Of a DNA stretch of 64,000 bases, positions 1 to 64,000 are shown one piece after another. Within the stretch, counting starts at the first letter, position 1, and each line of letters starts with the position of its first letter. Below the pieces are notes generated by a model, which ran no database searches, was not told where the DNA came from, and was given only the letters and a program-made list of their open reading frames with translations. This DNA is from Candidatus Raymondbacteria bacterium RIFOXYA2_FULL_49_16 (lineage in GTDB: Bacteria > Fibrobacterota > OXYB2-FULL-49-7 > XYB2-FULL-49-35), in contig MFYT01000005.1 in NCBI GenBank assembly GCA_001789205.1, forward strand, positions 1 through 64,000. Direction: 5' to 3'. The translations under genes were made by a program, and so were the position numbers.

Positions 1-2
1 TT

Positions 3-56
3 ATTGCTTCTAAGCCGAACGAACCAGCACGGAAAAAGAAAATTAAAAAAGTGTAA
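3..56 (+). CDS. 3' end of a plus-strand gene (partial, tentative)
   Basis: From base 3 the plus strand reads an open frame that ends at a TAA at 54-56. It encodes a lysine- and arginine-rich tail ending in KKKIKKV. It would converge on the lyase gene that ends at 68. Only 17 codons are visible, so no function can be given, and the frame could be open by chance. Confidence 0.3.
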   Translation: MASKPNEPARKKKIKKV

Positions 57-67
57 AAATTAAGTGG

Positions 68-2629
68 TCACAGCACTAGTACGATATTTTTTGTCAGAAT
101 TTTATTTCCAATCACTGCTTTAACCATATAGACACCTGAACTATAGTTCTTTGCATTCCACGTTATGCTTTTTACCCCATTTTTGGCCGTGCTGGTTATA
201 GGAAGCTGGCCAACCAATACACCGTTAAAATTGTAGATACGGATGGTTCCTTTGGCTTTTTCGATCCCTCCCTTTTGATTAATTGAAATTGTTGTCGAGG
301 GGTTAAATGGGTTTGGATAAGCCTCTAGGCTCATTGCACTTTCCTGGCGCCCCTCTGCATCAGCTATAACAGAACTTGTTGTAAAGGTAGAAATGTAGTT
401 TCTTCCTGAAGTAACGGTATAGATGATTTCAGTTGTAGTCCCAGCGGTCTCTGAGGTCACACCATCAGCAAGCGTAAGCGGGGTCAACTTCTCGTTAAAT
501 ATCAGTGTAACAATAACAGCTCTATACGATGGTTCGCTAAGAGCTATTGAATATTCATTACCAGTTCTTGAATAATAGACAATACAGGGCTGATCAACCG
601 TTATCTTATCAACTGTTCCCGCTTCCCAGAAGACCGCGCCAACTGCATTCATAGTATTATGTTTCACAGCATGTATAGAATCAGTTTGGGCAATAATAGT
701 AACCGGTGAGTTGACAGCATAATTTTCCATATCACTGCTGCTGCAGTTCATAACCACACCGTATGCATAGGATGCACCGCTGACCTGTGTGCCATGATCA
801 TAATACAGGGTGATAAAGTTCCTTGAAAAGACCTCGTCGGTATTTGTATCCCATTCACCATTCATACCAAGCCAAGAGCCTGTCTGCTCTTTGCGAATAC
901 CTTTAACTGTCTGACCTCCGGGGAAATAGTATCCGATGCTGTCAAAATGGGCCCAGGAAATATCAGACATGGTTTCAGACCATCCCAGGTCCGCAGGTTT
1001 CGCCGTGCCATCTACAATAAGCGGTATGTCTGCTGCAGGTATCGGACGCTGATTGACTATGGTCTCAACCGTGTTGCTGGTGGCACAGTTAATATCTGAG
1101 CCAAGACATATCATTTCGTTGTCAAAAAAGAACCAACTTTTTTTGGCATTAAGATTACCTTGGCCGCCAAATGCGATCTGATCTAAAAAGTCCATGGCCG
1201 ATGTTCCGTTTTTCCCATCAGTAGTGCCGCCTACAAAAGAGCGAAAGCCTATACCAAGCCACCCTTTATAAGAGGAGGTTCTGCTTTTCTTCTCGGTCGT
1301 GGTTCCGGGTAATCGCTCCCAGTCTAGTGTCGGCAAAGTATTACCAACCTGATATTCGCCTCCTGCCCCGCGTTGAATAAAGGTGAATCCGTCAGACTGA
1401 TTCCAGGTTTTTTCGGGTTCATTGTTGGTACCCTCGCCCGAAAGGATACGGTCTGAGAACATCCGGACAGAAATAAACTGGTCCTCTCGGCGATGAACTG
1501 TATAGTCTGAACAGTTATAGTGTTTATGGCCAATAGGCCAGGCAGCTTCCACAGGCGAATTTGCGGCAAGGTTTGCGATTCCTGCGGCTTCCAGAGAATA
1601 CTCTCCCCAGTTTTCCATCATTTTCTTTGCGCCCGCGATACACTGGTCTTTATAGGGGTTGTCAAATTGCACAGCATTCAGCAGTATCTCAAGGCCAGCC
1701 GAACCGCTGGCATTGGACCTGGTGTAACTTCTTCCCATAACCGCAATATCCCAGTAATTATTGTTCAGACACCAGAGCATGCTTTCCCCAATCAAGGCCG
1801 AGACCAGATCAAATTTCTCCGTTGCCAGCTGGTAGGAGGTATTTCTGGAAAAGTAACAGTAATTAACAATTGCCTGAACAAAAGCGGCACCATACCCGCC
1901 CGTGTATATCTGGGGCCCATGGCTGTGCCAGGAATAATCAGTTTGCAGCCCATCAGCTAGGCTTGACTGCAATTCAATTCTGCCGGCAAAATCTCCTTTA
2001 ATTTTATTAAGCAGATTACTATTACTGTCTACAATCGCGCTGTAGAACTGGCAGATAGAAACCCAATTGGCATTCGCATCGCCTGCGCCGGAACTTGAAG
2101 CCACAAAACTTCGCTGTGTTGCTGCTGCCGCGCTGAACAATACTGGATCGATCTTACCCTGCATAAGCACAAGTGTAGGGCCATAGCGCAGCGGGATACC
2201 GATATCGCCCCACCACCAGTTCCCTAATATATCTCCGGCAACAGAGTAGTGCGACTGAATATTTGCCATCCCGGTCTCAATATCGGCAAGCAGATCGTTA
2301 TCCAAATAGAGGTCCTGGCCTGCGGTATTATAGGCAGTTGCCATGATTTTAAGGTTGGTATAATGGTCACCGGGTGTCCAACCTGTCCCGGGCACCTCAC
2401 TATAATCGATTCCTGGCCATGAACCGTCAGAGTTCATATCACTCTGCACCGCTTTAGTGTCAGTATTCAGTTTATTGATTGCAGCTGCTACCCGCTGATC
2501 AGATCGATCCGCTCCTGCAGCAGTCAAATAGTTGATGACATTTTTCCGCAACGTATCAACTTCGGAAGCCTGGACCATGTAGGTAGTAAACAGCGTCACA
2601 ACCGCTGCTACAAAAACCTTTGACATCAT
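68..2629 (-). CDS. Secreted polysaccharide lyase family 8 enzyme with C-terminal sorting module
   Basis: 853 residues. An N-terminal signal peptide ends near VQA-S. The next ~330 residues look like the alpha-helical catalytic domain of PL8 lyases (hyaluronate, chondroitin AC and xanthan lyases), which cleave uronic-acid polysaccharides by beta-elimination. Visible family signatures are NWWWGDIGIPL at 137-147, N188 in an NW pair, DYSWHSHGPQ..YTGGYG at 231-247, where H237 and Y246 have the His/Tyr spacing of the catalytic pair, and GRSYTR at 299-304. Beta-sandwich domains follow. The C terminus (about 775-853) carries a YPNPFNPSTT module typical of type IX-like exported proteins. The start is preceded by AAGGAG. 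The promoter and operators just upstream place it under the neighbouring LacI regulator. The exact substrate cannot be told from sequence. Confidence 0.85.
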   Translation of the reverse strand: MMSKVFVAAVVTLFTTYMVQASEVDTLRKNVINYLTAAGADRSDQRVAAAINKLNTDTKAVQSDMNSDGSWPGIDYSEVPGTGWTPGDHYTNLKIMATAYNTAGQDLYLDNDLLADIETGMANIQSHYSVAGDILGNWWWGDIGIPLRYGPTLVLMQGKIDPVLFSAAAATQRSFVASSSGAGDANANWVSICQFYSAIVDSNSNLLNKIKGDFAGRIELQSSLADGLQTDYSWHSHGPQIYTGGYGAAFVQAIVNYCYFSRNTSYQLATEKFDLVSALIGESMLWCLNNNYWDIAVMGRSYTRSNASGSAGLEILLNAVQFDNPYKDQCIAGAKKMMENWGEYSLEAAGIANLAANSPVEAAWPIGHKHYNCSDYTVHRREDQFISVRMFSDRILSGEGTNNEPEKTWNQSDGFTFIQRGAGGEYQVGNTLPTLDWERLPGTTTEKKSRTSSYKGWLGIGFRSFVGGTTDGKNGTSAMDFLDQIAFGGQGNLNAKKSWFFFDNEMICLGSDINCATSNTVETIVNQRPIPAADIPLIVDGTAKPADLGWSETMSDISWAHFDSIGYYFPGGQTVKGIRKEQTGSWLGMNGEWDTNTDEVFSRNFITLYYDHGTQVSGASYAYGVVMNCSSSDMENYAVNSPVTIIAQTDSIHAVKHNTMNAVGAVFWEAGTVDKITVDQPCIVYYSRTGNEYSIALSEPSYRAVIVTLIFNEKLTPLTLADGVTSETAGTTTEIIYTVTSGRNYISTFTTSSVIADAEGRQESAMSLEAYPNPFNPSTTISINQKGGIEKAKGTIRIYNFNGVLVGQLPITSTAKNGVKSITWNAKNYSSGVYMVKAVIGNKILTKNIVLVL

Positions 2630-2686
2630 AGGGACTCCTTCTTAAATTCAACCCTTCTATACCGATTTCGAAACGAAGCGTTGGAA

Positions 2687-2700
2687 ATGAAACGTTTCAT
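2687..2700. promoter_or_regulatory. LacI-family operator O1 at the lyase promoter
   Basis: Perfect 14-bp palindrome ATGAAACGTTTCAT. It lies directly downstream of the predicted -10 box, so a bound repressor would cover the transcription start. The core TGAAACGTTTCA has the central CG typical of LacI/GalR operators. Confidence 0.85.
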
Positions 2701-2706
2701 AATAAT

Positions 2707-2735
2707 AATTTAACCTTTTTTGAATTATTTGTCAA
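2707..2735 (-). promoter_or_regulatory. Sigma-70-type promoter of the lyase gene
   Basis: On the minus strand TTGACA (2730-2735), a 17-bp spacer and TAAATT (2707-2712). The operator O1 starts 6 bp downstream. Confidence 0.75.
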
Positions 2736-2796
2736 TAGCTAATTGACCTTTTTTCAAAAATTACTTATCATTTCCATATGAAATTATTTAAAAATA

Positions 2797-2810
2797 ATGA
2801 AACGTTTCAT
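2797..2810. promoter_or_regulatory. LacI-family operator O2, upstream of the lyase promoter
   Basis: Second perfect ATGAAACGTTTCAT, identical to O1 and exactly 110 bp from it, about 62 bp upstream of the -35 box. The spacing is close to an integral number of helical turns, which suits repression by looping. Confidence 0.8.
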
Positions 2811-2864
2811 AAAAAGCGTTGAATGCTAATGATTTTAGCGATATTTCTGCTTTTTACAAATTAT

Positions 2865-3908
2865 TCAGATCTCTCTTTTCTGTATCCTGCAGCCTACCAA
2901 AAGCCGTTGCGGCGGCAGGTCAGGATTTTCTGAGACCGCAGTGAAAAGTTTTGCTGCCTGGTCTGCCATGGCATTGAGATCTATACAGACCGAGGCAATA
3001 CGTGGATCATCAGGCTCGTAATCGCGCGTACCGTCGATACCTATCATGGGTGCTGATTTTAAAGCGTCCCAAATCCCCTTCTGCATAAGAATGTCCCTGT
3101 ATTTGAAACAGACTAAGTCTGTGGCTCCGATAAATGCCGGGTTTTTATCCGCCTTTAAAAAAGTCAGCGCCTTTTCCGAAGAGAGTGTATTCAGTTTTTT
3201 TAACGAAATCCGTTCTGCTGATAAACCTATCTTCTCTTCGACAACTTTTTTATAGCCGAAATAGCGGTCATCAAATATCGGATTTCCTGTTTCAGGATCC
3301 AGAAAGAGCAGCGGACCATCTGTTTTTTCCAGCAAATATTCCGCTGCTATGGAACCGGCATAAATATTGTCAGCCCTGACCGAGTGAAACTGGTTTTCGG
3401 ACTTTGCAATGTAGCTGCTTAAAAAAATCAGGACCTTTTCCTTTGCATAGAGTCCTAGTTTTGCATTAAGTGTCTCATCTATCAGATGGACATTGCCGAG
3501 AATAATGGTGCCGTCTGCACGTGTGGCGTCGAGAATGTTCAGGTATTCATCAATATTCTGCGGATAGCTTTCAAGAAGTGTAGTATGGCTTTTTTTGAGG
3601 GCCAGGTAAAGCGATGATAAAAGCAGGGCGAAATAGTTGTTCATGGCAATTTCGTTCCGCTGTATCCTGTAAAAAATAATGTTCAGTGTGTTGTACTTTT
3701 TGGTTTTATCCGGATCAATCCCTGATTTTGACAGCAGCATGCCTGATCTGGAGAGCTGTTCACTTGGCTTGTATCCCATTTTAAGCGCGGTTGTAAGGAT
3801 TTTCTTTCTGGTCTTTTCGGAGATTTCCGGGTAATTGCGCATTGCCCGTGAGACCATGGATTTGGAAATGCCGGTTTTTTCCGCGATTTGAGCAAGTGAA
3901 ACTTTCAT
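2865..3908 (-). CDS. LacI-family transcriptional regulator
   Basis: 347 residues from the ATG at 3908. The N terminus MKVSLAQIAEKTGISKSMVS is the LacI helix-turn-helix, followed by the hinge (EKTRKKI) and a periplasmic-binding-protein-like sugar domain to the C terminus. A GTG 15 codons upstream in frame is rejected. Translation from it would put extra residues before the helix-turn-helix, it overlaps the operator at 3941-3952, and a good AGGAA ribosome site precedes 3908. The gene faces the same way as the lyase, and identical operators stand in front of both genes. It is therefore the likely lyase regulator and autoregulates. The inducer is probably a breakdown product of the lyase substrate (inference). 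Confidence 0.88.
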   Translation of the reverse strand: MKVSLAQIAEKTGISKSMVSRAMRNYPEISEKTRKKILTTALKMGYKPSEQLSRSGMLLSKSGIDPDKTKKYNTLNIIFYRIQRNEIAMNNYFALLLSSLYLALKKSHTTLLESYPQNIDEYLNILDATRADGTIILGNVHLIDETLNAKLGLYAKEKVLIFLSSYIAKSENQFHSVRADNIYAGSIAAEYLLEKTDGPLLFLDPETGNPIFDDRYFGYKKVVEEKIGLSAERISLKKLNTLSSEKALTFLKADKNPAFIGATDLVCFKYRDILMQKGIWDALKSAPMIGIDGTRDYEPDDPRIASVCIDLNAMADQAAKLFTAVSENPDLPPQRLLVGCRIQKREI

Positions 3909-3940
3909 ATCAGGTTCCTGAATTAATTTCAATACATATT

Positions 3941-3952
3941 TGAAACGTTTCA
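3941..3952. promoter_or_regulatory. LacI-family operator O3 at the regulator's own promoter
   Basis: TGAAACGTTTCA, the same 12-bp core as O1 and O2. It lies between the -10 box and the ATG at 3908, which implies autoregulation. Confidence 0.85.
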
Positions 3953-3958
3953 CTTTAT

Positions 3959-3987
3959 AACATATAATTCAAAACTTTACCTGTCAA
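3959..3987 (-). promoter_or_regulatory. Promoter of the LacI-family gene
   Basis: Minus strand TTGACA (3982-3987), 17-bp spacer, TATGTT (3959-3964), with operator O3 starting 6 bp downstream. The geometry is the same as at the lyase promoter. Confidence 0.75.
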
Positions 3988-4102
3988 TAAAATTAAGTAA
4001 TGTTATTTTTTGGGCCCTTTGCCTGTCCAGCGGATTACATAAACCTCACCGATAGAAAGCTAAGGCATTTCAGCAACAGGCTTTCGGATACCTGACCGAG
4101 TA

Positions 4103-4444
4103 TCAGAACCCCAGAAGCGGGGAAAGCTTTGCACAGACGTTTTCCATGACTTCAACAGGCGCCGCACAGAACAACCTGACCTGACGCGCTTTCCAATCCA
4201 GGCTTTTTACCTGATCGGCAAGCACAACACCCGTAGCTTTGTGCCCTTCGGGGAAGGCGACTTCAAACGGATACCCTTTCACCTGACTGGTGATGGGGCA
4301 AAAAATGGCAAGCCCAACCTTGCGGTTATATGCTTCGGGAGAGAGGACCAGCGCAGGCCGATGCCCCGCCTGTTCGCGGCCTGACTGAGGATCAAAGTCC
4401 ATCCAGACAATATCACCACGGTCTGGACAATAATAATGAGCCAT
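4103..4444 (-). CDS. mazF: MazF/PemK-type mRNA interferase toxin
   Basis: 113 residues, the normal MazF length. The N terminus RGDIVWMDFDPQSGREQAGH is the family signature (RGDIv..df.P..G.EQ.g.RPalVls). ITSQVKGYPFEV and ADQVKSLDWKAR match the later conserved strands. MazF toxins are ribosome-independent endoribonucleases that cleave mRNA at short motifs. The gene overlaps the antitoxin stop codon by one base (TAATG), so translation is coupled. The intact motifs suggest a working toxin. Confidence 0.92.
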   Translation of the reverse strand: MAHYYCPDRGDIVWMDFDPQSGREQAGHRPALVLSPEAYNRKVGLAIFCPITSQVKGYPFEVAFPEGHKATGVVLADQVKSLDWKARQVRLFCAAPVEVMENVCAKLSPLLGF

Positions 4445-4686
4445 TACCAGATCTCCTTGCCGACCGCCTTACCCGTCCTGATCTCCCTATGGATATTGGT
4501 TGAGGTGACGGCTTTGAGAAGACTGGTCAGAGAATATTTCTTCGCTGTTTTTGGTTCAACGATAATCTTCCCTTTCTCGACTGTCATATCAACAACCGCA
4601 CCATTGGAAAGGTGTGTTTCCTCAATAAAAGTGCGTGGCAGCCGTATGGCAAGGCTGTTGCCCCATTTCTGAACCTTTGTGAACAT
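4444..4686 (-). CDS. mazE: MazE-type antitoxin (AbrB/SpoVT fold)
   Basis: 80 residues. VQKWGNSLAIRLPRTF is the swapped-hairpin DNA-binding motif of MazE, and the C-terminal half is the toxin-binding tail. GGGAGG lies 5 bases before the ATG. It is upstream of and coupled to mazF. An inverted repeat overlapping its promoter is a likely autoregulatory site. MazE neutralises MazF and represses the operon in known systems. Confidence 0.9.
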   Translation of the reverse strand: MFTKVQKWGNSLAIRLPRTFIEETHLSNGAVVDMTVEKGKIIVEPKTAKKYSLTSLLKAVTSTNIHREIRTGKAVGKEIW

Positions 4687-4702
4687 AGAGACCTCCCGTA
4701 AC

Positions 4703-4721
4703 GTATCTACAATGAAGATAC
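4703..4721. promoter_or_regulatory. Inverted repeat, probable MazE/MazEF operator
   Basis: GTATCT-7-AGATAC lies just upstream of the mazE ribosome site and overlaps the predicted -10 box (TATCTT). Confidence 0.6.
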
Positions 4722-4743
4722 TTTTTTTCCACGCCTTTTACAA
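4715..4743 (-). promoter_or_regulatory. mazEF promoter
   Basis: Minus strand TTGTAA (4738-4743), 17-bp spacer, TATCTT (4715-4720). The -10 box is embedded in the inverted repeat at 4703-4721. Confidence 0.55.
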
Positions 4744-4835
4744 TAGAAAGCTTTAGATGAAAATAATCAGCATCATGTCGTTTTAACGAATTTTCCATCT
4801 ATGATAATTGAGGGTGTCTGCCGAAGTAAGACGAA

Positions 4836-6989
4836 TCAGGCCCCAATCATCCAGGCATCATCGCTGAAATCTTTGGCAGACTGTGATTGAACCGCGGGCT
4901 TGATTGGTGACGGCTTTTCAACCTTTGGTGCAGCAGTCTTTTGAGCCACTGGTTCGGTTTTCGTCTGAGGAGCAGTCGCGGGTTCGGCATTCCGGGCGCC
5001 CTTGCATACAGGATAGGTTGAACAGCCCCAGAATTTCATCTGTTTGCCACTCTTCTTGTCCTTGTACCCGCGTTCGACCATGGGAGAACGGCACAGGGGG
5101 CAGAGAATGCCGCTTTTTTTGGATACCTCCATGGATTTTTTCGCCTTGAGCATCTTTTCGCTTACATTTTTGCTGCACTTGGGGCATTTGTAATATTTTC
5201 CAAACTTCCCTTTAAGCGAAACCATGAACACATCGCAATCAGGGCATTTGTTCTTTGAAACCACTGCCCCTTCCATTGAAAAAGGCCTGGCAGCAGGAGG
5301 CGGCATTTCTTTTGCCAGGGAATCGAAACTCTTCTTGGATGCCTCAAGCAGGCTGGTCCAATCCTTATACCATTTGCCGATAAAATTCCGGTAATTGTCC
5401 TTTGCCTCGGATATGTTGTCAAGGTCGTCTTCCAGCGCACGGGTATAGTCTGAAACAATGACCGATGGCATGGTGGCGGAGAGCAGTTTAATACAATCAA
5501 AACCCTTCTGTGTCGGGAAAAGAAAACCCTTTTTCCCTTCCTCGTAATATCCCCGGTCGAGCGGGGTTTGCACAATGGTCGAAAATGTTGACGGACGGCC
5601 AATACCCTGCTTTTCGATCTCCTTGGTAAGCGTGGATAGTTTGAACCGGGTTGGCGGCTTGGTCTCGAGCTGCGGGGTCTCGTATTTTTCAACAACACAG
5701 ACGCTGTCTGTCTGCAGATCCAGGGAAGCGTTGTTCGATTCCTCCTCCTCTTTTTCCTCTGATTCAACCTCGCTATACACGGCAGTGAATCCCTTATAGG
5801 TTTCAACACGGTTGCGAGTGAGAAAATTAATACCAGCGCCTGTGACAAACAGGATGTCTTCCCGTTTAAATATCTGCGGTTTGCATTGCGAAGCTAAAAA
5901 GCGGGTGCGGATGAGCGTGTATAGAGCGAGTTCGTCCCGGTCGCCCGCAAGCTCGGAAGAATCATCAGCATGCGTGGGCCGAATGCATTCATGCGCACCC
6001 TGGGCGCTCTTTTTGGCTGTATAGCGGACTGGTTTTTCCATGACCAGACCCGGATACTCCTTTTCAAGGACGCTCCGGGCAAGGGCAAGCCCTTCGTCGG
6101 AAATTTCCGTGGAATCAGTGCGAATGTAAGTGATATGTCCCTTGTGAAACAAAGACTGCAGGACCTGGGTTGTTCGTGCGGGCTTGAAATGGAGCTTGGC
6201 CGCGGCTTCGGTGATAATGGAACTGGTTATATAAGGGGGCTTGGGCCGTTTTTCTTCCTCGTAGGCGTTTATATTCACGACTGTGTGCTCTTCGCTAGCG
6301 TGCAGCTGCGCCATCAGCGCTTGGAGCTCCTCATCAGACTGAACCTTGGTCACCTTGAAATTGCCCTTGTCGTCCTCCCTTGCGTATTCGGAGAAAAAAC
6401 CATCCTTGTAAAATGCCTTGAGCGCGTAATACTTGCGCGTATTGAAATTTCTGATTTCCAGCTCGCGCTGGACCACGATGTTCAGACAGGGAGTCTGGCA
6501 GCGTCCCGCGGATTTGAGGCCAAAACGCTGGATGGCTGGACTCAGCTGATACCCGAATATCCGGTCAACCGCGCGCCGGGTCTTGTAGGCGTCCACCAGA
6601 TTCAAATCAATGGTGCGCGGGGCTGCGAGCGCGCGCGCCACTTCTTCCTTGGTAATGCTGAAAAAACAGACCCTGGGAATTTTTTTAATGTCGAGTTTCA
6701 GCAACCGGGCCACATGCCATGCAATGGCCTCGCCTTCGCGGTCAGGATCGCTTGCCAAATAGACCTCGTCGGCCTTGGCTGCCATGTTCTTGAGGCTGTC
6801 GACAACCTTGCTCTTGTCCGGATAGACTTGATATTTCTGGGCAAAAGTCCCTTCTTCTAGATCAATGCCAATGTCTTTCTGCGGCAGATCGCATATATGC
6901 CCCACTGATGCGCCCAGGGTCCAGGAATTGTCGAGAAATGTGCGGAGTTTTTTTATTTTATTCGGAGACTCAACAATGAGCAGTTTCAT
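4836..6989 (-). CDS. topA: DNA topoisomerase I (type IA)
   Basis: 717 residues. It relaxes negative supercoils through a transient 5'-phosphotyrosyl break. The TOPRIM domain starts at MKLLIVESPNK, and the metal site ASDPDREGEAIAWH is at about 79-92. AGRCQTP (161-167) and the active-site segment ITYIRTDS with Y288 follow. Two C4 zinc ribbons sit near 590-660 (CPDC..CPKC and CPLC..CSTYPVC). After them comes a low-complexity Pro/Ala/Lys tail. It is the third gene of a minus-strand operon after the sigma factor and kdsD, 23 bp behind kdsD. Confidence 0.95.
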   Translation of the reverse strand: MKLLIVESPNKIKKLRTFLDNSWTLGASVGHICDLPQKDIGIDLEEGTFAQKYQVYPDKSKVVDSLKNMAAKADEVYLASDPDREGEAIAWHVARLLKLDIKKIPRVCFFSITKEEVARALAAPRTIDLNLVDAYKTRRAVDRIFGYQLSPAIQRFGLKSAGRCQTPCLNIVVQRELEIRNFNTRKYYALKAFYKDGFFSEYAREDDKGNFKVTKVQSDEELQALMAQLHASEEHTVVNINAYEEEKRPKPPYITSSIITEAAAKLHFKPARTTQVLQSLFHKGHITYIRTDSTEISDEGLALARSVLEKEYPGLVMEKPVRYTAKKSAQGAHECIRPTHADDSSELAGDRDELALYTLIRTRFLASQCKPQIFKREDILFVTGAGINFLTRNRVETYKGFTAVYSEVESEEKEEEESNNASLDLQTDSVCVVEKYETPQLETKPPTRFKLSTLTKEIEKQGIGRPSTFSTIVQTPLDRGYYEEGKKGFLFPTQKGFDCIKLLSATMPSVIVSDYTRALEDDLDNISEAKDNYRNFIGKWYKDWTSLLEASKKSFDSLAKEMPPPAARPFSMEGAVVSKNKCPDCDVFMVSLKGKFGKYYKCPKCSKNVSEKMLKAKKSMEVSKKSGILCPLCRSPMVERGYKDKKSGKQMKFWGCSTYPVCKGARNAEPATAPQTKTEPVAQKTAAPKVEKPSPIKPAVQSQSAKDFSDDAWMIGA

Positions 6990-7012
6990 GATTCAAACAG
7001 GACAACGGTGGT

Positions 7013-7993
7013 CTACACCACTCCGGCCTTGAGGATATTGTGCATGTGAATGACGCCGGTGATCTTCTTTTGACGGGGATTGTTGACCACAATTAGACTG
7101 GTGATAGAATGCTTTTCCATGAGGGAGAGCGCCTCGACAGCCAAAAGCGAAGGCACCACGGTCTTGGGCTGCGCGATTTTGAGGGACTTCACCGGAGCTG
7201 ATAAATCCGCCTTTTTCTTCTCAAGCAGGCGGCGGAGGTCGCCGTCGGTGAGGATGCCGGCAAGCGCGCCGCGGCTATTGACAACGCAGGTCATGCCCAA
7301 CTTTTTCGCGGACATGATCCTGATGGCAATATCGAGTGAATCGTTTTCAGAAGTAACCGGTATTTTATCCTCAGACTGCATAAGGTCCTGGACCCTGAAG
7401 AGCAGGCGTCTCCCGATCTCGCCGCCCGGGTGCACGTTTTTATAGTCCTGGTGCTTGAAACCCTTCATTTTCATAAGCGTAATGGCCAGAGAGTCGCCCA
7501 ACGACGTGGTCACCGCTGAACTGATTGAGGGAACCAGATTAAAAGGGCAGGCCTCCTTGTAGACCCGTGTCTCAAGCGTCACGTCCGAGAACTTCGAAAG
7601 CGGCGATTCCTTGTCCCGGGTCATGGAGATGATTTTGACGCCCCGGCGCTTGATAAACGGGATAATGGAATTGAGTTCGCTGCTGCGGCCGCTATGCGAG
7701 ATGAGGATGACCGCGTCCGTGTCGGAGATCATGCCAATGTCGCCATGCAGACTCTCGGTGGGATGCATGAAAAAGGCCGGGGTTCCTGTTGAAGAAAAAA
7801 CCGATGCCATGCGGCGGGCAATAAGGCCCGATTTGCCAATGCCGCTGATTATAATTTTTCCTTTGACCTGGGAGAGCAATGTAAGCGCGTCGGTGAATGA
7901 GCGGTCCAGGCGGCGCGAACAGGCGGCAATGGCCGCTGCCTCGGCCCTTAAAACCCTCTGGCCCTCGGCGAGTATGTTCATGGCCATGGTCAC
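7013..7993 (-). CDS. kdsD: Arabinose-5-phosphate isomerase (KdsD/KpsF/GutQ family)
   Basis: 326 residues. The SIS sugar-isomerase domain (GIGKSGLIARRMAS..STGTPAFFMH.) fills the first ~200 residues, and two CBS domains fill the rest. The family converts ribulose-5-phosphate to arabinose-5-phosphate, the first step to the Kdo sugar of lipopolysaccharide, so a Gram-negative-type envelope is implied. The frame opens with a GTG whose GTGA overlaps the stop of the upstream sigma gene. ATG codons 3 and 5 are alternative starts. Confidence 0.9.
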   Translation of the reverse strand: MTMAMNILAEGQRVLRAEAAAIAACSRRLDRSFTDALTLLSQVKGKIIISGIGKSGLIARRMASVFSSTGTPAFFMHPTESLHGDIGMISDTDAVILISHSGRSSELNSIIPFIKRRGVKIISMTRDKESPLSKFSDVTLETRVYKEACPFNLVPSISSAVTTSLGDSLAITLMKMKGFKHQDYKNVHPGGEIGRRLLFRVQDLMQSEDKIPVTSENDSLDIAIRIMSAKKLGMTCVVNSRGALAGILTDGDLRRLLEKKKADLSAPVKSLKIAQPKTVVPSLLAVEALSLMEKHSITSLIVVNNPRQKKITGVIHMHNILKAGVV

Positions 7994-8823
7994 CTGCTCA
8001 GGAGATCGAGGTTCTTTTTGAGCTGGTTCTGGAGTTCTTTGTTCTTGTAGAGCTTTCGTAGGGCCTTATTTTTTACCTGGCGGACCCGCTCACGCGTGAG
8101 CTTGAGTTTCTGCCCTATTTCCTCGAGTGTGAACTCGCGGTCAAAATCAATGCCATAATACATGCGCAGAATGGCCTCTTCGCGCTTGCTCATGTCCGCA
8201 AGGATAGCGTCGAAGACAGCCTTGAGCTCCTTGCGTTCAATGTCGTCTTCCTGTTCGGGCGGCCTGCCAATGACGTCGAGCAGGGTATTGACCCCGTCGT
8301 CGTCGTCGTCGGTATTGAGGGGAGCGTCGAGGGACACAGGAGACATTTTCTCGAGTACTTCGACCACTTCCTCGCGCACATCGCGGATATCAGGATGGTC
8401 AAGAGTTTTATACCAATCGCCGCTGTTTGCGTCGAGCAACCGCCTGAATTTGCTCACCAGGGCAAGCTTGTTGGGTGGGATTTTAACTATACCAGCTTGG
8501 TCAAAAAGCGCCTTCTGAATGCACTGCCGGACCCACCACACCGCATAGGAGGTGAATTTAACCTCCTTTTTGGTATTGAAACGCTTGGAGGCCTTATAGA
8601 GCCCCAGATTGCCCTCGTTAATGAGTTCGAGCAGGGACAAACCTCTGTTCTGATATTTGCGGGCAATACTGACCACAAACCGCAGGTTTCCCAGGATGAG
8701 CTCGTTGATATATTCCTTGTGGCCCGCCTGTATGAGTTCAACAAGCTCGAGCTCCCGCTTCTCATTGATGACCGGGAAGCGGCCAATGTCCTTGTAGTAG
8801 AGGCGTTCAAAATATGAAACCAT
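7990..8823 (-). CDS. Group 2 RNA polymerase sigma factor (RpoD/RpoS-like)
   Basis: 277 residues from the ATG at 8823. An in-frame upstream start would add 18 hydrophobic residues that do not fit the family. Region 1.2 (YYKDIGRFPVI) is at the N terminus. Region 2 (NLRFVVSIARKYQNRGLSLL, then TSYAVWWVRQCIQKAL) binds the -10 element. Regions 3 and 4 end with a helix-turn-helix (LEEIGQKLKLTRERVRQVKN) for the -35. No region 1.1 is present, which points to an alternative primary-like sigma. An acidic run DDDDDG lies between regions 3 and 4. It is the first gene of a sigma-kdsD-topA operon. Confidence 0.93.
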   Translation of the reverse strand: MVSYFERLYYKDIGRFPVINEKRELELVELIQAGHKEYINELILGNLRFVVSIARKYQNRGLSLLELINEGNLGLYKASKRFNTKKEVKFTSYAVWWVRQCIQKALFDQAGIVKIPPNKLALVSKFRRLLDANSGDWYKTLDHPDIRDVREEVVEVLEKMSPVSLDAPLNTDDDDDGVNTLLDVIGRPPEQEDDIERKELKAVFDAILADMSKREEAILRMYYGIDFDREFTLEEIGQKLKLTRERVRQVKNKALRKLYKNKELQNQLKKNLDLLSR

Positions 8824-8944
8824 AACTCGTCCGGTTAAGATTTGAGAATTAAATATAAATAATATCAGAGCAAGCAAAAAACTAAATACGATAATGACTT
8901 TGAGCGCGCCATATCATAAATTAAATATTGTATATTATTACGGT

Positions 8945-11900
8945 ATGAAATATTGTAGTATCCTCTTGCTCTGTTGTGCCTGCCTGGCAAACGCCCAATT
9001 CGGCCAGAACAAACTCCAATATGCCAAAAAGCCCTGGTCGTACATCAAATCGACCCATTTTGACATCTATTATTCTGAAAAATCGCGTGAAATCGCCGAT
9101 TTCGCCGCCGACCATTTAGAGAAAAGCCTTGCCGCGATATCACGCAACATCAGCTACAACATCAAGAAACGTATTCCGGTCATCATATACAAATCTCACG
9201 CTGATTTTGAACAGACAAACGTACTGCTCGATGACATTGGCGAAGGCACGGGCGGTTTCACCGAAATACTGAAATCCCGCATTGTCATACCTTTTACCGG
9301 CTCATACAAGGACTTTGAGCACGTTCTGCACCACGAACTCACCCATGCGGTCATGTTCGACCTTATTTTTGAGAATGTCTTCAATGCCCTGCGCTATCGC
9401 GCCTCGTTCAACATTCCTTTATGGGCGGCTGAAGGCTGGGCAGAGCACGAATCAGCGGGATGGAACCTGGAGAGCGATGCCATCCTCATGGACGCGGTGG
9501 TCTCAGGCTATCTTGCCGAACCCCGCTATAATTTCGGTTCAATGTACATGGCCTATAAAGGCGGCATGGCCTTCTTCAACTTCATGACCACTCAATTCGG
9601 AAACGAATGCGTGGGGAACTTCATTAAATACCTGAATATCTATAAAGACGTGGACAAGGCCTTTGTACGGGCCACGCGCATGGATCTCAAACGCGCGGGC
9701 GAACTCTTCCTGCTCGACCTAAAAAAGAAATATTGGCCCGAACTGGGACAGCGGGACAATGCCGAAGAGGTGGCAAAACGCCTCACCCGGCACCGGCCAG
9801 CGGGAATCTACTGGGTCATGCCCGAACGCGATCCCCTTGCCAACTTCAACATCCAGCCGACAGTCTCCCCTGATGGAAAATACATCGCCTATTTCAGCGA
9901 CCGTGACGACTTTGTGGGCATCTACATTATGGACTCGCGCACTGGAAAAATTGTCCGAAGACTTGCGCAGGCTGGTTCGTCGGGACAGTTTGAATCGTTC
10001 CACTTCTACGACAGCGGCATAGCATGGTCAGAGGATGGTAAAACCCTCATGTTTGTGACCCAGAGCAACGGCCAGGATGTGCTGCGCGTAATCTCCGTTA
10101 CCCGGGGCGCCATTGTGCAAACCCTGCCCGTGCGCATGGATCGTATTGAATCGCCCGACTGGTCACGCGATGGCCGCTATGTGGTCTTTTCAGGCTTTCA
10201 GAACGCAATGGTCGACCTGTATCTGTTTGACCTGAAGGAGAAGAAGCTAAAAAAACTCACCGCGGACAAAAGTTACGAAACCAGGCCCCGTTTTTCTTCT
10301 GATGCGGAAAAAATCGTGTTTGAGGCTGAATACGGCGCTGCGTCGGCAAAATCGTGCAATGGGTTCGACATTTTCATCATGAATCGGGACGGTACAAACC
10401 TGAAACGGGTGACCAGCAACCCCTTTGACGACCGCATGGCATGCTTCTCGGACAACGATTCACTGGTCTATTTCATTTCCAACCGGTCGGGAATCAGCAA
10501 TATCTATGTCACACGCATCGACTCCGTGAGCCCCCGGCCCATCACCAACTTCTATTCCGGCTGCTTTACGCCCTCCCTGCCCCGCGATAATTCATTCATG
10601 GTCTTCTCGGTATTTGAAAACGGCGGCTGGGACATCTATCGCATGGAAAACCCTCTTAAAAAAATAAAGACCAATGAACTCAGGAAGACAAACTATCTCC
10701 GGTCGCTTGTTGATTCTTCCTTCTTTTTCTGGGACAAACGGAACCTTCCCCCTGATCCCGCTGACACCACGATAAAAGACACCGCGCCCGCCGCGGTATC
10801 GGATTCGGGCGACACTATGCACACTGCCGAAAAAGACAGCGCCGCGAAAAAGGACAGCGTTGAAACAGCTGAAGAAGACCAGGACCCCTTTTACCACGAT
10901 CCGTTCAATCCCTACGGTAACTCGGATCCTTTTTCCCGCGACCCCTTTTATGCTGCCCCGCGCCGTCAGCGGCGCCCGCCGCCAGTCGATACCTCAGCCT
11001 TTCTGCACGACTCGTTCGCATACAAGGACAACCAGGGAAATTTTATCGAGCATCCCTATACCCCGCGCTTTACGGTTGACGCGGTCTCGGCAATGATCGG
11101 CGCGGGTGCGGCCTCGGCCACGGACTGGGCCGTGGGCGGGCAGACGGCCATTTCGCTTTCAGATATCCTGGGTAGCCACCGGATCGCGGTCATGGCTAAC
11201 CTCTACGGCGCATCGCTCGACAACATGGTCGACCTGCTCAGCTATTATGTGGCCTACGGCTATCTTCCCTATCGGACTGATTTTTTCGCGGCAGCATCAC
11301 GGTATGTCAATCCTTTTGTACTGCAACGTATTGGCGCCATACCCGACACCACGGATCCTGATTATTACTACCTCTGGTATTTCGACGCCTTCAATAACGC
11401 CACGGTAAACGTCAGCTATCCCTTCTCAAAATATCTGCGGCTCGAATCGACCGCGGGTTTTGACCTGATCACGCGCACCGCGAAATATTACGATGTTGAT
11501 TCGCGGGGGGAAAAGTATCTGGCGGAGCGGCGCGAGGCTGACTTTTACCACACCACGTTCGGCATCGATGGGGTCTTTGACAACACGCTCTGGGGCGCCA
11601 CAGGCCCGGTCAACGTCCAGCGCCTTCGCTTGAGCGGGGTTGTGGTGCCGCCGCTCGGAAACTCTGATTTCTCGTACGGGTATGTGATCGGGGATGCGCG
11701 CCGCTATTTTCACTTCCTGAAAAAATACGTGGTTGCCCTGCGCCTTACCGGCGGCGCAAGCATGCCCCTTTGGGGCGGTACAAACCCCAAACGCTTCTAC
11801 CTGGGCGGCGTACCGGGTAACATCTCCTATTTCTTCATGAACTATTTCATGGACACGTCCATAGAATCGAACTACTACTCGTCCATTGTGATGCCCCTGC

Positions 11901-12265
11901 GCGGCTACGCCATTGGCGCCGCGAATCCCGGCGGCAATACCAAATTCATGCTGTCGAACATGGAATTCCGCTTTCCCTTCATCGAAAACATTTCCCTCTA
12001 TTTCCCCCTGCCCATCAGCATAAACTATATCATGGGTTCGGTCTTCTGGGACGCGGGCGCGGCCTGGAATTCACTCGATGATTTCAACGCCGCAGACGGC
12101 AGCCTGATGCGCGGCCGCCTGACATTCGACGATATGAAGAGCGGCGTTGGTTTTGGCCTGCGCATGAACCTCTTTGGCGCGCTGGTACTGAAGTGGGACC
12201 GCGCATTACGGCTGGGCTACAACCACACACGCGAAGATTATATTTCCCTGGGAGCGGAATTCTAG
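8945..12265 (+). CDS. Outer-membrane protein: gluzincin peptidase + TolB-like propeller + beta-barrel
   Basis: 1106 residues from the ATG at 8945, chosen because a signal peptide (MKYCSILLLCCACLANA) begins there. An upstream ATG at 8894 would bury it. Residues ~25-260 resemble MA-clan peptidases, with HHELTH near 129-134 and a downstream EGWAEH supplying the third zinc ligand. Residues ~270-560 carry PD40/TolB repeats (VSPDGKYIAYFSD, DWSRDGRYVVFSG). An acidic, Pro-rich linker (~600-680) follows. The last ~400 residues look like a surface-antigen (BamA-like) barrel and end in an aromatic-rich strand. It should sit in the outer membrane with the first two domains in the periplasm. It is divergent from the sigma operon. 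Confidence 0.82.
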   Translation: MKYCSILLLCCACLANAQFGQNKLQYAKKPWSYIKSTHFDIYYSEKSREIADFAADHLEKSLAAISRNISYNIKKRIPVIIYKSHADFEQTNVLLDDIGEGTGGFTEILKSRIVIPFTGSYKDFEHVLHHELTHAVMFDLIFENVFNALRYRASFNIPLWAAEGWAEHESAGWNLESDAILMDAVVSGYLAEPRYNFGSMYMAYKGGMAFFNFMTTQFGNECVGNFIKYLNIYKDVDKAFVRATRMDLKRAGELFLLDLKKKYWPELGQRDNAEEVAKRLTRHRPAGIYWVMPERDPLANFNIQPTVSPDGKYIAYFSDRDDFVGIYIMDSRTGKIVRRLAQAGSSGQFESFHFYDSGIAWSEDGKTLMFVTQSNGQDVLRVISVTRGAIVQTLPVRMDRIESPDWSRDGRYVVFSGFQNAMVDLYLFDLKEKKLKKLTADKSYETRPRFSSDAEKIVFEAEYGAASAKSCNGFDIFIMNRDGTNLKRVTSNPFDDRMACFSDNDSLVYFISNRSGISNIYVTRIDSVSPRPITNFYSGCFTPSLPRDNSFMVFSVFENGGWDIYRMENPLKKIKTNELRKTNYLRSLVDSSFFFWDKRNLPPDPADTTIKDTAPAAVSDSGDTMHTAEKDSAAKKDSVETAEEDQDPFYHDPFNPYGNSDPFSRDPFYAAPRRQRRPPPVDTSAFLHDSFAYKDNQGNFIEHPYTPRFTVDAVSAMIGAGAASATDWAVGGQTAISLSDILGSHRIAVMANLYGASLDNMVDLLSYYVAYGYLPYRTDFFAAASRYVNPFVLQRIGAIPDTTDPDYYYLWYFDAFNNATVNVSYPFSKYLRLESTAGFDLITRTAKYYDVDSRGEKYLAERREADFYHTTFGIDGVFDNTLWGATGPVNVQRLRLSGVVVPPLGNSDFSYGYVIGDARRYFHFLKKYVVALRLTGGASMPLWGGTNPKRFYLGGVPGNISYFFMNYFMDTSIESNYYSSIVMPLRGYAIGAANPGGNTKFMLSNMEFRFPFIENISLYFPLPISINYIMGSVFWDAGAAWNSLDDFNAADGSLMRGRLTFDDMKSGVGFGLRMNLFGALVLKWDRALRLGYNHTREDYISLGAEF

Positions 12266-12300
12266 AAGATAGGGTTCGTGGGTCTTAAACGGGGTTTGGT

Positions 12301-12329
12301 GTAGGGGTGGGTTTTAAACCCACCCCTAC
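12301..12329. terminator. Near-perfect hairpin between convergent genes
   Basis: Arms GTAGGGGTGGGTTT and AAACCCACCCCTAC with a single T between them. It lies between the convergent genes ending at 12265 and 12373 and could terminate both. A partial copy (TTTTAAACCCACCCTAA) follows at about 12340-12356. The sequence type resembles short dispersed palindromic repeats of bacterial genomes. Confidence 0.65.
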
Positions 12330-12372
12330 AAATTTCTAATTTTAAACCCACCCTAACAAATTCAATTATACC

Positions 12373-13059
12373 TTACCGGTAAATCTCTATCCCTTTAATA
12401 ACCATCGGCTTTATTGGATGGTCGCGCAGCCGCGGATTGGTCTTGTTGGTGGGTGTTGTGGCGATCTTGTCCACTATTTCGAGGCCTGAAATCACTTCGC
12501 CAAAGACCGTGTATTGATTGTCGAGCTGGGGTGAATCGCCGTGCATGACGAAAAACTGCGATCCTGCGCCAGCAGTAACGTCGCCGGTGCGCGCCATGGA
12601 GAGAATGCCCCTCACGTGCTTGATACTGTTGAATTCGTGCGGGATAGCCACAATGGGGCCGCCCATGCCATCGTTCGCGGGGTCAGCGTCCTTTGAATTG
12701 GGATCACCGCCCTGAATCATGAATCCCGGAATAACGCGGTGAAACTGCGTGTTGTCGTAAAATCCGCATTCAGCGCGCGTGATGAAATTGAAACAGTGGA
12801 GGGGCGCTTCATTGGTGAAAAACTTGACCTCAATATCGCCTTCGCTCGTTTTAATGCGCGCCTTGAGACCTTCCATTTTTTTGCTGAGAAACTGGAGGCG
12901 TTCCTGCGATTTTTTGCAGACATCGACCTGCGCGGACAGGGAATACATTTTTTCCTGGAGCGTCTTGTTGTCGTTTCTGAGCTGTTCCATTTCCTCGCTG
13001 TTGCCGCACCCCACGCTCCACAGGGCGCTGATGATACATGCGCATACGATACGTTTCAT
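12373..13059 (-). CDS. Cyclophilin-type peptidyl-prolyl isomerase lipoprotein
   Basis: 228 residues. The signal peptide ends in a lipobox (WSVGC, Cys18). A coiled-coil segment at ~22-65 (EEMEQLRNDNKTLQEKM) may project the catalytic domain from the membrane. The cyclophilin core is clear: FHRVIPGFMIQGGDP, AGSQFFVMHGDSPQLDNQYT and FGEVISG. It catalyses cis-trans isomerisation of prolyl bonds, here in the periplasm. It is the last gene of the run that begins at 17756, 13 bp after the Mur ligase. Confidence 0.9.
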   Translation of the reverse strand: MKRIVCACIISALWSVGCGNSEEMEQLRNDNKTLQEKMYSLSAQVDVCKKSQERLQFLSKKMEGLKARIKTSEGDIEVKFFTNEAPLHCFNFITRAECGFYDNTQFHRVIPGFMIQGGDPNSKDADPANDGMGGPIVAIPHEFNSIKHVRGILSMARTGDVTAGAGSQFFVMHGDSPQLDNQYTVFGEVISGLEIVDKIATTPTNKTNPRLRDHPIKPMVIKGIEIYR

Positions 13060-13072
13060 GGCATTCTCCTTC

Positions 13073-14440
13073 CTAAAGTGAATCAGCTAATGTTCTGGCA
13101 AATTCCGGAAGCCCCGGGTCGCGCGCACCCATGATCAGGATGCAGTCGCCTGCGCGCGCCTCTTTTAGGACCTCGGCAAACACCTGCGCACGCGAAGGGA
13201 AAAAGAAGGCCTGCTTGCCTTTTTCCCGGATGCCGTTGATGATATCCTCGGAAGAAATATCGCGCGTTACGGTCCCGCCGGCAAAATAGATCTCGGGCAT
13301 GTAGAGGCAATCGCCCGGCCGCAGCGCGCCGGCAAAGGCCTGGATGAATTCGTTCTTTAAAAAGCGGGCCGGGCCAAACCCATGCAGCTGGAACACGGCA
13401 AGGACTCGCTGGGCTTTTTTCTGCGCTGTGGCGAGCGCGGCCCGCACCTTGGTCGGGTTGTGTGCAAAATCATCAATGACCTGTATCCCATTTTTTTGCG
13501 CGATCAACTGAAACCTGCGTTCGACCCCGCGGCACATGCGCAGCGGCTCGCGAAGAAACTCGACAGGTATGCTGAGCATGCAGCAGGCCGCGATTGCCGC
13601 GAGCGCGTTTTCCACATTGTGCATGCCCGGCATAGGCAGCTCGAACCGTACGCCCGAAACAACGAACGTGGAACTATCGGGTCCGCATGCGACATCTGTC
13701 GCGGATACCGTGGCGCCCGAGCCCATGCCGAACGAGAAGAGCGGTTTGCCTTGCGGCGCAAGGTCGCGGCAGTGTTGACCCACAAGACACGAAAGGCTAT
13801 TGCCAAGAAAGGTGCGGAAAAATCCCTTAAGTTCGTCAATCTCCTTGTGGTCCTTCTCGATATTGAGGACGCAGCCAATAAAGGGGGAATATTTCACCAG
13901 ACTCCCATCGCTTTCATCAGCCTCAACCACCAGAATATCAGAACCGCCTGAAAAAGCATTGCCGGCATATCCCTCTTCCCTAAGGCGCACAAGATTTCCG
14001 CCGGTAATAATCGACGGGGCGAATCCCGCGCCCTGAAGCATTTCGAAAAGCATGGCCACAACAGTGGACTTGCCGCTGGTGCCGGACACCGCGATCGTTT
14101 TTTTCCGGGACACCCATTCGGCCAGCACTTCGCTGCGGTGAACAACCGGAATATCGAGCGATTGCGCTTTCAGGATATCGGGGTTGCCGTCCTCGATAGC
14201 GGTGGAAACAACGACCGCGTCGGTAAAATCATTGACACCCGACCCGTCCTGCGAAAAAAGGGAAATGTCCAGTTTCTTCAGGTCTGCCGCGAGTCCGGAA
14301 ACTGACCCAGCATCAAGGCCCCGGTCCGAGCCCGACACAACGCCGCCAGCCATTGCCTGGAACTGCGCGAGCGCGCTCATGCCGCTGCCGGCAATGCCCA
14401 CATAATGATAGCGTGATTCTATAAGATCAGGTAATGGCAA
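13073..14440 (-). CDS. Mur ligase of the MurC/Mpl type
   Basis: 455 residues with the three Mur ligase domains. The N-terminal Rossmann start is YVGIAGSGMSALAQ. The ATP loop is GTSGKST at 120-126, EADESDGS is at 173-180, GVERRF at 305-310 and DDFAHNPT at 323-330. These match UDP-N-acetylmuramate ligases, which join UDP-MurNAc to L-alanine (MurC) or to a recycled tripeptide (Mpl). The P-loop has Ser where MurC/Mpl usually have His (GTHGKT), and DDFAHNP replaces DDYGHHP. The substrate could therefore be Mpl-like or different. It overlaps the L,D-transpeptidase by 14 bases. Confidence 0.82.
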   Translation of the reverse strand: MPLPDLIESRYHYVGIAGSGMSALAQFQAMAGGVVSGSDRGLDAGSVSGLAADLKKLDISLFSQDGSGVNDFTDAVVVSTAIEDGNPDILKAQSLDIPVVHRSEVLAEWVSRKKTIAVSGTSGKSTVVAMLFEMLQGAGFAPSIITGGNLVRLREEGYAGNAFSGGSDILVVEADESDGSLVKYSPFIGCVLNIEKDHKEIDELKGFFRTFLGNSLSCLVGQHCRDLAPQGKPLFSFGMGSGATVSATDVACGPDSSTFVVSGVRFELPMPGMHNVENALAAIAACCMLSIPVEFLREPLRMCRGVERRFQLIAQKNGIQVIDDFAHNPTKVRAALATAQKKAQRVLAVFQLHGFGPARFLKNEFIQAFAGALRPGDCLYMPEIYFAGGTVTRDISSEDIINGIREKGKQAFFFPSRAQVFAEVLKEARAGDCILIMGARDPGLPEFARTLADSL

Positions 14441-14957
14441 CCAGGTCCCCTTTCTTCACTCGTTTGAAAAGGTCCATAATGTCTTTGTTCCGCATGGTAA
14501 TGCATCCCTGTGACGTGGGTTTTCCAATAGTACTTTCATGGTTTGTCCCATGAATATAAATATATCGTGAAAATGTGTCCACTGTCCCGCCTTTATTGAC
14601 CCCTTTTTCCATGCCTTCAAGGCGGATGATGCGGCTGAGTATCAAATCGCCGAACTGGCTGGAACCGTCCCAAACCTCCCCTGTATTGATTCGGTCCTTG
14701 AACACGGCCCCGGGAAAAGCGCGGGCGCCTATTTTTTCTTTAATTCGATGCAGTCCAGGCGGAGTTTTACCCGAGTTCTTTCGCGCGCCCACACCGGCCC
14801 TGGCAGTGGACACTAGATATTTTTTCGCTATTTTACCCAAATGCACAATGGCCAATACCTGATCAGCCACGGAAACAAGGACAAAAAACCGGCCGTCCCG
14901 ACGCAGTACTCGTCTGATTACAGCCTGTGCGCCCTTTGCGGCCACGGAGAGTCTCAT
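14427..14957 (-). CDS. L,D-transpeptidase (YkuD domain)
   Basis: 176 residues. The YkuD signature is complete: HGTNHE at 136-141 and SQGCITM with the catalytic Cys152. These enzymes make 3-3 peptidoglycan cross-links or attach proteins to it. No signal peptide or membrane segment is seen at the N terminus, which is odd for a periplasmic enzyme. It sits next to a Mur ligase gene and overlaps it by 14 bases, which supports a wall role. Confidence 0.85.
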   Translation of the reverse strand: MRLSVAAKGAQAVIRRVLRRDGRFFVLVSVADQVLAIVHLGKIAKKYLVSTARAGVGARKNSGKTPPGLHRIKEKIGARAFPGAVFKDRINTGEVWDGSSQFGDLILSRIIRLEGMEKGVNKGGTVDTFSRYIYIHGTNHESTIGKPTSQGCITMRNKDIMDLFKRVKKGDLVAIT

Positions 14958-15011
14958 AGATACGTTTAAAATAATTAAATGCGTGAAAAGCGGGGAAGCA
15001 TAGCGACCCGG

Positions 15012-15629
15012 TCAGGACATTCGCTGGCTATCAAATATGGCGGCGACCGCCTGTGCCAGTGCATTGATACTCCGGGTGCCGTCGAGTACTTTGATGCGCC
15101 GGGGTTCTTTCTTTGCCAGCCGCAGATACGCCCTGCGCGCCTTTTCGAGAAAAGCGACCCCTTCTTTTTCCATGCGGTCGGGCCGCCGGCCCGAGGCCCG
15201 CATTCTTCTAAATGCCTCTGTTGCGGGAATATCGAAGAGCATTGTAAGGTCTGGCTTTACACCATCGCACGCCGCATTGTTCAGAGTTTCAATTTTTGTT
15301 TTTAGCAGACCCCTGCCGCCGCCCTGATACGCCAGCGTGGAGTCTGAAAAGCGGTCTGAAAGCACAATTCGTCCCTTGTGCAAAGCGGGCCTGATGATCT
15401 GGGCAACGTGCTGCGCGCGCGCTGCGCAGTAGAGCATGAGTTCGGCCATGGGGCTCAGGTGTGCATTCTTCGCATCGAGTATTATGTTCCTGATCTTCTC
15501 CGCAACACGCGTTCCGCCTGGCTCGCGCGTGACAGTTATTGCACACCCCTTTTTTCTCAGATAATGCGCAAAAAGGGCCAGTTGCGTGCTCTTGCCGCAA
15601 CCGTCGATGCCTTCGAAGGTGATGAACAT
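15012..15629 (-). CDS. tmk: Thymidylate kinase
   Basis: 205 residues from the ATG at 15629, where the family N terminus MFITFEGIDGCGKSTQ (Walker A) starts. An in-frame start at 15686 would overlap the upstream STAS gene and add a non-conserved lead. Other marks are DRFSDSTLAYQGGGRG and the TREPGG motif. It phosphorylates dTMP to dTDP. It lies 13 bp after the STAS gene in the same transcription unit. Confidence 0.95.
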   Translation of the reverse strand: MFITFEGIDGCGKSTQLALFAHYLRKKGCAITVTREPGGTRVAEKIRNIILDAKNAHLSPMAELMLYCAARAQHVAQIIRPALHKGRIVLSDRFSDSTLAYQGGGRGLLKTKIETLNNAACDGVKPDLTMLFDIPATEAFRRMRASGRRPDRMEKEGVAFLEKARRAYLRLAKKEPRRIKVLDGTRSINALAQAVAAIFDSQRMS

Positions 15630-15642
15630 GAAATGCGGCTGG

Positions 15643-15996
15643 TTACAGGATGAAGTTATCCGAGAATTCCTTCTCGTTCTTGACAATGGAGATTATTTCC
15701 GACAGACCGGTCTTGTCCAGGCTTTCCTTGATGGGCGGCGGCACGTTAAAAAGCACGAAATGGCCTTTTTCAGCGTTAACCTTCTTGTTCATATTGGAAA
15801 TAAGTCCCACGCCAGCAGAATCGATGAAGGTGACCCCTTTGAGGTCGCAGGCAGCATAAATACGGCCGTATTTGAGATCGTTGAGAAAAAGGTTCTTCAA
15901 TTCAAGAATAGTCGACACGACCAGTTCTCCAGAAAGCACATAGACCGTGAATTCACCCACGTTCTTGGCTGCGATTTTCAGCTCTCCATTTTCCAT
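15643..15996 (-). CDS. STAS-domain anti-sigma factor antagonist
   Basis: 117 residues, the size of SpoIIAA/RsbV proteins. The phospho-acceptor region reads FIDSAGVGLI, with the Ser that partner kinases modify. A strong AGGAGG site lies 5 bases before the ATG and overlaps the end of the upstream lipoprotein gene. No anti-sigma kinase is adjacent. A SpoIIE-type phosphatase that could act on such a protein is at 59536-61056. Confidence 0.88.
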   Translation of the reverse strand: MENGELKIAAKNVGEFTVYVLSGELVVSTILELKNLFLNDLKYGRIYAACDLKGVTFIDSAGVGLISNMNKKVNAEKGHFVLFNVPPPIKESLDKTGLSEIISIVKNEKEFSDNFIL

Positions 15997-16010
15997 ATAG
16001 TGTCCTCCTT

Positions 16011-17756
16011 CTAGGGAACCGTGATCTCTATTCCCTCAACGGCCCATTGTTTGCGCACATACACTGAATCGGCGCCCACGACCAGCTGTTCGGCACACGA
16101 CAGGCAGCGTAGCGACCCGACGTCGTATTTCCGGTTTCCGTTTTTGTCCTGGTAGGCGAAAATCCGGTACGATCCTTCAGGAACGCGTGTTTGTAAAAAA
16201 TATCCGTTTTTTTCTGGACTAAATTCAACTTCTTTTTTCCCCTGCATTGAAAAAACCGCGACGCGGCATCGGGAAGGGTCCGCAGCCTTCACTGTGCCGG
16301 ACAGAGACCCATTGTCATCATCGCCAAAAACAGTGAACACCCCTCTCAGTATGGAATCAGACGAGGCATTATTGTGCCGGTCCAACAGACTCTGGGGGTC
16401 AATTGTCCACTGATACTTGCTACCAGGCGCCAGGGAATCGGGCAGAAAGGTGAAAATAAAAGGCCCTGCCTGCAACACACTACCGCTGACAGGAGTGTAT
16501 GTTGTGTCCCGCGTCACAGCACTATCCACGGTATCGGCCGTCACCATCATCCGGTTCAAAGTAAACCCTGTGCGCAACCCTGGTTCCTGCACAGGTTCGT
16601 CGAATACAATCCGTACGGTATCGCCGGGAAAAAACCGTGCAATGCGCTGGTCTGGAAAAACCGAGGCCAGGTGCGGGCCAGTGGTATCGGCCCTGCCATT
16701 GCCGATAAAATCAGCAGCAGCCCTGGCTGAATCGAGCAGCGTACCGTCACTGGCAATAAGAGCACGAGCAGCAATCCGGTATTTGATCCCGCTTTTGGGC
16801 TGAGACGTCAGGATGCAGACAGCGGCTGAATCAAGGGGATACGTAAGCACTGACTCTATCTTCAGCGGTTCTTTCTGTTGGGTAGAATCCTTCACTTGAA
16901 TAATATAATTGTTAGGATTAAAGGCAAGCGAATCTCTGACTGGCTTTGAAAAAGTGACTAAAAGCATGTTGCCTGGCCTGGATGATGCGCGTGTGAGTGC
17001 CAAACCCGCGGTATCCATAGTGGTTGGCACGAGCACCAATCCTTCGTATTTGGGATTAGCGGTTGAGAGCGTAATGGCCGGGTCGCCAATGGCAAGTTTT
17101 TCCCTGCCTGGCTCAAATTTCCTGTTCTGGTTAAAATCGGAAAAAGCAAAAACACGGTAGGTCCCGGGCTTCATGTTCTGCAGTTCAAACAATCCATCGC
17201 TGCCTACCTGGCTGATATACGTTGGAATAGTTGTGACCGGATTTGCTTCAGCCGTATCATTGCCGAGAAACGCGCCTATGGTGAATCCCTGGGTTATCCG
17301 TTTTCCATCCTGGCCATAAAGCGCTCCTCTGATAGAGCAGCTGTCGATAAAAGGCCCTGTTGAAAAGGAGAGCGTGTAAGCCGAGGCGAGTTTGTTGCCG
17401 CGATAGTCGGGAATATCGGTTCCCAATGTAATGACATAGGTGGTGCTGTCGAGAAGCTTACCACGCGAAATAATGGTGATTTTTGGGCCATTGGCCTCAA
17501 TGTTCATGGAAGGAAGGGCTGGTGAAATAAACACAGACCGTTTGAGATTCTGCGGATTAATCCATTCGCTGAGAGTTATTTCAGCCCGGGCATCGGTTGG
17601 TACCAGCAGCGCTCCCATGGCGGGTGTTGCGGAAATAACAACAGGGCTGGTCTTGTCCTCGGGCCCGCCGCCTGGAGCGCCTTTGTGTGCGCAGGAACAA
17701 ATAAGGAAGATAACCACAAATAAAAGGGATGTGGCCGTTTTCACAGGTATCTTCAT
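16011..17756 (-). CDS. Ig-like domain lipoprotein
   Basis: 581 residues with a lipoprotein signal (FLICSCAHKG, Cys around 22). The first module (TSPVVISATPAMGALLVPTD) is a bacterial Ig-like (SbsA/Big_5) domain. Several more beta-rich modules follow, including a FYQDKNGNRKYD-type segment that resembles prealbumin-like folds (AFSDFNQNRKFEPG and FAYQDKNGNRKYDVG). Such proteins usually have structural or adhesive roles at the cell surface. It is the first gene of the run down to 12373. Confidence 0.75.
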   Translation of the reverse strand: MKIPVKTATSLLFVVIFLICSCAHKGAPGGGPEDKTSPVVISATPAMGALLVPTDARAEITLSEWINPQNLKRSVFISPALPSMNIEANGPKITIISRGKLLDSTTYVITLGTDIPDYRGNKLASAYTLSFSTGPFIDSCSIRGALYGQDGKRITQGFTIGAFLGNDTAEANPVTTIPTYISQVGSDGLFELQNMKPGTYRVFAFSDFNQNRKFEPGREKLAIGDPAITLSTANPKYEGLVLVPTTMDTAGLALTRASSRPGNMLLVTFSKPVRDSLAFNPNNYIIQVKDSTQQKEPLKIESVLTYPLDSAAVCILTSQPKSGIKYRIAARALIASDGTLLDSARAAADFIGNGRADTTGPHLASVFPDQRIARFFPGDTVRIVFDEPVQEPGLRTGFTLNRMMVTADTVDSAVTRDTTYTPVSGSVLQAGPFIFTFLPDSLAPGSKYQWTIDPQSLLDRHNNASSDSILRGVFTVFGDDDNGSLSGTVKAADPSRCRVAVFSMQGKKEVEFSPEKNGYFLQTRVPEGSYRIFAYQDKNGNRKYDVGSLRCLSCAEQLVVGADSVYVRKQWAVEGIEITVP

Positions 17757-17873
17757 AACAATCTTGGACGTCCCACTGCAGGTTACAGGTTTCCCTTGTA
17801 TTCTTGCATCTAATATACAATTTTTACGTAAAAATAGCCGTTTTTTATAAAATATACCATTTTCATTGAATCA

Positions 17874-18065
17874 CTAGACAAAAGAGAACATTCTCACCAA
17901 ACGATCGTCAAGCGCTAATGGATATGGCGCAGGATGGTTTCTCGTTGATTCACCTGTAATGTTCCAGATTTGGCTGAACCACAGGTCAAATTTGTCCTTT
18001 GGAATCATGCTTAATTTTCTCTGCATTTCCGTAGGTTGCCGGTATCCGCCGGGCTTTCTTTGCAT
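17874..18065 (-). pseudogene. Internal fragment of a beta-class DNA methyltransferase
   Basis: 63 codons. KFDLWFSQIWNITGEST and HPAPYPLALDDRLVRMFSFV match the segment between the target-recognition region and SAM motif I of N4-cytosine/N6-adenine methyltransferases, which normally continue GDTVLDPF. A TAG stops the frame exactly there. The catalytic SPPY part is absent upstream because the endonuclease gene occupies that space. It cannot methylate DNA. It lies 18 bp behind the endonuclease on the same strand and is probably the remnant of its partner or of a neighbouring methylase. Confidence 0.75.
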
Positions 18066-18083
18066 AAGAATGAATTCAATATG

Positions 18084-18812
18084 TTATGCTTCTCCGAACG
18101 CGGTCAACTGGCCAATCATTGACCGGACAAACATTTCAAAACTTAAATCAGAAGCTGGCTCTGCAAATTCACCGTTTATTCCGTTGGTTTTTGATGAAAG
18201 AATAAACGATGACACTGAATAGTGTCTCTCACGGACGAGTTTTCTGCAAAAAAGTTCGTACCGTTTCGCGTATGATGCGCCACCGAATTCCGGAAACACC
18301 TTGAAATGTGGCTCCTGAACTTTAACCAAGCTGTTGGAGCGTTCACAGTCTTCGAGCATGAAAAAATATCCGAGCCAGGGTTTTATGGTTGCATTGAACG
18401 CGCCTTCCCGATATGCGGTCCAAAGATCAAGAGCGCTGCCCATGGCTTCTTCGGTTCGGTTGTTAAAATTGTTGCCAAAAGATGGTCCTACCTGGGATTT
18501 TGCTTCAAGAGCAAGCAGGCGTTGACCATTTTTCACCACAAGCAGATCCCACTCTTTAGTAGGACGAAAAAAACCTGGCAGCTGAAGGGAATGGTTGGAA
18601 TATATATTGGCTTTTGGAATACCTGCTTCCAGAATAATGTCAGATAAAAGATGAATTATACCATCCATCTGAGCGCCACCGGTCACAGCGCTACGAGCTC
18701 CCTGATCGCTGGCCCCTTGTTCTTTCTGTTTTTTCCCTTGAGCTGCCCGAGTTTGCCAGTAGAAAGCTATAGCTTTTTTTAGTTTGTCCTGTAAGTCATT
18801 GATGTTAAACAT
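18084..18812 (-). CDS. XhoI/PaeR7I-type restriction endonuclease
   Basis: 242 residues. The protein is close to PaeR7I as I recall it: GARSAVTGGAQMDGII, ELPG..RP..WDLLVV, KSQVGPSFGNNFNNRTEEA, EPHFKVFPEF and ASYAKRYE. PaeR7I and XhoI cut CTCGAG. The PD-ExK site looks intact (D89, then E103-A-K105). Only a methyltransferase fragment is adjacent, so this is an apparently active type II nuclease with no visible intact modification gene. At least six CTCGAG sites occur in this window. Protection must come from elsewhere, or the nuclease must be silent. Confidence 0.9.
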   Translation of the reverse strand: MFNINDLQDKLKKAIAFYWQTRAAQGKKQKEQGASDQGARSAVTGGAQMDGIIHLLSDIILEAGIPKANIYSNHSLQLPGFFRPTKEWDLLVVKNGQRLLALEAKSQVGPSFGNNFNNRTEEAMGSALDLWTAYREGAFNATIKPWLGYFFMLEDCERSNSLVKVQEPHFKVFPEFGGASYAKRYELFCRKLVRERHYSVSSFILSSKTNGINGEFAEPASDLSFEMFVRSMIGQLTAFGEA

Positions 18813-19054
18813 GCAACTACATCTCCTGTTTGAAAAATACCTTTAACCACAGCAAATATTCCACATTCATGGAGGCAAAATAAAAACGGTGTCCATACCT
18901 TTGTTTGCCTATTGATTTTGTTTTGATTCTTGAGGATCTAAGTTAAATATAACAGAAAAATATGACAAACCCTGTCACATGTAGAAAAAAACGAATTTCA
19001 CTTTTGCAGGTATTTTATGGGGTTGTTAGGAAAAAGCTGTTCTGCTTACGGGTT

Positions 19055-19207
19055 GCGCCATGCTGAAGTTGCCGCCTATAACATTGCAGAAGTATTGGGC
19101 TATCAAGCGGAGTCTACGGAGCTTGATAGAACGATACTTCTGCCTACCCCTAGTCCAAGCGGCAATTTGGGGCGGGGCTTTGACCGCCCAGCATGGGGCT
19201 GTTGTTT
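19055..19207 (-). repeat. attC-like imperfect palindrome, site 1 (closes the ankyrin block)
   Basis: Three nested stems: 19055-19065 with 19189-19199, 19066-19075 with 19159-19168, and an inner stem 19086-19108 with 19121-19143. GTTGTTT starts at 19201. The sequence beyond it (GCCGGGTAGCTG at 19214-19225) recurs inverted at the 5' edge of the ankyrin block near 20925-20944. The distal side has no clear RYYYAAC core and may be degraded. The rest of 18813-19381 is AT-rich and shows no convincing gene. Confidence 0.6.
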
Positions 19208-19381
19208 GTCTGTTGCCGGGTAGCTGTCTTCGCTTTCTTCTCGCGCGCATCCGTATTTTATTGTATTTTGGTAAAACGGTATCGAAAAAAATCATATTCT
19301 TCTGGAAACCGTGCTTCGCATGGATATGAAACCTATGCGCTCATCAAATAAAATGATTCGCGCATAGGCTAAGACGAACAA

Positions 19382-20764
19382 CTATTTACCCTTGCTTTCA
19401 AGATATTTCTGAATTTCTTTAAATCCGAGTTCCTTTGCATATTTCGAAGGGGAAAACTTGCCGCCAGCCATAAGACATGCCCCTTTTTCTGCCGAACCTT
19501 TACCCATTTTCCCAGTTCGAGCTTTCATTTCCATTTGATGATTCATCCAGAAATTATTTGCATCGGCAAGCATTTTGACCATTTCCATATTATTATTCTC
19601 GATTGCAAAATATATGGAAGATTTCTTTGAAAGGTCATATGCACAGCCATTGGGAGCAACGAAATAGCCGCTGATACCTTCAGTCTCCTTGCAGCCAGCG
19701 GCTAATAATGCCTTTGCGACCTCAAGATGATTGTATATTACAGCGTATGAAAGTGCGGTAAAGCCCTTTGCATACTGTCCAGTTGTATTATCCAGATCCC
19801 AGGTTTCATGGGTCACATCGGCACCACGCTCAATAAGAAGATTAACTAATGCTAAGTCCCCTCTTTTTGCAGCCAGCGAAAGTGCCGACTTTTTGTCCTT
19901 GGTCAGGTGGTTGACATCAGCTCCGGCTGCGACAATCGCTTTTGCCGCATCCAGCTTGCCGGAAACAAGAGCAACTAAAAGCGGTGTATAGTCAGATGCA
20001 TTCTTCTGGTTGATATCTACATTGGCGTTTTTCAATAATTCAAACATTTGCGCCGGTGTACCGTTAGCAGTAGCAGGTAAGTCAGCATACCAATCTGGTA
20101 CTTTCAATCCAAAGGATTCCATTGCCGGTTTACCATTTTTATATTGTGCTTTCCTTTCCTCCGCAGTCATTGAAAAAGCGGCAAAATTGTGCGCAAGATT
20201 CGAATTGTCGGCGGATGAGCTTTGGATTTTGGCTCCTTTTTCAAGAATTTTTTGCAGACAGGGCACACAATTGGTCTGCTGCACAGTTACCTGAATAGCT
20301 GTTACTTCGCTCGGTTTAGAATTTGCAAGCGCGCCTTCCCATGCTTTTATTGCTGCTTCGTTGGCTTTTTTACCTTTCGCTTTTTCAGCAGCTATGAGTG
20401 TCCTGAAGGTAGTCCCCGGATCAACCTTGCCAGGCTTATTGGGATCAGCGCCTTTCTGTAGCAGCATTTCAACAACATTTACGGAATATGAATTGCATGC
20501 TGATATCAGAGCTGGATAATTCCCTCCGTTAGGATCGGCTCCTTTATCGAGAAGTAACTGGACGATTTCAGGCCAGAAAAAAGCAGATGCTATAGGAGAA
20601 TTACCATCTGCGCCAATCTTATTTACATCAGCACCAGCATCAATTGTTTTTTTAACGGCTTCCAAATTACCCTGTTTGCAGGCTGATACCAAATCGGTGT
20701 TGGGGTCTGCAAATGAAATGCAGAAGAAGGTCGATACGAATAGAGCTATAATCGCTTGTTTCAC
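19382..20764 (-). CDS. Secreted ankyrin-repeat protein
   Basis: 460 residues, GTG start with AAAGGA upstream. A signal peptide (about 1-19, cleaved after SFA) is followed by ankyrin repeats in two groups. ADVNKIGADGNSPIA and PDPNGG-type units lie at ~30-130. YTPLLVALVSGKLDAAKAIV, KSALSLAAKRGDLALVNLLI and a TALSYAVIYNHLEVAKALL unit lie at ~255-360. A CxxC (NCVPCLQ) sits between them. Ankyrin repeats bind proteins, and the partner is unknown. It is alone between two attC-like palindromes and looks like a single-gene cassette. Confidence 0.82.
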   Translation of the reverse strand: MKQAIIALFVSTFFCISFADPNTDLVSACKQGNLEAVKKTIDAGADVNKIGADGNSPIASAFFWPEIVQLLLDKGADPNGGNYPALISACNSYSVNVVEMLLQKGADPNKPGKVDPGTTFRTLIAAEKAKGKKANEAAIKAWEGALANSKPSEVTAIQVTVQQTNCVPCLQKILEKGAKIQSSSADNSNLAHNFAAFSMTAEERKAQYKNGKPAMESFGLKVPDWYADLPATANGTPAQMFELLKNANVDINQKNASDYTPLLVALVSGKLDAAKAIVAAGADVNHLTKDKKSALSLAAKRGDLALVNLLIERGADVTHETWDLDNTTGQYAKGFTALSYAVIYNHLEVAKALLAAGCKETEGISGYFVAPNGCAYDLSKKSSIYFAIENNNMEMVKMLADANNFWMNHQMEMKARTGKMGKGSAEKGACLMAGGKFSPSKYAKELGFKEIQKYLESKGK

Positions 20765-20937
20765 AGTAGTTCCTTTCAGTTTCAGGATTAAAATTATTGG
20801 TCTACGGGTCTATTTTCTGTAAGAAAATATAACAATTGAGGGCTTCCTCCTTTCCTGTGGCCTTAAAGTTGGTGGTTTAGCTTTTCCATATTTTATTCTG
20901 CGCGCGAGTCTGGTATTTCTTTCAGCTACCCGGTAAT

Positions 20938-21059
20938 TGCAAACGTGTGCCGTGTTACGACGTGGCCAGCGTTAGAAAACGTGACGGAAATTTGCGACAC
21001 GTTTTATTCAGACGCTGGCCATGTGCGCGTTTCGCGCGAACGTAACGCGGCTGTTGGGT
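20938..21059 (-). repeat. attC-like imperfect palindrome, site 2 (closes the DinD block)
   Basis: Nested stems: GCCGTGTTACG (20949-20959) with CGTAACGCGGC (21041-21051), GGCCAGCGT (20964-20972) with ACGCTGGCC (21012-21020), and AAAACGTG (20976-20983) with CACGTTTT (20998-21005). An extra small hairpin is at 21025-21037. The core GTTGGGT at 21053-21059 fits the integron consensus GTTRRRY. The other end is TGCAAAC at 20938-20944. The rest of 20765-21125 is the AT-rich leader of the ankyrin gene. Confidence 0.72.
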
Positions 21060-21125
21060 GCATTTAGCTGGAATGCCACCATGTTTCAAATTCTTGTTTG
21101 CGCCGTTTTTTCTTGCACCGAATTT

Positions 21126-21980
21126 TTATTCATCCAGCATTAATTTATTCGGAGTTTTTTTAAGCTTTTTTAACTGTTCTCGTTCAACTTCACTGATATT
21201 TTTACTTGGAACAGGTAAATCTTCCGGCATTGTACCACCCACTCGCTCAATCGTTCCTCGTACTTCTTTCCCAACGATAAAGTGGATTTCATTAGCGGCA
21301 TCAGCGGTTGCCGCCTTATCTTTTTTTAATTTATCATCAGTCTGGGATATTCTAAACAAATTGGCAATTAATTCCGTACTACTCATATAATCAAGAATCC
21401 TGTCCTGTTTCTTCAGCCCCTTCTTTTTATGAATATCTTCGACCTTCAATCCGCCATACAGTCCCATATAACCGGCATTCTGAAAAGTCGCATACTCTTC
21501 ATTGCTGATGACACCTGCATTATGGGCGGATTCGGCAAGCATCTGGTTCCATTGCTTGATATCACCCCTAATGACCAGTCGTTTGTTGTCTTCATCAAGC
21601 TGATTAAAGTAGTCGGCGACTTCCTGTCGTCTTGTTTGAATTGCAAAATATGTTTGACCTAAGGCAATGACCTCTTTCCGTGGGTCTCCATTCTGAACGA
21701 TTAAATAACAAGCATAACGGGTGAGTTTAAAATCAGCAATGGGTTTTGAAGTAGCACCCGCTTCTACGATTTTGCTGACCTCAGCAAAATGGTCTTGAAG
21801 CGCATATCCACTATTCTTACAGGCAAGCATAGCCCTGTCTAAAACTTTTGCAAAATTCCGCCATTGTACATATTCAAGTACAGGCGCAAGCTCCCTGGCA
21901 TACCAGAATTCAGCGCCATCATCCGAAACATGTTTGATTGCTTCAAATGAAACGTATTCTTTTGCTTTTAAATTACTCAT
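21126..21980 (-). CDS. dinD: DNA-damage-inducible protein D
   Basis: 284 residues, full family length. EFWYARELAPVLEYVQWRNF is the BRO-N-like start typical of DinD, and the KNSGY..HF..V.K and ITRYACYLIVQNGDPRKE-type segments are conserved. E. coli DinD is SOS-induced and reported to act on RecA filaments. No LexA box was recognised upstream, where only 43 bp separate it from the next gene. It shares a cassette-like block with the 22024-22761 gene. Confidence 0.9.
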   Translation of the reverse strand: MSNLKAKEYVSFEAIKHVSDDGAEFWYARELAPVLEYVQWRNFAKVLDRAMLACKNSGYALQDHFAEVSKIVEAGATSKPIADFKLTRYACYLIVQNGDPRKEVIALGQTYFAIQTRRQEVADYFNQLDEDNKRLVIRGDIKQWNQMLAESAHNAGVISNEEYATFQNAGYMGLYGGLKVEDIHKKKGLKKQDRILDYMSSTELIANLFRISQTDDKLKKDKAATADAANEIHFIVGKEVRGTIERVGGTMPEDLPVPSKNISEVEREQLKKLKKTPNKLMLDE

Positions 21981-22023
21981 GCTGCCACCTTTTTAAAACA
22001 GGCATTCGTTTTAATGACCGTTA

Positions 22024-22761
22024 CTATTTAGTCAATATTTTAATAAAATCCCATAATGCACTGGCTATCAGATTTAATGCTATTGCAATTATTCCGGTTG
22101 TTAAAATTGAAAATAATGGATACTTTTTAATAAAAAGTTCAATTTGCAATATTTTTGGTTTACATATTTTTTTCAATTCACTTTCAAATACGGATATAAC
22201 ATCCTCTTCAATTTGTCTGGTTTTAAATTCTGCTTTACAAGAGTTGCATAAAATCGGTTTTTCCGTGTTATAAATTATATCTTGCTTATCACCATTTAAA
22301 TCAAAAAGGCACCCTCTTGTATCCCTGTGTACAAGCGAATAAACATCGTCGGTAGAAATAATTTTAAATAAACGCTTAATTGCGGATGCTTCATAAATTT
22401 GCTTTAAAATAAAGTTATCCGCAGAAATAAATTCTCTGGACAATAAGTCGGTAATTCCATGTAAGGAAACTACAACGCAATTTGATCCAATTCGGTGCAT
22501 GTAGAAATTGTCTATGAACCTATATGCCATTATTCCCATTGCTAAATCAGACTCAGAAGGGCATGTTATGAGATTTGAAAGTTGATCCTTTTCAAATTTC
22601 TGATCCAAATAATCATCATCAACTTTACATTCCGGTAAATGTTCAATCGTTTGAATATTAGTTATTTCGAATATTTTTAATTTCCACTTTTTGATTTTAT
22701 TTACATTAAATAAATTGTTCGCATGCCCTAAAAGTATTAAGGATATCTTCATTTTTTTCAT
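22024..22761 (-). CDS. Unknown protein with C-terminal transmembrane helix
   Basis: 245 residues, preceded by AAGGAC. The first ~200 residues are soluble and contain HRDTRGCLFDLNGDKQDI followed by a CNSC pair, which may be a metal or zinc-binding site. One hydrophobic helix near the C terminus (FSILTTGIIAIALNLIASAL) would anchor it in the inner membrane. I do not recognise the family. Its place beside dinD and among restriction genes makes a defence role possible, but that is inference. Confidence 0.7.
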   Translation of the reverse strand: MKKMKISLILLGHANNLFNVNKIKKWKLKIFEITNIQTIEHLPECKVDDDYLDQKFEKDQLSNLITCPSESDLAMGIMAYRFIDNFYMHRIGSNCVVVSLHGITDLLSREFISADNFILKQIYEASAIKRLFKIISTDDVYSLVHRDTRGCLFDLNGDKQDIIYNTEKPILCNSCKAEFKTRQIEEDVISVFESELKKICKPKILQIELFIKKYPLFSILTTGIIAIALNLIASALWDFIKILTK

Positions 22762-22857
22762 ATTTGTCCTTAAATTACCGCCATGTTGGCGGCTGATATT
22801 CTCTTGCGTGCAATGTTTTTAATAATTTTTATTGTCTTCGGCGCAAACCTATGAATT

Positions 22858-22886
22858 CCATTCATTCCGGCTTATTGCATCCCAAC
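22858..22886 (-). repeat. 5' edge of the DinD cassette-like block
   Basis: Read on the minus strand from 22886 the sequence is GTTGGGATGCAATAAGCC then GGAATG. On the plus strand from 21053 it is GTTGGGTGCATTTAGCT then GGAATG. These are the same sequence in inverted orientation with one indel and a few changes. A cassette's leading bases pairing with its own attC is the expected integron arrangement. Confidence 0.65.
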
Positions 22887-22974
22887 TATTGTATCGATGA
22901 ACATTTTGTATACCTTCCGGGGCATAAATACGAACATCCCCCTATCTTCTACGGCATGCAAAGCGAATACAATA

Positions 22975-23004
22975 AATGTACCTATTCCATGCCTGCTCTG
23001 TCAA
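22975..23004 (-). promoter_or_regulatory. Pc-like promoter reading into the DinD block (copy 1)
   Basis: Minus strand TTGACA (22999-23004), 18-bp spacer, TACATT (22975-22980), about 89 bp before the cassette edge at 22886. The -35 and spacer are conserved in copy 2. Confidence 0.6.
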
Positions 23005-23074
23005 TATTCCCGTTACTATTGTATCACTATTGCCACACAATTGTCGCCTTTGTTATGTTTTACCCGGTCATACA

Positions 23075-23280
23075 ATGCCAAACCTCAAATACTGCCGCAT
23101 AATCGCTGTCTGTGTCCTTTTTACCGGCTTTTTGCTTGCAGGGTGGGGCGCAAGCATGTCCGCTTTTTCAGGCTTTGCTAAAAACAGGTACGAACATTCA
23201 ACAGGAAAGTTTCTTCGTAAATTCTCGAACACGGACCAGACATACTACCATTCACTTGCCATTGTCTTGACAGTGGGAAA
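23075..23280 (+). pseudogene. Truncated copy of the small membrane protein gene at 26547
   Basis: It encodes MPNLKYCRIIAVCVLFTGFL and the KNRYEHSTGKFLR stretch shared with the intact gene at 26547-26861, then diverges after codon ~68. The frame runs on to a stop at 23326 through sequence that is antisense to rhuM. The second transmembrane helix and the downstream DUF486 gene are missing. Confidence 0.75.
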
Positions 23281-24300
23281 TTGTTTTACGGCCTTGTCAA
23301 AATCGCTTTCGAGCAAACGGTCTTGAATAACCCGGTATTTTTCGTACTCGCCTTCGGCGAATGACTTGGCTATTTCGACGCTCACTTTGCCCGGATTATC
23401 CAAAATTTCTTTTTCGTTGAATTTTAGGAACGCATCGAGTTTTTCAACCCAATCTTTCATAAACATTACCTTGCGGTCATTGGCCTGCATTTCGGCGTAA
23501 TCCAGATACATGGTAATAATACGGTTTAGGCCTTCCAGTTCTTTTTCGTTCAGGTAGTTCTTGGCAATACTCACATCGGCTTTTCGTATCTGACCTTTCG
23601 GAGCGTTTTTCCATGTGGAAAGGCCCATATTCTGTTTTTCACTGCTTGCCCTGCTGTAAATAATTTCCGCGGCAGTTTGGCGCGAAATTGCCCAGTGCAT
23701 TTTATTCTGCACCGTGGCAAAAAAGCGGTCTGTAGTTTCGCTATCAGGATCGTAATCAGCGCTGCACTGTGCGTATATGTCGGTGATTTTCTGGTAAAAA
23801 CGGCGCTCGCTTGAGCGTATATCCCGTATACGGGCAAGTTGTTCTTCGAAGTAGTCTTTGCCAAAAATGTTGTTCGGGTTTTTAAGCCGTTCATCATCCA
23901 TGGTAAAACCCTTGATGATGTATTCTTTAAGGCGCTCCGTTGCCCAGATACGAAAATGTGTTGCCCTTGTGGAATTGACCCGGTAACCGACAGAAATTAT
24001 TGCGTCAAGATTATAAAACTCTATGTTTCGTGTAATCTGCCTGCCACCTTCGGTTTGAACTTGTGCAATTTTTGCACAAGTTGCCGATCTCCGTAACTCC
24101 TTGCTATCGTATATGTTACGCAGGTGCTTTGTAATGACACTTCTTTCTACATCGAACAACTCAGCTATCTTTGCCTGGCTAAGCCATACGGTTTCGTTAT
24201 GCAAAAATATTTCAACCTTAACCTTGCCGTTAGGCGTAGTGTAGAGCAGAAATTCGGTGTAGGAATTGTTGGGAACTATCGCATTTTTCTTTTTAGGCAT
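23245..24300 (-). CDS. RhuM family protein
   Basis: 351 residues. The N terminus (FLLYTTPNGKVKVEIFLHNE, then VWLSQAKIAELFDVERSVIT) and YNLDAIISVGYRVNS match the RhuM (virulence RhuM) family, which is widespread in mobile DNA. It has a Fic/DNA-binding-like N-terminal region and no well-settled biochemical role. The start overlaps the stop of a small upstream gene (TAATG). The last ~12 codons (...TVKTMASEW) lie inside the duplicated module, antisense to its membrane-protein gene. The normal C terminus and any attC of this block were therefore probably lost at a recombination joint near 23280. Confidence 0.88.
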   Translation of the reverse strand: MPKKKNAIVPNNSYTEFLLYTTPNGKVKVEIFLHNETVWLSQAKIAELFDVERSVITKHLRNIYDSKELRRSATCAKIAQVQTEGGRQITRNIEFYNLDAIISVGYRVNSTRATHFRIWATERLKEYIIKGFTMDDERLKNPNNIFGKDYFEEQLARIRDIRSSERRFYQKITDIYAQCSADYDPDSETTDRFFATVQNKMHWAISRQTAAEIIYSRASSEKQNMGLSTWKNAPKGQIRKADVSIAKNYLNEKELEGLNRIITMYLDYAEMQANDRKVMFMKDWVEKLDAFLKFNEKEILDNPGKVSVEIAKSFAEGEYEKYRVIQDRLLESDFDKAVKQFPTVKTMASEW

Positions 24301-24479
24301 TAGGGAACCACCAAGTTTTTTGCTTCATCTTTTTCAGCTTCAAAACGAGATTGCAGACTATCGAATGTCTTTTCATTTCTGATTTTTATCGGTTCATACC
24401 AATATTTATTATCTCTTTTGCCTTTGTAGAAGCACAAATAAGTCTCGTTAATAAAGTTATCTTCAGCGGCAATAAGCAT
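24300..24479 (-). CDS. Small protein upstream of and coupled to RhuM
   Basis: 59 residues from the ATG at 24479, which has AAAGG about 8 bases upstream. A start at 24503 would lack a ribosome site. The protein (MLIAAEDNFINETYLCFYKG and a charged C terminus) has no recognised family. Its stop overlaps the rhuM start by one base, so the two are translationally coupled and likely act together, possibly as an antidote and effector pair (inference). Confidence 0.6.
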   Translation of the reverse strand: MLIAAEDNFINETYLCFYKGKRDNKYWYEPIKIRNEKTFDSLQSRFEAEKDEAKNLVVP

Positions 24480-24610
24480 AAAATAGCCTTTTCTGAATAC
24501 CATTTAGAATGGTTTTCGTATTCAGGCACCCCCCAATTTATTTTCATTTCTCTTTTTAGAAATCGGTTTTACGCCACTGCTCAATTGCATTTGAAAACGT
24601 GCAGCATTTA

Positions 24611-24718
24611 CACCAACGGCCCGGGCATACAAGACGTTTTGCTGTAGGCTTTGCGGAAGCAAAATGTGCCGCAGGCCAAGGGAGGCTTTGCGACCGTCGC
24701 TTGTATGCCCTGTTAGCG
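24611..24718 (-). repeat. attC-like imperfect palindrome, site 3 (closes the Mrr block)
   Basis: Outer arms: CACCAAC (24611-24617) with GTTAGCG (24712-24718), and GGGCATACAAG (24623-24633) with CTTGTATGCCC (24700-24710). An inner stem pairs ACGTTTTGCT (24634-24643) with AGCAAAATGT (24658-24667). Flanking TTTACA/TGTAAA extends the symmetry. The length of 108 bp fits an attC site. The remaining part of 24504-24868 is AT-rich and no gene is seen in it. Confidence 0.72.
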
Positions 24719-24868
24719 GCTGTAAATATGAACGCTACCATAGTGTAATTGTTTTCCGCCGCCTCTTCGTCTTTTTGTTTTCTGTCTTCATGGTGCACAT
24801 TTCTTCAGCGCATGGATGCGCTATTTACATCTATTCTTCAGTCTCGCATAGTCGTTGTAATTTACAGA

Positions 24869-25288
24869 TCACTTTTTATTGTTAATGAATTTATAAAAAT
24901 TACGACAGGTCGAATCATAAGCGGTAATATATCTCTGTTGGGTAAATTCATTCGGGTCCCAACAATGAGGTATTGGCCCTCCTGATTCATCAAGGTAGTC
25001 TAATAGTATTTTTTTCGCTGGCCACGTTCTTTGATTTTCATTTTCATGAATTCTTCTTATAATTTCCGAACCAAAAACGCCTAAATTTGACATGTATTTT
25101 TTTATTGTGCTTCTTGCCAATTTATTGCCTACCAAAAATTCGATAAATGGGATAAATTCAAGAAGAATTCTATTTCCTAAATCAATATCTTCTTTAAACC
25201 CCATCCAATGCTGAGGCCATTCATAAAAGTCCTCAAAATAAAGCAATGGTATTTTATTTATTGATGAACCACTTTTATCTATCGACAT
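24869..25288 (-). CDS. Unknown protein in the Mrr block
   Basis: 139 residues with no signal peptide or membrane helix. There is an aromatic-rich start (YFEDFYEWPQHWMGF), a central helix with ARSTIKKYMSNLGVFGSEII, and a C-terminal WDPNEFTQQRYITAYDST. I do not recognise it. It is 31 bp downstream of mrr on the same strand and directly upstream of attC-like site 3, so it travels with mrr in one block. Confidence 0.6.
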   Translation of the reverse strand: MSIDKSGSSINKIPLLYFEDFYEWPQHWMGFKEDIDLGNRILLEFIPFIEFLVGNKLARSTIKKYMSNLGVFGSEIIRRIHENENQRTWPAKKILLDYLDESGGPIPHCWDPNEFTQQRYITAYDSTCRNFYKFINNKK

Positions 25289-25319
25289 ATTTTTAATTCT
25301 TATTTCAGTTCTGTGTCGC

Positions 25320-26225
25320 TTATTCTTCAGTAAAATAATCAGAATCTATTTTGTTAATATCATAAGTTGTAACTGTTGATACCCCAACCTTATTGTCAAT
25401 CATTAAGTTTGCCAGTAATTCACCATCAATTAAAATGATTTTACTCTCAATTCTTGAAACGTAATCTATAGCATCCTTGGAATAATTCGAGGTTGTAATA
25501 AATATTCCTTTTTTTGCATGATGAAGTTGTAATGCGCCGGCAAATTTCTGAATTTCAGGTCGTCCGACACAACCTTCCCACCTTTTTGCTTGAATGTAAA
25601 GAATATCAAGGCCTAATTTGTCTTCTTTGATAATTCCATCAATTCCTCCATCTCCACTTTTACCTATAGCTTCACCAGCGTCTTTTCTTGAACCACCATA
25701 ACCCATTTTTACCAAGAGTTCAATAACAAGTCTTTCAAAGAAAGTCGGGGAACAACTTTTAATGTTCTGAATAATTTCGTTTGCTAAATTTGATTTCAAT
25801 CTCAAATAAGCAGATTCAATAGACTCCTCTGGAGTTTCAGAAGTTGTCTCAACTGCAACAGGTTCTTCTTTATCCTCTTTTCGAACATTTTGAAATTCAA
25901 GGAATTCCGGAAATTGTCGTAGAAATGACGCATCAATTTTTTCCGGCTTTTTTGATAAAATATTCATTCCTCTTTCAGTAATCTGAAAAAAACCTCGCCT
26001 GACAGGTTCAAGTAATAGAGCTTTTTTTAGGTAGGTTCTTGCCCATCCGACTCTATTCTCAAATATCGGCTGGCTACCGCTGGGAAGTAATTGTTTCTTA
26101 TCATCATCATTGAGTTCAAATTTCAATTCCAAATGCTCGATAGTTTCCCGAAGCGAATGTTCTTTTTTATCCGCCAAAAATTGAAGAAGTGGGAGCATTA
26201 TTGATTGATAATCCGGTATTGCCAT
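25320..26225 (-). CDS. mrr: Mrr-type restriction endonuclease
   Basis: 301 residues. The N-terminal half is the winged-helix Mrr_N-like domain (about 1-95). The C-terminal half is the PD-(D/E)xK nuclease, with GGIDGII containing D196 and YIQAKRW with Q212-A-K214, the usual Mrr catalytic layout. Mrr enzymes cut DNA carrying methylated bases. It is the first gene after the copy 2 promoter module, so it would be the best-expressed cassette gene. Confidence 0.92.
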   Translation of the reverse strand: MAIPDYQSIMLPLLQFLADKKEHSLRETIEHLELKFELNDDDKKQLLPSGSQPIFENRVGWARTYLKKALLLEPVRRGFFQITERGMNILSKKPEKIDASFLRQFPEFLEFQNVRKEDKEEPVAVETTSETPEESIESAYLRLKSNLANEIIQNIKSCSPTFFERLVIELLVKMGYGGSRKDAGEAIGKSGDGGIDGIIKEDKLGLDILYIQAKRWEGCVGRPEIQKFAGALQLHHAKKGIFITTSNYSKDAIDYVSRIESKIILIDGELLANLMIDNKVGVSTVTTYDINKIDSDYFTEE

Positions 26226-26339
26226 AAATTTCCTCTCATCATTTCTTCGCCACCTGGACGGTGGCTTGTTTTCTCTTGTGCGCCATTCTTATTTGTTTTA
26301 ACTCTATTTTTGTCTTTGGCGGCGGCTATCAGTCTTATT

Positions 26340-26362
26340 CGTTCATATTTATTGCCGCTAAC
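26340..26362 (-). repeat. 5' edge of the Mrr cassette-like block
   Basis: Minus strand from 26362 reads GTTAGCGGC-AA-TAAATATGAACG. The plus strand from 24712 reads GTTAGCGGC-TG-TAAATATGAACG. That is 21 of 23 positions inverted between the two ends of one block, the expected pairing of a cassette start with its own attC. The region 26226-26339 between this edge and mrr holds a hairpin (GCCACC-5-GGTGGC, about 26250-26266) and no gene. Confidence 0.68.
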
Positions 26363-26753
26363 TAGTGTATTTATGAACATTTCGCATCTTCCTATGCATA
26401 AACCCGCCCCCCCTCTCCTGCCTGACATGCAAGCTGAACACACTAAAAGTACCTATTCCATACCTACCCTGTCAACATTCCCGTTCCTGTTTTTATCACT
26501 ATTGCTGCATAGCTGCCGCCTTTGTTATGTTTTACCCGGTCATACAATGCCAAACCTCAAATACTGCCGCCCAATAGCTGTCTGCGTTCTTATTGCCGGG
26601 CTTTTACTTGCCGGCTGGGGCGCAAGCATGTCCGCCTTTTCAGATTTTGCCAAAAACAGATACGAACATTCTACAGGAAAATTCCTCCGCTCTGTCTCGC
26701 GCAAAGACCAGACATATTACCGTTCACTCGCCATTGTTTCAGCTGCGGGAAAA
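26363..26753 (-). repeat. Duplicated leader/promoter module, copy 2 (intact)
   Basis: Homologous to 22887-23280. From the cassette edge rightwards it holds the conserved TGTAT..ATGAACATTT segment, a minus-strand promoter and most of the plus-strand membrane-protein gene. Here the gene is complete and followed by its partner. Confidence 0.8.
26446..26475 (-). promoter_or_regulatory. Pc-like promoter reading into the Mrr block (copy 2)
   Basis: Minus strand TTGACA (26470-26475), 18-bp spacer, TACTTT (26446-26451), about 84 bp before the cassette edge at 26362. It corresponds to the copy 1 promoter. Confidence 0.6.
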
Positions 26754-26861
26754 GCCATGTCAAGCATTGGCCTGCTCGTCATTCTTACGGGAATATGCTG
26801 CATGGTACGACCCGCGCTCATTACTAGGTTCATTAACCCCAACAAGGACATCCACGTATGA
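26547..26861 (+). CDS. Small two-helix membrane protein
   Basis: 104 residues from the ATG at 26547, the point where protein-level similarity to copy 1 begins. Helices lie at ~9-30 and ~70-90, with a conserved charged loop (FAKNRYEHSTGKFLRSV) between them. The family is not recognised. The stop overlaps the start of the DUF486 gene (ATGA), so the pair is coupled. The frame is open further upstream, but that part covers the promoter module. Confidence 0.65.
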   Translation: MPNLKYCRPIAVCVLIAGLLLAGWGASMSAFSDFAKNRYEHSTGKFLRSVSRKDQTYYRSLAIVSAAGKAMSSIGLLVILTGICCMVRPALITRFINPNKDIHV

Positions 26862-27187
26862 GAACCGTGATCCTGCTCTGTATCTCCAACCTGTTCATGA
26901 CCGCTGCCTGGTATGGCCACCTGAGATTCAAACACCTCCCCCTTTTCCTGGTCATTGCCGTAAGCTGGCTCATCGCGCTTCCTGAATACTGCTTCCAGGT
27001 ACCAGCTAACCGGTGGGGCCATGGCCAGTTTACCGCGGCCCAGCTGAAAACCATCCAGGAGGTCATTACCCTGATTGTTTTCTGCGCTTTCTCGGTCCTC
27101 TATCTGAAGGAACCATTGAAATGGAATTACTTGGTGGGCTTTTGTATGCTTGCCGGGGCGGTTTTTTTTGTCTTTAAAAAATGGTGA
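26858..27187 (+). CDS. DUF486 (DMT-like) membrane protein
   Basis: 109 residues, four predicted transmembrane helices. The family signature WLIALPEYCFQVPANRWG, TAAQLKTIQEVITL and YLKEPLKWNYLVGFCMLAGA are clear. The family belongs to the drug/metabolite transporter superfamily and its substrate is unknown. It is coupled to the small membrane protein and convergent with CapA. Confidence 0.88.
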   Translation: MRTVILLCISNLFMTAAWYGHLRFKHLPLFLVIAVSWLIALPEYCFQVPANRWGHGQFTAAQLKTIQEVITLIVFCAFSVLYLKEPLKWNYLVGFCMLAGAVFFVFKKW

Positions 27188-27246
27188 GAAACAGCATTAC
27201 AACCGCTCTCCCGGATTTTTCAAAATACGCGTTCTAACAACAAATA

Positions 27247-28440
27247 TTATGCAAGAGTTGGCGGTTTCTGAAACCTGAAATTCGGCCTCTGGAACGTATA
27301 ATCATTCTTTTTAAGTTCCGCAAACCGTTCCCGTGCGTACACCAGGACCTCCTCGGCCCAGGCTTTGTTCTCATCCACGCAAAAGATGCGCCAGAGCAGA
27401 TCGTCTTTAAATTGCGCTAGGTCTGTTCCCTTGTATTCGTCCCAATATATCGCAAGGCAATTCAGGGCGGTTTCGCGCCACCGCGCGGCAACAGTGGCGG
27501 GGTCTGCGCACAGCGCGTCAAGATGGGCGAAATACGCCGCAAGCTCGTCACGCGCAGCCCCTTCCAGCAAATAGGGCCGGTGTTCCGGATGAAGGGCAAT
27601 GCGCGCGGGAATCCGCTCGACCGCCCGCACACCATCTTTTGCAATAGTGCACTGGAGAATGAAGGAGTCGAAACAATGCACGCTGTTGGACTTGAGATAC
27701 GGATTCGAGTCTACATCAAAGAGAAAATTTCCCAGACTGTAAGCGATCCATCCGCGTCCATACTTTTCAATACCCTGCGGCACATGCGGGTGATGGCAGA
27801 GGACCAGGTCAGCGCCCGCATCGACCAGCGCGCGGCAATAGGCTTGGCGCGGGACCGAAGGAGTCTCCCTGAATTCAATGTCCGCATGCACACTGACCAC
27901 CAGCACGTCCACGCTTTGCCTGCACGCGGCAATGCGCTCCTTCGCTTTTGCGAGGGAAAAATACGCCGGTCCCGGAGCGTCAACGCCAAAGGTGTAGTTG
28001 CAGTCCTCAAGAAAACCGAGAAACCCCACTGAACAGCCCTTTTTCTCAACCACCGCCAGTCTGTGCGCGCTATCAGGGTCTTCGCCAGCGCCGCACACGG
28101 CAAATCCCCCGGCAGCAAGGGCCTTTAGGGTATGGACAAGACCGGTTGCGCCCAAATCGAGGGCATGGTTGTTGGCAAAATTGACAACAGTGAATCCCGC
28201 GTCCTTTAGCGCCGCGAGCGCTGAGGGCGGCGCCCACAGGCCCGCGGGATCCAGTTTCTCGGAAGGAAACCCGGGAGGAAGAACAGGAGATTCGAGGTTA
28301 CAAAAAGCAATGTCAGCAGCGCCAAGAACATGCCGCACCTTCTCAAATGCATACCCAGGACCGTGGCAATCCAGGGCCTTTGCCGCGTCCCCGGCAAAAC
28401 AGACATCGCCAACCACACTCAGTGTCAGAAGAGGCGTCAT
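27247..28440 (-). CDS. CapA-family metallophosphatase-like protein
   Basis: 397 residues. SVVGDVCFAGD, FCNLESPVLP, FANNHALDLG and CHHPHVPQGIEKY..GWIAYSLGNFLFD are the metal-ligand motifs of the CapA (poly-gamma-glutamate/PGA_cap) family in the calcineurin-like fold. No signal peptide is visible. The start overlaps the end of the giant Ig-repeat gene (ATGA), so it is the third gene of that operon. A role in surface polymer synthesis or modification is likely, but the reaction is unknown. Confidence 0.85.
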   Translation of the reverse strand: MTPLLTLSVVGDVCFAGDAAKALDCHGPGYAFEKVRHVLGAADIAFCNLESPVLPPGFPSEKLDPAGLWAPPSALAALKDAGFTVVNFANNHALDLGATGLVHTLKALAAGGFAVCGAGEDPDSAHRLAVVEKKGCSVGFLGFLEDCNYTFGVDAPGPAYFSLAKAKERIAACRQSVDVLVVSVHADIEFRETPSVPRQAYCRALVDAGADLVLCHHPHVPQGIEKYGRGWIAYSLGNFLFDVDSNPYLKSNSVHCFDSFILQCTIAKDGVRAVERIPARIALHPEHRPYLLEGAARDELAAYFAHLDALCADPATVAARWRETALNCLAIYWDEYKGTDLAQFKDDLLWRIFCVDENKAWAEEVLVYARERFAELKKNDYTFQRPNFRFQKPPTLA

Positions 28441-31400
28441 TTCATCATCACCATTTTAAGGGTTTTCACATACCGGCCCGCCTGTATACGGTACACGTAC
28501 ACGCCCGAGGCCACATCGCGGCTCCGCGCATCCCTGCCGTTCCAGGCTATCTTGTAATACCCGTAGGTATGGAACTTATTTTCCACCAGACGCGTGACAA
28601 GCCGCCCCTTGAGGTCGTAGATATCAAGCGTCACACGTCCGGGTTCCTTTAACTGGTAGTTGATGGCAGTGGCCGGATTAAAGGGATTGGGGTAGTTTTG
28701 CGCAATGGCCGTGGCCGCGGGCAATTCACGCGCAGTACCGCTGTGCTGACGGACATAGTCCATTGATCCGGCAATGACCGCAAGCGAAACGTCAGGTTTG
28801 GCCCCTGTGGCAAAAATCGGGATTTCGGCCTGTTTGCGCATATCGACAAGAACATTGCCGTCCGGAACAAGCAAGAACAGGTTCTCGTTTTCCGGGACAC
28901 CTGCGATCCCGTCTGTTGTCAGCATGTAGCGCACAGTCTTTGCGGACGACGGCTGCGCGGAAAGGCAAAGCGGCCAGGTATTACCGTCCGTCTCGCTGTT
29001 CCGGTAATCAGACATATAGTACCGTGACGCCCACTGCCGCCATTCCGGGTGCGGAATCGATACCCTGAATTCCTTGAGCAGCGCTGGCGGTCCAATATGG
29101 TCAAACGCATTGTCGCGTCCGTCAGTCGCCAACCCGGTCTCGCCAAGCTCAATGGCGTCGGTCCATGATCCCTGGCTAAATGAAAACCGGAGATTCCACG
29201 ACCCAGGACCAGAGCACTGTTTTGCAAGGCTGTTGGTCCCTGGTTGCAGTGAGGGGAAGAGAATAGTGTCTGGCGTGCTGGCAAAAACCCAGTATCCATG
29301 ATAGGGCCGTATGGAATCAGTTGGCGCATATGATTCGTCAGCGCTGTTGTACGCATAAAAGGCGCGCTGGACCGTGTTTGTATCAAGGACAACATCAGCC
29401 GCGTTTACAGTAAAGGCAAATGGATTACCCACCTGGTTCCATCCCTGTCTGAGCGCAACCGGAAAAGCCTGGGTAAGACTGTCCGCGGTAACCAGGGGCG
29501 TGGAACGGGCTGACCCGAGCGCAAGCGCCTGCGCCTGTCCCTGTTTGGAATAGACCCAGACAGCTGTGCCGGGCGCCATGGCGAGAAGCGAGGCAGAACC
29601 ACCTGGTTCGTGGTCAATATAGACACCGTTATCAGCGCCCGAAGCCTGCCATCTGCCAATACGCCAGTCGAGGGTATCGCTGGTAATAAGGCTGGCAAAA
29701 ACCGAATCGGGCGATGGCGTATCAACACTGAAGGGCAGAGAAACCATGGTAAACCGCGCCGCGGGAACCGTTCCCTGGGGAACAGATGCTGTGGCAAGGG
29801 TTTTGCCCACAGTCCGGTGCTTGCAAGCCGCGCTTTGCAGGCCATCGGACACTGTCAGCCAATATTCAAACCCATAGTCCGCGTTTGTCACAAAGGCCGA
29901 AGGAATGGTCGCGCTGAAAGAGGCTGCGCCTGATACTGTTGCCTTGGTGATGGAAAGCGCAATTGCGGTTGCGCCTGGTTCACGGTACAGAAGCGTGATT
30001 GCGGGATTGGGGATATTCTCAGTGACTGTCCCGTACACGCGATACGAGCTTGTCACTGAATCAATGGCAACCGCAGGCGCTGTGGAATCGAGGCCAAGCG
30101 CATACTGGGAGAACGAATGCAGCCAAGCGCACACATATCCCAGCCTGTCCAGAGAATCTAAGGGGAAAACCGCTTGCCAGGACGCGCCCTTTGCACTTCG
30201 TCTGAAAATCATGAGATGAGAAGCTGATCCGGAAAATAAGGAGGGAACGGGAAGCGAGAGCAGCGCGGAAAAACCCGAATCCGGACCTGTGAACGAATAA
30301 ATAGCGCCCACCATTTCAATAGTGTTGGGCAGGGTATCATCAGCGGCTGGGACCAGTTTCTGGATCGCTACACGTTCATTGTCAAACCCCGACTGTGGTG
30401 GAAAAAACAACCGCACCGTGTCCCCATTGTCGGCCAGAAGAATGCGCGTGGTATCCGCGGCAACGATAAATCCGCTCGAAGCCGTGACATTGACGGTAAG
30501 AACGAAGCTCAGATACGTTGTATCAGCGCCATCAAAAGCGAAAAGCCGGATGGTACCGTTGAACGCGCTGTCCGCGAAAAAGACAAGCGCATACCGCGAG
30601 CCTCCCAAGGCAATGACCCGCATGGAGGAGACCGGAGCGCCAAGGACGCCGACAGCGTCAAAAGTGGCGTCATCGTCATCAGTGACGGTGAATTCTATGC
30701 GCACACTGTCGACGATTGTGATAGTGGTGTCGGCTGCGCCGGCGAGGACCGGCGGGTCGTTCACCGGTATCGCGGTCGCGGAAAAGGTGATGGTGTCAGC
30801 ATATCCATAGCCGTCGTCGACCATGATCCGGACAAGCACGTCGTTTGCGGGATACTGCGGGTCCCACGTAAACAAACCATTGCTGTCAATGGCCATGAAA
30901 AGACTGTCGGGATTGGCGGGACGGAGAATTGTGTAATAGAGCTGCTGTCCGTCAGCGTCGGAGGCCACGATTTGCAGGCTGTATGCCGAATCTTCCACAG
31001 CCAGGATATCATTAGCGCTATTGGCAATGACCGGAGCTGCTGTGTTGTAAATTACACGCAGCGTGTCGCTGGGTGTGCTGGCATTGCCCACTTCGTCGCG
31101 GGCAACCAGCCAGAAGAGGTTTTCACCGGTATGGAGCGGCACATCCACGATATCGACCGTGTCGCTGATAAGGGAAGCCATCTCCTTGATCAGCGCTGAA
31201 TCGCGGTACAGGTCCAGGGACGCGCCCTGCGTGGCAGACGCACGGAGTGTGATTACATCGCCGGACACCAGCGTGTCCTGCGCGGTCAAAAGCGCGGGTA
31301 CTGCCGGCGGCGTCACGTCGACATAAAACCGCCATTCGAGCGTATCAGCGTTGTTCGCTTCGTCGGAGGCGACTATCTGGACATAGTTCCACCCCTCGTC

Positions 31401-34400
31401 GAGGTCCGCAGAAGGCCGGAAGGTGACGGTGCCCGCGGTCCGGTTAAAGACCACGCCAGCAGCTGGGGATAAATTGACAAGCAGTCTGAGAGAAGCTGAA
31501 TCGATGTCCGACGACGCATCGGACACGGTGACGCTGATTTCGGGCCGCGGATCGCTGGTCTTGGAGTTGTGCGCGGGCATCATACCCGAAAATGATGGCG
31601 GTACATTATCGACATACGAGGAATCGGCGAAGAACTGGACTGAGGTGGTGGTCAGGACATTGCCAGCGCGGTCCGCCGCGATCACGGCAATGGTATGGGT
31701 GCCGTTGGACAATACGGCTGTGCTGCCGGGAATTGCCCTTCCCGCAGCGTATACGGTGGCGATTGAATCGCCATCGAGCAGCAGGACCACGGTGGCTGAA
31801 TCAATGCCGCTGCCGGAATCGCTCACTTGTGCCGCAATCGACGGCTGGAACGAGGTGGTCTCGGCCGCAGCAGGACTCAGAGAGACCAGATAGGGCGCTT
31901 TGGAATCACGTACAACGGTAATAGGTGTTGTGGCAACGCTCTTGTTGCCCGCACCATCGACCGCCCTTAGACTGATAGCATTAGAACCTTCGGCAAGGTC
32001 CACCCCCGTGACATTGAAAGAACCGGATGCATTTGCCGAGCCAGTATCAGTGACCACCGCGAGCATGAGAACTTCTATTTTGGCCCGCGCCTCGGCAGTA
32101 CCGCTGATGGAAATCGAAGCGTTCTTGGTCAGCGATGGAATGCCAGTGACCACCGGCGCCGCAGGAGCTGTCGCGTCAATGACAAACGACCAGCCCTGGG
32201 TGCGGCTGTTGTACAGCGCGTCATATGCCTTCAACTCGACCGAGTACGTGAGACTTTCGGTCAGTGCGACTGTCGGCTGATAGGAAATACGGCCCGCAGC
32301 CGAGTCAATGGTGTATGACACTGGTGTGTTGTCTAGCATAAGTACTGTTGAATCGTACGCAATGCCGCTCTGGTCAGTGACAATGGCGGAAATGGCGGGC
32401 AGACGCGATATGATGGTGCCCGTGGGTTGATAGGCGGTTATCTGCGGCGGCGTCTGGTCCGTCCCCGCTAGGTTCGTGGTGAATTCCGAGGATTGGGTTT
32501 TTGTATTACCTGCTAAATCCGCGGCCACAACCACAATACGGTACAACGTGGAATCAACGAGATTTGTCTGAGGCTGCCAGCTGATAATGCGCGTGGCCGG
32601 CGTATAGGTCACCTGCGCGGGCACGGACACTGTGTCGTCGAGGTCAACGTTGATGACATGGAGCGCGCACATCGCGGCCCTGATGCCCGATGCGCTATCA
32701 AAGAGTGTGGCGGAAACAAGCGGCGTGGCAAACGTCACCGCCTCGCCGTTAGCAGGAGAGATATTTGAAATTTCAGGCTGCCGCGTGTCGAGCACCACGG
32801 TCATGGCCGCGCTTTTCGTGCTGACATTGCCCGCGGTGTCACGCGCCTCTGCTGTTATCCGGTTTTCTCCCTCGGTGAGGGTGAGTGATACAGTGAAAGT
32901 GTCGTTGGTTCCTGTGGCAGCGCTGCCAGCAGCTACGGAATTCCGGAATATAGTCACCTGCGACCGCTTCTCCGCAGTGCCCATGATCGTGATGTTCGAC
33001 GAATTCGTAGGCGTTGCAACCTGGAAGACCACAGGTGCAAGCGGGGCGTGCATGTCAATGCTGAAGCTCCAGGTGACCGAGTCAATGTTCGCGTTGGATG
33101 AGAGGTCAGCGGCAACGGCCTTAACCGTATGTCTCCCATCGCTCAGTGTTGAACTGGTAAAACTCACCTGGCTCGAAGCGAACGTATGGGAGACCGCGGC
33201 GCCGTCCAGCTCCATTCTGATGCTTGCCGGATTGACCCCGCTAATATCCGACACTTGTACGGAAATGGTAACAGAACCGGCGTTGATCGTGGTGTCTGGC
33301 CGCGGTGTTCGTTGCGAAAAGACAGGCGGGGCCGTCTCGGCAGTCAACGTATCGACAAACAGGTGTATGAGCGCGGTGTCCGAGACATTCCCGACCAAAT
33401 CCTGCAGGACCAATGTAAAAGCGTGGAGAACGCCATGGGCGAGCGGATGGGTAACGTCCTGGTAGGTAAAAACGTTTCCCGTATAGCTGATGGACGAGGC
33501 CGGAATGCGCGTACCGTCCATAAATCCTTTGACAGAATCGGGGTTAACGCCCGCGCCGTTGCTGTCGGAAACCGTTAGGGCGATAATGGGCGTTGTCACC
33601 CCGATGGTGTCGCCTGAATCGGGCGAAGTTGAAATCAGATGAGGCGCGATATTATCCATAAAAACGGTGACAGGAGTGCTTGCCGTGCTGGTATTGCCCA
33701 GTGAATCGATCGCCTTTGCGGTCAGGGAATTACTACCATAGGTCAGGACCACGCTGTCAATGGAGAATGACCCGCCAGTGCCCGACATGGTCGAGGCGAT
33801 GGGCGTTGCGCCGCCATTACGGTACAGGTCAACGGTCGCCAGTGGAGAAGTGGTCCCGATAACCGTGATAAATACCGCTTTGGTGGGTGAGGCAATAGAG
33901 CCGAGTACAGGAATAGACGGCGGATCTGAATCGATAAGAAACGACCACGCCGTGTCCGCGCTGTTGTGGTTTAACGAAGCGTCGGTCACATAGAGGCTGC
34001 ACCGGTGCACGCCTTGGGCGGGATTGGTCGAAGGAGACCAGGTAATCAGGCCTGTTGCCGGGGTGAACGAATGGATCCGTACCGTTCCATCGACAAACAG
34101 TTTGATGCTTGCCGCGTCAATACCGTTCTCCAGGTCATTGGCGATTGCCGAAATCTGCGGACGCGGCGCAATAACGGAATGCAGCGGCTGTACGCCGGAA
34201 ATGACCGGAGGGATGTTGTCATTTGCAGACTTGTCAACATAAAACGCGGTTGAATCCCATAGCGATGAGTTTCCTGCCTGGTCAACGGCACGGACTTTCA
34301 GATAATGCCATGCTTTGTCCGTAAGGCTCAGAACCATAGTATAGATCAGCCGGGTACCGTCCCAGGTGGCCGTCTTCTTAACACCGTCCACATACAAAAA

Positions 34401-37400
34401 CAGGGAATCTGCATTGAGCCCGGCGTCGCCGATATCGTGAAGAGCAACCCGCACAGTCGGGGTCTGGCTGATGATGGTGTCGAAGTGAGCGGGATATGTG
34501 CTGTCGATGACCGGTTTGCTCGTGTCGCGTACTACTGTGATGGCGGTCGAATATGACCCGATATTGCCCACGGAATCAATCTGTTGCGCCGCGATCTGGT
34601 TGTTCCCGGAAGAAAGCGAACAGGCTGCGGAAAAGGCGCCCGCGGCATCGGTACTGTCCGCACCCTTCAGGCTGCCGTTGTTGTACACCCGTACCAGGGC
34701 CTTTTTCTCCCCAGTGCCCTGGACCTGGACCAAGCTTAGTGTTGTATATGTTGGCAAAAGGGCCGTATTGATGACCGGAGCATCGGGACTTACCTTGTCC
34801 TGGTTCACATAGATGGTATCATACGCGCTGTTGTTTCCCGCGGAATCCCTCTGGTAGCCGTAAATCATGTTTTGTCCGGCCACAAGCGGCACATTGAACG
34901 AAAAGGACGTGCTTGCGCCAGTATTGCCGTAGATGTACCAAGCGCCGCAGTAGAGATACACAAGCGCCTTCTTTTCCGCGGTGCCGGTGATCACAAGCGT
35001 ATCAAGGTTGGTGGCATGAGGAAGCGACGGCGAAAAAACTATTTTTCCCGGCAGCGTGGCGTCGACGGTAAAAGACCAGATAAGGGTATCAAGGTTGTGG
35101 TTTGTCGAGGAATCGGCAATGCGCGCAAATACCGTATGCTGTCCATCGGCAAGGTCGAATGCCGGCGTATATGAAATATATCCGTCGGCAAAGACCGCAG
35201 GATATACGTTGTTGTCGATTTTAAAAATTAGGTACGACGGGTCAATCTTGGACGCGTCAGAGGCGACGCACCTGATGAGCGGTTGCCGCATATTGACCAG
35301 TCCATTATTTGCGGGTTCCGGATATTTGAGGTTGGGCGGCGTAAGGTCGTTCATGGTTGAGTTCACGAAAAAGTCGACCACAAAAGTGTCGTTGACGCCG
35401 CCGTTGCCCACTGAATCAGGGACAAACCAAGTCACGCGGTGCCACACCTGGTCTGACAAATCAGCCGTTGGCGCAAAGGAAATGGTCTCACGGAAACGGG
35501 TATGCGACACTGTGGCGCCGTCTAATTTCATGACAATTGCCCCTTCATGGGGTGGGACCACGCCAAGATCATGGAAAATGGCAGATAAAGTGGGACGCCG
35601 GTCTGATGTGGTATCGCCATCAGAAATACTGGGGTTACTCCAATATGGCGCGAGGGTATCTATCCTGAAGCTGCCAGTAGTCGAATACGAAGAATAGTTA
35701 CCTCCAATGTCCCTGCACCGTACGCGCCAATAGTAGGTATCATTGCCCGCGTATCCAGCAGGCAGGGTAATTGCAGACGCTGTCAGGCTGTCGTTGTACA
35801 CGAGGGGGATAAACGAAGATGATGTTGAAAACTGGAAGAAATACATGATTGCGCCGCTTGCTGTGGTCCAATCAAGGTATGGCGTGTTATCGTTTTGATC
35901 TGGTTCCGTATACAGGGACGGCGTGGAAGGCGGTATCCGGTCGATAAACGTGCCGGCCATGTTCTCTTTTTGCATGACAAGATCGTAGGAATTCGACGCG
36001 TTGCCATAATTGACCCATACGAACTTGAGATCGTCGCTGTTCGCGTCATCGCGCATGAGCTGAAATCCAGTATAGCCTTGTTGGGCAGGGCCTTCAGCAA
36101 TGGATATGCCGTTTGTGGTTGTCCATCCTGAGACCGCGTTCCCATAATAATCGAAACGGGCCGCATACACATCGTCCTCGCTGCTACCATTGCGTTCATC
36201 GGACCAGGCAAGAACAACGCCGGGGTTTGTACTTACGCTATCGAGAACAATGTGAGGCACTGACTGCATGCCCGGGGCATTGCAGATAAGCTTGCCGGTT
36301 GTGCTGCTCCAATAGGAAGAGGCATAAATCGACGAAGTGCCGGAACAATAGGCACGGCATGCATAGATGTTCGATACACTGGCCGTATCACGATAGTCTT
36401 GCCAGGCGATATAGGCTTGTTTGCCGTATTCCGAGGCTGAAAAAGCGGCAATAACAGGGTTTTTCTGGTCGCCAGCCGCGTTGCACACGACCACACCGCC
36501 AGCGGTGCTGCGGCGGGAACCGTTGAGATTTACCCTTTGGACATAAATATCTTCGCCTGTGGTCCCAAGATTTGCCTGGAAGGTGACAAACACACCAGCG
36601 CTGTCGTCAGAACAAAGATTATAAATATACTGGTCGCCCGCCATTGGAGTGCTGACCCCCACGCCATTCGTACCCCAGTTCAGGTTAAAACTCGCGCTAT
36701 CAGCGCCTGAAACGCGTTGTGCGTAGATATCGTATCCCGTGGATCCATGGCTGTCGTACCAGACGACAATTGCGCCGCCAACATTGTCGGGTATAATGCT
36801 GGGTTTGGACATGGAAAAACCCGTGGCCATGCAGACTTCGCGGCCATTTGCGCCCCATTTGGGATTGCCGAGGTAATCAACCTTTTGAACAAAAATACGA
36901 TAATAGCTGCCGCGATATTCGCGCCAGCAGATAATGGCGCCGCTCGAGCCATCGGGAATCATGGATACATACGACTTGCTGCCTGTGGTGTTGATGATGG
37001 GTTTGCCGGTTGTATACCCTGACCACGAACCACCGGTATAGGGGGTGCAACTATAATAACGGCGGGCCATATAAATAGTTGTCCCTCGTTGCCAGCAGAC
37101 GATGCTATAGACCCCGCTGGGAACCACATTGACATTTGACAAAGATGCGGTGTTGTCGCTATTGATCTCAATTGGCCCGATGATTGTCCCGGTATCGGAA
37201 ACACGGACCATGCGCAACGCGCCATTGGAATATCCATTATCGTCCCGATACGCGATGAACTGGCCAGCATTGTAGGTTGAATAGAGCAATGCGGGACACA
37301 TATCGTTATAATACTGATCTTCGGCTGCGACGCTGACAATGGTATTCTGGAAGCGGTCAGGAGTAAAACCTGTGACTGCGGCAGATAATGAAGCGGCTGC

Positions 37401-37442
37401 GCAAAGTAGTGCGAACATGGCACTATAGTTAATCGACTTCAT
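28437..37442 (-). CDS. Giant exported Ig-repeat protein with C-terminal sorting module
   Basis: 3001 residues. The signal peptide is ~1-21. Residues ~30-500 form repeated WxD/YAQR-type segments (IIPDNVGGAIVVWYDSHG) that suggest a beta-propeller. A fibronectin-like module follows near 504. About 15 Ig-like modules (each with PVV..ITGTAEKRSQV-like or IDATAPAAP-like strands) run from ~600 to 2130. A cadherin-like module (VEDSAYSLQIVASDADGQ) lies near 2160, and a GWNQVGNPF segment near 2670. The YPNPFNPATAINY module at ~2917 ends in LKMVMMK, typical of type IX-like secretion. It is likely a cell-surface adhesin or filament. AAGGGG lies upstream of the start, and TAATG couples it to the CsgG-like gene. 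Confidence 0.85.
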   Translation of the reverse strand: MKSINYSAMFALLCAAASLSAAVTGFTPDRFQNTIVSVAAEDQYYNDMCPALLYSTYNAGQFIAYRDDNGYSNGALRMVRVSDTGTIIGPIEINSDNTASLSNVNVVPSGVYSIVCWQRGTTIYMARRYYSCTPYTGGSWSGYTTGKPIINTTGSKSYVSMIPDGSSGAIICWREYRGSYYRIFVQKVDYLGNPKWGANGREVCMATGFSMSKPSIIPDNVGGAIVVWYDSHGSTGYDIYAQRVSGADSASFNLNWGTNGVGVSTPMAGDQYIYNLCSDDSAGVFVTFQANLGTTGEDIYVQRVNLNGSRRSTAGGVVVCNAAGDQKNPVIAAFSASEYGKQAYIAWQDYRDTASVSNIYACRAYCSGTSSIYASSYWSSTTGKLICNAPGMQSVPHIVLDSVSTNPGVVLAWSDERNGSSEDDVYAARFDYYGNAVSGWTTTNGISIAEGPAQQGYTGFQLMRDDANSDDLKFVWVNYGNASNSYDLVMQKENMAGTFIDRIPPSTPSLYTEPDQNDNTPYLDWTTASGAIMYFFQFSTSSSFIPLVYNDSLTASAITLPAGYAGNDTYYWRVRCRDIGGNYSSYSTTGSFRIDTLAPYWSNPSISDGDTTSDRRPTLSAIFHDLGVVPPHEGAIVMKLDGATVSHTRFRETISFAPTADLSDQVWHRVTWFVPDSVGNGGVNDTFVVDFFVNSTMNDLTPPNLKYPEPANNGLVNMRQPLIRCVASDASKIDPSYLIFKIDNNVYPAVFADGYISYTPAFDLADGQHTVFARIADSSTNHNLDTLIWSFTVDATLPGKIVFSPSLPHATNLDTLVITGTAEKKALVYLYCGAWYIYGNTGASTSFSFNVPLVAGQNMIYGYQRDSAGNNSAYDTIYVNQDKVSPDAPVINTALLPTYTTLSLVQVQGTGEKKALVRVYNNGSLKGADSTDAAGAFSAACSLSSGNNQIAAQQIDSVGNIGSYSTAITVVRDTSKPVIDSTYPAHFDTIISQTPTVRVALHDIGDAGLNADSLFLYVDGVKKTATWDGTRLIYTMVLSLTDKAWHYLKVRAVDQAGNSSLWDSTAFYVDKSANDNIPPVISGVQPLHSVIAPRPQISAIANDLENGIDAASIKLFVDGTVRIHSFTPATGLITWSPSTNPAQGVHRCSLYVTDASLNHNSADTAWSFLIDSDPPSIPVLGSIASPTKAVFITVIGTTSPLATVDLYRNGGATPIASTMSGTGGSFSIDSVVLTYGSNSLTAKAIDSLGNTSTASTPVTVFMDNIAPHLISTSPDSGDTIGVTTPIIALTVSDSNGAGVNPDSVKGFMDGTRIPASSISYTGNVFTYQDVTHPLAHGVLHAFTLVLQDLVGNVSDTALIHLFVDTLTAETAPPVFSQRTPRPDTTINAGSVTISVQVSDISGVNPASIRMELDGAAVSHTFASSQVSFTSSTLSDGRHTVKAVAADLSSNANIDSVTWSFSIDMHAPLAPVVFQVATPTNSSNITIMGTAEKRSQVTIFRNSVAAGSAATGTNDTFTVSLTLTEGENRITAEARDTAGNVSTKSAAMTVVLDTRQPEISNISPANGEAVTFATPLVSATLFDSASGIRAAMCALHVINVDLDDTVSVPAQVTYTPATRIISWQPQTNLVDSTLYRIVVVAADLAGNTKTQSSEFTTNLAGTDQTPPQITAYQPTGTIISRLPAISAIVTDQSGIAYDSTVLMLDNTPVSYTIDSAAGRISYQPTVALTESLTYSVELKAYDALYNSRTQGWSFVIDATAPAAPVVTGIPSLTKNASISISGTAEARAKIEVLMLAVVTDTGSANASGSFNVTGVDLAEGSNAISLRAVDGAGNKSVATTPITVVRDSKAPYLVSLSPAAAETTSFQPSIAAQVSDSGSGIDSATVVLLLDGDSIATVYAAGRAIPGSTAVLSNGTHTIAVIAADRAGNVLTTTSVQFFADSSYVDNVPPSFSGMMPAHNSKTSDPRPEISVTVSDASSDIDSASLRLLVNLSPAAGVVFNRTAGTVTFRPSADLDEGWNYVQIVASDEANNADTLEWRFYVDVTPPAVPALLTAQDTLVSGDVITLRASATQGASLDLYRDSALIKEMASLISDTVDIVDVPLHTGENLFWLVARDEVGNASTPSDTLRVIYNTAAPVIANSANDILAVEDSAYSLQIVASDADGQQLYYTILRPANPDSLFMAIDSNGLFTWDPQYPANDVLVRIMVDDGYGYADTITFSATAIPVNDPPVLAGAADTTITIVDSVRIEFTVTDDDDATFDAVGVLGAPVSSMRVIALGGSRYALVFFADSAFNGTIRLFAFDGADTTYLSFVLTVNVTASSGFIVAADTTRILLADNGDTVRLFFPPQSGFDNERVAIQKLVPAADDTLPNTIEMVGAIYSFTGPDSGFSALLSLPVPSLFSGSASHLMIFRRSAKGASWQAVFPLDSLDRLGYVCAWLHSFSQYALGLDSTAPAVAIDSVTSSYRVYGTVTENIPNPAITLLYREPGATAIALSITKATVSGAASFSATIPSAFVTNADYGFEYWLTVSDGLQSAACKHRTVGKTLATASVPQGTVPAARFTMVSLPFSVDTPSPDSVFASLITSDTLDWRIGRWQASGADNGVYIDHEPGGSASLLAMAPGTAVWVYSKQGQAQALALGSARSTPLVTADSLTQAFPVALRQGWNQVGNPFAFTVNAADVVLDTNTVQRAFYAYNSADESYAPTDSIRPYHGYWVFASTPDTILFPSLQPGTNSLAKQCSGPGSWNLRFSFSQGSWTDAIELGETGLATDGRDNAFDHIGPPALLKEFRVSIPHPEWRQWASRYYMSDYRNSETDGNTWPLCLSAQPSSAKTVRYMLTTDGIAGVPENENLFLLVPDGNVLVDMRKQAEIPIFATGAKPDVSLAVIAGSMDYVRQHSGTARELPAATAIAQNYPNPFNPATAINYQLKEPGRVTLDIYDLKGRLVTRLVENKFHTYGYYKIAWNGRDARSRDVASGVYVYRIQAGRYVKTLKMVMMK

Positions 37443-38188
37443 TACTCACCCCTTCCTGTTATAAATTGCAGGGAAGCGGGCGGTGACGGGAATGCGGGCC
37501 GTTTTGCCGGCTCTTCCGTTGTTGGTTCGTCAGAGTCTTTCATGAAAAAATACGCACCCACCCCGCCGCCTATTACAAGCGCGGCAATGCCAACATAGAG
37601 CACTGTATTGCTCTGCTTGACCTCGGCCTTTTTGCCGGAACCTTTTTTTTCACTCTCTGGAGACTTTGCCTGGGATGAAGGCGCTGTGGCCGCGGTACAG
37701 ATTTGTTCCGCAATGCCGTCTATGACCTCGGTAAGCAATCCATCAATTTCACCTTTGTAATACCGTGACGCGGACTGGACTATTTTTCCGCTTTGGACCG
37801 CGAACATTCGTACGGCCACGGAATAGGTTTGCCCTACTTTGCCAATGGAACCAACAACCATGGCATCCACGCCCAGCAACTGGCCCATTTCAACCACGCA
37901 CGCGTCCTCGTCACAGGCGCCCGAACGCTGGAAACCCTGTTCCTGGAGAATAATATCGACCTTGCCCCGTTCCATGACAGTATATACATTCCTGTCGAGT
38001 ATTTTTGCGCGCAGCGCGTCTGAAAGGGTCTTTGTTTCACCAGGCTCAACACCGCTGCCTTCAAGGTCTAAAACAGCAATGGACCGTACTTTTAACGGCT
38101 GCTGTTGCGCTGGTTGCGCCTCCTGACCTTGCACAATAGACCAGGCGAGGATGAATACAATAGAAAAAAACGCAATGTGATTGTTCAT
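37442..38188 (-). CDS. CsgG-like exported protein with C-terminal transmembrane helix
   Basis: 248 residues from the ATG at 38188, where the signal peptide (MNNHIAFFSIVFILAWSIVQ) starts. IAVLDLEGSGVEPGE, VYTVMERGKVDIILQEQGFQ and LGVDAMVVGSIGKVG belong to the CsgG/LpoB-type fold. A Lys/Ser-rich linker then leads to one helix (VLYVGIAALVIGGGVGAYFF). It heads the operon with the giant Ig protein, so it may help export or anchor it. It lacks the lipobox of true CsgG. Confidence 0.78.
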   Translation of the reverse strand: MNNHIAFFSIVFILAWSIVQGQEAQPAQQQPLKVRSIAVLDLEGSGVEPGETKTLSDALRAKILDRNVYTVMERGKVDIILQEQGFQRSGACDEDACVVEMGQLLGVDAMVVGSIGKVGQTYSVAVRMFAVQSGKIVQSASRYYKGEIDGLLTEVIDGIAEQICTAATAPSSQAKSPESEKKGSGKKAEVKQSNTVLYVGIAALVIGGGVGAYFFMKDSDEPTTEEPAKRPAFPSPPASLQFITGRGE

Positions 38189-38244
38189 ATTAAGAAGACC
38201 CTTTCCTTGTTTCAGGTATAATAACAAATATTTATATTCGCTTA

Positions 38245-38273
38245 AATATAATATTAAAACAGAGTTGTGACAA
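38245..38273 (-). promoter_or_regulatory. Promoter of the CsgG-like / Ig-giant / CapA operon
   Basis: Minus strand TTGTCA (38268-38273), 17-bp spacer, TATATT (38245-38250), about 57 bp before the ATG at 38188. Confidence 0.6.
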
Positions 38274-38323
38274 ATCCAACAAAAAAATTTTGTTTAAAAA
38301 GACGCCTAGATATAGAATTGGAA

Positions 38324-39658
38324 TTATTTTACCAACATTGCCCTGGCAATATGCGTCTTGCCGTTGATCCTGGCCCTGATTACATATACACCCGCAGGCT
38401 GGGTTGATGCGTCCCAGGTAACTATGCCATTGATCACATGATTTGACAAATCCGTGATCATCCGTCCATGGATATCGTATATCACAATGTATATCGTATG
38501 CAGGGATTGGTCGCGACCCGTTCCTGCAAATATTTTCTCAATAGAAATAACAACAGCCGGATTAAACGGATTCGGCGCAACCAATATCCCTTCTTTACCA
38601 GCCGCCGCGTTCTGTTCAATGCCTGTGCATGTTGGACAGCCAGACGTATCCTGGCTGGATTCCCAGTCGTAATCAAAATTGTCGAGCCAGGTTTTGGCCT
38701 CGCACGACAGGCTGCAGAGCTTGTTACCGGCAAAATCGCAAAGATATACGGGTGCAAGCGCGTTAATTTCGTCGGGCAGGGTAGTGATCAGATTGTCGCT
38801 CATGTTCATCCTGGAGAGCGCTGTGCTGCCGATAGAGGCCGGGACTGCCGCGATCTGATTATTACTGCAGTCGATATAATCGAGAAGGGTAAGGCCGCCC
38901 AGATTAGGTAGCGCGGTAATCGCGTTGTTAGCACAGGAAAGCGTGGTGAGAGCGGTCAGCGATGAGACTGGGTCAATGGCGGAAAGGGCGTTCTCGTTCA
39001 CATTGAGCTCTTCGAGAACAGTGCACGAGCTCAATTCATCGGGAAGCGCGAAAAGCGAAGAATTGGAAACCAAAAATTTTTTCAACTGCGTAAAATTGCC
39101 CAATGAGGCGCTGAGCGTTCCCAAATCATTATCAGAAAGGTCGAGATACTGAAGGCTGGTAAGGGACCAGAGTTCTTCGGGGAGCGAGGAAAGCATGTTG
39201 CCGTTGAGACGCAGCCCGACAAGATCAGTACAGCCGCCAATGGACGACGAGAGAGTAGAAAGCTGATTTGTTGAAAGATCGAGGTATTTTAGGCTGCTGA
39301 GACTGCCAAGGGCGCTGGATACAGACCCCAGAATATTGTTCGCGAAAAGCAGGGTGTCGAGCCAGGTGAGGACTTCAATGCCCGTGGGAAAACTACCCAT
39401 GAAGTTATTGTCGAGATTGACCCACTCAAGCGCCGTGAGATCCGCGGTGGCTGCGGGAAAAGTGAGTGACGAGAGGTTCAAATCGCTGAGATTGAGGCGG
39501 ACAATGCGGCTGCCGGAAGTTGCGGTGACATTATCGACAGTAAGGAAACTGAGCCCATTTGCCGCAAGAATGGCCCGTACAGCCAGGGAATCGTTGGTGT
39601 AGGTTTGAGCGGAAACAAACGTAACTGCAGCAGCAACAACAAGTAATACCTTTTTCAT
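38324..39658 (-). CDS. Exported leucine-rich-repeat protein with C-terminal sorting module
   Basis: 444 residues from the ATG at 39658, which has AGGAGG 6 bases upstream and opens a signal peptide (MKKVLLVVAAAVTFVSAQ). About 10 leucine-rich repeats of the LxxLxxLdLSxNxLxxLPxxL type run from ~60 to 320. Next come an EAKTWLDNFDYDWESSQDTS-like LRR cap and a VAPNPFNPAVVISIEK sorting module ending in ARAMLVK. It is surface-exposed and probably adhesive. It has its own promoter behind tgt. Confidence 0.85.
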   Translation of the reverse strand: MKKVLLVVAAAVTFVSAQTYTNDSLAVRAILAANGLSFLTVDNVTATSGSRIVRLNLSDLNLSSLTFPAATADLTALEWVNLDNNFMGSFPTGIEVLTWLDTLLFANNILGSVSSALGSLSSLKYLDLSTNQLSTLSSSIGGCTDLVGLRLNGNMLSSLPEELWSLTSLQYLDLSDNDLGTLSASLGNFTQLKKFLVSNSSLFALPDELSSCTVLEELNVNENALSAIDPVSSLTALTTLSCANNAITALPNLGGLTLLDYIDCSNNQIAAVPASIGSTALSRMNMSDNLITTLPDEINALAPVYLCDFAGNKLCSLSCEAKTWLDNFDYDWESSQDTSGCPTCTGIEQNAAAGKEGILVAPNPFNPAVVISIEKIFAGTGRDQSLHTIYIVIYDIHGRMITDLSNHVINGIVTWDASTQPAGVYVIRARINGKTHIARAMLVK

Positions 39659-39694
39659 ATGCGCCTCCTTCTGGCTGTATGCCATACCCTATTA

Positions 39695-39722
39695 AAGATA
39701 TCTTTTTTTTTATACTTGTCAA
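39695..39722 (-). promoter_or_regulatory. Promoter of the leucine-rich-repeat gene
   Basis: Minus strand TTGACA (39717-39722, overlapping the tgt stop), 16-bp A-rich spacer, TATCTT (39695-39700). Confidence 0.55.
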
Positions 39723-40855
39723 TGATTTTCTTCTGTGACCCCGGCTAAAAAAGTCTTTCTCCAGGCTGCAAAATTTCCCGCAACAATCGCCGCACGTATT
39801 TCCTGCATCATATTCAGATAAAAATACAGGTTATGATATGTTGCCAACCTCAGGGCCGTGATCTCGTTGGCATTAAACAGGTGCCGAAGATAGGCGCGCG
39901 AATAATTTTTGCAGACAAAGCAGCCGCAATCAGGGTCAAGAGCAATGTCCGCGGAGTTCTTGTATTCGCCTGCTTTGTAATGGACCCTTCCCCGCGAAGT
40001 GAATACCTGGCCATTGCGCGCATTACGCGTGGGTATGACGCAGTCGAACATGTCCACCCCGCGCGATACCGCCTCAACAATGTTTTCCGGTGTGCCCACA
40101 CCCATCAGATATCGGGGTTTGTCCTGCGGAAGGTGCGGGCAGATGCAATCGAGCATGGCATACATGGTTTCCGCAGGTTCGCCCACAGAAAGGCCGCCTA
40201 TGGCACTGCCCGCGACATCCGCGGCTGCAATGAATTTCGCGCTTTCTTCACGCAGGTCAGGATGAACGCTGCCCTGAACAATGCCGAAAAGCGCCTGACT
40301 GCCATTATTCTTTTCATGCGCAGCCATTGATCGCGCAAGCCATTCATGGGTCCGTACCATTGCTTTTGCCGCATCGTCCTTTGGACAGGGATGCATGACG
40401 CACTCGTCAAAAGGCATTATGATATCTGATCCAATTGTCTTTTGCGCGGCAATGACAGATTCCGGAGTGAACATGAGCTTGTCGCCGTTCACATGCGACC
40501 TGAATTCCACGCCTTCATCCGTGACTTTACGGGTTTCTTTCAGTGAAAAAACCTGGTAGCCGCCGCTGTCCGTAAGAATGGGCCGGTTCCAGTTCATGAA
40601 TTTGTGCAGGCCACCGGCTTTTTCAATGACATCGAGCCCGGGCCGGACAACGAGATGGTATGTATTTGAAAGGATTATTTTTGCATCAAGGGCCAGAAGG
40701 TCTTCGCTGCACAGCGTCTTGACCGCGCCCGCTGTTCCCACAGGCATGAAGACCGGGGTCTCGATTTCACCGCGGGACGTGGTTATTTTCCCCGCGCGCG
40801 CACTTGTCGCGGGGTCTTGGCCTTCGAGTTTAAACTTGAATGTTTCAGCATCCAT
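39719..40855 (-). CDS. tgt: tRNA-guanine transglycosylase
   Basis: 378 residues, normal length. It exchanges guanine 34 for preQ1 in tRNAs with GUN anticodons on the way to queuosine. Motifs: ILTDSGGYQVFSL with the proton-relay Asp, GGLSVGEP, GVDMFDCVIPTRNARNG with the nucleophile Asp, and the zinc site CGCFVCKNYSRAYLRHLF. The start immediately follows the stop of the small PIN-antitoxin gene. Confidence 0.96.
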   Translation of the reverse strand: MDAETFKFKLEGQDPATSARAGKITTSRGEIETPVFMPVGTAGAVKTLCSEDLLALDAKIILSNTYHLVVRPGLDVIEKAGGLHKFMNWNRPILTDSGGYQVFSLKETRKVTDEGVEFRSHVNGDKLMFTPESVIAAQKTIGSDIIMPFDECVMHPCPKDDAAKAMVRTHEWLARSMAAHEKNNGSQALFGIVQGSVHPDLREESAKFIAAADVAGSAIGGLSVGEPAETMYAMLDCICPHLPQDKPRYLMGVGTPENIVEAVSRGVDMFDCVIPTRNARNGQVFTSRGRVHYKAGEYKNSADIALDPDCGCFVCKNYSRAYLRHLFNANEITALRLATYHNLYFYLNMMQEIRAAIVAGNFAAWRKTFLAGVTEENH

Positions 40856-41047
40856 TCATTGTTTATACTTTTTGGCCGCATGGAATATATCATCAACCGT
40901 TTTATCTTCCCACAAATGAGCCTGCCATTCCGTATAATCAAAAGGCTCTTTTTTAATCAGCAAGATGAACTTTTCAGCCTCTACCAAGCCGAGTGTGTTA
41001 TGCAAGGTTTTCATACCTTCGCTTTTGATAAGAGTGTCAGATCTCAT
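40856..41047 (-). CDS. Probable antitoxin of the PIN-domain pair
   Basis: 63 residues. LIKKEPFDYTEWQAHLWEDK and the preceding short helix occur in small partners of PIN toxins. It starts within the TAATG overlap with the PIN gene, so the order is toxin first, antitoxin second. No DNA-binding motif is obvious. Confidence 0.65.
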   Translation of the reverse strand: MRSDTLIKSEGMKTLHNTLGLVEAEKFILLIKKEPFDYTEWQAHLWEDKTVDDIFHAAKKYKQ

Positions 41048-41505
41048 TAAAGGGCCTCCTCAGAAAGAATGAAAACAAATTCAACCGGATTGACAATTAA
41101 AATCCCGTTAATTTTCGATTTAAGCATCCTTGTATCGGTTGTGAGCAGAAAATCAGCTTTTGCATGGATCGCGCATGCAATATGCAAGGCGTCCTTTGAT
41201 TTTAAATTGGTTTCCAGCTGGATTTTATTTGCAGAAATTCGAACTTCATCAAGGGCCTGGACAGTTGTTTTTGCTGTATATTTCCATTCGAGAATAGACT
41301 CTTTTTGTTCGGCCAGCGGATTGGCGCTATTTTCAAAGTCGAGCATAAATGACCATATCAGGTCCAATGAATTCTGCTTGATTAAATCCTGCACATACAG
41401 TTTCGCTTCGGTCTCAAGATGGACCTTTTCCTGCAGCTGACTGTCGTACGGTCTGTTAAAACAACAGTTGTCAAGGTACACCGTTTTCTTCTTTGGCTTA
41501 TCCAT
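41047..41505 (-). CDS. PIN-domain ribonuclease toxin
   Basis: 152 residues. The PIN acidic residues are visible in VYLDNCCFNRPYD, in the central ETEAK region and in SKDALHIACA with LLTTDTRML. The CCFNRPYD form is common in a PIN subfamily paired with a small partner. PIN toxins are Mg-dependent RNases. It has AGAGGAA upstream and its own promoter. Confidence 0.85.
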   Translation of the reverse strand: MDKPKKKTVYLDNCCFNRPYDSQLQEKVHLETEAKLYVQDLIKQNSLDLIWSFMLDFENSANPLAEQKESILEWKYTAKTTVQALDEVRISANKIQLETNLKSKDALHIACAIHAKADFLLTTDTRMLKSKINGILIVNPVEFVFILSEEAL

Positions 41506-41543
41506 GATTATTCCTCTTGGCCTGCTGGTTAAGAGATCCTATT

Positions 41544-41572
41544 ATTATAAATTACAATATAATGCATTACAA
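41544..41572 (-). promoter_or_regulatory. Promoter of the PIN toxin-antitoxin pair (and possibly tgt)
   Basis: Minus strand TTGTAA (41567-41572), 17-bp spacer, perfect TATAAT (41544-41549). The spacer contains a second TTGTAAT, a possible operator half-site. Confidence 0.65.
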
Positions 41573-41589
41573 CTCCAGTAATTCCAGGG

Positions 41590-42309
41590 TTAAAATATAA
41601 ACATATTGAGTTTCTGTTTGCGCTGTTGCCAATCCGGCATGGCCCTTGTTAGAATTTTAAAGAACTCAGAATCATGCTCACGGTTTGAAAGATGGCATAG
41701 TTCATGGAGAATGACATATTCAATACACGACAAGGGCGTCTTCACAAGGTTGATATTTAAAGTAATCAATCCAGCCTTTGTGCAACTCCCCCATCGTTTA
41801 TTCATGTTCTTTATCTGAAACTTTATATTCATGGTTTGTACAGGTTTCATGACTTTCGTTAAAATACCAAGGCGTTCTTTGAGCAATTTTTTAGCATGCA
41901 AAACATACCAGGCGTCCAATGCATTCTTTACAGTCTTGGTATCTTGTGGATCTGGCACATTAATATAGAGAAAAGGTCCCAATAATTTCACCCCGGTATT
42001 TGCCGCTTGTCTTACCCGAAGGCGGTATTGCCGGCCCAGATACAGATGTGTTTCCCCGGAAATATAACGCCGTTCCTCGGGTAACGGGTGAAAACGCTGG
42101 AAAAACGACCGCTGCTTGGCAATCCATTTCCTGCGTCTTCGTATCCTTTCATGGACCAGCTCCAGCGGTTGTCCTGCTGGGGCAATTGCCTGAACAGATC
42201 GATTTGGAAAAACAGTGATGCTCAGCCGTTTCTGGTTTCGAAAACAAACGGCAACTGGAATAGTTTCTGACCCAAACTGCAGGGCGTATGTGGTGGAACC
42301 GGGAATCAT
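41590..42309 (-). CDS. YgjP/DUF45 (M48-like) metallopeptidase of the type I R-M operon
   Basis: 239 residues. The zinc motif is VILHELCHLSNREH, preceded by NKRWGSCTKAGLITLN. Both are signatures of the YgjP family. It overlaps the end of hsdR (ATGA), as is common where this family accompanies type I restriction genes. A role in turnover of the restriction complex has been suggested for such neighbours but is unproven here. Confidence 0.88.
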   Translation of the reverse strand: MIPGSTTYALQFGSETIPVAVCFRNQKRLSITVFPNRSVQAIAPAGQPLELVHERIRRRRKWIAKQRSFFQRFHPLPEERRYISGETHLYLGRQYRLRVRQAANTGVKLLGPFLYINVPDPQDTKTVKNALDAWYVLHAKKLLKERLGILTKVMKPVQTMNIKFQIKNMNKRWGSCTKAGLITLNINLVKTPLSCIEYVILHELCHLSNREHDSEFFKILTRAMPDWQQRKQKLNMFIF

Positions 42310-45300
42310 TCAGGATACCTGACGCGGGCAATATCCAGGACAGTATCGAGAAGCGTGTCGATCTCTTCAAAAGAGAGGGATATACTGTTCTTCTCTTTTA
42401 GGTCAAAAAGATAGTCTTCAATGGCCAATTTCATTTGGTTCTGGATGTCCTGATTGCTGGTCCAGTTAACAATCATTTTTTCTTTAATCAGTTTATCTAT
42501 TTGAATACCCGCATCAGCCCCGATCTTTCTGGCATCGCTTTTTTCCGCAACATGGGAAGCAAAGACCTCGAGCAGCACACCATAAAAGGCTTTCGCAACC
42601 TCCAGGTTCTCAAGTTCCTTTGGAATTTCGTCACCCGACCTAGTTCTGATTTTTTCTGATATTTCCGTAACTTTTGCAAGATATTCCGCGTCTGTTAGTC
42701 TTTGTTGCCGGAAAGCGCGAATGGCTGCTTCCAATAATTCTGAAAATTTCTTATAAAAAGCCGGGTCCTCGGCCATTTTCTCACTGATGGTCTTCTTTGT
42801 CCGGTATGCGATAGTATCAGCTTTTGAAGCAGTACTTCCCTGTTTCTCTACTTCTTTGGCAAATGTATCCGCATCAAAGATGTTCACCAGATTAGTGAGT
42901 TTTTCTACTTCTCCTGTGCCGACGTGCGTATCCAGCAGTTTCTGAATACGGGTTTCATACTCTTTAAAATCCACAACCTCGGCGTACCGGCGCCTGACTG
43001 ATGTGCGCAACTGCATGAAGAACCGGAGATCTGCCTTATATTTTTCAACAATCTTTTCCGGGGTCTTGTCGATAAATTTCTGGGAAGCAATCGCAATACC
43101 AAGCGTCCGCGCATACACGGACAGGCGCTCGTAGAACTTTTCCCTGATCGCTTCGTCGGCAAGCAGCCGTTCATACGCTTCTTCATCGCGTTTGTTGTCT
43201 ATGGTCTTGAAGATGTCCCAAAGGTCTGAATAACGCTGCGAAAGCTTTGCCACCTCGACTTCAATATCAGCAAGGGCATTGCATAAATCGTCAAGGCCTT
43301 CATCTTCAAACGCAGAAAGCTTGCCGTAAATATCGAGGGCCTTGTCCAGGTTTTCCAGGACCCCCCGGTAATCGATAATATATCCAAAATCTTTTCCATC
43401 GTGCAGGCGGTTGACGCGGGCAATGGCTTGGAGCAAAGTATGGTCTTTGAGCATGCGGGTTAAATAAAGGACCGTGTTTCGCGGCGCATCGAACCCGGTA
43501 AGGAGTTTGTCCACAACAATGATGATTTCAGGCTGCTCACTGTTTTTAAACGCATTTATGAGCTGCCGGTTGTATTCACGGTCTGTGCCGTATTTACTCA
43601 TCATTCTTTTCCAGAAGAGTTTGACCTCTTCTTTTGTGTCGCCATGCGGATCATCCTCGCCTTCCCGGTCATCGGGTCCGGAGATCAGCACTTCGGATGA
43701 CACCATGCCGAATTCATCGAGGTATTTTTTATACAGTAGCGCAGCGGCCTTGTCCTGGGCAACCAGCTGTGCCTTGTATGGGGTCCCCTGCCATGCGTCC
43801 CGGTAATGGACGCTAATGTCGTATGCAACGCGCTTGACCTTCTGTTCAGCCTTGTTCAACTGGTCTGTAGTGGAAAATTTCTTTTTTAAATCAGCCCTTT
43901 GCGCGGGTGTAAGGTTTTCTGTAATCCGGGCAAACCACGAATCAATGGCTTCCTTGTCCACGTTCTGCTCAACGTGCCGGCCTTCGTACAATAATGGAAC
44001 AACAGCCTTGTCCTTTACCGCGTCTGTAATAGTGTACGTGTCTATTAACCCGCCGAAACGGAAAATAGTATTCCGGTCGTCTTTCATGACCGGCGTGCCT
44101 GTAAATCCCATAAAACAGCCATTGGGAATGGCTTTTTTCATTTTTGCATGCAGTTCGCCAAATTGTCCCCGATGGCTTTCATCGACCAGGACGAAAATAT
44201 TGGGGTTTTCGTTTCGGGCGGACTTGGCAACAGCAGCCTCAAATTTATCTATGACCGTTGTTATGATTGTGGACTTATTTTCCATCAGAAGTTCGGCAAG
44301 ATGCTTGCCTGTCTTTGCCTGCACAGGTGCGCTCCCGCAATGCAGAAAGACTTTGTATATCTGATCGTCAAGATCTACCCTGTCGGTCACAAGCACTATT
44401 TTGTAATTATTCAAACCCGTTTCAAGCGCAAGAGCTTCAGCAAGCATGACCATGGTAAGGCTTTTTCCTGACCCTTGCGTATGCCAAATGACCCCTCCCT
44501 GCCGGGACCCATCGGGCTGCACCTTTCTGATGCGATTCATTGTTTTTCTGACGCAGAAATACTGCTGGTGCCGGGCAATTTTCTTTTCTCCGGAATCGAA
44601 CAGCATGAAACGATAAACAAATTCCAGGAGCCGTTCGCGGCGGCACAGGTTGAACAGCGCGTGGTCCTGTTCTGTTATTTGCCTGCCTTTGGCTTCTATT
44701 GCATCGAAATATGCGCGGATATAATGGAAACGATCCTCAAATAGACGGTCTTTTTGTTCCGGGGAAGGAATCTGGCTGATTGCGCGATAAATGTCTTCTT
44801 CTACATATTCCTGTTCTTTCCAGACTGACCAGAATTTCGGGATGGTGCCAACTGTGCCGTATTTAGCCTCGTTTTTTGAAACAGCGATTAATAATTGGGC
44901 ATAATGGAAAAGTTTTGGTATTTCATAGTCTTTTTGGTTTCTGATATGCTGGCTTATTGCTTCGCCAATGGGGTCTTTCATGTCCGGCCGTTTGCATTCA
45001 ATGACCGCGAGGGGGATGCCGTTCACGAAAAGGACAATATCGGGCCTGCGGGTTTCGTTGCTGCCTGTGCGTTCGACTGAGTACTCTTCTGTGACGTGAA
45101 AGACGTTGTTTTCCCAGTTGTTCCAGTCGATGTAATACAGTTGGAAACTCTTGATGTCGCCTGCGATTACCTGCGGCAGGCCTTTTCCAAGGCAGAGAAG
45201 GTCGTAAATCTGTTCATTGGTTTTTAGAAGGCCGTTGTCCATGACACTGGTAAGTGTGTGCAGGGCGTCGATGATGTTGCCGTCGGTGAATGGGAATGCG

Positions 45301-45536
45301 CCGCCTTTGTATTTGATGACGTTTATTTTACGTAGCTGTTCAACCAGGATATTTTCGAGGACCACATTGCCCTTGCGATTATTCCGGGCCGCATCTGCCT
45401 CAATGGGGGTCAGATACGTATACCCGATGTTCTGCAGCAGTTGCAGAGCGGGGATTTGGGATATGTGGTCCTCCTTCATGGAGGGGATGGGATTTTTAGG
45501 AAAATCTGGCATGTTTTTTCTCACTTTTGCAACCAT
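42306..45536 (-). CDS. hsdR: Type I restriction enzyme R subunit
   Basis: 1076 residues. The nuclease motif is RRPDIVLF..AVIECKRP (D166, E180, K182). The translocase motifs are WHTQGSGKS (about 351-359), FVLVDESHRGQFG and FTGTPVMKDD. The C-terminal helical domain binds HsdM. It cleaves DNA after ATP-driven translocation at unmodified sites. The start codon and its AGGA ribosome site are enclosed by a perfect palindrome. An in-frame ATG at 45512 is an alternative start with a weaker ribosome site. Confidence 0.95.
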   Translation of the reverse strand: MVAKVRKNMPDFPKNPIPSMKEDHISQIPALQLLQNIGYTYLTPIEADAARNNRKGNVVLENILVEQLRKINVIKYKGGAFPFTDGNIIDALHTLTSVMDNGLLKTNEQIYDLLCLGKGLPQVIAGDIKSFQLYYIDWNNWENNVFHVTEEYSVERTGSNETRRPDIVLFVNGIPLAVIECKRPDMKDPIGEAISQHIRNQKDYEIPKLFHYAQLLIAVSKNEAKYGTVGTIPKFWSVWKEQEYVEEDIYRAISQIPSPEQKDRLFEDRFHYIRAYFDAIEAKGRQITEQDHALFNLCRRERLLEFVYRFMLFDSGEKKIARHQQYFCVRKTMNRIRKVQPDGSRQGGVIWHTQGSGKSLTMVMLAEALALETGLNNYKIVLVTDRVDLDDQIYKVFLHCGSAPVQAKTGKHLAELLMENKSTIITTVIDKFEAAVAKSARNENPNIFVLVDESHRGQFGELHAKMKKAIPNGCFMGFTGTPVMKDDRNTIFRFGGLIDTYTITDAVKDKAVVPLLYEGRHVEQNVDKEAIDSWFARITENLTPAQRADLKKKFSTTDQLNKAEQKVKRVAYDISVHYRDAWQGTPYKAQLVAQDKAAALLYKKYLDEFGMVSSEVLISGPDDREGEDDPHGDTKEEVKLFWKRMMSKYGTDREYNRQLINAFKNSEQPEIIIVVDKLLTGFDAPRNTVLYLTRMLKDHTLLQAIARVNRLHDGKDFGYIIDYRGVLENLDKALDIYGKLSAFEDEGLDDLCNALADIEVEVAKLSQRYSDLWDIFKTIDNKRDEEAYERLLADEAIREKFYERLSVYARTLGIAIASQKFIDKTPEKIVEKYKADLRFFMQLRTSVRRRYAEVVDFKEYETRIQKLLDTHVGTGEVEKLTNLVNIFDADTFAKEVEKQGSTASKADTIAYRTKKTISEKMAEDPAFYKKFSELLEAAIRAFRQQRLTDAEYLAKVTEISEKIRTRSGDEIPKELENLEVAKAFYGVLLEVFASHVAEKSDARKIGADAGIQIDKLIKEKMIVNWTSNQDIQNQMKLAIEDYLFDLKEKNSISLSFEEIDTLLDTVLDIARVRYPE

Positions 45537-45558
45537 TTTCCTGATATCAGGAAAATGG
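45533..45558. promoter_or_regulatory. Perfect 26-bp palindrome across the hsdR start
   Basis: Half-site CCATTTTCCTGAT repeated as its exact reverse complement. It contains the hsdR ATG (45534-45536) and the AGGA site. In DNA it could be an operator. In mRNA it would form a 13-bp-arm hairpin hiding the start codon. Confidence 0.8.
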
Positions 45559-45651
45559 TCTAACTTGTTTTAAATCAGAGACCTACACAAGCGCTCCCGT
45601 TTTATGCGAAATTTTCATTTTATCCGGCATGGAGGATACGTTTCTTTCCGT

Positions 45652-46869
45652 TTACGTCTTCACCCGTATCTTCCCCGTGAGAAGCTTTTGCATCAGACCT
45701 TTCTTTTGTATCTGTAAAACCTGCAAATATTCATTAAGCTTTTGAATTTCATTGTCGACAGATTCAAAAAAGCTGGCAATTTTCTTCTGTTCAAAAACAT
45801 CGGGAACATTTACTTGAATTTCAGCAAAGTTGCAAAATTTCAGATTCAGAGTATCGCTAACCAATCCTTGAGAATGCCGATAAAATTGGTGTACGACTTC
45901 AGGATATTTGAATAATTGTGCTATAAACGGACCATAGGCGTCGGGACCTGGAATACAAATAGTATATGCGGGACTTACGAGACCTTCAAGTGGAGATAAC
46001 GCGGAAACGCCTTGCCACATGCGCATTGTGTTATATCCGATATCTCCAACGGCAATTCTTTTATATAAGCTCTTATCTTCGTTTGAAGAATCTTTTCTTC
46101 CCATTTCTGAATGGGGAATAATCCCTTTCTCGCTGGTTATTGAGAGCAGCGGCAAATCAGGCCTATTTATTTCATCTCTTTCTAAAAACAATTTTCCCAG
46201 GCGAATTTTCTTCCACTCCCCCTTGCACCCCGGGAACCGCCTCTTCCCGGTCAGGAGCTGCTGCATGAGCCCCTGCTTAGTTTTAATCTTACACCCTATT
46301 AATTTACGCAAATTTAAAGCCAGCTCATCCCAAACTCGAAGGACATCAACAATTGCTTTTTGCTCGCTTTTAGATGGTAGTGGAATAAGAAGTCGTTGTA
46401 ATATTTCTTGACTAAGATTTGATATGTTCGTCCCACCCCCTTCAGTGAAAATTTGGTTACGAATTAGGGATGTACGCATCTGCAAATTCACATATTCAGG
46501 AATAACACTGTCATTTTTAATACGTGCGCGAATGGTGAAACCTGAATGACTGATTGGTTCCGATATTTTAGGAACCAATAAGCATCTGCCAATAAGGTTT
46601 TTATTGCCATTTGAGCGTACGAAAAGTAGGTCTCCTTCTCGTACCATATCTTCGTTATTGCTGGGTTTCGAGATGCTAACCGTCTCAAGGTTTGACAAAT
46701 CACAAACATATCGATCTTGAAAGTCGGATACGCCAACAATTTTAACAGTGTGACCAAAGTCTTTTCTTAAAAAATTTATTCCATTACGAAAATCTGCAAT
46801 TTGACCAAAAGGTATCTTCTGCCAATCTGATTTATTTCTAATATCGTTTTTATTCATTCGTTTGCTCAT
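45652..46869 (-). CDS. hsdS: Type I restriction enzyme specificity subunit
   Basis: 405 residues from the ATG at 46869, chosen for AAGGA 9 bases upstream and the ATGA overlap with the preceding small gene. Two target-recognition domains are each followed by a conserved helix ending in QGLMQQLLTGKRRFPG (middle) and KKGLMQKLLTGKIRVKT (C terminus). Those helices act as the ruler between the two half-sites. It determines the DNA sequence recognised by HsdM/HsdR. The frame opens further upstream, but the extra sequence overlaps the small gene and is unlike HsdS. Confidence 0.92.
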   Translation of the reverse strand: MSKRMNKNDIRNKSDWQKIPFGQIADFRNGINFLRKDFGHTVKIVGVSDFQDRYVCDLSNLETVSISKPSNNEDMVREGDLLFVRSNGNKNLIGRCLLVPKISEPISHSGFTIRARIKNDSVIPEYVNLQMRTSLIRNQIFTEGGGTNISNLSQEILQRLLIPLPSKSEQKAIVDVLRVWDELALNLRKLIGCKIKTKQGLMQQLLTGKRRFPGCKGEWKKIRLGKLFLERDEINRPDLPLLSITSEKGIIPHSEMGRKDSSNEDKSLYKRIAVGDIGYNTMRMWQGVSALSPLEGLVSPAYTICIPGPDAYGPFIAQLFKYPEVVHQFYRHSQGLVSDTLNLKFCNFAEIQVNVPDVFEQKKIASFFESVDNEIQKLNEYLQVLQIQKKGLMQKLLTGKIRVKT

Positions 46870-47138
46870 ATTGGACATTCCTTCCAATTCTCTGGAAACC
46901 CCATAATCCGCAGCGGTACATCCGGATAATCTTCCAACAGCTTCAACAACCTGGTGGACCATTGGCTCTGTGGTGCAATCTTGGCGAAAAGATAGAAGAT
47001 CGGGCCATAAAAAGAAACACCCGCCGGAATTAAGCATTCTGGTTTTGCATCCAGTAGAGGCTCGGCGGGTTTGCCAGTAATAATATAGCCAAATTCATCT
47101 ACTATGTCAACGGCAATCATGCTTGTGATCCAAGACAT
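46866..47138 (-). CDS. Small protein resembling the C terminus of Abi_2/AbiD-F proteins
   Basis: 90 residues. The last ~40 residues (SQWSTRLLKLLEDYPDVPLR then IMGFPENWKE) resemble the C-terminal end of Abi_2-family abortive infection proteins. The N-terminal half does not, so it may be a remnant or a separate small family. It fits the operon well: 18 bp after the winged-helix gene, with a ribosome site and a 4-base overlap with hsdS. Confidence 0.5.
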   Translation of the reverse strand: MSWITSMIAVDIVDEFGYIITGKPAEPLLDAKPECLIPAGVSFYGPIFYLFAKIAPQSQWSTRLLKLLEDYPDVPLRIMGFPENWKECPI

Positions 47139-47156
47139 CTCAAAGTCCTCGCCGTA

Positions 47157-48188
47157 TTAAACCTTTAAAAACGATTCCATCATCTCCTCAACCTGCTCCA
47201 GCACAGTTTCAACAAGCTCTTTCCCGCTAAGCTGATCAATGCTTCTTAATTCACCACCAAGGCCGCTATCACTCAAGGCGGACAAATGCTTCTGCCAGAG
47301 TTCACGCATGGCAATAGACTGCAACGAATCATTTTTCTGGTAAAATCCCGGAGTGCCTAACAATATCCACAGTGATTCAAGAAAAACAAAAACACTTGCC
47401 CAATTCAGCCAGGAAGGCTTTTCCTTTATTCCCAGAAGCAGACTCTGGCATAATTCCTTTGCAATCGCGTATCGCACTTCACGGCCAGCCTGCCTGCGCG
47501 ATACAAGGCCGGATAAAGACATATTAACCAGGGTATTGTGGACGGATTTCTGCGCATAACCGGTTTCCCTGGCAATTGCCGAAGGTGTTTCGCCGGACGG
47601 GCCCGGATGAGTAAGAAGGAAAAGGACTATTTCACTTCGCGTTGTTGTCCCAAAGAGCGCCCGGAGCCGCAGAAGCAGACAGGAAGGATGCGAAGGACTG
47701 AATGGTTGTGACATTCCCCTCAATTTAACCAAGCCCCGTTCAAAACCCAATGAACGAAAAACCTCATCCCCGGCTCCAAACCCTTTCATGGGGCGGCCAT
47801 CTTTTAAGATGAAGAGCGGCTCTGCATTCCGGTTGGGTGCATCCTTTTGTTTCCGCCATTTTGCACCGGCTTTTTGAGTTGCAAGAAAACCTTCAACAGC
47901 CGCCCATACCGCATTGCCGCTGAACAATCCGGACTTTGATAGCAGAAGCAGGCGCTGCTTGCTCACATATTCCTGATAGCAAACCAGCCAATCAAGCATT
48001 TCATCAAAAAGACGTGGTTCGCGCCTGCCTACGGAACACGTCATCAGAATCAGAGCTTCGGGATCAATGCACTGGTTGCCGGGTTTTGCGGAATATCCTT
48101 GTACACCCAAGACACACCATTGGCGCCAAATTAATTCCAAGAAAGCCTCTTGGAACCGCGCACTAAATTTGTTGAGCGATTCTTTCAT
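47157..48188 (-). CDS. Winged-helix protein paired with the nucleotidyltransferase
   Basis: 343 residues. A winged helix lies at about 185-250 (RSEIVLFLLTHPGPSGETPS, AIARETGYAQKSVHNTLVNM, GLVSRRQAGREVRYAI). The rest is helical and unassigned. It overlaps the nucleotidyltransferase by 26 bases. Such a regulator plus nucleotidyltransferase pairing resembles AbiEi/AbiEii-type toxin-antitoxin logic, but the fold order is different and the assignment is inference. The operator-like repeats at 48806-48838 could be its binding sites. Confidence 0.7.
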   Translation of the reverse strand: MKESLNKFSARFQEAFLELIWRQWCVLGVQGYSAKPGNQCIDPEALILMTCSVGRREPRLFDEMLDWLVCYQEYVSKQRLLLLSKSGLFSGNAVWAAVEGFLATQKAGAKWRKQKDAPNRNAEPLFILKDGRPMKGFGAGDEVFRSLGFERGLVKLRGMSQPFSPSHPSCLLLRLRALFGTTTRSEIVLFLLTHPGPSGETPSAIARETGYAQKSVHNTLVNMSLSGLVSRRQAGREVRYAIAKELCQSLLLGIKEKPSWLNWASVFVFLESLWILLGTPGFYQKNDSLQSIAMRELWQKHLSALSDSGLGGELRSIDQLSGKELVETVLEQVEEMMESFLKV

Positions 48189-48798
48189 AGCCAGTCACCA
48201 TTAACATTTCTTTTAAGGTTTCGCGGAACCCCTCTGATGGGTCTTGGATCATTGCCCAGCGGGCCGCGGATACGAGTTCAGTTTCAGATGGTTGCAGAGC
48301 AATCACATCATTCAGGTGGCGGTTCAGTTTTCCCTGGTCAACAGAGGCGAATATTTTAAAATAAATCTGATCCAACCTGCTGATGTAATAGACCGTAAGC
48401 CGGGGCCCATAAGCCCTTTCATGCAGCCGTTCTAAAAAACCTTCAGGTAGGCCATGATTCGGCATGCGGGGATTGACGATGCTCCTTGGTCCATTATTCA
48501 GCCAATTCTTCAGAAGTTTCAATTCGACGGCAACTACTTCCGCCGCTTTTATCAATTGAGGCGGCAGCGGCTGGGCCTCAAGCAACTCTTTTTTACTGTT
48601 GAAAAGGGCGATAATATCAACATCTTTTGTTGTTCTCTGAACAAGACCTGTCGCGATCAGGCTGGAACCACCGCAAACAATCAGATTTATTGGATCTAAT
48701 GTCTCTCCCTCCAGTATTTCTCCGAGCATTGTCATTGCTTGTTCCAATAATTTATCATCAAGCGGCGTAAACATGCTATTACTTCTTTTCGCACTCAT
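48163..48798 (-). CDS. DUF6036-like nucleotidyltransferase
   Basis: 211 residues. The nucleotidyltransferase signature is INLIVCGGSSLIATGLVQRT, then KDVDIIAL (GGSS at 43-46, D59-x-D61). Proteins of this kind are found as putative toxins of type IV-like systems. It sits between hsdM and hsdS with the winged-helix gene. A start 8 codons later (Met9) is possible. Confidence 0.75.
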   Translation of the reverse strand: MSAKRSNSMFTPLDDKLLEQAMTMLGEILEGETLDPINLIVCGGSSLIATGLVQRTTKDVDIIALFNSKKELLEAQPLPPQLIKAAEVVAVELKLLKNWLNNGPRSIVNPRMPNHGLPEGFLERLHERAYGPRLTVYYISRLDQIYFKIFASVDQGKLNRHLNDVIALQPSETELVSAARWAMIQDPSEGFRETLKEMLMVTGYERIAQQI

Positions 48799-48805
48799 AT
48801 TAGTA

Positions 48806-48838
48806 TATAATATACTTGTTATAAGGCTATAATATACT
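48806..48838. promoter_or_regulatory. Two direct repeats ahead of the nucleotidyltransferase gene
   Basis: TATAATATACT occurs at 48806-48816 and 48828-48838, exactly 22 bp (two turns) apart. The second overlaps the hsdM stop codon, and the first also forms GTATATAATATAC (48803-48815). They fill the 38-bp gap before the gene and suit a promoter with two same-face operator sites. Confidence 0.55.
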
Positions 48839-50333
48839 AATTATAGCCTAGTTCTTTCAAGTATCCAGCCATTTTCTTCCGTGTTGCAACAAGCTCTTCT
48901 TCAAGTCCCTCAATCTCTTTCTGGACAGCTTTGATATCTATCTCCGGTTCCTTCACAAACGTATCCACATAGCGAGGGATATTCAGATTAAAATCGTTTT
49001 CAATGATTTCATCCTGTTTGGCCCTGTAAGAATACTTGTCGATAGTTTTAAACGCCTCAAATGTTTCGATAATCTTGGCAATGTCTTCTTCGCGCAGGCG
49101 GTTCTGCGTCTTGTCGTCCTTGTATTCGCGGCTCGCGTCAATGAACAACACATCTTTTGTCTTCTTTGCCCTGTCAAAAACAAGGATGGCCGTGGGAATT
49201 CCCGTGCCAAAGAAAAGGTTCTCGGGCAGGCCAATGACTGCTTTGAGAAGATTATCCTCAATGAGCTTCTGCCTGATTTTTCCTTCACTACCACCCCTGA
49301 AAAGCACGCCATGGGGCACCACAACGCCAACGCGGCCTTCGTCTTCAAGCGTGGTCTCAATCATATGACTGATAAAAGCGTAGTCCGCCTTGCTCTTTGG
49401 CGGCAGGCCGCGCCAGAACCGGTTGTACCGGTCATGAGCAGCGTCCTCATGGCCCCACTTATCGAGACTGAAGGGCGGATTAGCGACCACAACATTGAAC
49501 CTCATAAGCTTGTTTTCTTCCACAAGCCGGGGACTTGTCAGAGTATCGCACCGTTCTATGCGGGCATTGTCCATGGCATGCAGGAACATGTTCATGCGGC
49601 AGAGCGCCCAGGTTGAACCATTGGACTCCTGGCCGAAAAGGGCATAGTTGCCGCTTTTGACCTCGCGTCCAGTGCGGATGAGGAGCGAGCCGGAACCGCA
49701 GGCAGGATCACAAATTTTATCTCCATCTTTGGGTTTGAGAAGTCGCGCAAGAAGCGTTGCGACTTCAGCCGGTGTATAGAATTCTCCGCCTTTTTTACCA
49801 GCATTAGCCGCAAAATGGCCTATGAGATATTCATAGGCATTGCCTATTACGTCCTGGTTTCCAATGCGGCTGGGTCTCAGGTCCAACTTCGGATTATTAA
49901 AGTCATTCAGGAGGTTAATAAGGCGACGGTTTCTATCTTTGGTTTCACCAAGGTTGGGTTCACTATTAAAGTCAATGTTCCTGAACACGTTTTCAAGCTT
50001 GGTCTTGTTTGCGTCTTCAATACGCTCAAGACCAATATTGATGAGTTCGCCTATATTCGATTTCTCCCTTTTTGAATAGAGAAAGTCGAAATCTGATTCC
50101 TTGGGCATAACAAAACGTTCGCGGGCAAGCGCGCGTTCAATGCGTTGTTTGTCGCCTTTATAACGTTCACTGTATTCAGCCTGTTTATCCTTGGCAAGAT
50201 CGCTCATATACTTCACGAAAAGCATGACAAGGATGTAATCCTTATATTGGGCAGGATCCAGCGTACCCCTGAAGGTGTCGCAGGCGCGCCAGAGGATTTC
50301 ATTGATCTCTTGTTGAGAAACTTTTTCAGCCAT
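48837..50333 (-). CDS. hsdM: Type I DNA methyltransferase subunit (N6-adenine)
   Basis: 498 residues. The N-terminal HsdM helical domain (EINEILWRACDTFRGTLDPA) precedes the methylase. SAM motif I is KICDPACGSGSLL (about 206-218) and the catalytic motif is NPPF at 285-288. It methylates adenine in the target chosen by HsdS. It lies 18 bp behind the half-sized specificity gene. Confidence 0.96.
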   Translation of the reverse strand: MAEKVSQQEINEILWRACDTFRGTLDPAQYKDYILVMLFVKYMSDLAKDKQAEYSERYKGDKQRIERALARERFVMPKESDFDFLYSKREKSNIGELINIGLERIEDANKTKLENVFRNIDFNSEPNLGETKDRNRRLINLLNDFNNPKLDLRPSRIGNQDVIGNAYEYLIGHFAANAGKKGGEFYTPAEVATLLARLLKPKDGDKICDPACGSGSLLIRTGREVKSGNYALFGQESNGSTWALCRMNMFLHAMDNARIERCDTLTSPRLVEENKLMRFNVVVANPPFSLDKWGHEDAAHDRYNRFWRGLPPKSKADYAFISHMIETTLEDEGRVGVVVPHGVLFRGGSEGKIRQKLIEDNLLKAVIGLPENLFFGTGIPTAILVFDRAKKTKDVLFIDASREYKDDKTQNRLREEDIAKIIETFEAFKTIDKYSYRAKQDEIIENDFNLNIPRYVDTFVKEPEIDIKAVQKEIEGLEEELVATRKKMAGYLKELGYN

Positions 50334-50351
50334 GATATCTTCTCCCTGAGT

Positions 50352-50978
50352 TTATGTACCTTGTTGAATAGATTCCTTATACACTGCCGTGAACTGCCTA
50401 TGCCTGGCATCAACTAATTTCCGTAAAATAAGCTCTTCCTGTTGCCTGAGTTTTTCCAATGCGACCGTGGCTTTTTGGATATCGAGAGAAGGAATAGAAA
50501 TTGGCAAATCCTCAACAGCCGATTTAGTAATGAAAGGCATGCCTGTGCCGCCCAGGTTATTTCTGATATAGGATTGGGCCAAAGGTAAATTCAGGCTTAG
50601 CGCCAAATATTCAGGTAAAATTTGCGACGTTTCAGGACGAAGGATGTAAAAATAGTACGTGGCTACTGTATTTTCCAATGGTTCCGTAATTGGAATGGCA
50701 AACGCCTTTTGCCCGCGAGAAAGAAATAAAACATCACCCTTATGAACACAATAACGGGAAACATCTGTCTCTGGTAATATATATGAAATGGTCTTGGGCC
50801 AGATATATGGCGCCATGCCACCATTCTGCAGGACTTCTTGTTTGAAAATCCCTGCCTGGTCTATATCTTTTATTTGAATAATACCAACAGCACCAGGTAT
50901 CTCTGCCTCAACAAGGGACAGCCCCACCCTTATTTGATAACCTATACGAATCGAAACTATATTTTTCATTTTTGTCAT
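50352..50978 (-). CDS. Half-sized specificity subunit (single target-recognition domain)
   Basis: 208 residues. One target-recognition domain (GAVGIIQIKDIDQAG, LPEYLALSLNLPLAQSYIRN) ends in a single coupling helix (IQKATVALEKLRQQEELILR). It is half the length of a normal HsdS and resembles half-subunits that can dimerise. It opens the operon under a strong promoter, with a complete HsdS downstream, so two HsdM assemblies with different specificities are possible. Confidence 0.78.
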   Translation of the reverse strand: MTKMKNIVSIRIGYQIRVGLSLVEAEIPGAVGIIQIKDIDQAGIFKQEVLQNGGMAPYIWPKTISYILPETDVSRYCVHKGDVLFLSRGQKAFAIPITEPLENTVATYYFYILRPETSQILPEYLALSLNLPLAQSYIRNNLGGTGMPFITKSAVEDLPISIPSLDIQKATVALEKLRQQEELILRKLVDARHRQFTAVYKESIQQGT

Positions 50979-51030
50979 ATTTTTTTATTTCTAACATTAA
51001 TATTTTTTAATTATTTCGTCTACAACTGTA

Positions 51031-51059
51031 ATTATACTATTTTTTTTATGAAAAGTCAA
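51031..51059 (-). promoter_or_regulatory. Main promoter of the type I R-M operon
   Basis: Minus strand TTGACT (51054-51059), 17-bp spacer, perfect TATAAT (51031-51036). The transcription start region contains TACAGTTGTA (51021-51030), a near-palindrome that could be an operator. Confidence 0.75.
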
Positions 51060-51147
51060 TAGGAAAACTAATAAAAGTGTTGTATTGTTTCTACTTCGAT
51101 TATAAGTAAAATGATCTTTTTCAGTAACTACTTGCCGGAAAAGATAG

Positions 51148-52500
51148 TCACTCCTTGGCTTTTACATTCCAAAGTGTGCATGCCAGAAGAAGGGATAGTA
51201 TCGAGGCGCCTATCCAAAAATAAAAGGCGTTATCAAAATCATACACTGCCTTGCCATTAATCATCTGTTTTGACGCTCCTATAAGGTGGCCGCTCAGTAC
51301 GTCCTGCAGGGTCGCACCCAGATAGCTGAAGACGCCCACCATGCCCAGGGCCGCGCCCGAGGCCTTTTTCGAGCTGATATCAACGGCCGTGAGTCCGCCC
51401 AGGTAAACCAGGAGCCCGCCAATGCCAAAGCCGCACAACCCGATGCTTATTATGTCAAACAACCGGTGCCCTGGCGGGTTGCGGTAAAAAAGCAAAAGTC
51501 CGCCGATGAGGATAAGGCCGTAGATCAGCGTGGGAACATTGCGTCGCGCGGCAAAGAACCTGTCAGACACAAGCCCCGACAGAATGGACCCGAAAAACCC
51601 GATGATGGCGAAGAATGAGAGAACAAAACCCGCCTCCTGCAAAGAATATCCCTTTATCTCCTGCAGATAGAGAATGCCCCAGTTGTTTATAGCATACCGG
51701 TCCATATACATGAGCGCACTGCTTATGCCCAGCACCCAGACCCAGGGATTTTTGAACACCGCTATCTGCATGACCTTGATCTCGGCCGCGGTTGCACTGG
51801 CAGCCGAACCTGCGTGGTCGTTCTTGTATTCGGCCACAGGCGGCAGACCGTATGTCTCGGGCCTGTCGGACAGAGTGCGTAAAAGCACCAGAGCTACAAT
51901 GGCGCATACAAGACCCGGCGCCCAAAATCCCCAATGCCATCCGAACCTGCTGACCACAAAAGTGGTCCCGATAAAGATAAGGCCTTCGCCGATGTTGTGC
52001 GCAATGCTGAACATGCCGTAACGGGTGCCCCGCTCCCTGTTGCTGAACCAGTGTGATATTGACACTACGCTGGGGCCGATACCCATGGACTGGAACCAGC
52101 CATTGACTCCCCACAGTATCGCAAACACGATGAACAGTTCATTGAACCCGCACAGCAGGTTGACGACCGACGAAGCGAGCAGGCCAAAAGACATAAACCG
52201 GCGGGCATTGCTGTGGTCCGCAAGAAAACTGTGGAAAAACTTGCCAAAGGCATAGGCAAAAGTCATGGCCGCGCCAATGACGCCCAGTTGCTGCGCATCA
52301 AGAAGGCCTGCGTCCAAAACAGGTTTCTTGATGACCGAAAGACTCTGCCTGCACATATAATAGAAGCCATAGCCGATTGTGATGGAGAAAAAGATGCTCC
52401 ACCTGCGGAATTCATACTCCTTCCGGATGACTGACGCATCAGCGCTTTTCAGAGGTTTGTCCGGGCCTGATTTAAAATAGTGGATAATGTTCGTGATCAT
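51148..52500 (-). CDS. Organophosphate:phosphate antiporter family transporter (UhpC/GlpT-like)
   Basis: 450 residues from the ATG at 52500, which has GAGAGG 4 bases upstream. A start at 52533 lacks one. Twelve transmembrane helices are expected. Family marks are GYGFYYMCRQSLSVIKKP, FGKFFHSFLADHSNARRFM and GWFQSMGIGPSVVSISHWFS, which match the GlpT/UhpT/UhpC branch of the major facilitator superfamily. It should exchange a sugar phosphate or glycerol-3-phosphate for phosphate, or sense one as UhpC does. It is divergent from the PfkB kinase gene. Confidence 0.9.
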   Translation of the reverse strand: MITNIIHYFKSGPDKPLKSADASVIRKEYEFRRWSIFFSITIGYGFYYMCRQSLSVIKKPVLDAGLLDAQQLGVIGAAMTFAYAFGKFFHSFLADHSNARRFMSFGLLASSVVNLLCGFNELFIVFAILWGVNGWFQSMGIGPSVVSISHWFSNRERGTRYGMFSIAHNIGEGLIFIGTTFVVSRFGWHWGFWAPGLVCAIVALVLLRTLSDRPETYGLPPVAEYKNDHAGSAASATAAEIKVMQIAVFKNPWVWVLGISSALMYMDRYAINNWGILYLQEIKGYSLQEAGFVLSFFAIIGFFGSILSGLVSDRFFAARRNVPTLIYGLILIGGLLLFYRNPPGHRLFDIISIGLCGFGIGGLLVYLGGLTAVDISSKKASGAALGMVGVFSYLGATLQDVLSGHLIGASKQMINGKAVYDFDNAFYFWIGASILSLLLACTLWNVKAKE

Positions 52501-52617
52501 TGCGCCTCTCTGAAAAAAGAGTGGAATGTTCAATATAATTAAAGGGATTGTTTCATATAAAGTTGAAAAAGTTATATTTTTGCGCTAGTCATATAACTAT
52601 AGCGAAAGGGCGCACTC

Positions 52618-53511
52618 ATGATTAACGCTGATATTACTTTTATCGGGCAAATGGCGTGGGATATTGTGCATTTGCATAATCAACAACCCAGGACCGCACC
52701 CGGCAGCGCCGTACTATGCGGGGCCATGGCCGCGGCCAAAACCGGCGCGCGTATTGCCGTTGTCACCCGTATGTCACCCGGGGATGACCAGATACTTGGG
52801 CCCATGCGGTCAGCGGGAATTGAATGTACGCTTGTCCCTGCGGAAAAAACAACCAGGATGGTAGTTATTCACCGGAGTGAAAACGTAGACGAACGTGAAG
52901 TGATTCAGGAGGCAAGCGCCGGTTTTTTTACGCTCGATGATATACCGGAACTCGCCAGCGCTTATGTCCATCTGGCGGGAATGAGTGACCAGGAGTTTTC
53001 TTTTGATTTTATCAAAGGACTCACAGAGCGCGGCTATTCGCTGTCCGCGGACATGCAGAGTTTTGTCCGCCAGGTTGATCCAAAAAACGGCCAGGTTGCT
53101 TTTAATGATGTTCCGCGTAAACAAGACATAGTCGCATGTCTTGCCAGAGTCAAATTAGACATTGTTGAGGCAAAGGCCCTGACCGGTACTGACGATTTGT
53201 CCACGGCAGCCCGGCGGATTGCAACGTGGGGATGCCCTGAGGTGATTGTCACGCATGCCCATGGGGTCCTGGGGTATGTCGAAGGAAAGGAATACTACGA
53301 GAAATTCTCCAATGCAAGCACTATTGGCCGTACAGGACGCGGTGATACCACCTTTGGCGCCTATCTTGCCCGCCGGCTTACCCATGATCCGCGGGAATCG
53401 CTAAAATTTGCCGCGGCATTAGTGTCGATAAAAATGGAAACGCCCGGGCCTTTTTCAGGAACGCTTGGCGATGTGCTCAAACGGATGAAAGAACGGCATT
53501 CGGCACAGTAA
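52618..53511 (+). CDS. PfkB-family carbohydrate kinase
   Basis: 297 residues. The ribokinase fold is shown by TFIGQMAWDIVHL at the start, PGSAVLCGAMAAAKTGARIA, and the catalytic GRTGRGDTTFGAYL, with the Asp that activates the acceptor hydroxyl. The sugar substrate is not evident. AAAGGGCG precedes the ATG. The final 161 bp are repeated at 54505-54665 behind the inserted hydrolase gene. Confidence 0.88.
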   Translation: MINADITFIGQMAWDIVHLHNQQPRTAPGSAVLCGAMAAAKTGARIAVVTRMSPGDDQILGPMRSAGIECTLVPAEKTTRMVVIHRSENVDEREVIQEASAGFFTLDDIPELASAYVHLAGMSDQEFSFDFIKGLTERGYSLSADMQSFVRQVDPKNGQVAFNDVPRKQDIVACLARVKLDIVEAKALTGTDDLSTAARRIATWGCPEVIVTHAHGVLGYVEGKEYYEKFSNASTIGRTGRGDTTFGAYLARRLTHDPRESLKFAAALVSIKMETPGPFSGTLGDVLKRMKERHSAQ

Positions 53512-53512
53512 C
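53352..53512 (+). repeat. 161-bp direct repeat, copy 1 (3' end of pfkB-type gene)
   Basis: Matches 54505-54665 with about five substitutions and no gap. It runs from CTTTGGCGCC to the base after the stop codon. Confidence 0.9.
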
Positions 53513-53562
53513 ATTTGAAAAACGCTGTATCAATTTATACTAAAAGAATAAACGTCATCTAA

Positions 53563-54444
53563 ATGAAATACACTCCATTTAAATCAGAACAGTGCAAAAT
53601 AGTCTACGAAAAAGGCTATGATGATTTAGCCAGACGTTGGCCTGTACCGTCAGAATGCCGAACCATTGAAACGTCTTTTGGAACAAGCTATGTCCGCATA
53701 TCAGGATTGGAAAACAGTAAAACAATAGTTTTGCTCCAGGGTGCAGCTTCCACTTCATTAATGTGGAGCCATATTGTTTCCGATCTGATTAACATTGGCT
53801 ACAAAGTAGTTGCCATAGATAACATTCACGAATTTGGCAGAAGTTACTATTCAGCAAAAATATCAACAACATCAGATCTTGTTGATTGGTTAGATCAAAC
53901 CCTGAACCAGTTGGGAATTACCGATAACATTGAACTCATGGGTCTTTCATTTGGGGCATGGTTGTGCGCGCAATATGCCTTGTCTCATTTTACACGAATT
54001 CACCGCATTACTTTGCTCGCCCCGTTCATGGCTTTTTACTGGCCCAGGTTTGGTGTGTTCCCACGACTGATCATGTGCGCAATACCATCGCTTTTCTTTA
54101 GAAAACAATTTTGTTTTTGGATCTTAAACAATGCGTATCATGGAAATGCGGCTGCACGGGCCATGGCCGAGAATTGGTTGGAAGAATTCAATCTTGCGTT
54201 TAAATGTTTTCGAATAAAGGTCCCGGCAAAAATGGACTTGTTGGGGCCAGAGCAATTTAAGAAGATCCAGACCAAGACAGGAATAATTCTCGGACTACAT
54301 GATAGGGCCATCAAATCTCAGAAAACCCTAGAAGCCTTGAAGAACATTGGTTTTACCGGTGATGTTGAAATGCTTGCTGATGCAGGGCATGACTTGGCAT
54401 GGACGCATACAAGTAATATTATTGATTTCTTAGTTCGGCGGTAA
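53563..54444 (+). CDS. Alpha/beta hydrolase
   Basis: 293 residues. The nucleophile elbow is MGLSFGAWLCAQ, the oxyanion region is VLLQGAASTSLMW, and a late ILGLHDRAI and DAGHDLAW supply the Asp and His. The reaction is unknown. The gene is AT-richer than its neighbours and lies exactly between two copies of a 161-bp repeat of the pfkB 3' end. It therefore appears to be an insertion, with duplicated target or host sequence. Confidence 0.85.
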   Translation: MKYTPFKSEQCKIVYEKGYDDLARRWPVPSECRTIETSFGTSYVRISGLENSKTIVLLQGAASTSLMWSHIVSDLINIGYKVVAIDNIHEFGRSYYSAKISTTSDLVDWLDQTLNQLGITDNIELMGLSFGAWLCAQYALSHFTRIHRITLLAPFMAFYWPRFGVFPRLIMCAIPSLFFRKQFCFWILNNAYHGNAAARAMAENWLEEFNLAFKCFRIKVPAKMDLLGPEQFKKIQTKTGIILGLHDRAIKSQKTLEALKNIGFTGDVEMLADAGHDLAWTHTSNIIDFLVRR

Positions 54445-54504
54445 TCATTTTGATTTTAATAACAAGGACCATGCTGAATTAGAAATATTGAACCAAGACA
54501 CTTA

Positions 54505-54665
54505 CTTTGGCGCCTATCTTGCCCGCTGGCTTACCCATGCTCTGCGGGAATCGCTAAAATTTGCCGCGGCGTTAGTGTCGATAAAAATGGAAACGCCCGG
54601 GCCTTTTTCAGGAACACTTGGCGATGTGCTCAAACGGATGAAAGAACGGCATTCGGCACAGTAAC
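54505..54665 (+). pseudogene. 161-bp direct repeat, copy 2 (orphan 3' end of the kinase gene)
   Basis: It encodes FGAYLARWLTHALRESLKFA and the remaining C-terminal residues of the kinase up to its stop, without the rest of the gene. About 97 percent identical to copy 1. Confidence 0.88.
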
Positions 54666-54682
54666 CTCTTAAAAAAAGACCC

Positions 54683-55699
54683 TTACCCTCCAATGTCCTC
54701 ATTGGGGTTCGGTAATCCACTCTGGTCATTCATGGGGGGTTCCGCCTGCGGCAGGGGAACAGTACGATCAGCCTGGATCTGTTCCTTCTGCAATTCGGTC
54801 ACCGTGACCATACGGGTTTCGTTGTTGATTTCAACCGCGAAATTCTGGTTGCCATTTGCCCCCGAGACCGTTGCCTGTCCGTTCTGTATTGATATGGAAA
54901 CATTACTTGCCGATACATTGACATTCCACCCGCTTTGGTTGCGCGAGAGAGGATTGTTGTCGCCCACGGTCACCGAGATATTATTACCCGCGGCATTCAC
55001 GTTCAGATTATCGACATTGTTGCCCACGTTGACCTGGTTATTATTGCCATTGACATTGAGAGTCGCATTTTCCTGGTTTGCGCCGGCAAACGCTATTGCG
55101 TTGCGGTCGCCAGTGACATTAACCCGCGCGTTGTCGATGTTTGGCCCGCCTGTTGCGTTAAACGTGGCCTGGCTGACGCCCTGCGCAGGCGTCCCAGCCA
55201 TTGAAACGGTATTGTTCGCGCCATTGACCGCGACCGTATTGTTCTGGCTCGCAAAGCCCTGGGGTCCGGATATGACATTACCCGTATTGCGCGCCAGATT
55301 GGTAATCCGTACTTCCATGCGGCCAGCATCGACCTGGTTGTCCTGGGACGCCTGCGTACCCATTATCTGGCTCTGCTGGGCCAGTTGCGTGGCGGCTTGG
55401 GTCATATTCTCCCGGGTAACACCGGTACTTCCGGCAGTGGGCACTTCCAGCGCCTGGACATTCCCAGCGCCGAACATTGCTTTCATGATGCCCCCGCGAA
55501 GCGCACTGGCCTGATTGGCCCTGATAGAGGAATAGGTTGCCATAAGTTCCTGTTTGTTCGCGGGATTCCGGCTGTTTATTTCAACACGGTCTTCTCCGGT
55601 ATTTTGAGAATCCTGCTTTTCAGCCGGTTGTTGGGCCTTTGCTGTTTGAGTGTTTTGGGTGGGTGACTGAAGATTCTGACCAACAGATGAGATGTCCAT
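54683..55699 (-). CDS. Asn-rich repeat protein of unknown function
   Basis: 338 residues with no signal peptide. The first ~60 residues are Gln/Asn/Ser-rich (MDISSVGQNLQSPTQNTQTA). From ~140 to 300 short strands recur with N-x-V/I-x-N spacing (LNVNGNNNQVNVGNNVDNLN, AAGNNISVTVGDNN), which suggests a beta-solenoid or curli-like stack. The tail is Pro-rich. The MDISS start resembles small flagellar or cytoplasmic chaperoned proteins, but I do not recognise the family. AGGAGT precedes the ATG. Confidence 0.65.
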   Translation of the reverse strand: MDISSVGQNLQSPTQNTQTAKAQQPAEKQDSQNTGEDRVEINSRNPANKQELMATYSSIRANQASALRGGIMKAMFGAGNVQALEVPTAGSTGVTRENMTQAATQLAQQSQIMGTQASQDNQVDAGRMEVRITNLARNTGNVISGPQGFASQNNTVAVNGANNTVSMAGTPAQGVSQATFNATGGPNIDNARVNVTGDRNAIAFAGANQENATLNVNGNNNQVNVGNNVDNLNVNAAGNNISVTVGDNNPLSRNQSGWNVNVSASNVSISIQNGQATVSGANGNQNFAVEINNETRMVTVTELQKEQIQADRTVPLPQAEPPMNDQSGLPNPNEDIGG

Positions 55700-55830
55700 G
55701 GCCTACTCCTGGTAAAATGAGGTATTGCCATGCCATCCGTGGCACAAATAGGGAAGCAACTTCCCCTTTATAATATCGGCACCCATTGGCAAAACTTTAG
55801 TAAAAAATTGGTGGTTTCTTAATTTGTTTG

Positions 55831-55868
55831 TTGACAACATCTTGCATGGCGCCAAAAATGGCGCCATG
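55831..55868 (+). promoter_or_regulatory. TTGACA with a downstream perfect inverted repeat, upstream of tkt
   Basis: TTGACA at 55831-55836 is followed by CATGGCGCC-AAAAAT-GGCGCCATG (55845-55868). If the -35 is used, the repeat would cover the -10 and start site. It could equally be a hairpin. Confidence 0.45.
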
Positions 55869-55883
55869 TATCTTTGATACTCC

Positions 55884-55912
55884 TTGAATTCCTTTTTGAA
55901 AAAGGGTTATCT
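55884..55912 (+). promoter_or_regulatory. Likely tkt promoter
   Basis: TTGAAT (55884-55889), 17-bp spacer, TTATCT (55907-55912), leaving a ~45-base leader before the ATG at 55963. Confidence 0.5.
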
Positions 55913-55962
55913 TTATGTGTTTTCAGGGTGATTTTCTCTTATAAATTTCACAGGAGTGCCAC

Positions 55963-58011
55963 ATGGACCAAGAATTGAGCCTCAAAGCAGCCAATACAAT
56001 AAGAATCCTTTCCGCCGCAATGGTCGAAAAAGCCCAATCAGGCCATCCAGGCGGTGCCATGGGAGGCGCTGATTTCATCCATATCCTTTTCAGCGAGTTC
56101 CTGCAATTTGACACTACTGACTCAGCATGGTTTTTCCGCGATCGTTTTTTCCTCGATCCAGGCCATATGTCTCCCATGCTCTACTCGGTCCTCACGCTCA
56201 CGGGACACTACTCAATTGACGAGATAAAGAACTTCAGGCAATGGGCAAGCCCAACTCCCGGCCATCCTGAACTCCACGTTGAACGCGGGGTTGAGAACAC
56301 CTCAGGGCCCCTTGGCCAGGGGCATACTATTGCCGTGGGAGCGGCCATTGCCGAGCGCTTTCTCGCGGCCCGCTTTGGCGAATGGACCGCGCACAAGACA
56401 TATACCTACATATCGGACGGCGGCATTGAAGAAGAAGTCTCGCAGGCAGCGGGACGTATTGCCGGCCACTTGGGCCTCTCCAACCTTATCATGTTCTACG
56501 ATGCAAACGATGTCCAGCTTTCCACAAAAACCAACGTGGTGACCAGCGAGGACACTGCAATGAAATACAAGGCCTGGGGATGGAACGTACTCACCATCGA
56601 TGGAAATAACCATGCGCAGATACGGAAGGCGCTTAAAAAAGCCCTGAAGCAAACCGAAAAGCCCACGCTGATTATTGGCAAAACAATCATGGGAAAAGGC
56701 GCGGTAAAAGAGGACAATACACGTTTTGAGGGCGAAGTTGAAACCCACGGCATGCCTCTCTCCAAAGCAGGCGCCTCCTTTGCAAAGACTATGAAGAATC
56801 TGGGCGCAGACCCTGACAATCCCTTTGTGATTCCTGCTGAGGTGGCAGCGTTGTATAAAAAAGCTTTGAAGAAAAAAACGCGCCTAGCTCGCGCCCGAAA
56901 TGCGGAACAGCGTACCTGGGAAGAGAACAACGCAGACAAAGCCGCGGCCCTCCGCGACTATATGGCAGGAAACATTGCTGCGATCGATTTTGCAGCCATT
57001 GCGCACAAGCCCGGCATTGCCACGCGCGCTGCATCTAAAAATGTGTTGGCAATCCTCGCAAAAACCGTGGGAAACATGGTTGTTTCGTCAGCTGACCTTT
57101 CCAATAGTGACAACACTGACGGCTTTCTCGCAAACACCACCCCATTCAAAAAGGGTGATTTTTCCGGCGCTTTTCTCCAGGCCGGCGTGGCTGAACTCAC
57201 CATGGCAGCGATCATGAACGGCATGGCGCTCCACGGCGGCATCATTCCCGCGTGCGGCACCTTCTTCACCTTCTCCGATTATATGAAACCCGCGGTGAGG
57301 CTCGCGGCCCTCATGGAGCTGCCGGTAAAATATATCTGGACCCACGACAGCTTCCGAGTTGGCGAGGACGGACCCACGCACCAGCCAGTTGAACACGAGG
57401 CGCAACTCCGTTTACTCGAACACATGAACAACCTATCGGGCAAACGCAGTATGCTGGTCCTGCGGCCCGCTGATGCGGCCGAGACATCGGTAGCGTGGAA
57501 GATGGCCCTTGAAAACAAGACAACACCCACGGCCCTGCTCCTGTCGCGCCAGGCCATCACTGATCTTCCGGCCCGGCCCGGATCCACACGCTATACAGAT
57601 GCCTGCGAAGCGGTCCGGGGTGCGTATATTGTCCAGAATACAGAGGGAACACCCGGCCTTGTTCTTGTGGCAAATGGTTCCGAAGTGGCAACGCTTGTTG
57701 AAGCCGCGAAAATCGTGGCTTCAAAAAAGAGCGTGACCATCCAGATCGTTTCCGCGCCGTCAGAAGGCCTCTTCAGGGAGCAGGACCCCGCATACCAGGA
57801 AAAAATCCTGCCGCCCGCTGTTCCCACCTTTGGCCTTACCGCAGGGCTGCCGGTCACTCTTCAGGGCCTGGTTGGAGTGCGCGGAAAAGTGGTAGGTATG
57901 ACACGTTTCGGCGCTTCAGCGCCTTTCAAGGTGCTCGATGAAAAATTCGGCTTCTCCCCAGCGTCCGTTGCCGATAAAATAATAGCGTTTGTCAATACAT
58001 CGGCGCACTAG
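55963..58011 (+). CDS. tkt: Transketolase
   Basis: 682 residues with AGGAG before the ATG. It is thiamine-diphosphate dependent and moves two-carbon units between sugar phosphates in the pentose phosphate pathway. The thiamine-binding region shows SGHPGGAMGGAD, GPLGQGHTIAVGAAIAERF and YISDGGIEEE. The Pyr domain has YIWTHDSFRVGEDGPTHQPV. The segment at 300-345 is Lys/Arg-rich. Ribulose-5-phosphate metabolism links it to kdsD, although they are far apart here. Confidence 0.95.
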   Translation: MDQELSLKAANTIRILSAAMVEKAQSGHPGGAMGGADFIHILFSEFLQFDTTDSAWFFRDRFFLDPGHMSPMLYSVLTLTGHYSIDEIKNFRQWASPTPGHPELHVERGVENTSGPLGQGHTIAVGAAIAERFLAARFGEWTAHKTYTYISDGGIEEEVSQAAGRIAGHLGLSNLIMFYDANDVQLSTKTNVVTSEDTAMKYKAWGWNVLTIDGNNHAQIRKALKKALKQTEKPTLIIGKTIMGKGAVKEDNTRFEGEVETHGMPLSKAGASFAKTMKNLGADPDNPFVIPAEVAALYKKALKKKTRLARARNAEQRTWEENNADKAAALRDYMAGNIAAIDFAAIAHKPGIATRAASKNVLAILAKTVGNMVVSSADLSNSDNTDGFLANTTPFKKGDFSGAFLQAGVAELTMAAIMNGMALHGGIIPACGTFFTFSDYMKPAVRLAALMELPVKYIWTHDSFRVGEDGPTHQPVEHEAQLRLLEHMNNLSGKRSMLVLRPADAAETSVAWKMALENKTTPTALLLSRQAITDLPARPGSTRYTDACEAVRGAYIVQNTEGTPGLVLVANGSEVATLVEAAKIVASKKSVTIQIVSAPSEGLFREQDPAYQEKILPPAVPTFGLTAGLPVTLQGLVGVRGKVVGMTRFGASAPFKVLDEKFGFSPASVADKIIAFVNTSAH

Positions 58012-58033
58012 ATGCGAAAAAACGGGGGACGCT

Positions 58034-58702
58034 ATGGACCCGGAGCGCCTGCTCCTCTGCGATATTGACGGAACGCTCTTGCATACCGGCGGGGCGGGCA
58101 TGCGCGCCTTCTCAGGCGCTGTGCAAGAAGCGCTTGGAACATCTCTTCACCTTACGCCGCGCCATTTTGCCGGCAAACTCGACTGCATCATCTTCACCAG
58201 TATACTGGAATCGGCCGGTTTTCCCTTTGCGCAGAGACGTACGGCATGGGAGACGTTCACGCGGAAGTATTGTGAGTTGCTGCGCAATGAGGCGCGCCTC
58301 ACAGGACAATCGTGGACCGTGTATCCGGGAGTGCGCGACTTCCTGGAGCGCCACAAAAACACCTGGCGTCTCGCCCTGCTTACTGGCAACATTCCCGAGG
58401 GAGCGCGCATCAAGCTGACCACGGTGGGCCTCTGGGACTTCTTTGTCTGCGGCGCCTTTGGCGATTCGGGCGATAGCCGCGGCGACTTGGCTGTCCGCGC
58501 CCTTAAGGAATGCGAACGCCGCTTCGGCGTCAAGGGATTCAACGATATATGGGTCATCGGCGACACGGTAGCGGACATTGAGTGCGGCAAACGCATCGCC
58601 GCAAAAACGCTGGGAGTTCGCACAGGGTTTGCAAAAAAGGGGGCGCTCGAAAAAGCGGGCGCTGACCGTGTGACCGGCACACTGGAAGGCGTGACCCTCT
58701 GA
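58034..58702 (+). CDS. HAD-superfamily phosphatase
   Basis: 222 residues from the ATG at 58034, which has GGGGA 6 bases before it. A start at 57989 would overlap tkt. Motif I is LLLCDIDGTLLHTGG, motif II LLTGN, and motif IV VIGDTVADIECG. The helical cap between motifs places it with phosphoglycolate phosphatase-like enzymes. It follows tkt by 22 bp and probably shares its transcript. Confidence 0.85.
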   Translation: MDPERLLLCDIDGTLLHTGGAGMRAFSGAVQEALGTSLHLTPRHFAGKLDCIIFTSILESAGFPFAQRRTAWETFTRKYCELLRNEARLTGQSWTVYPGVRDFLERHKNTWRLALLTGNIPEGARIKLTTVGLWDFFVCGAFGDSGDSRGDLAVRALKECERRFGVKGFNDIWVIGDTVADIECGKRIAAKTLGVRTGFAKKGALEKAGADRVTGTLEGVTL

Positions 58703-58714
58703 TCGGGCAGCGTT

Positions 58715-59434
58715 TCACCGGGTCTTCTTCACGGGCACAAAAAGCTGGCCGCGATCTATGCCCGTCTTTTCCATCATCTGAAGCGGAAAATCAAGATTAA
58801 AGGCCTGGTCGGCCGTATGCGCGTCTGACCCAAGCGACACAAACGCCCCCTGGCGAGCGCACTCGCGTAAAAAGCGTTCCGAGGGGACTTTCCAGCGCGA
58901 ACTGATCTCAAAGGCGACTTTGTTGCGCACCCCCGCGGCCACCATATCGTGTATCTGGCTGTCCGAGAAGGGGTCAATGATGCCCTTGCTCTGCATAAAC
59001 ATGGGAAGCAGCGTGGGATGGCCCATGATGTTGATAGGCGCGGTATCGAGAAAATGGACCACGGTTTTGGCGTAGTGGTCGACCAAATACTGCAGGTTGG
59101 GAAAGCGGACCCGATCGTCCCAAAAATAGAGCGACAGGTTTTCGTCAAAGAAAAGCGCGTGGATGGACCCGATGATATAATCGAGCGAAGAGAGGCTTTC
59201 TTGTGAAATGTCAATTACGGGACCCAGGCATATCTCGGCGCCCGCCAGCAGATCGTGCTTTAAAAGTTCTTTGCGGTATGCGGCGAACGATTGTTCGTCC
59301 CGTATCTTCTGGTATGGTGAGATATGGTCCGCGACCCCTGCGCCCGTATACTGTTCCTTTGAGAGCCGTGCGATGTCGGCCGGTTTCATGGCGCCGTCGG
59401 ACAGGGTTGTATGAAGGTGAAGGTCGAAAAGCAT
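58715..59434 (-). CDS. PHP-domain phosphoesterase
   Basis: 239 residues. The metal ligands appear as DLHLHTTLSDG, VADHISPYQ, EICLG, GSIHALFF, GHPTLLP and SLGSDAH. The closest functional group is histidinol-phosphatase-like PHP phosphoesterases, but no his genes are nearby. It converges on the HAD gene with a 12-bp gap. Confidence 0.85.
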   Translation of the reverse strand: MLFDLHLHTTLSDGAMKPADIARLSKEQYTGAGVADHISPYQKIRDEQSFAAYRKELLKHDLLAGAEICLGPVIDISQESLSSLDYIIGSIHALFFDENLSLYFWDDRVRFPNLQYLVDHYAKTVVHFLDTAPINIMGHPTLLPMFMQSKGIIDPFSDSQIHDMVAAGVRNKVAFEISSRWKVPSERFLRECARQGAFVSLGSDAHTADQAFNLDFPLQMMEKTGIDRGQLFVPVKKTR

Positions 59435-59496
59435 AACAGCAAAATATACATTGTTTCATGGATGATCGTGAAGCATGACGCTCCCGGACCCATATA

Positions 59497-59525
59497 TTGA
59501 CCTCATTCAGGACATATGGTTATCT
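59497..59525 (+). promoter_or_regulatory. Candidate promoter of the SpoIIE-phosphatase operon
   Basis: TTGACC (59497-59502), 17-bp spacer, TTATCT (59520-59525), only 10 bases before the ATG at 59536. The message would be leaderless or nearly so. No ribosome site is seen. Confidence 0.4.
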
Positions 59526-59535
59526 TTTTCATATA

Positions 59536-61056
59536 ATGACCCAAAAACCAGCGACCGAGATCGACCTCCTCAGGCAGCAGAACGAACAGCTCAAGAGCCA
59601 GCTCATGGCCACCTCGGTCATTACCGAGATTACTAAAGTCATGATGTCCACCCCGGATCTTGCGTCGGTCTTCCGCACCATGATGCTGGGCATCCACGAT
59701 ACCATGGAGTTCGAGCGCATCATCCTCTTCAAGGTCGATCCCGAGGGGTTTGTGTTGCGGCCCGTCACCTGGACCGGCATTCCCGACGCCCTGGTAAAAG
59801 ATCTCGCGGTACCGCTGAGTTTCATTGAGGGCGGCGACATAGCCGACACCATCTTTCTCAACCGTCCCATCTTCGTCGATCCGGTATCGGCGAAAGACGA
59901 CCCAATGGGCTCCCTCTCGCCCCGGTCATACCTCACCATTCCGATTGTCACAAAATCGTACACGCGCTGCCACGAGTTTCACAACTGCACCATCAAGGAA
60001 TGTCCGGCGTACAACAATCCCAACCCCTACTGCTGGACAATCCAGGGAAGCAACCAGCGCCATTCCCATGTGAGCGAGGACGAACGCCGCAGGCTCTGCG
60101 TCCTGTGCCCGCTCTTCAAGTGCAACCACGTGCTCTGGATGGACCGTCCATCGTCCGAGACCCTTGCCACAAGCGAGGACATCACGGTCCTTTCAACCCT
60201 GGCAAGCCAGGCAGGCCTCATCCTCGACAACTTCCAGACCTACGAAGACCTGAAAAAGGCGAACAAGGAGTTGCAGCGCATCAATGTCGAAATCAATAAA
60301 ATCAACCACGACCTCAAAGTGGCCCATGACAAAATAAACAAGGATCTCGAACAGGCCCAGGAAATACAGCTCTCCCTGCTCCCGCAGAACCTGCCCAAAA
60401 CCGAGCGTTTTTCCTGCGCCGCCACCTATGTACCCGCCACAAAAGTGGGCGGAGATTACTACGACCTTTTCCAGATAGGCGACGGCATCTATTGCATGCT
60501 TGTCGCCGACGTCTCGGGCCATGGCATGGCGGCGGCACTCATTATGTCAATGGTTAAAATCCTCATCAAGTCGCACACCAATATCCACTCCACCCGCGAG
60601 ACCCTCTCGGAGATCAACCGGGTGCTCAACCAGGACATCAAGACCGACAACTTTGTCACCATGTTTTACGCTATTCTCAATCTTCGGGAGAACATGCTCA
60701 CGTATTCGTCCGCAGGGCACAATCCCATCCTCATTATTGACAAGGCAACGCGCGACTCGCGCCAGATAAAGGCCGAAGGCATTTTCCTGGGCGTCTTCGA
60801 CGACGCCATGGTGAAAGACAATGTTATGCCGCTCAAAGAGAACCACCGAATGATCCTCTACACCGATGGGCTCACCGAGGCCGAGAATATGTCCGAGGAA
60901 ATGTATTCGCTCGAACGGCTCGAGTCCATAGCTAAAAAGACGGTGAATCTTTCGCCTGAAGACGCCCAGACCGAAATCATACGCGATTTCAGGGAGTTTA
61001 CGGGAAAAGCTGCCATTGCCGACGATGTAACGCTCATGATTCTCGACATCAATTGA
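59536..61056 (+). CDS. GAF-domain SpoIIE-type PP2C phosphatase with a cysteine cluster
   Basis: 506 residues from the ATG at 59536. A coiled start leads to a GAF domain (~25-235), a coiled coil (~238-280) and a PP2C/SpoIIE phosphatase (~285-506). The phosphatase metal motifs are VGGDYYD, DVSGHGMAAAL, YTDGLTEAEN and IADDVTLMIL. The GAF domain holds seven cysteines in 52 residues (145, 151, 156, 166, 188, 191, 196), a possible metal or iron-sulphur sensor. Such phosphatases dephosphorylate STAS antagonists, and a STAS protein is encoded at 15643-15996. It is first in an operon with the next two genes. Confidence 0.9.
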   Translation: MTQKPATEIDLLRQQNEQLKSQLMATSVITEITKVMMSTPDLASVFRTMMLGIHDTMEFERIILFKVDPEGFVLRPVTWTGIPDALVKDLAVPLSFIEGGDIADTIFLNRPIFVDPVSAKDDPMGSLSPRSYLTIPIVTKSYTRCHEFHNCTIKECPAYNNPNPYCWTIQGSNQRHSHVSEDERRRLCVLCPLFKCNHVLWMDRPSSETLATSEDITVLSTLASQAGLILDNFQTYEDLKKANKELQRINVEINKINHDLKVAHDKINKDLEQAQEIQLSLLPQNLPKTERFSCAATYVPATKVGGDYYDLFQIGDGIYCMLVADVSGHGMAAALIMSMVKILIKSHTNIHSTRETLSEINRVLNQDIKTDNFVTMFYAILNLRENMLTYSSAGHNPILIIDKATRDSRQIKAEGIFLGVFDDAMVKDNVMPLKENHRMILYTDGLTEAENMSEEMYSLERLESIAKKTVNLSPEDAQTEIIRDFREFTGKAAIADDVTLMILDIN

Positions 61057-61085
61057 GACCGTACAAAGACCGTTTCAAAAGCCCC

Positions 61086-61946
61086 ATGAAGTCCCTGATT
61101 GCCGTTCTGGCGCTGGCCACGGCCGCTTTCGCGGCCCATCCCCTTCCCTTTCTTTTTGCCTTTGGCCAGAATCTCTCCCTGCCGGCAGGGCTGGTTCTGT
61201 GCGCAGACAGCGGCATTGCGGTCACAGACCCTGGAAAAAACTGCGTGTTTAAATATTCCTTTTCAGGCGCCCTCATTGCCGAAACAGGCGGCGCCAGTTC
61301 AGGGGCGCTGGGCCTCAACACTCCCTCGGGTATAACCCGGCGCAGGGGGTTCGATCTTTTCGTAAGCGATGAACGAAACAGCAGGCTGGTCCAGTACGAC
61401 AACAATCTGTGTCTCCTCTCTTCACTCCGTCTCTCATCGAAAAAAAGCCAGACGCCCTTCTATCCTGCCGCGATAGCCGCGGGAAACGACGGCACGCTTT
61501 TTGTCTGCGACCGCCTGAACAACGCCATCATGCGCGTGGAAAAGGACAACAGCGTCACCCCATTCCTGAAAACCTACCGCGACCTCAACGGCGCTCCCCT
61601 TGTTCCCTGCGCAATCGCGGTTGCGGGAAACGCCATCTGCGTGGCGGACGCCGCCGCGGGCGCCATCTTTGTCTTTGACCGGTTCGGCACGCTGGTCCGA
61701 TCATTTACAACAGACCACTCCATACCCGCGGGCGGCCTGGCCGCGTGCGGCGATACGGCGATCGTTGCGGCTGATGCGCGGCAACGCTCCCTCACCACTT
61801 ACTCCATACAGGGGGCCAAAGGCGCGGAATACAGCCTCGAGAACGCGTCTGGCAATTGTGTTCCCGGCGCAATCTGCTGCGGCTTTGGACGCTGGTATAT
61901 TGTCGATACACAGGGAAAACGAATCTGCGTCTTTTCCATACCCTGA
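61086..61946 (+). CDS. Exported NHL-like propeller protein
   Basis: 286 residues from the ATG at 61086, which begins a signal peptide (MKSLIAVLALATAAFA). Upstream codons would spoil it. Six or so repeats such as SDERNSRLVQYDNNLC, CDRLNNAIMRVEKDNSV and ADAAAGAIFVFDRFGTLVRS indicate an NHL/beta-propeller fold. It likely acts in the periplasm or on the surface, with unknown ligand. It lies 29 bp behind the phosphatase. Confidence 0.78.
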   Translation: MKSLIAVLALATAAFAAHPLPFLFAFGQNLSLPAGLVLCADSGIAVTDPGKNCVFKYSFSGALIAETGGASSGALGLNTPSGITRRRGFDLFVSDERNSRLVQYDNNLCLLSSLRLSSKKSQTPFYPAAIAAGNDGTLFVCDRLNNAIMRVEKDNSVTPFLKTYRDLNGAPLVPCAIAVAGNAICVADAAAGAIFVFDRFGTLVRSFTTDHSIPAGGLAACGDTAIVAADARQRSLTTYSIQGAKGAEYSLENASGNCVPGAICCGFGRWYIVDTQGKRICVFSIP

Positions 61947-61954
61947 GCCTGCAT

Positions 61955-64000
61955 ATGCGCACTCTCTTTGCCACCTTCGTGTGTACCTGCTGCCTTGTTG
62001 CCGGCGCTGAAGGGCCTTTCTTCTCCCCGGTCTCGCGCACCGCAGTGGTGGCCGCTGACTGCGACACGTTAACGGTTTCTCAGAAAAAAGTGATGACCGG
62101 GTCAGTGCGCCTATTCCGCAGGGGCGTTGAACTCAAGGACGGGACAGACTACCGCGTTGATTACCTTGCCCGGCGCATAACCCTGCTTTCCGGGGCAATG
62201 GAGGCCGAGACCCTGCTCGTTTGTTTCGAGGAATTTTCGCTCGATTTCAAACCCGTCTATTTTCACCGCAGCGAGGAGAACGCACTACAGCCATATGACT
62301 CCACGGCCGAAGCCGGCGGAGAAGCCTCTGCGCCGGACATACCCGTGGATGAACCGTCAACCCTGGTCATTGGCGGCAGCAAAACCATCGGCATATCAAT
62401 GGGCTCGGGAAACGCTTTCTCAATAGACCAGGCCCTTGACGTCACTATACAAGGAACGGTCGCGGACAATGTCTCGGTGCGCGCCATACTGACCGACCAG
62501 AACCTGCCCTTCCAGCCCGAGGGAAACACGGAATCAATTAGGGAGGTAGACCGGGTGCTGGTCGAGATCGAGTCGCCGCGGCTCAAGGGTTCACTGGGCG
62601 ATTTGTATCTGGCCCAGACAGACGCCAGGTTCGGCGCCTTCAGCCGGAAAGTAAAAGGAGTCCAGGCGCAGTACCGCGGCGCGGCCGATGGCCGGATCTC
62701 AGCGGCGGCCGCGGTCTCGGAAGGCTCATATCATGTCATGGAATTCCACGGCCAGGAGCAGAACCAGGGCCCCTACCGCCTCACCTCGAAGGAAGGCGCA
62801 TCAGGCATAATTGTCCTTGCAGGCACCGAGAGGGTCCTGGTGGACGGCACAATAAAACAGCGCGGCGAGAACAGGGACTATATTATTGAATACGGCAACG
62901 GTCAGATCATATTCACTCCGCGGTGTCTCATCACTGCGGATAACACTATTACTGTTGAGTATGAATACAGCGAGCGGGACTACCCCTCCACGCTTCTTGC
63001 CGGAAGCGGCAACGCCTCCCTTTTTGAAAAAAAGCTCACCCTCAGCGGATCGATCGTACGTGAACGTGACGATTGGGCTCATCCGGTGCGTGGCGCACTC
63101 GATGATAACGACCGCCTGGCAATGAAAACTGCGGGAGATTCGGGCTTTGCCGAAGGCAGCGGCGTTTTCCTCATGGACCCGGACAGCGTCTATATCTACC
63201 GCGGCTTTTACGCGCGCAGCAGCGCGCCCGACTCGCATTTCATCCACTATCCGCCGGACAGTGTCTGGAGATTCATTAACAAACCAATCTATGACGTCTC
63301 GTTCACCGACGCGGGCGCGCAGGGAAGCTATGCACCGGTAATTGACACAACTCCCATTGACCCCAATCTTTCAGGCACCTACGCCAGAGGCACTGTATAC
63401 TACGAATACCGGGGTACCGGCAACGGCTCCTTTGTTCCCGGAAAACGTCTCTCCCTGCCCCGCGACCACGCCGTGGGGTCGTTCCGTTACTCCTTTGCCC
63501 CTTCAGGCAATATTACCATACACGGCGAAACGGCTGCAAGCGCCATGGACAACAACGCACTCTCCGACCGCGACGACCGCGACAATACAGGCGGCGCCAC
63601 GGTAAATGAATTCACTCTGCGTCTAGGCAACTATATCCCGGAAAAAGGGCCCGGCCTCTTCACCCTTATTGGTAAGCAGGAATATCTCCAGGCCCGCTTC
63701 ACCCCTTTTTCGCCCGTTCAGAACTACTATGTGTTTGACAAAAAATGGGGACTCTCTTTTCCGGTTTCCCGCCAGCCCCTGCTTTCTACCGCAGAAGGCT
63801 CGCTCGCCTATGCGCCCCTGAAGCAGATCGAAGTGACCGGCGCCGCGGGCAAGGCCATACTTGACCAGGAAAGCGCATACCGCGCATCGGCCGGTTGCGC
63901 CCTGCGCGCCAATGACCGCACCCTGAACGCGCTGCAGGAATTCATCGCCGCTTCCATTGCCGACACGGAAAAAAGTGTGGAACGCACCACGGTCAGCGCT
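61955..64000 (+). CDS. Large exported protein, 3' part outside the window
   Basis: At least 682 codons, with the frame open to the last base. A signal peptide (MRTLFATFVCTCCLVAGAEG) is followed by beta-rich sequence with recurring YRVDYLARRITLLSG and DYIIEYGNGQIIFTP-type units. These resemble repeats of the large envelope proteins that precede an outer-membrane barrel. It is 8 bp behind the NHL gene, so it belongs to that operon. The family is not identified. Confidence 0.72.
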   Translation, partial: MRTLFATFVCTCCLVAGAEGPFFSPVSRTAVVAADCDTLTVSQKKVMTGSVRLFRRGVELKDGTDYRVDYLARRITLLSGAMEAETLLVCFEEFSLDFKPVYFHRSEENALQPYDSTAEAGGEASAPDIPVDEPSTLVIGGSKTIGISMGSGNAFSIDQALDVTIQGTVADNVSVRAILTDQNLPFQPEGNTESIREVDRVLVEIESPRLKGSLGDLYLAQTDARFGAFSRKVKGVQAQYRGAADGRISAAAAVSEGSYHVMEFHGQEQNQGPYRLTSKEGASGIIVLAGTERVLVDGTIKQRGENRDYIIEYGNGQIIFTPRCLITADNTITVEYEYSERDYPSTLLAGSGNASLFEKKLTLSGSIVRERDDWAHPVRGALDDNDRLAMKTAGDSGFAEGSGVFLMDPDSVYIYRGFYARSSAPDSHFIHYPPDSVWRFINKPIYDVSFTDAGAQGSYAPVIDTTPIDPNLSGTYARGTVYYEYRGTGNGSFVPGKRLSLPRDHAVGSFRYSFAPSGNITIHGETAASAMDNNALSDRDDRDNTGGATVNEFTLRLGNYIPEKGPGLFTLIGKQEYLQARFTPFSPVQNYYVFDKKWGLSFPVSRQPLLSTAEGSLAYAPLKQIEVTGAAGKAILDQESAYRASAGCALRANDRTLNALQEFIAASIADTEKSVERTTVSA

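Follow-up and report, generated by a model that had tools for sequence, protein, structure and literature searches.

Gene cassettes of a Fibrobacterota genome very probably belong to an integron-like system with its own integrase and att sites

Main finding

The window, i.e. the whole 64-kb stretch of DNA that was analysed, carries gene cassettes that very probably belong to an integron-like system with its own integrase, here called IntX, and its own att sites, the mechanism of which we infer. The preliminary description of this DNA had offered two readings, either attC sites clustered with no integrase or a system distantly related to integrons, and it is the second that holds: a covariance model built from other phyla matches the palindrome of the Mrr cassette at its exact ends, the genome contains an empty copy of the attI-like site, and the same architecture adjoins non-IntI recombinases in many phyla.

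Cassettes and arrays in the window

Three minus-strand cassettes, named after their Mrr, Bro-N and ankyrin-repeat genes, begin with GTT and close with a palindrome, and the 5′ edge of each is complementary to what lies immediately outside that cassette's own palindrome (Table 1). This is the geometry originally described for three blocks, whose proposed boundaries (19055, 20938-20944, 22886, 24611-24617 and 26362) fall within about 6 nt of the junctions, these being GTT at 26362, 24617, 22886 and 20944 and a degenerate GTA at 19049. The name DinD given to one of the genes has to be abandoned, since Pfam puts its product in the Bro-N family. The three blocks are real, but they are joined by a fourth (RhuM, 24617 to ~23245), which has no palindrome of its own and runs on into a truncated copy (22886-23280) of the chromosomal flank at 26362-26752; there are therefore two arrays, each starting from the same attI-like sequence.

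Over the 23 positions compared, the edge of the Mrr cassette, GTTAGCGGCAATAAATATGAACG (from 26362), agrees at 21 with the reverse complement of what lies outside its palindrome, just as first reported, a match reached in none of 1000 Markov shuffles. For the Bro-N ("DinD") and ankyrin cassettes the edge repeats hold by local alignment once a slight offset or an indel is allowed (0/200 and 1/200 shuffles, respectively, attained the score), but not as ungapped matches, which amount to only 16/23 each and were reached in 13/1000 and 22/1000 shuffles. The Mrr site combines extended own-edge pairing with the order AAC-A-stem..stem-N5-GTT, the Bro-N site does so weakly and the ankyrin site is degenerate. 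The unpaired spacers in the window sites are 1/5 and 1/4 nt. An Rfam scan at gathering thresholds gave no match, and the window sites escaped a basic attC finder set up for classical spacers.

Table 1. Features of the two cassette arrays and their flanks (positions of the 64-kb window).
Feature	Position	Strand	Remarks
attI-like site of array 1	26362..26480	-	TTGACA promoter-like box points into cassettes; junction ACACTA|GTTAGC; 4 conserved genome copies (window x2, C11, C70)
Cassette 1: Mrr type IV restriction enzyme, 139-aa ORF and attC	24618..26362	-	edge GTTAGCGGC.. pairs with own R'' 21/23; PADLOC mREase_IV
Mrr-family restriction endonuclease gene	25320..26225	-	Pfam Mrr_N/Mrr_cat, PF14338 and PF04471
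139-aa ORF of cassette 1	24869..25288	-	function unassigned
attC of Mrr cassette: CGCTAAC-A-GGGCATACAAG..CTTGTATGCCC-GGGCC|GTTGGTG	24611..24718	-	covariance model match, 32.5 bits, E=3.4e-5
Cassette 2, incomplete: RhuM-family gene (23245-24300); has lost its 3′ end and attC	23245..24617	-	PF13310; runs into duplicated flank
attI-like site of array 2 and truncated flank duplicate	22886..23280	-	80% identical to 26362-26752; 22885-22967 95% identical to empty site on C11
Cassette 3: 245-aa ORF (22024-22761), Bro-N protein (21126-21980) and attC	20945..22886	-	Pfam; PADLOC PDC-S13
attC of cassette 3: CACCCAAC-A-GCCGCGTTACG..CGTAACACGGC-ACAC|GTTTGCA	20938..21059	-	weak model match, 10.2 bits, E=0.36, exact ends; fold
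Cassette 4: ankyrin-repeat protein (19382-20764) and attC	19050..20944	-	PF12796; locally aligned edge match reached in 1/200 shuffles
Degenerate attC of cassette 4: ..AAC-A-GCCCCATGCTG..ACTTC-AGCATGGCGC-AACCC|GTAAGCA	19049..19207	-	read from sequence and fold; no model match
Right flank GTAAGCAG.. with SOS-like box ATGTGACAGGGTTTGTCATAT	18944..19049	-	five genome copies, all immediately following attC or attI junctions
XhoI-type restriction endonuclease gene	18084..18812	-	PF04555, 303 bits; downstream of SOS-like box

The IntX recombinase and the empty site

As noted from the outset, no integrase lies in the 64 kb. The genome-wide search for a tyrosine recombinase, suggested at that stage, yielded no IntI over the TIGR02249 cut-off; what the window's genome carries instead are SOS-boxed tyrosine recombinases (IntX) that are related to IntI and lack its 41-residue specific domain. 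Between the conserved boxes IntX has 58-63 residues versus 98-100 in IntI, and residues 180-238 of 2a3v are unmatched in the IntX alignment. IntX scores 188-228 with TIGR02249 (cut-off 265; IntI1 506) and 196-238 with NF040815 (cut-off 220), and an integrase with the IntI-specific additional domain was found neither among the IntX proteins nor in the window's genome. Contigs were scanned for IntX with an alignment as query, a single protein query, from contig C26, having matched nothing. The SOS-type operator upstream of intX recurs in front of recA, and the SOS-like box is shared by IS91-type transposase genes of this genome.

Of the four copies of the attI-like site, the one on contig C11 is empty, the left flank of array 2 (95% identical) there abutting exactly on that array's right flank. 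Outside the window the right-flank repeat leads into the start of an IntX coding sequence (N-terminus): contig C109 matches the right flank with 100% identity over 93 bp at its end and then runs into IntX. This IntX copy is interrupted by a TAG in frame, and only contig overlap connects it to the platform. An intact IntX copy is located on C26, where the surroundings up to the contig end showed no attC or array, only a 121-bp tandem repeat. In this genome, the attI copies adjoin no intact integrase and no array lies directly behind intact IntX. The idea that the C11b locus forms one end of a "reversed" integron was dropped because elsewhere intX precedes attI and the array; the right flank therefore more plausibly marks where another intX unit begins.

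Architecture of the IntX-linked att sites

In many phyla, IntX homologues are followed in the same direction by an attI and then by arrays of RYYYAAC-A-stem…stem-N5-GTTRRRY sites, and the 5′ edge of each cassette pairs with its own attC over ~15 nt with a mismatch fixed at position 11. Arrays of this kind were seen in Bacteroidota, Bacillota, Nitrospirota and archaea and comprise at least 50 sites in Flavobacterium difficile, at least 75 in Halanaerobacter jeridensis and at least 36 in F. silvisoli. AAC and GTT are invariant in an alignment of 38 IntX-linked sites, and the Mrr site (CGCTAAC..GTTGGTG) was counted as being of the RYYYAAC/GTTRRRY type; the spacers are 1 and 5 nt in 45/53 IntX-linked sites and hence not near-equal. 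The attI lies 3′ of the gene, mostly 72-190 nt behind the IntX stop, and in about half of the IntX loci its match is at least 12/13 with 0/200 shuffles reaching it.

The covariance model was built from the 38 sites, all from other phyla, with Fibrobacterota left out. At held-out IntX loci 50/53 model matches lie downstream on the IntX strand, and the motif occurs 1.46 times per 10 kb in the downstream region on the strand of IntX, compared with 0.40 times on the opposite strand and 0.11-0.18 times upstream. Applied to the 64-kb window, the model gave one match, the Mrr palindrome with exact boundaries; within 18.9-27.0 kb the second-best match is the attC of cassette 3, which is weak when taken alone. 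Of the outcomes that the preliminary description had named as speaking against it, none arose, apart from the ankyrin site going unrecognised by this model of IntX-linked sites. With only one attC recognised significantly, one weakly and one not at all, the locus looks partly decayed. Among the matches listed in a search of the whole genome there was one weak, chance-level site, the window's own site not being among them.

The complementarity beyond the 7-bp core, flagged early on, proved to be a feature of the system that is absent in the IntI arrays examined: in 36 IntX cassettes own-edge pairing lies above every one of 20,000 permutations both at positions 4-9 and at 12-25, in 10 IntI cassettes only at positions 4-9. 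This bears on the first alternative, namely that the window holds an ordinary CALIN, left by a classical IntI integron whose cassettes have decayed and whose integrase has been lost from the genome. CALINs are frequent (PMC9024848), IntI integrons with attC arrays occur in 14/168 Fibrobacterota genomes, including one of the same order, and the RYYYAAC/GTTRRRY core boxes are common to both; since Fibrobacterota hold real IntI integrons, some sites may have an IntI-driven origin. As an account of the window it is nevertheless unlikely, because the unpaired spacers are 1/5 rather than the 2/2 or 3/3 of the phylum's IntI sites (read by eye) or the 5/5 of the VCR central spacers (PMC2727003), the IntI arrays examined lack the extended edge pairing, the model matches the window while giving no matches on a class 1 integron or the Fibrobacterota IntI arrays, and the att flank leads into an IntX gene.

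That the blocks are non-autonomous, hairpin-ended rolling-circle units of the IS91/ISCR or Helitron type inserted beside GTT is very improbable. The SOS-boxed IS91-type transposase genes of the genome would fit, as would a unit in genome G029 with a recombinase and an IS91-type transposase in a cassette-like position, yet no HUH/Y1 transposase domain is present in the window blocks, and neither the 5′ edge pairing outside the own palindrome nor the conserved attI beside IntX would be explained. That the palindromes between the defence genes arose by chance or are something unrelated (terminators, dispersed repeats), for which the modest ungapped edge matches of the Bro-N and ankyrin cassettes would speak, is hardly credible in view of the Mrr match (0/1000 shuffles), the exact-boundary match of a foreign model and the empty site on C11.

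Shared cassettes and tet(X)

Cassettes common to different species begin and end at GTT and occur in one direction, with the attC at the end, in differing contexts; one such cassette is found in two Flavobacterium species. The tigecycline resistance gene tet(X2) lies between two model matches with an edge match of 11/11, its homology to the tet(X3) region begins at that cassette-edge GTT, and it is an IntX-type cassette. On Acinetobacter plasmids an IntX annotated as "xerD" has tet(X3) at its attI. The xerD-tet(X3)-res-ISCR2 unit (PMC8635130), described so far as ISCR2-driven, resembles the IntX system in two ways: its xerD/tpnF is related to IntX, with 52% identity to the F. difficile protein, and tet(X3) starts at the attI junction. 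The role of xerD beside tet(X) has been left open in the literature (PMC7473080).

Proposed mechanism and implications

IntX, the proposed enzyme, belongs to the IntI/Xer group of tyrosine recombinases, has no IntI-specific domain and frequently carries a HARP-like domain at its N-terminus. It would be expressed from its own promoter, which in the window's genome is SOS-boxed and may be under SOS control. In a circular cassette the first 15 or more bases are predicted to pair with the sequence outside the palindrome (match at 1-10, fixed mismatch at 11, match at 12-15), which would yield an extended outer arm for the recombinase, flanked by an asymmetric unpaired spacer (1 nt/5 nt) and, further in, a stem of ~11 bp. 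IntX would then recombine this folded, presumably single-stranded attC with attI, a putative double-stranded inverted-repeat site just 3′ of the intX gene. Joining at G|TT would make the cassettes line up in one direction behind attI. The two window arrays stand at attI copies whose integrase has probably been lost.

Integron surveys place integrons almost only in Gammaproteobacteria and term their rarity in some large clades "intriguing" (PMC9024848). Bacteroidota and Bacillota, which are clades of that kind, carry long cassette arrays beside an IntX recombinase, which IntI-based searches reject by design, so that a large unseen reservoir of mobile genes becomes searchable. The system also bears on the origin of IntI and suggests a testable role for the xerD beside tet(X). 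We lean towards a joint reading in which IntX integrons are a widespread class apart from IntI integrons (Bacteroidota, Bacillota, Nitrospirota, Atribacterota, Fibrobacterota and archaea), IntI integrons derived from within this grade by one gain of the IntI-specific domain, and tet(X) tigecycline resistance reached pathogens as an IntX cassette.

Comparison with known systems

Transposon terminal inverted repeats were rejected as a model for the block ends, which are all different and accompanied by no transposase. Xer recombinases act on dif sites for the sake of chromosome dimers. XerA, XerC and XerD (NF040815, TIGR02224, TIGR02225) share with IntX the fold family and the lack of the IntI-specific domain, but IntX is followed by cassette arrays; Xer dif modules were likewise rejected, as their architecture differs as read. 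With CALINs the window shares several attC-like sites and the lack of IntI, whereas here a non-IntI recombinase appears to be the partner and adjoins the arrays in other genomes. The closest parallels are with IntI integrons (class 1, Vibrio superintegron; TIGR02249), namely a tyrosine recombinase, which at the IntX loci of other genomes has attI beside it, one-direction arrays of mostly single-gene cassettes, palindromic attC sites with RYYYAAC/GTTRRRY cores, the G|TT junction and an SOS-type operator. The IntX system differs from them in a recombinase without the 41-residue IntI-specific domain, in attC spacers of 1/5 instead of about 5/5, in an outer arm of at least 15 nt with the fixed mismatch at position 11, and in an attI behind the 3′ end of the integrase gene, which reads toward the array.

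Cassette arrays and copies of their flanks in the genome

The genome (5.4 Mb in 112 contigs, of which C5 is the window) is placed by its relatives in the phylum of Chitinivibrionales and Fibrobacterota, and none of the genomes compared is closely related to it. The preliminary description had claimed that the first bases (edge) of each block in the window return inverted at the palindrome (attC) closing it. This is borne out for the Mrr cassette, where 21 of 23 edge positions pair with sequence outside its own palindrome (0 of 1000 shuffles as good), and holds with small shifts for the Bro-N (there 'DinD') and ankyrin cassettes, whose local score was reached in 0 and 1 of 200 shuffles, respectively. 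Overlooked there was a duplication: array 2 has for its left flank a truncated, 80% identical copy of that of array 1. The arrays are partly decayed, and no integrase of their own is adjacent. Divergent from array 1 runs a small membrane-protein-like gene, which occupies the place of intI in classical integrons; a truncated copy of it adjoins array 2.

The left flank has four copies in the genome (window twice, C11, C70), each with a TTGACA box and, conserved among them, a stretch that closes with ACACTAG or nearly so, the boundary falling before the G. The right flank, which starts GTAAGCAG, has five, each immediately after an attC or attI junction, and on C11 both flanks are contiguous, constituting an empty site for array 2. 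The right-flank operator, ATGTGACAGGTTTTGTCACAT or a near variant, is probably an SOS box, since it is also found 60 nt before recA; besides recA it precedes intX copies, the XhoI gene and IS91-type transposase genes. Behind the C11 right flank comes the N-terminal part of a tyrosine recombinase gene. This stretch recurs unchanged at the end of C109, where the rest of the gene follows, interrupted by one in-frame TAG. C26 carries a relative that is intact and likewise has the operator. A 121-bp tandem repeat lies directly behind the latter, shortly before the contig end. On C70, the two attC junctions that flank a Bro-N gene carry copies of a 240-bp repeat (97%), which looks like a duplicated deleted intX unit.

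Locations of arrays, sites and associated features
Feature	Location	Strand	Content
Array 1	window	minus	attI-like site, Mrr cassette, RhuM block
Array 2	window	minus	attI-like site, Bro-N cassette, ankyrin cassette, flank starting GTAAGCAG, XhoI-type gene
Mrr attC	window 24611-24718	minus	
Membrane-protein-like gene	window 26546-26861		
Probable SOS box	L118 (G000 C64:27204), L064, L078, L079, L120, window 18956-18980		ATGTGACAGGTTTTGTCACAT
121-bp repeat	L064 16385-16638		
240-bp repeat	L077 9056-9295, 10705-10944		
tet(X) loci	L252 3116-4442; L251 6028-8120; L249		L252, Empedobacter brevis plasmid NZ_CP043637.1; L251, plasmid pHH1107
Recombinase/IS91-type unit	G029 C224, L116 2700-5270		

The recombinase IntX

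No IntI was found in the window's genome. The C26 protein belongs to what we call IntX, tyrosine recombinases of the IntI/Xer group without the IntI-specific domain; it has Phage_integrase and SAM-like domains, with HARP below cut-off. Among solved structures VchIntIA (2a3v) is its best relative; the alignment flanks residues 180-238 on both sides, these residues being absent from C26. NCBIfam scores of IntX lie below the IntI cut-off, and that for NF040815 (NCBI product name 'site-specific tyrosine recombinase/integron integrase') is near its own cut-off. In the recombinase tree, rooted by midpoint only, IntI is a single clade (100/100) and IntX a grade between Xer and IntI.

IntX loci and sites in other phyla

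A scan that used an IntX alignment as query retrieved 80 loci from many phyla. In 43 of these the contig breaks off no more than 3 kb downstream of IntX, and in 17 no more than 3 kb upstream, an excess that would be anticipated where repeats come after the gene. Only on the IntX strand and downstream of the gene is there enrichment of the motif AAC-N(0-3)-stem..stem-N(3-6)-GT (51 vs 14, 11 and 7), with spacers 1 and 5 in 45 of 53 motif sites.

The attI candidate, taken in each locus as the GTT with the best agreement to the first attC in the bases that follow, lies mostly 72-190 nt past the IntX stop, after a short inverted repeat plus 5-6 nt, and in about half of the loci reaches at least 12/13 with 0 of 200 shuffles. 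Where the match is distant from the stop, it reflects a later cassette behind missed sites, or chance.

A covariance model, R1, was trained on 38 sites with Fibrobacterota left out. Its single match in the window is the Mrr attC (E=3.4e-5), and a search of 33 sources, among them Fibrobacterota IntI arrays and a class 1 integron, gave no further match. With filters off the Bro-N site ranks second (E=0.36), and in G029 two sites are the sole matches in their loci. On 61 held-out IntX loci it gave 53 matches, 50 of them downstream on the IntX strand. Within Fibrobacterota, at least 10 of 168 genomes have matches, in G154 downstream of IntX on the same contig and in the same direction. Whole genomes hold at least 50 sites in Flavobacterium difficile (most of them in a single array of some 30 kb), 36 in F. 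silvisoli, 75 in Halanaerobacter jeridensis, and 17 and 8 in two others; the F. difficile and H. jeridensis sets are superintegron-sized and from cultured strains.

Cassette mobility and tet(X)

Another Flavobacterium also has one of the F. difficile cassettes, 86% identical; the shared stretch extends from GTTGTATGC, directly after AAC, to the next GTT, while the left attC differs. IntX with several sites also occurs on a Chryseobacterium plasmid. Judged by its sequence, tet(X2) on an Empedobacter brevis plasmid is an IntX-type cassette: two R1 matches flank it (E=3.2e-8, 1.5e-4), its edge matches at 11/11, and from its GTT onward it is homologous to the tet(X3) region carried by Acinetobacter plasmids. 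On those plasmids an IntX relative annotated xerD/tpnF is followed at 171 nt by an inverted-repeat attI, which holds the tet(X3) cassette; tet(X5) likewise lies at the attI of such a relative. In G029, a recombinase plus IS91-type transposase unit is in cassette position, and its edge GTTGAACAAAGCCGC pairs with its closing palindrome.

Relation to known integrons

The specific domain is the mark by which IntIs are recognised (PMC9668308, PMC2426708), and the IntegronFinder 2 survey lists a single complete integron for each of Bacteroidetes proper and Firmicutes (PMC9024848). Full-text searches of openly available journal papers found no IntX-like arrays. True IntI integrases occur in 14 of 168 Fibrobacterota genomes (L027-L044), some with attC arrays, and the only same-order genome has two of them. 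From sequence comparison, the IntX system would be integron-like in its working, but with a recombinase devoid of the IntI-specific domain. Conserved boxes are 98-100 residues apart in IntI but 58-63 in those IntX proteins where the distance was measurable. IntX cassettes, taken as intervals between consecutive sites, pair with their own attC at 5.64 of 6 edge positions 4-9 (2.69 permuted) and 5.33 of 14 positions 12-25 (3.50 permuted), each with 0 of 20,000 permutations; some of these sites were picked by the same motif or model, edge positions 8 onward lying outside the motif. The pattern is a match at 1-10, a mismatch at 11 and a match at 12-15. In IntI cassettes (n=10), by contrast, the effect is present at positions 4-9 and absent at 12-25 (4.0 vs 3.6).

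Follow-up and report, generated by a model that had tools for sequence, protein, structure and literature searches.

A perfect palindrome between hsdS and hsdR

The restriction gene of a type I restriction-modification operon in Candidatus Raymondbacteria begins at a long perfect palindrome, which raises the question of whether this is a private switch of hsdR or one copy of a more widespread element. The window, meaning the whole stretch of DNA analyzed, comprises 64,000 nucleotides. Its HsdR, HsdM and HsdS domains are encoded in a single operon, which identifies the locus as a type I restriction-modification operon, in which a half-length S gene comes first, followed by M, a pair of cargo genes, S, R and a YgjP-like peptidase (Table 1); the palindrome is located between hsdS and hsdR. 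Relatives have the layout small S, M, S, cargo, R and YgjP, with the half-length hsdS-like gene again preceding hsdM, and their cargo varies and is often placed between hsdS and hsdR, a slot in which DarTG2 has been described (PMC12255303). A separate 26-bp inverted repeat, AGGCTATAATATACTAATTATAGCCT, lies over the hsdM stop codon, a short way upstream of the cargo gene that encodes the DUF6036 protein (48824-48849).

Table 1. Features of the window discussed in the text, with their coordinates.
Feature	Coordinates	Strand	Remarks
dinD	21162..21923	-	NF008573 (DinD equivalog) 366.9 bits vs cut-off 242; Bro-N above cut-off
Second family site, within dinD	21768..21791	.	GCT class: GATTTT-GCT-GACCTC-AGC-AAAATG
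YgjP/SprT-like metallopeptidase	41590..42309	-	Last operon gene
hsdR	42306..45536	-	PF04313/PF18766, TIGR00348; start 45536 or, more likely, 45512
Full dyad site AACCATTTTCCTGATATCAGGAAAATGGTC	45531..45560	.	30 bp, perfect over 45532-45559; CCT class
hsdS	45652..47037	-	PF01420; palindrome starts ~93 bp past its stop codon
Winged-helix protein, cargo	47157-48188	-	Within operon
DUF6036 nucleotidyltransferase, cargo	48163-48798	-	Within operon
hsdM	48837..50333	-	PF02384/TIGR00497
Half-length hsdS-like gene	50352..50978	-	Upstream of hsdM; layout kept in relatives

The first-pass annotation had placed a perfect palindrome of 26 bp at the hsdR start and judged a chance origin very unlikely. The palindrome is real and somewhat longer, as ACCATTTTCCTGATATCAGGAAAATGGT at positions 45532-45559 spans 28 bp with 14-bp arms and zero spacer, and base composition bears out the judgment on chance (2.4e-4 zero-spacer palindromes with 14-bp arms expected per window, and 0.02 over the 5.4-Mb genome). 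The 28-mer is single-copy in this genome when searched at up to 3 mismatches, and imperfect 20-bp matches to it lie mostly within ORFs. Long inverted repeats as such are unexceptional, since a 452-kb sample of the genome, from which the background rate was taken, contains 13 perfect ones (arm length 11 or more, loop 6 or less); among these 13, the hsdR palindrome is the only one with zero spacer and 14-bp arms. No stem followed by a T tract was detected at 45300-45900, and an intrinsic terminator at the palindrome was rejected for lack of the T tract. An Rfam search gave no match at the palindrome and just two sub-threshold matches elsewhere. Another perfect inverted repeat of the window, with 15-bp arms and a 1-nt loop, lies between convergent genes (12300-12330) and is probably a terminator-type element.

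The palindrome had also been described as enclosing the start codon and ribosome site of hsdR. An ATG (45536) and an AGGA do lie within it, but they are 2 nt apart, a spacing scored as no Shine-Dalgarno site, given that the aligned spacing of Shine-Dalgarno-like matches of at least 5 bases peaks at 4-6 across 312 long ORFs. Three in-frame ATGs could serve as the hsdR start. The next one, at 45512, is preceded by a weak GTGA and gives an N-terminus about as long as in relatives, and the homology of hsdR to its relatives starts near residue 18. Because the AGGA spacing is off and 45512 matches the relatives, the description is doubtful, and hsdR more likely starts at 45512 than at 45536; the end of the palindrome would then lie 19 nt upstream of the start codon.

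The palindrome recurs within dinD with compensatory codon changes

Outside this genome, the exact 28-mer was found in one phage (two IMG/VR contigs), where it is intergenic and followed by a T run; this phage showed no DNA similarity to known phages. At up to 3 mismatches, the palindrome is present in four other genomes of the phylum, in three of them within dinD, and these three dinD copies share the frame seen at hsdR, in which they encode DHFPDVRKMV or a peptide close to it. Members of dinD, a gene of the Bro-N family, carry it in Fibrobacterota, Bacteroidota, enterobacteria (E. coli) and phages, in one frame that reads HF-X-D-V-Y-KM.

In a sampling that began from one CCT-class protein, and in which BLAST may have placed distant motifs off by codons, X and Y are exact reverse complements in 42 of 57 dinD genes (shuffle mean 5.7, maximum 14). 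Nine such codon pairs occur (CCT/AGG, CCC/GGG, GCT/AGC, GCC/GGC, GTT/AAC, CGT/ACG, CGC/GCG, TCC/GGA and GAG/CTC), and the residues encoded by X and Y vary freely among them. The dinD of E. coli K-12 is of the GAG class and that of a Fibrobacter of the CCC class. The outer arms covary as well, with CAC..GTG in Parabacteroides (L154) and TGT..ACA in a fecal phage (L188). Among 54 distinct dinD sequences, cells changed on both sides number 92 versus 33 in shuffles, and arm covariation is 0.404 versus 0.176 in shuffles and 0.05-0.145 in slid pairings; it should be noted that the shuffles overstate significance because the sequences are related, a relatedness that the slid controls retain. The palindrome inside dinD is thus conserved by compensatory change. 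It is rare for a coding gene to maintain a palindrome through paired codon changes that also change the protein, and such a case is strong evidence that the site matters more as nucleic acid than the residues encoded there. Covarying arms, which had been proposed as a check in related hsdR genes, were found in dinD and are absent from the hsdR genes themselves.

The window has its own dinD, whose GCT-class copy is 24 kb from hsdR (Table 1). A PDB search returned no relative, and the AlphaFold model of the window's DinD (pLDDT 43) is too poor to place X and Y relative to DNA. Neither a palindromic target, whether inside dinD or elsewhere, nor the site sequences were found in the open-access literature searched.

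The hsdR palindrome belongs to a dispersed family of dyad sites

Comparison of 262 distinct sites gave the half-site consensus DAYCATTTT-XYZ-GRC / GYC-Z'Y'X'-AAAATGRTH. The hsdR site, laid out as AAC CATTTT CCT GAT / ATC AGG AAAATG GTC, has this half-site in both arms with complementary XYZ, and carries T at centre position 12, where C is commoner in the family. The hsdR palindrome is therefore a member of a recurring, dispersed family of dyad sites of ~30 bp, apparently undescribed so far.

Fibrobacter-family genomes each hold several palindromic CATTTT-N12-AAAATG sites, whose gene neighbors include KilA-N, AbiEii, GmrSD, DUF1016, HicAB, XRE/ImmA and TfoX-like genes; such sites are also present in two type I loci. 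Among viral contigs, the CGT and GTT arm classes were found in at least 120 each and the CCT class of hsdR in 60, compared with 3 for the composition-matched control class TGC (one control pattern of that form). Class purity in these contigs is partly by construction, because complementary XYZ and an invariant CATTTT/AAAATG were built into the viral searches. Of the first 160 viral loci, only about 10 carry the site within dinD. The remaining viral sites are mostly intergenic, at a median of 28 nt downstream of a stop codon, and 50 of 161 sites lie within 10 nt of one; extragenic sites are convergent in 32 cases versus divergent in 16, with weak T enrichment. Some sites fall within other ORFs, many of them from a terminase-like family, and these may be a coincidence of coding. 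In one locus (L091), four site-like copies, CATTTTCGTGAGYCCGCGCAAATG, lie 454-694 bp upstream of the dinD palindrome at an exact 80-bp spacing.

Near the center, the two halves of the site vary independently: at positions 9 and 10 the combinations are close to the products of the single-half frequencies across the 262 sites, with AT 121, AC 51, GT 47 and GC 17 at position 10. The XYZ match between halves is partly imposed by the searches; in an open CATTTT-N12-AAAATG search, non-identical XYZ pairs with the family center differ by one base. Since independent variation of the halves is expected of a dimeric DNA site and not of a stem, the half-site statistics favor a DNA dyad over an RNA stem.

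These results recast two earlier proposals. The idea of an operator-like DNA site gains from membership in a large dyad family whose half-sites are independent near the center, and loses the role specific to hsdR. Conserved control of hsdR itself holds poorly because none of ~20 hsdR relatives with upstream DNA has the palindrome, and hundreds of unrelated genes have a site of this class. The palindrome thus appears to be a DNA site of a general kind, protein-binding or mobile, and not a private hsdR switch. A different type I locus (L015:1437-1467, genome G132) has an unrelated 31-bp palindrome, TTTCTATGGTCACAAATTGTGACCATAGAAA, shortly before its hsdR, and that palindrome is single-copy in its genome.

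DinD-type Bro-N proteins are the leading candidate readers

The phage-type DNA-binding proteins of the DinD/Bro-N/KilA-N group offer a likeness, as the family has the palindrome in its own gene, and several sites lie next to Bro-N and KilA-N genes. In the neighborhood of dinD, 30 of 46 half-sites have the XYZ class of the palindrome inside that dinD (mean 9 and maximum 21 over 5000 shuffles). In Bernardetia, two upstream copies match the rare TCC class found inside dinD, and in Thiothrix (L176, L149) the internal palindrome is lost and sites are located just upstream of dinD. Two dinD alleles (L073 of genome G067 and L082 of genome G102) are 93-100% identical through most of the gene and fall to 60-73% identity at the DNA level across ~180 nt of the palindrome-bearing Bro-N segment, where their classes differ (CCC versus GCT). 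Because the class of neighboring sites matches, sites stand upstream where the internal one is lost, and the class changes with the Bro-N swap, a DinD-type protein is favored as the leading candidate reader. The modular swap between the two alleles resembles the exchange of target-recognition domains. It is also worth mentioning that one strain of Streptococcus marmotae carries two prophages, Javan290 (L185) with a CGT-class dinD and Javan291 (L440) with a CGT-class site near capsid genes.

Two genomes have sites and no Bro-N match (G117, 87% complete; G043, 73% complete). In the window's own genome, no cognate reader for the CCT site of hsdR was identified, because its dinD belongs to the GCT class and no CCT site lies near the genes of its other two Bro-N proteins. 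In addition, the preference of the sites for 3' ends argues against a repressor operator, as operators usually lie elsewhere.

Taken together, we consider it about evenly balanced whether the hsdR palindrome is a CCT copy of these dispersed dyad sites with a Bro-N protein of the DinD kind as its candidate reader. A dimeric protein would recognize the site in double-stranded DNA, XYZ would set the specificity class, and the reader would most likely be a DinD-kind Bro-N protein with its own target inside its own gene. A bolder version, which we regard as unlikely, is that DinD-type Bro-N proteins recognize the palindrome in the codons of their own DNA-binding segment and that the class-coded sites dispersed over phages and defense genes, hsdR included, form a DinD-read network across phyla. 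Within such a network, a swap of the segment would change reader and target together, because the palindrome lies inside the codons of that segment.

Alternative explanations

It is conceivable, if unlikely, that the sites are a mobile palindromic repeat of the REP or Rickettsia kind, copied among genomes and phages, inserted after stop codons, in linkers and in dinD, and without a role at hsdR. The wide spread of sites among unrelated genes, with some of them in large ORFs, would fit, as would the exact stop-adjacent placement and the occurrence of one TfoX-like gene with its site in different surroundings (L164 versus L166). REP sequences and Rickettsia palindromic elements are likewise short dispersed palindromes, extragenic or in frame within genes; they are species- or genus-bound, and the Rickettsia elements are longer, whereas the CATTTT-XYZ family spans several phyla and phages in several arm classes. 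Moreover, only the ~30-bp dyad is common to the copies, the degenerate center and flanks follow the half-site consensus, no transposase partner was found, and the site keeps its position in dinD even as both arms change their XYZ. Site-specific recombination is another possibility, in which the arms and 6-bp center would be a tyrosine-recombinase or cassette core swapping accessory genes, including the hsdS-hsdR cargo; such a scheme gives no function to a copy within an intact dinD, and we regard it as quite unlikely. The arm-center-arm geometry with a degenerate center does recall dif, attC and lox, which are often next to stop codons too, and sites directly follow the stops of toxin-antitoxin, GmrSD, DUF1016, AbiE and KilA-N genes, with integrases making up 4 of 43 stop-adjacent viral genes. 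Homology ends within sites in 161 of 6826 cases, ~five-fold above a rough expectation, a count that is too high because BLAST alignments run on through the conserved dyad. No linked or common recombinase emerged for CATTTT-XYZ sites, and they do not match the dif or attC consensus.

The remaining explanations concern RNA, descent and mutation. The first-pass annotation had suggested that a transcript hairpin hides the hsdR start and lowers restriction relative to modification. The predicted fold is strong (-41.2 kcal/mol, z -3.5), as is expected of any palindrome like this one; the covariation of dinD arms would also follow from RNA pairing, and arm mismatches of the T-G type are present in dinD. 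The hairpin is nevertheless disfavored and very unlikely in our view, as the ATG and AGGA of the palindrome are probably not the start signal, hsdR relatives do not conserve it, center positions show no pairing, and many sites follow stop codons, where there is no start to hide. Descent from a lost dinD that left just its palindrome before hsdR would account for the shared reading frame (DHFPDIRKMV) and for how often dinD lies near type I restriction-modification genes in the phylum, with dinD and hsdR on one contig and at most ~10 kb apart in G157, G153, G130 and G124; given that the flanks beyond the 30-bp site are unlike dinD and that many stand-alone sites occur without any visible dinD remnant, we consider such descent highly improbable. 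Finally, intra-strand template switching could perfect, with no function, a quasi-palindrome that the protein encodes, since the codons of the conserved HF and KM are naturally reverse-complementary to each other (CATTTT/AAAATG), and it would give double changes such as that of the fecal phage L188. It leaves unexplained both the hundreds of non-dinD copies, which share these constant arms and this set of classes, and the class matching of neighboring sites, and appears extremely improbable.

Possible role at hsdR and comparison with known systems

Returning to the reading of the palindrome as a dyad site with a candidate DinD-type reader, the hsdR copy might act as a roadblock at the hsdS-hsdR junction, ride along in the cargo slot, or be a relic. 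A protein bound there might block transcription and so lower R relative to M and S; a passenger copy left in the hsdS-hsdR cargo slot would be equally possible. Judging from the sequence data, an effect of the site on hsdR expression is possible though rather improbable. Type I restriction is alleviated by ClpXP through proteolysis of assembled HsdR (PMC4231737, PMC3874165), which solves the same problem of keeping restriction behind modification with no DNA or RNA site at hsdR.

Hundreds of phage contigs contain sites of this class, which also lie beside toxin-antitoxin, GmrSD, AbiE, HicAB and restriction-modification genes. Finding the reader could expose a layer of control or mobility shared across phage and defense islands. 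It would also provide a concrete, quickly testable DNA target for dinD, an SOS gene of poorly understood function, and a DinD-read network, if true, would link DNA damage or prophage induction to defense genes.

A known parallel is RptR, a dimeric regulator that reads short DNA palindromes and controls type I restriction-modification islands (PMC12255303). Both those islands and the window have a type I operon, with defense cargo between hsdS and hsdR in the islands (PMC12255303). The RptR site is a 6-bp TAGCTA repeated in the island promoter (PMC12255303), whereas the palindrome of this operon measures 28-30 bp and is found at hsdR only. TAGCTA occurs twice in the window, fewer times than expected by chance, and not near the operon, and an RptR-controlled island was rejected on this ground. 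As a separate observation, a Bernardetia plasmid carries many inverted repeats centered on TAGCTA, the RptR operator core, upstream of its dinD (L173:1457-1950).
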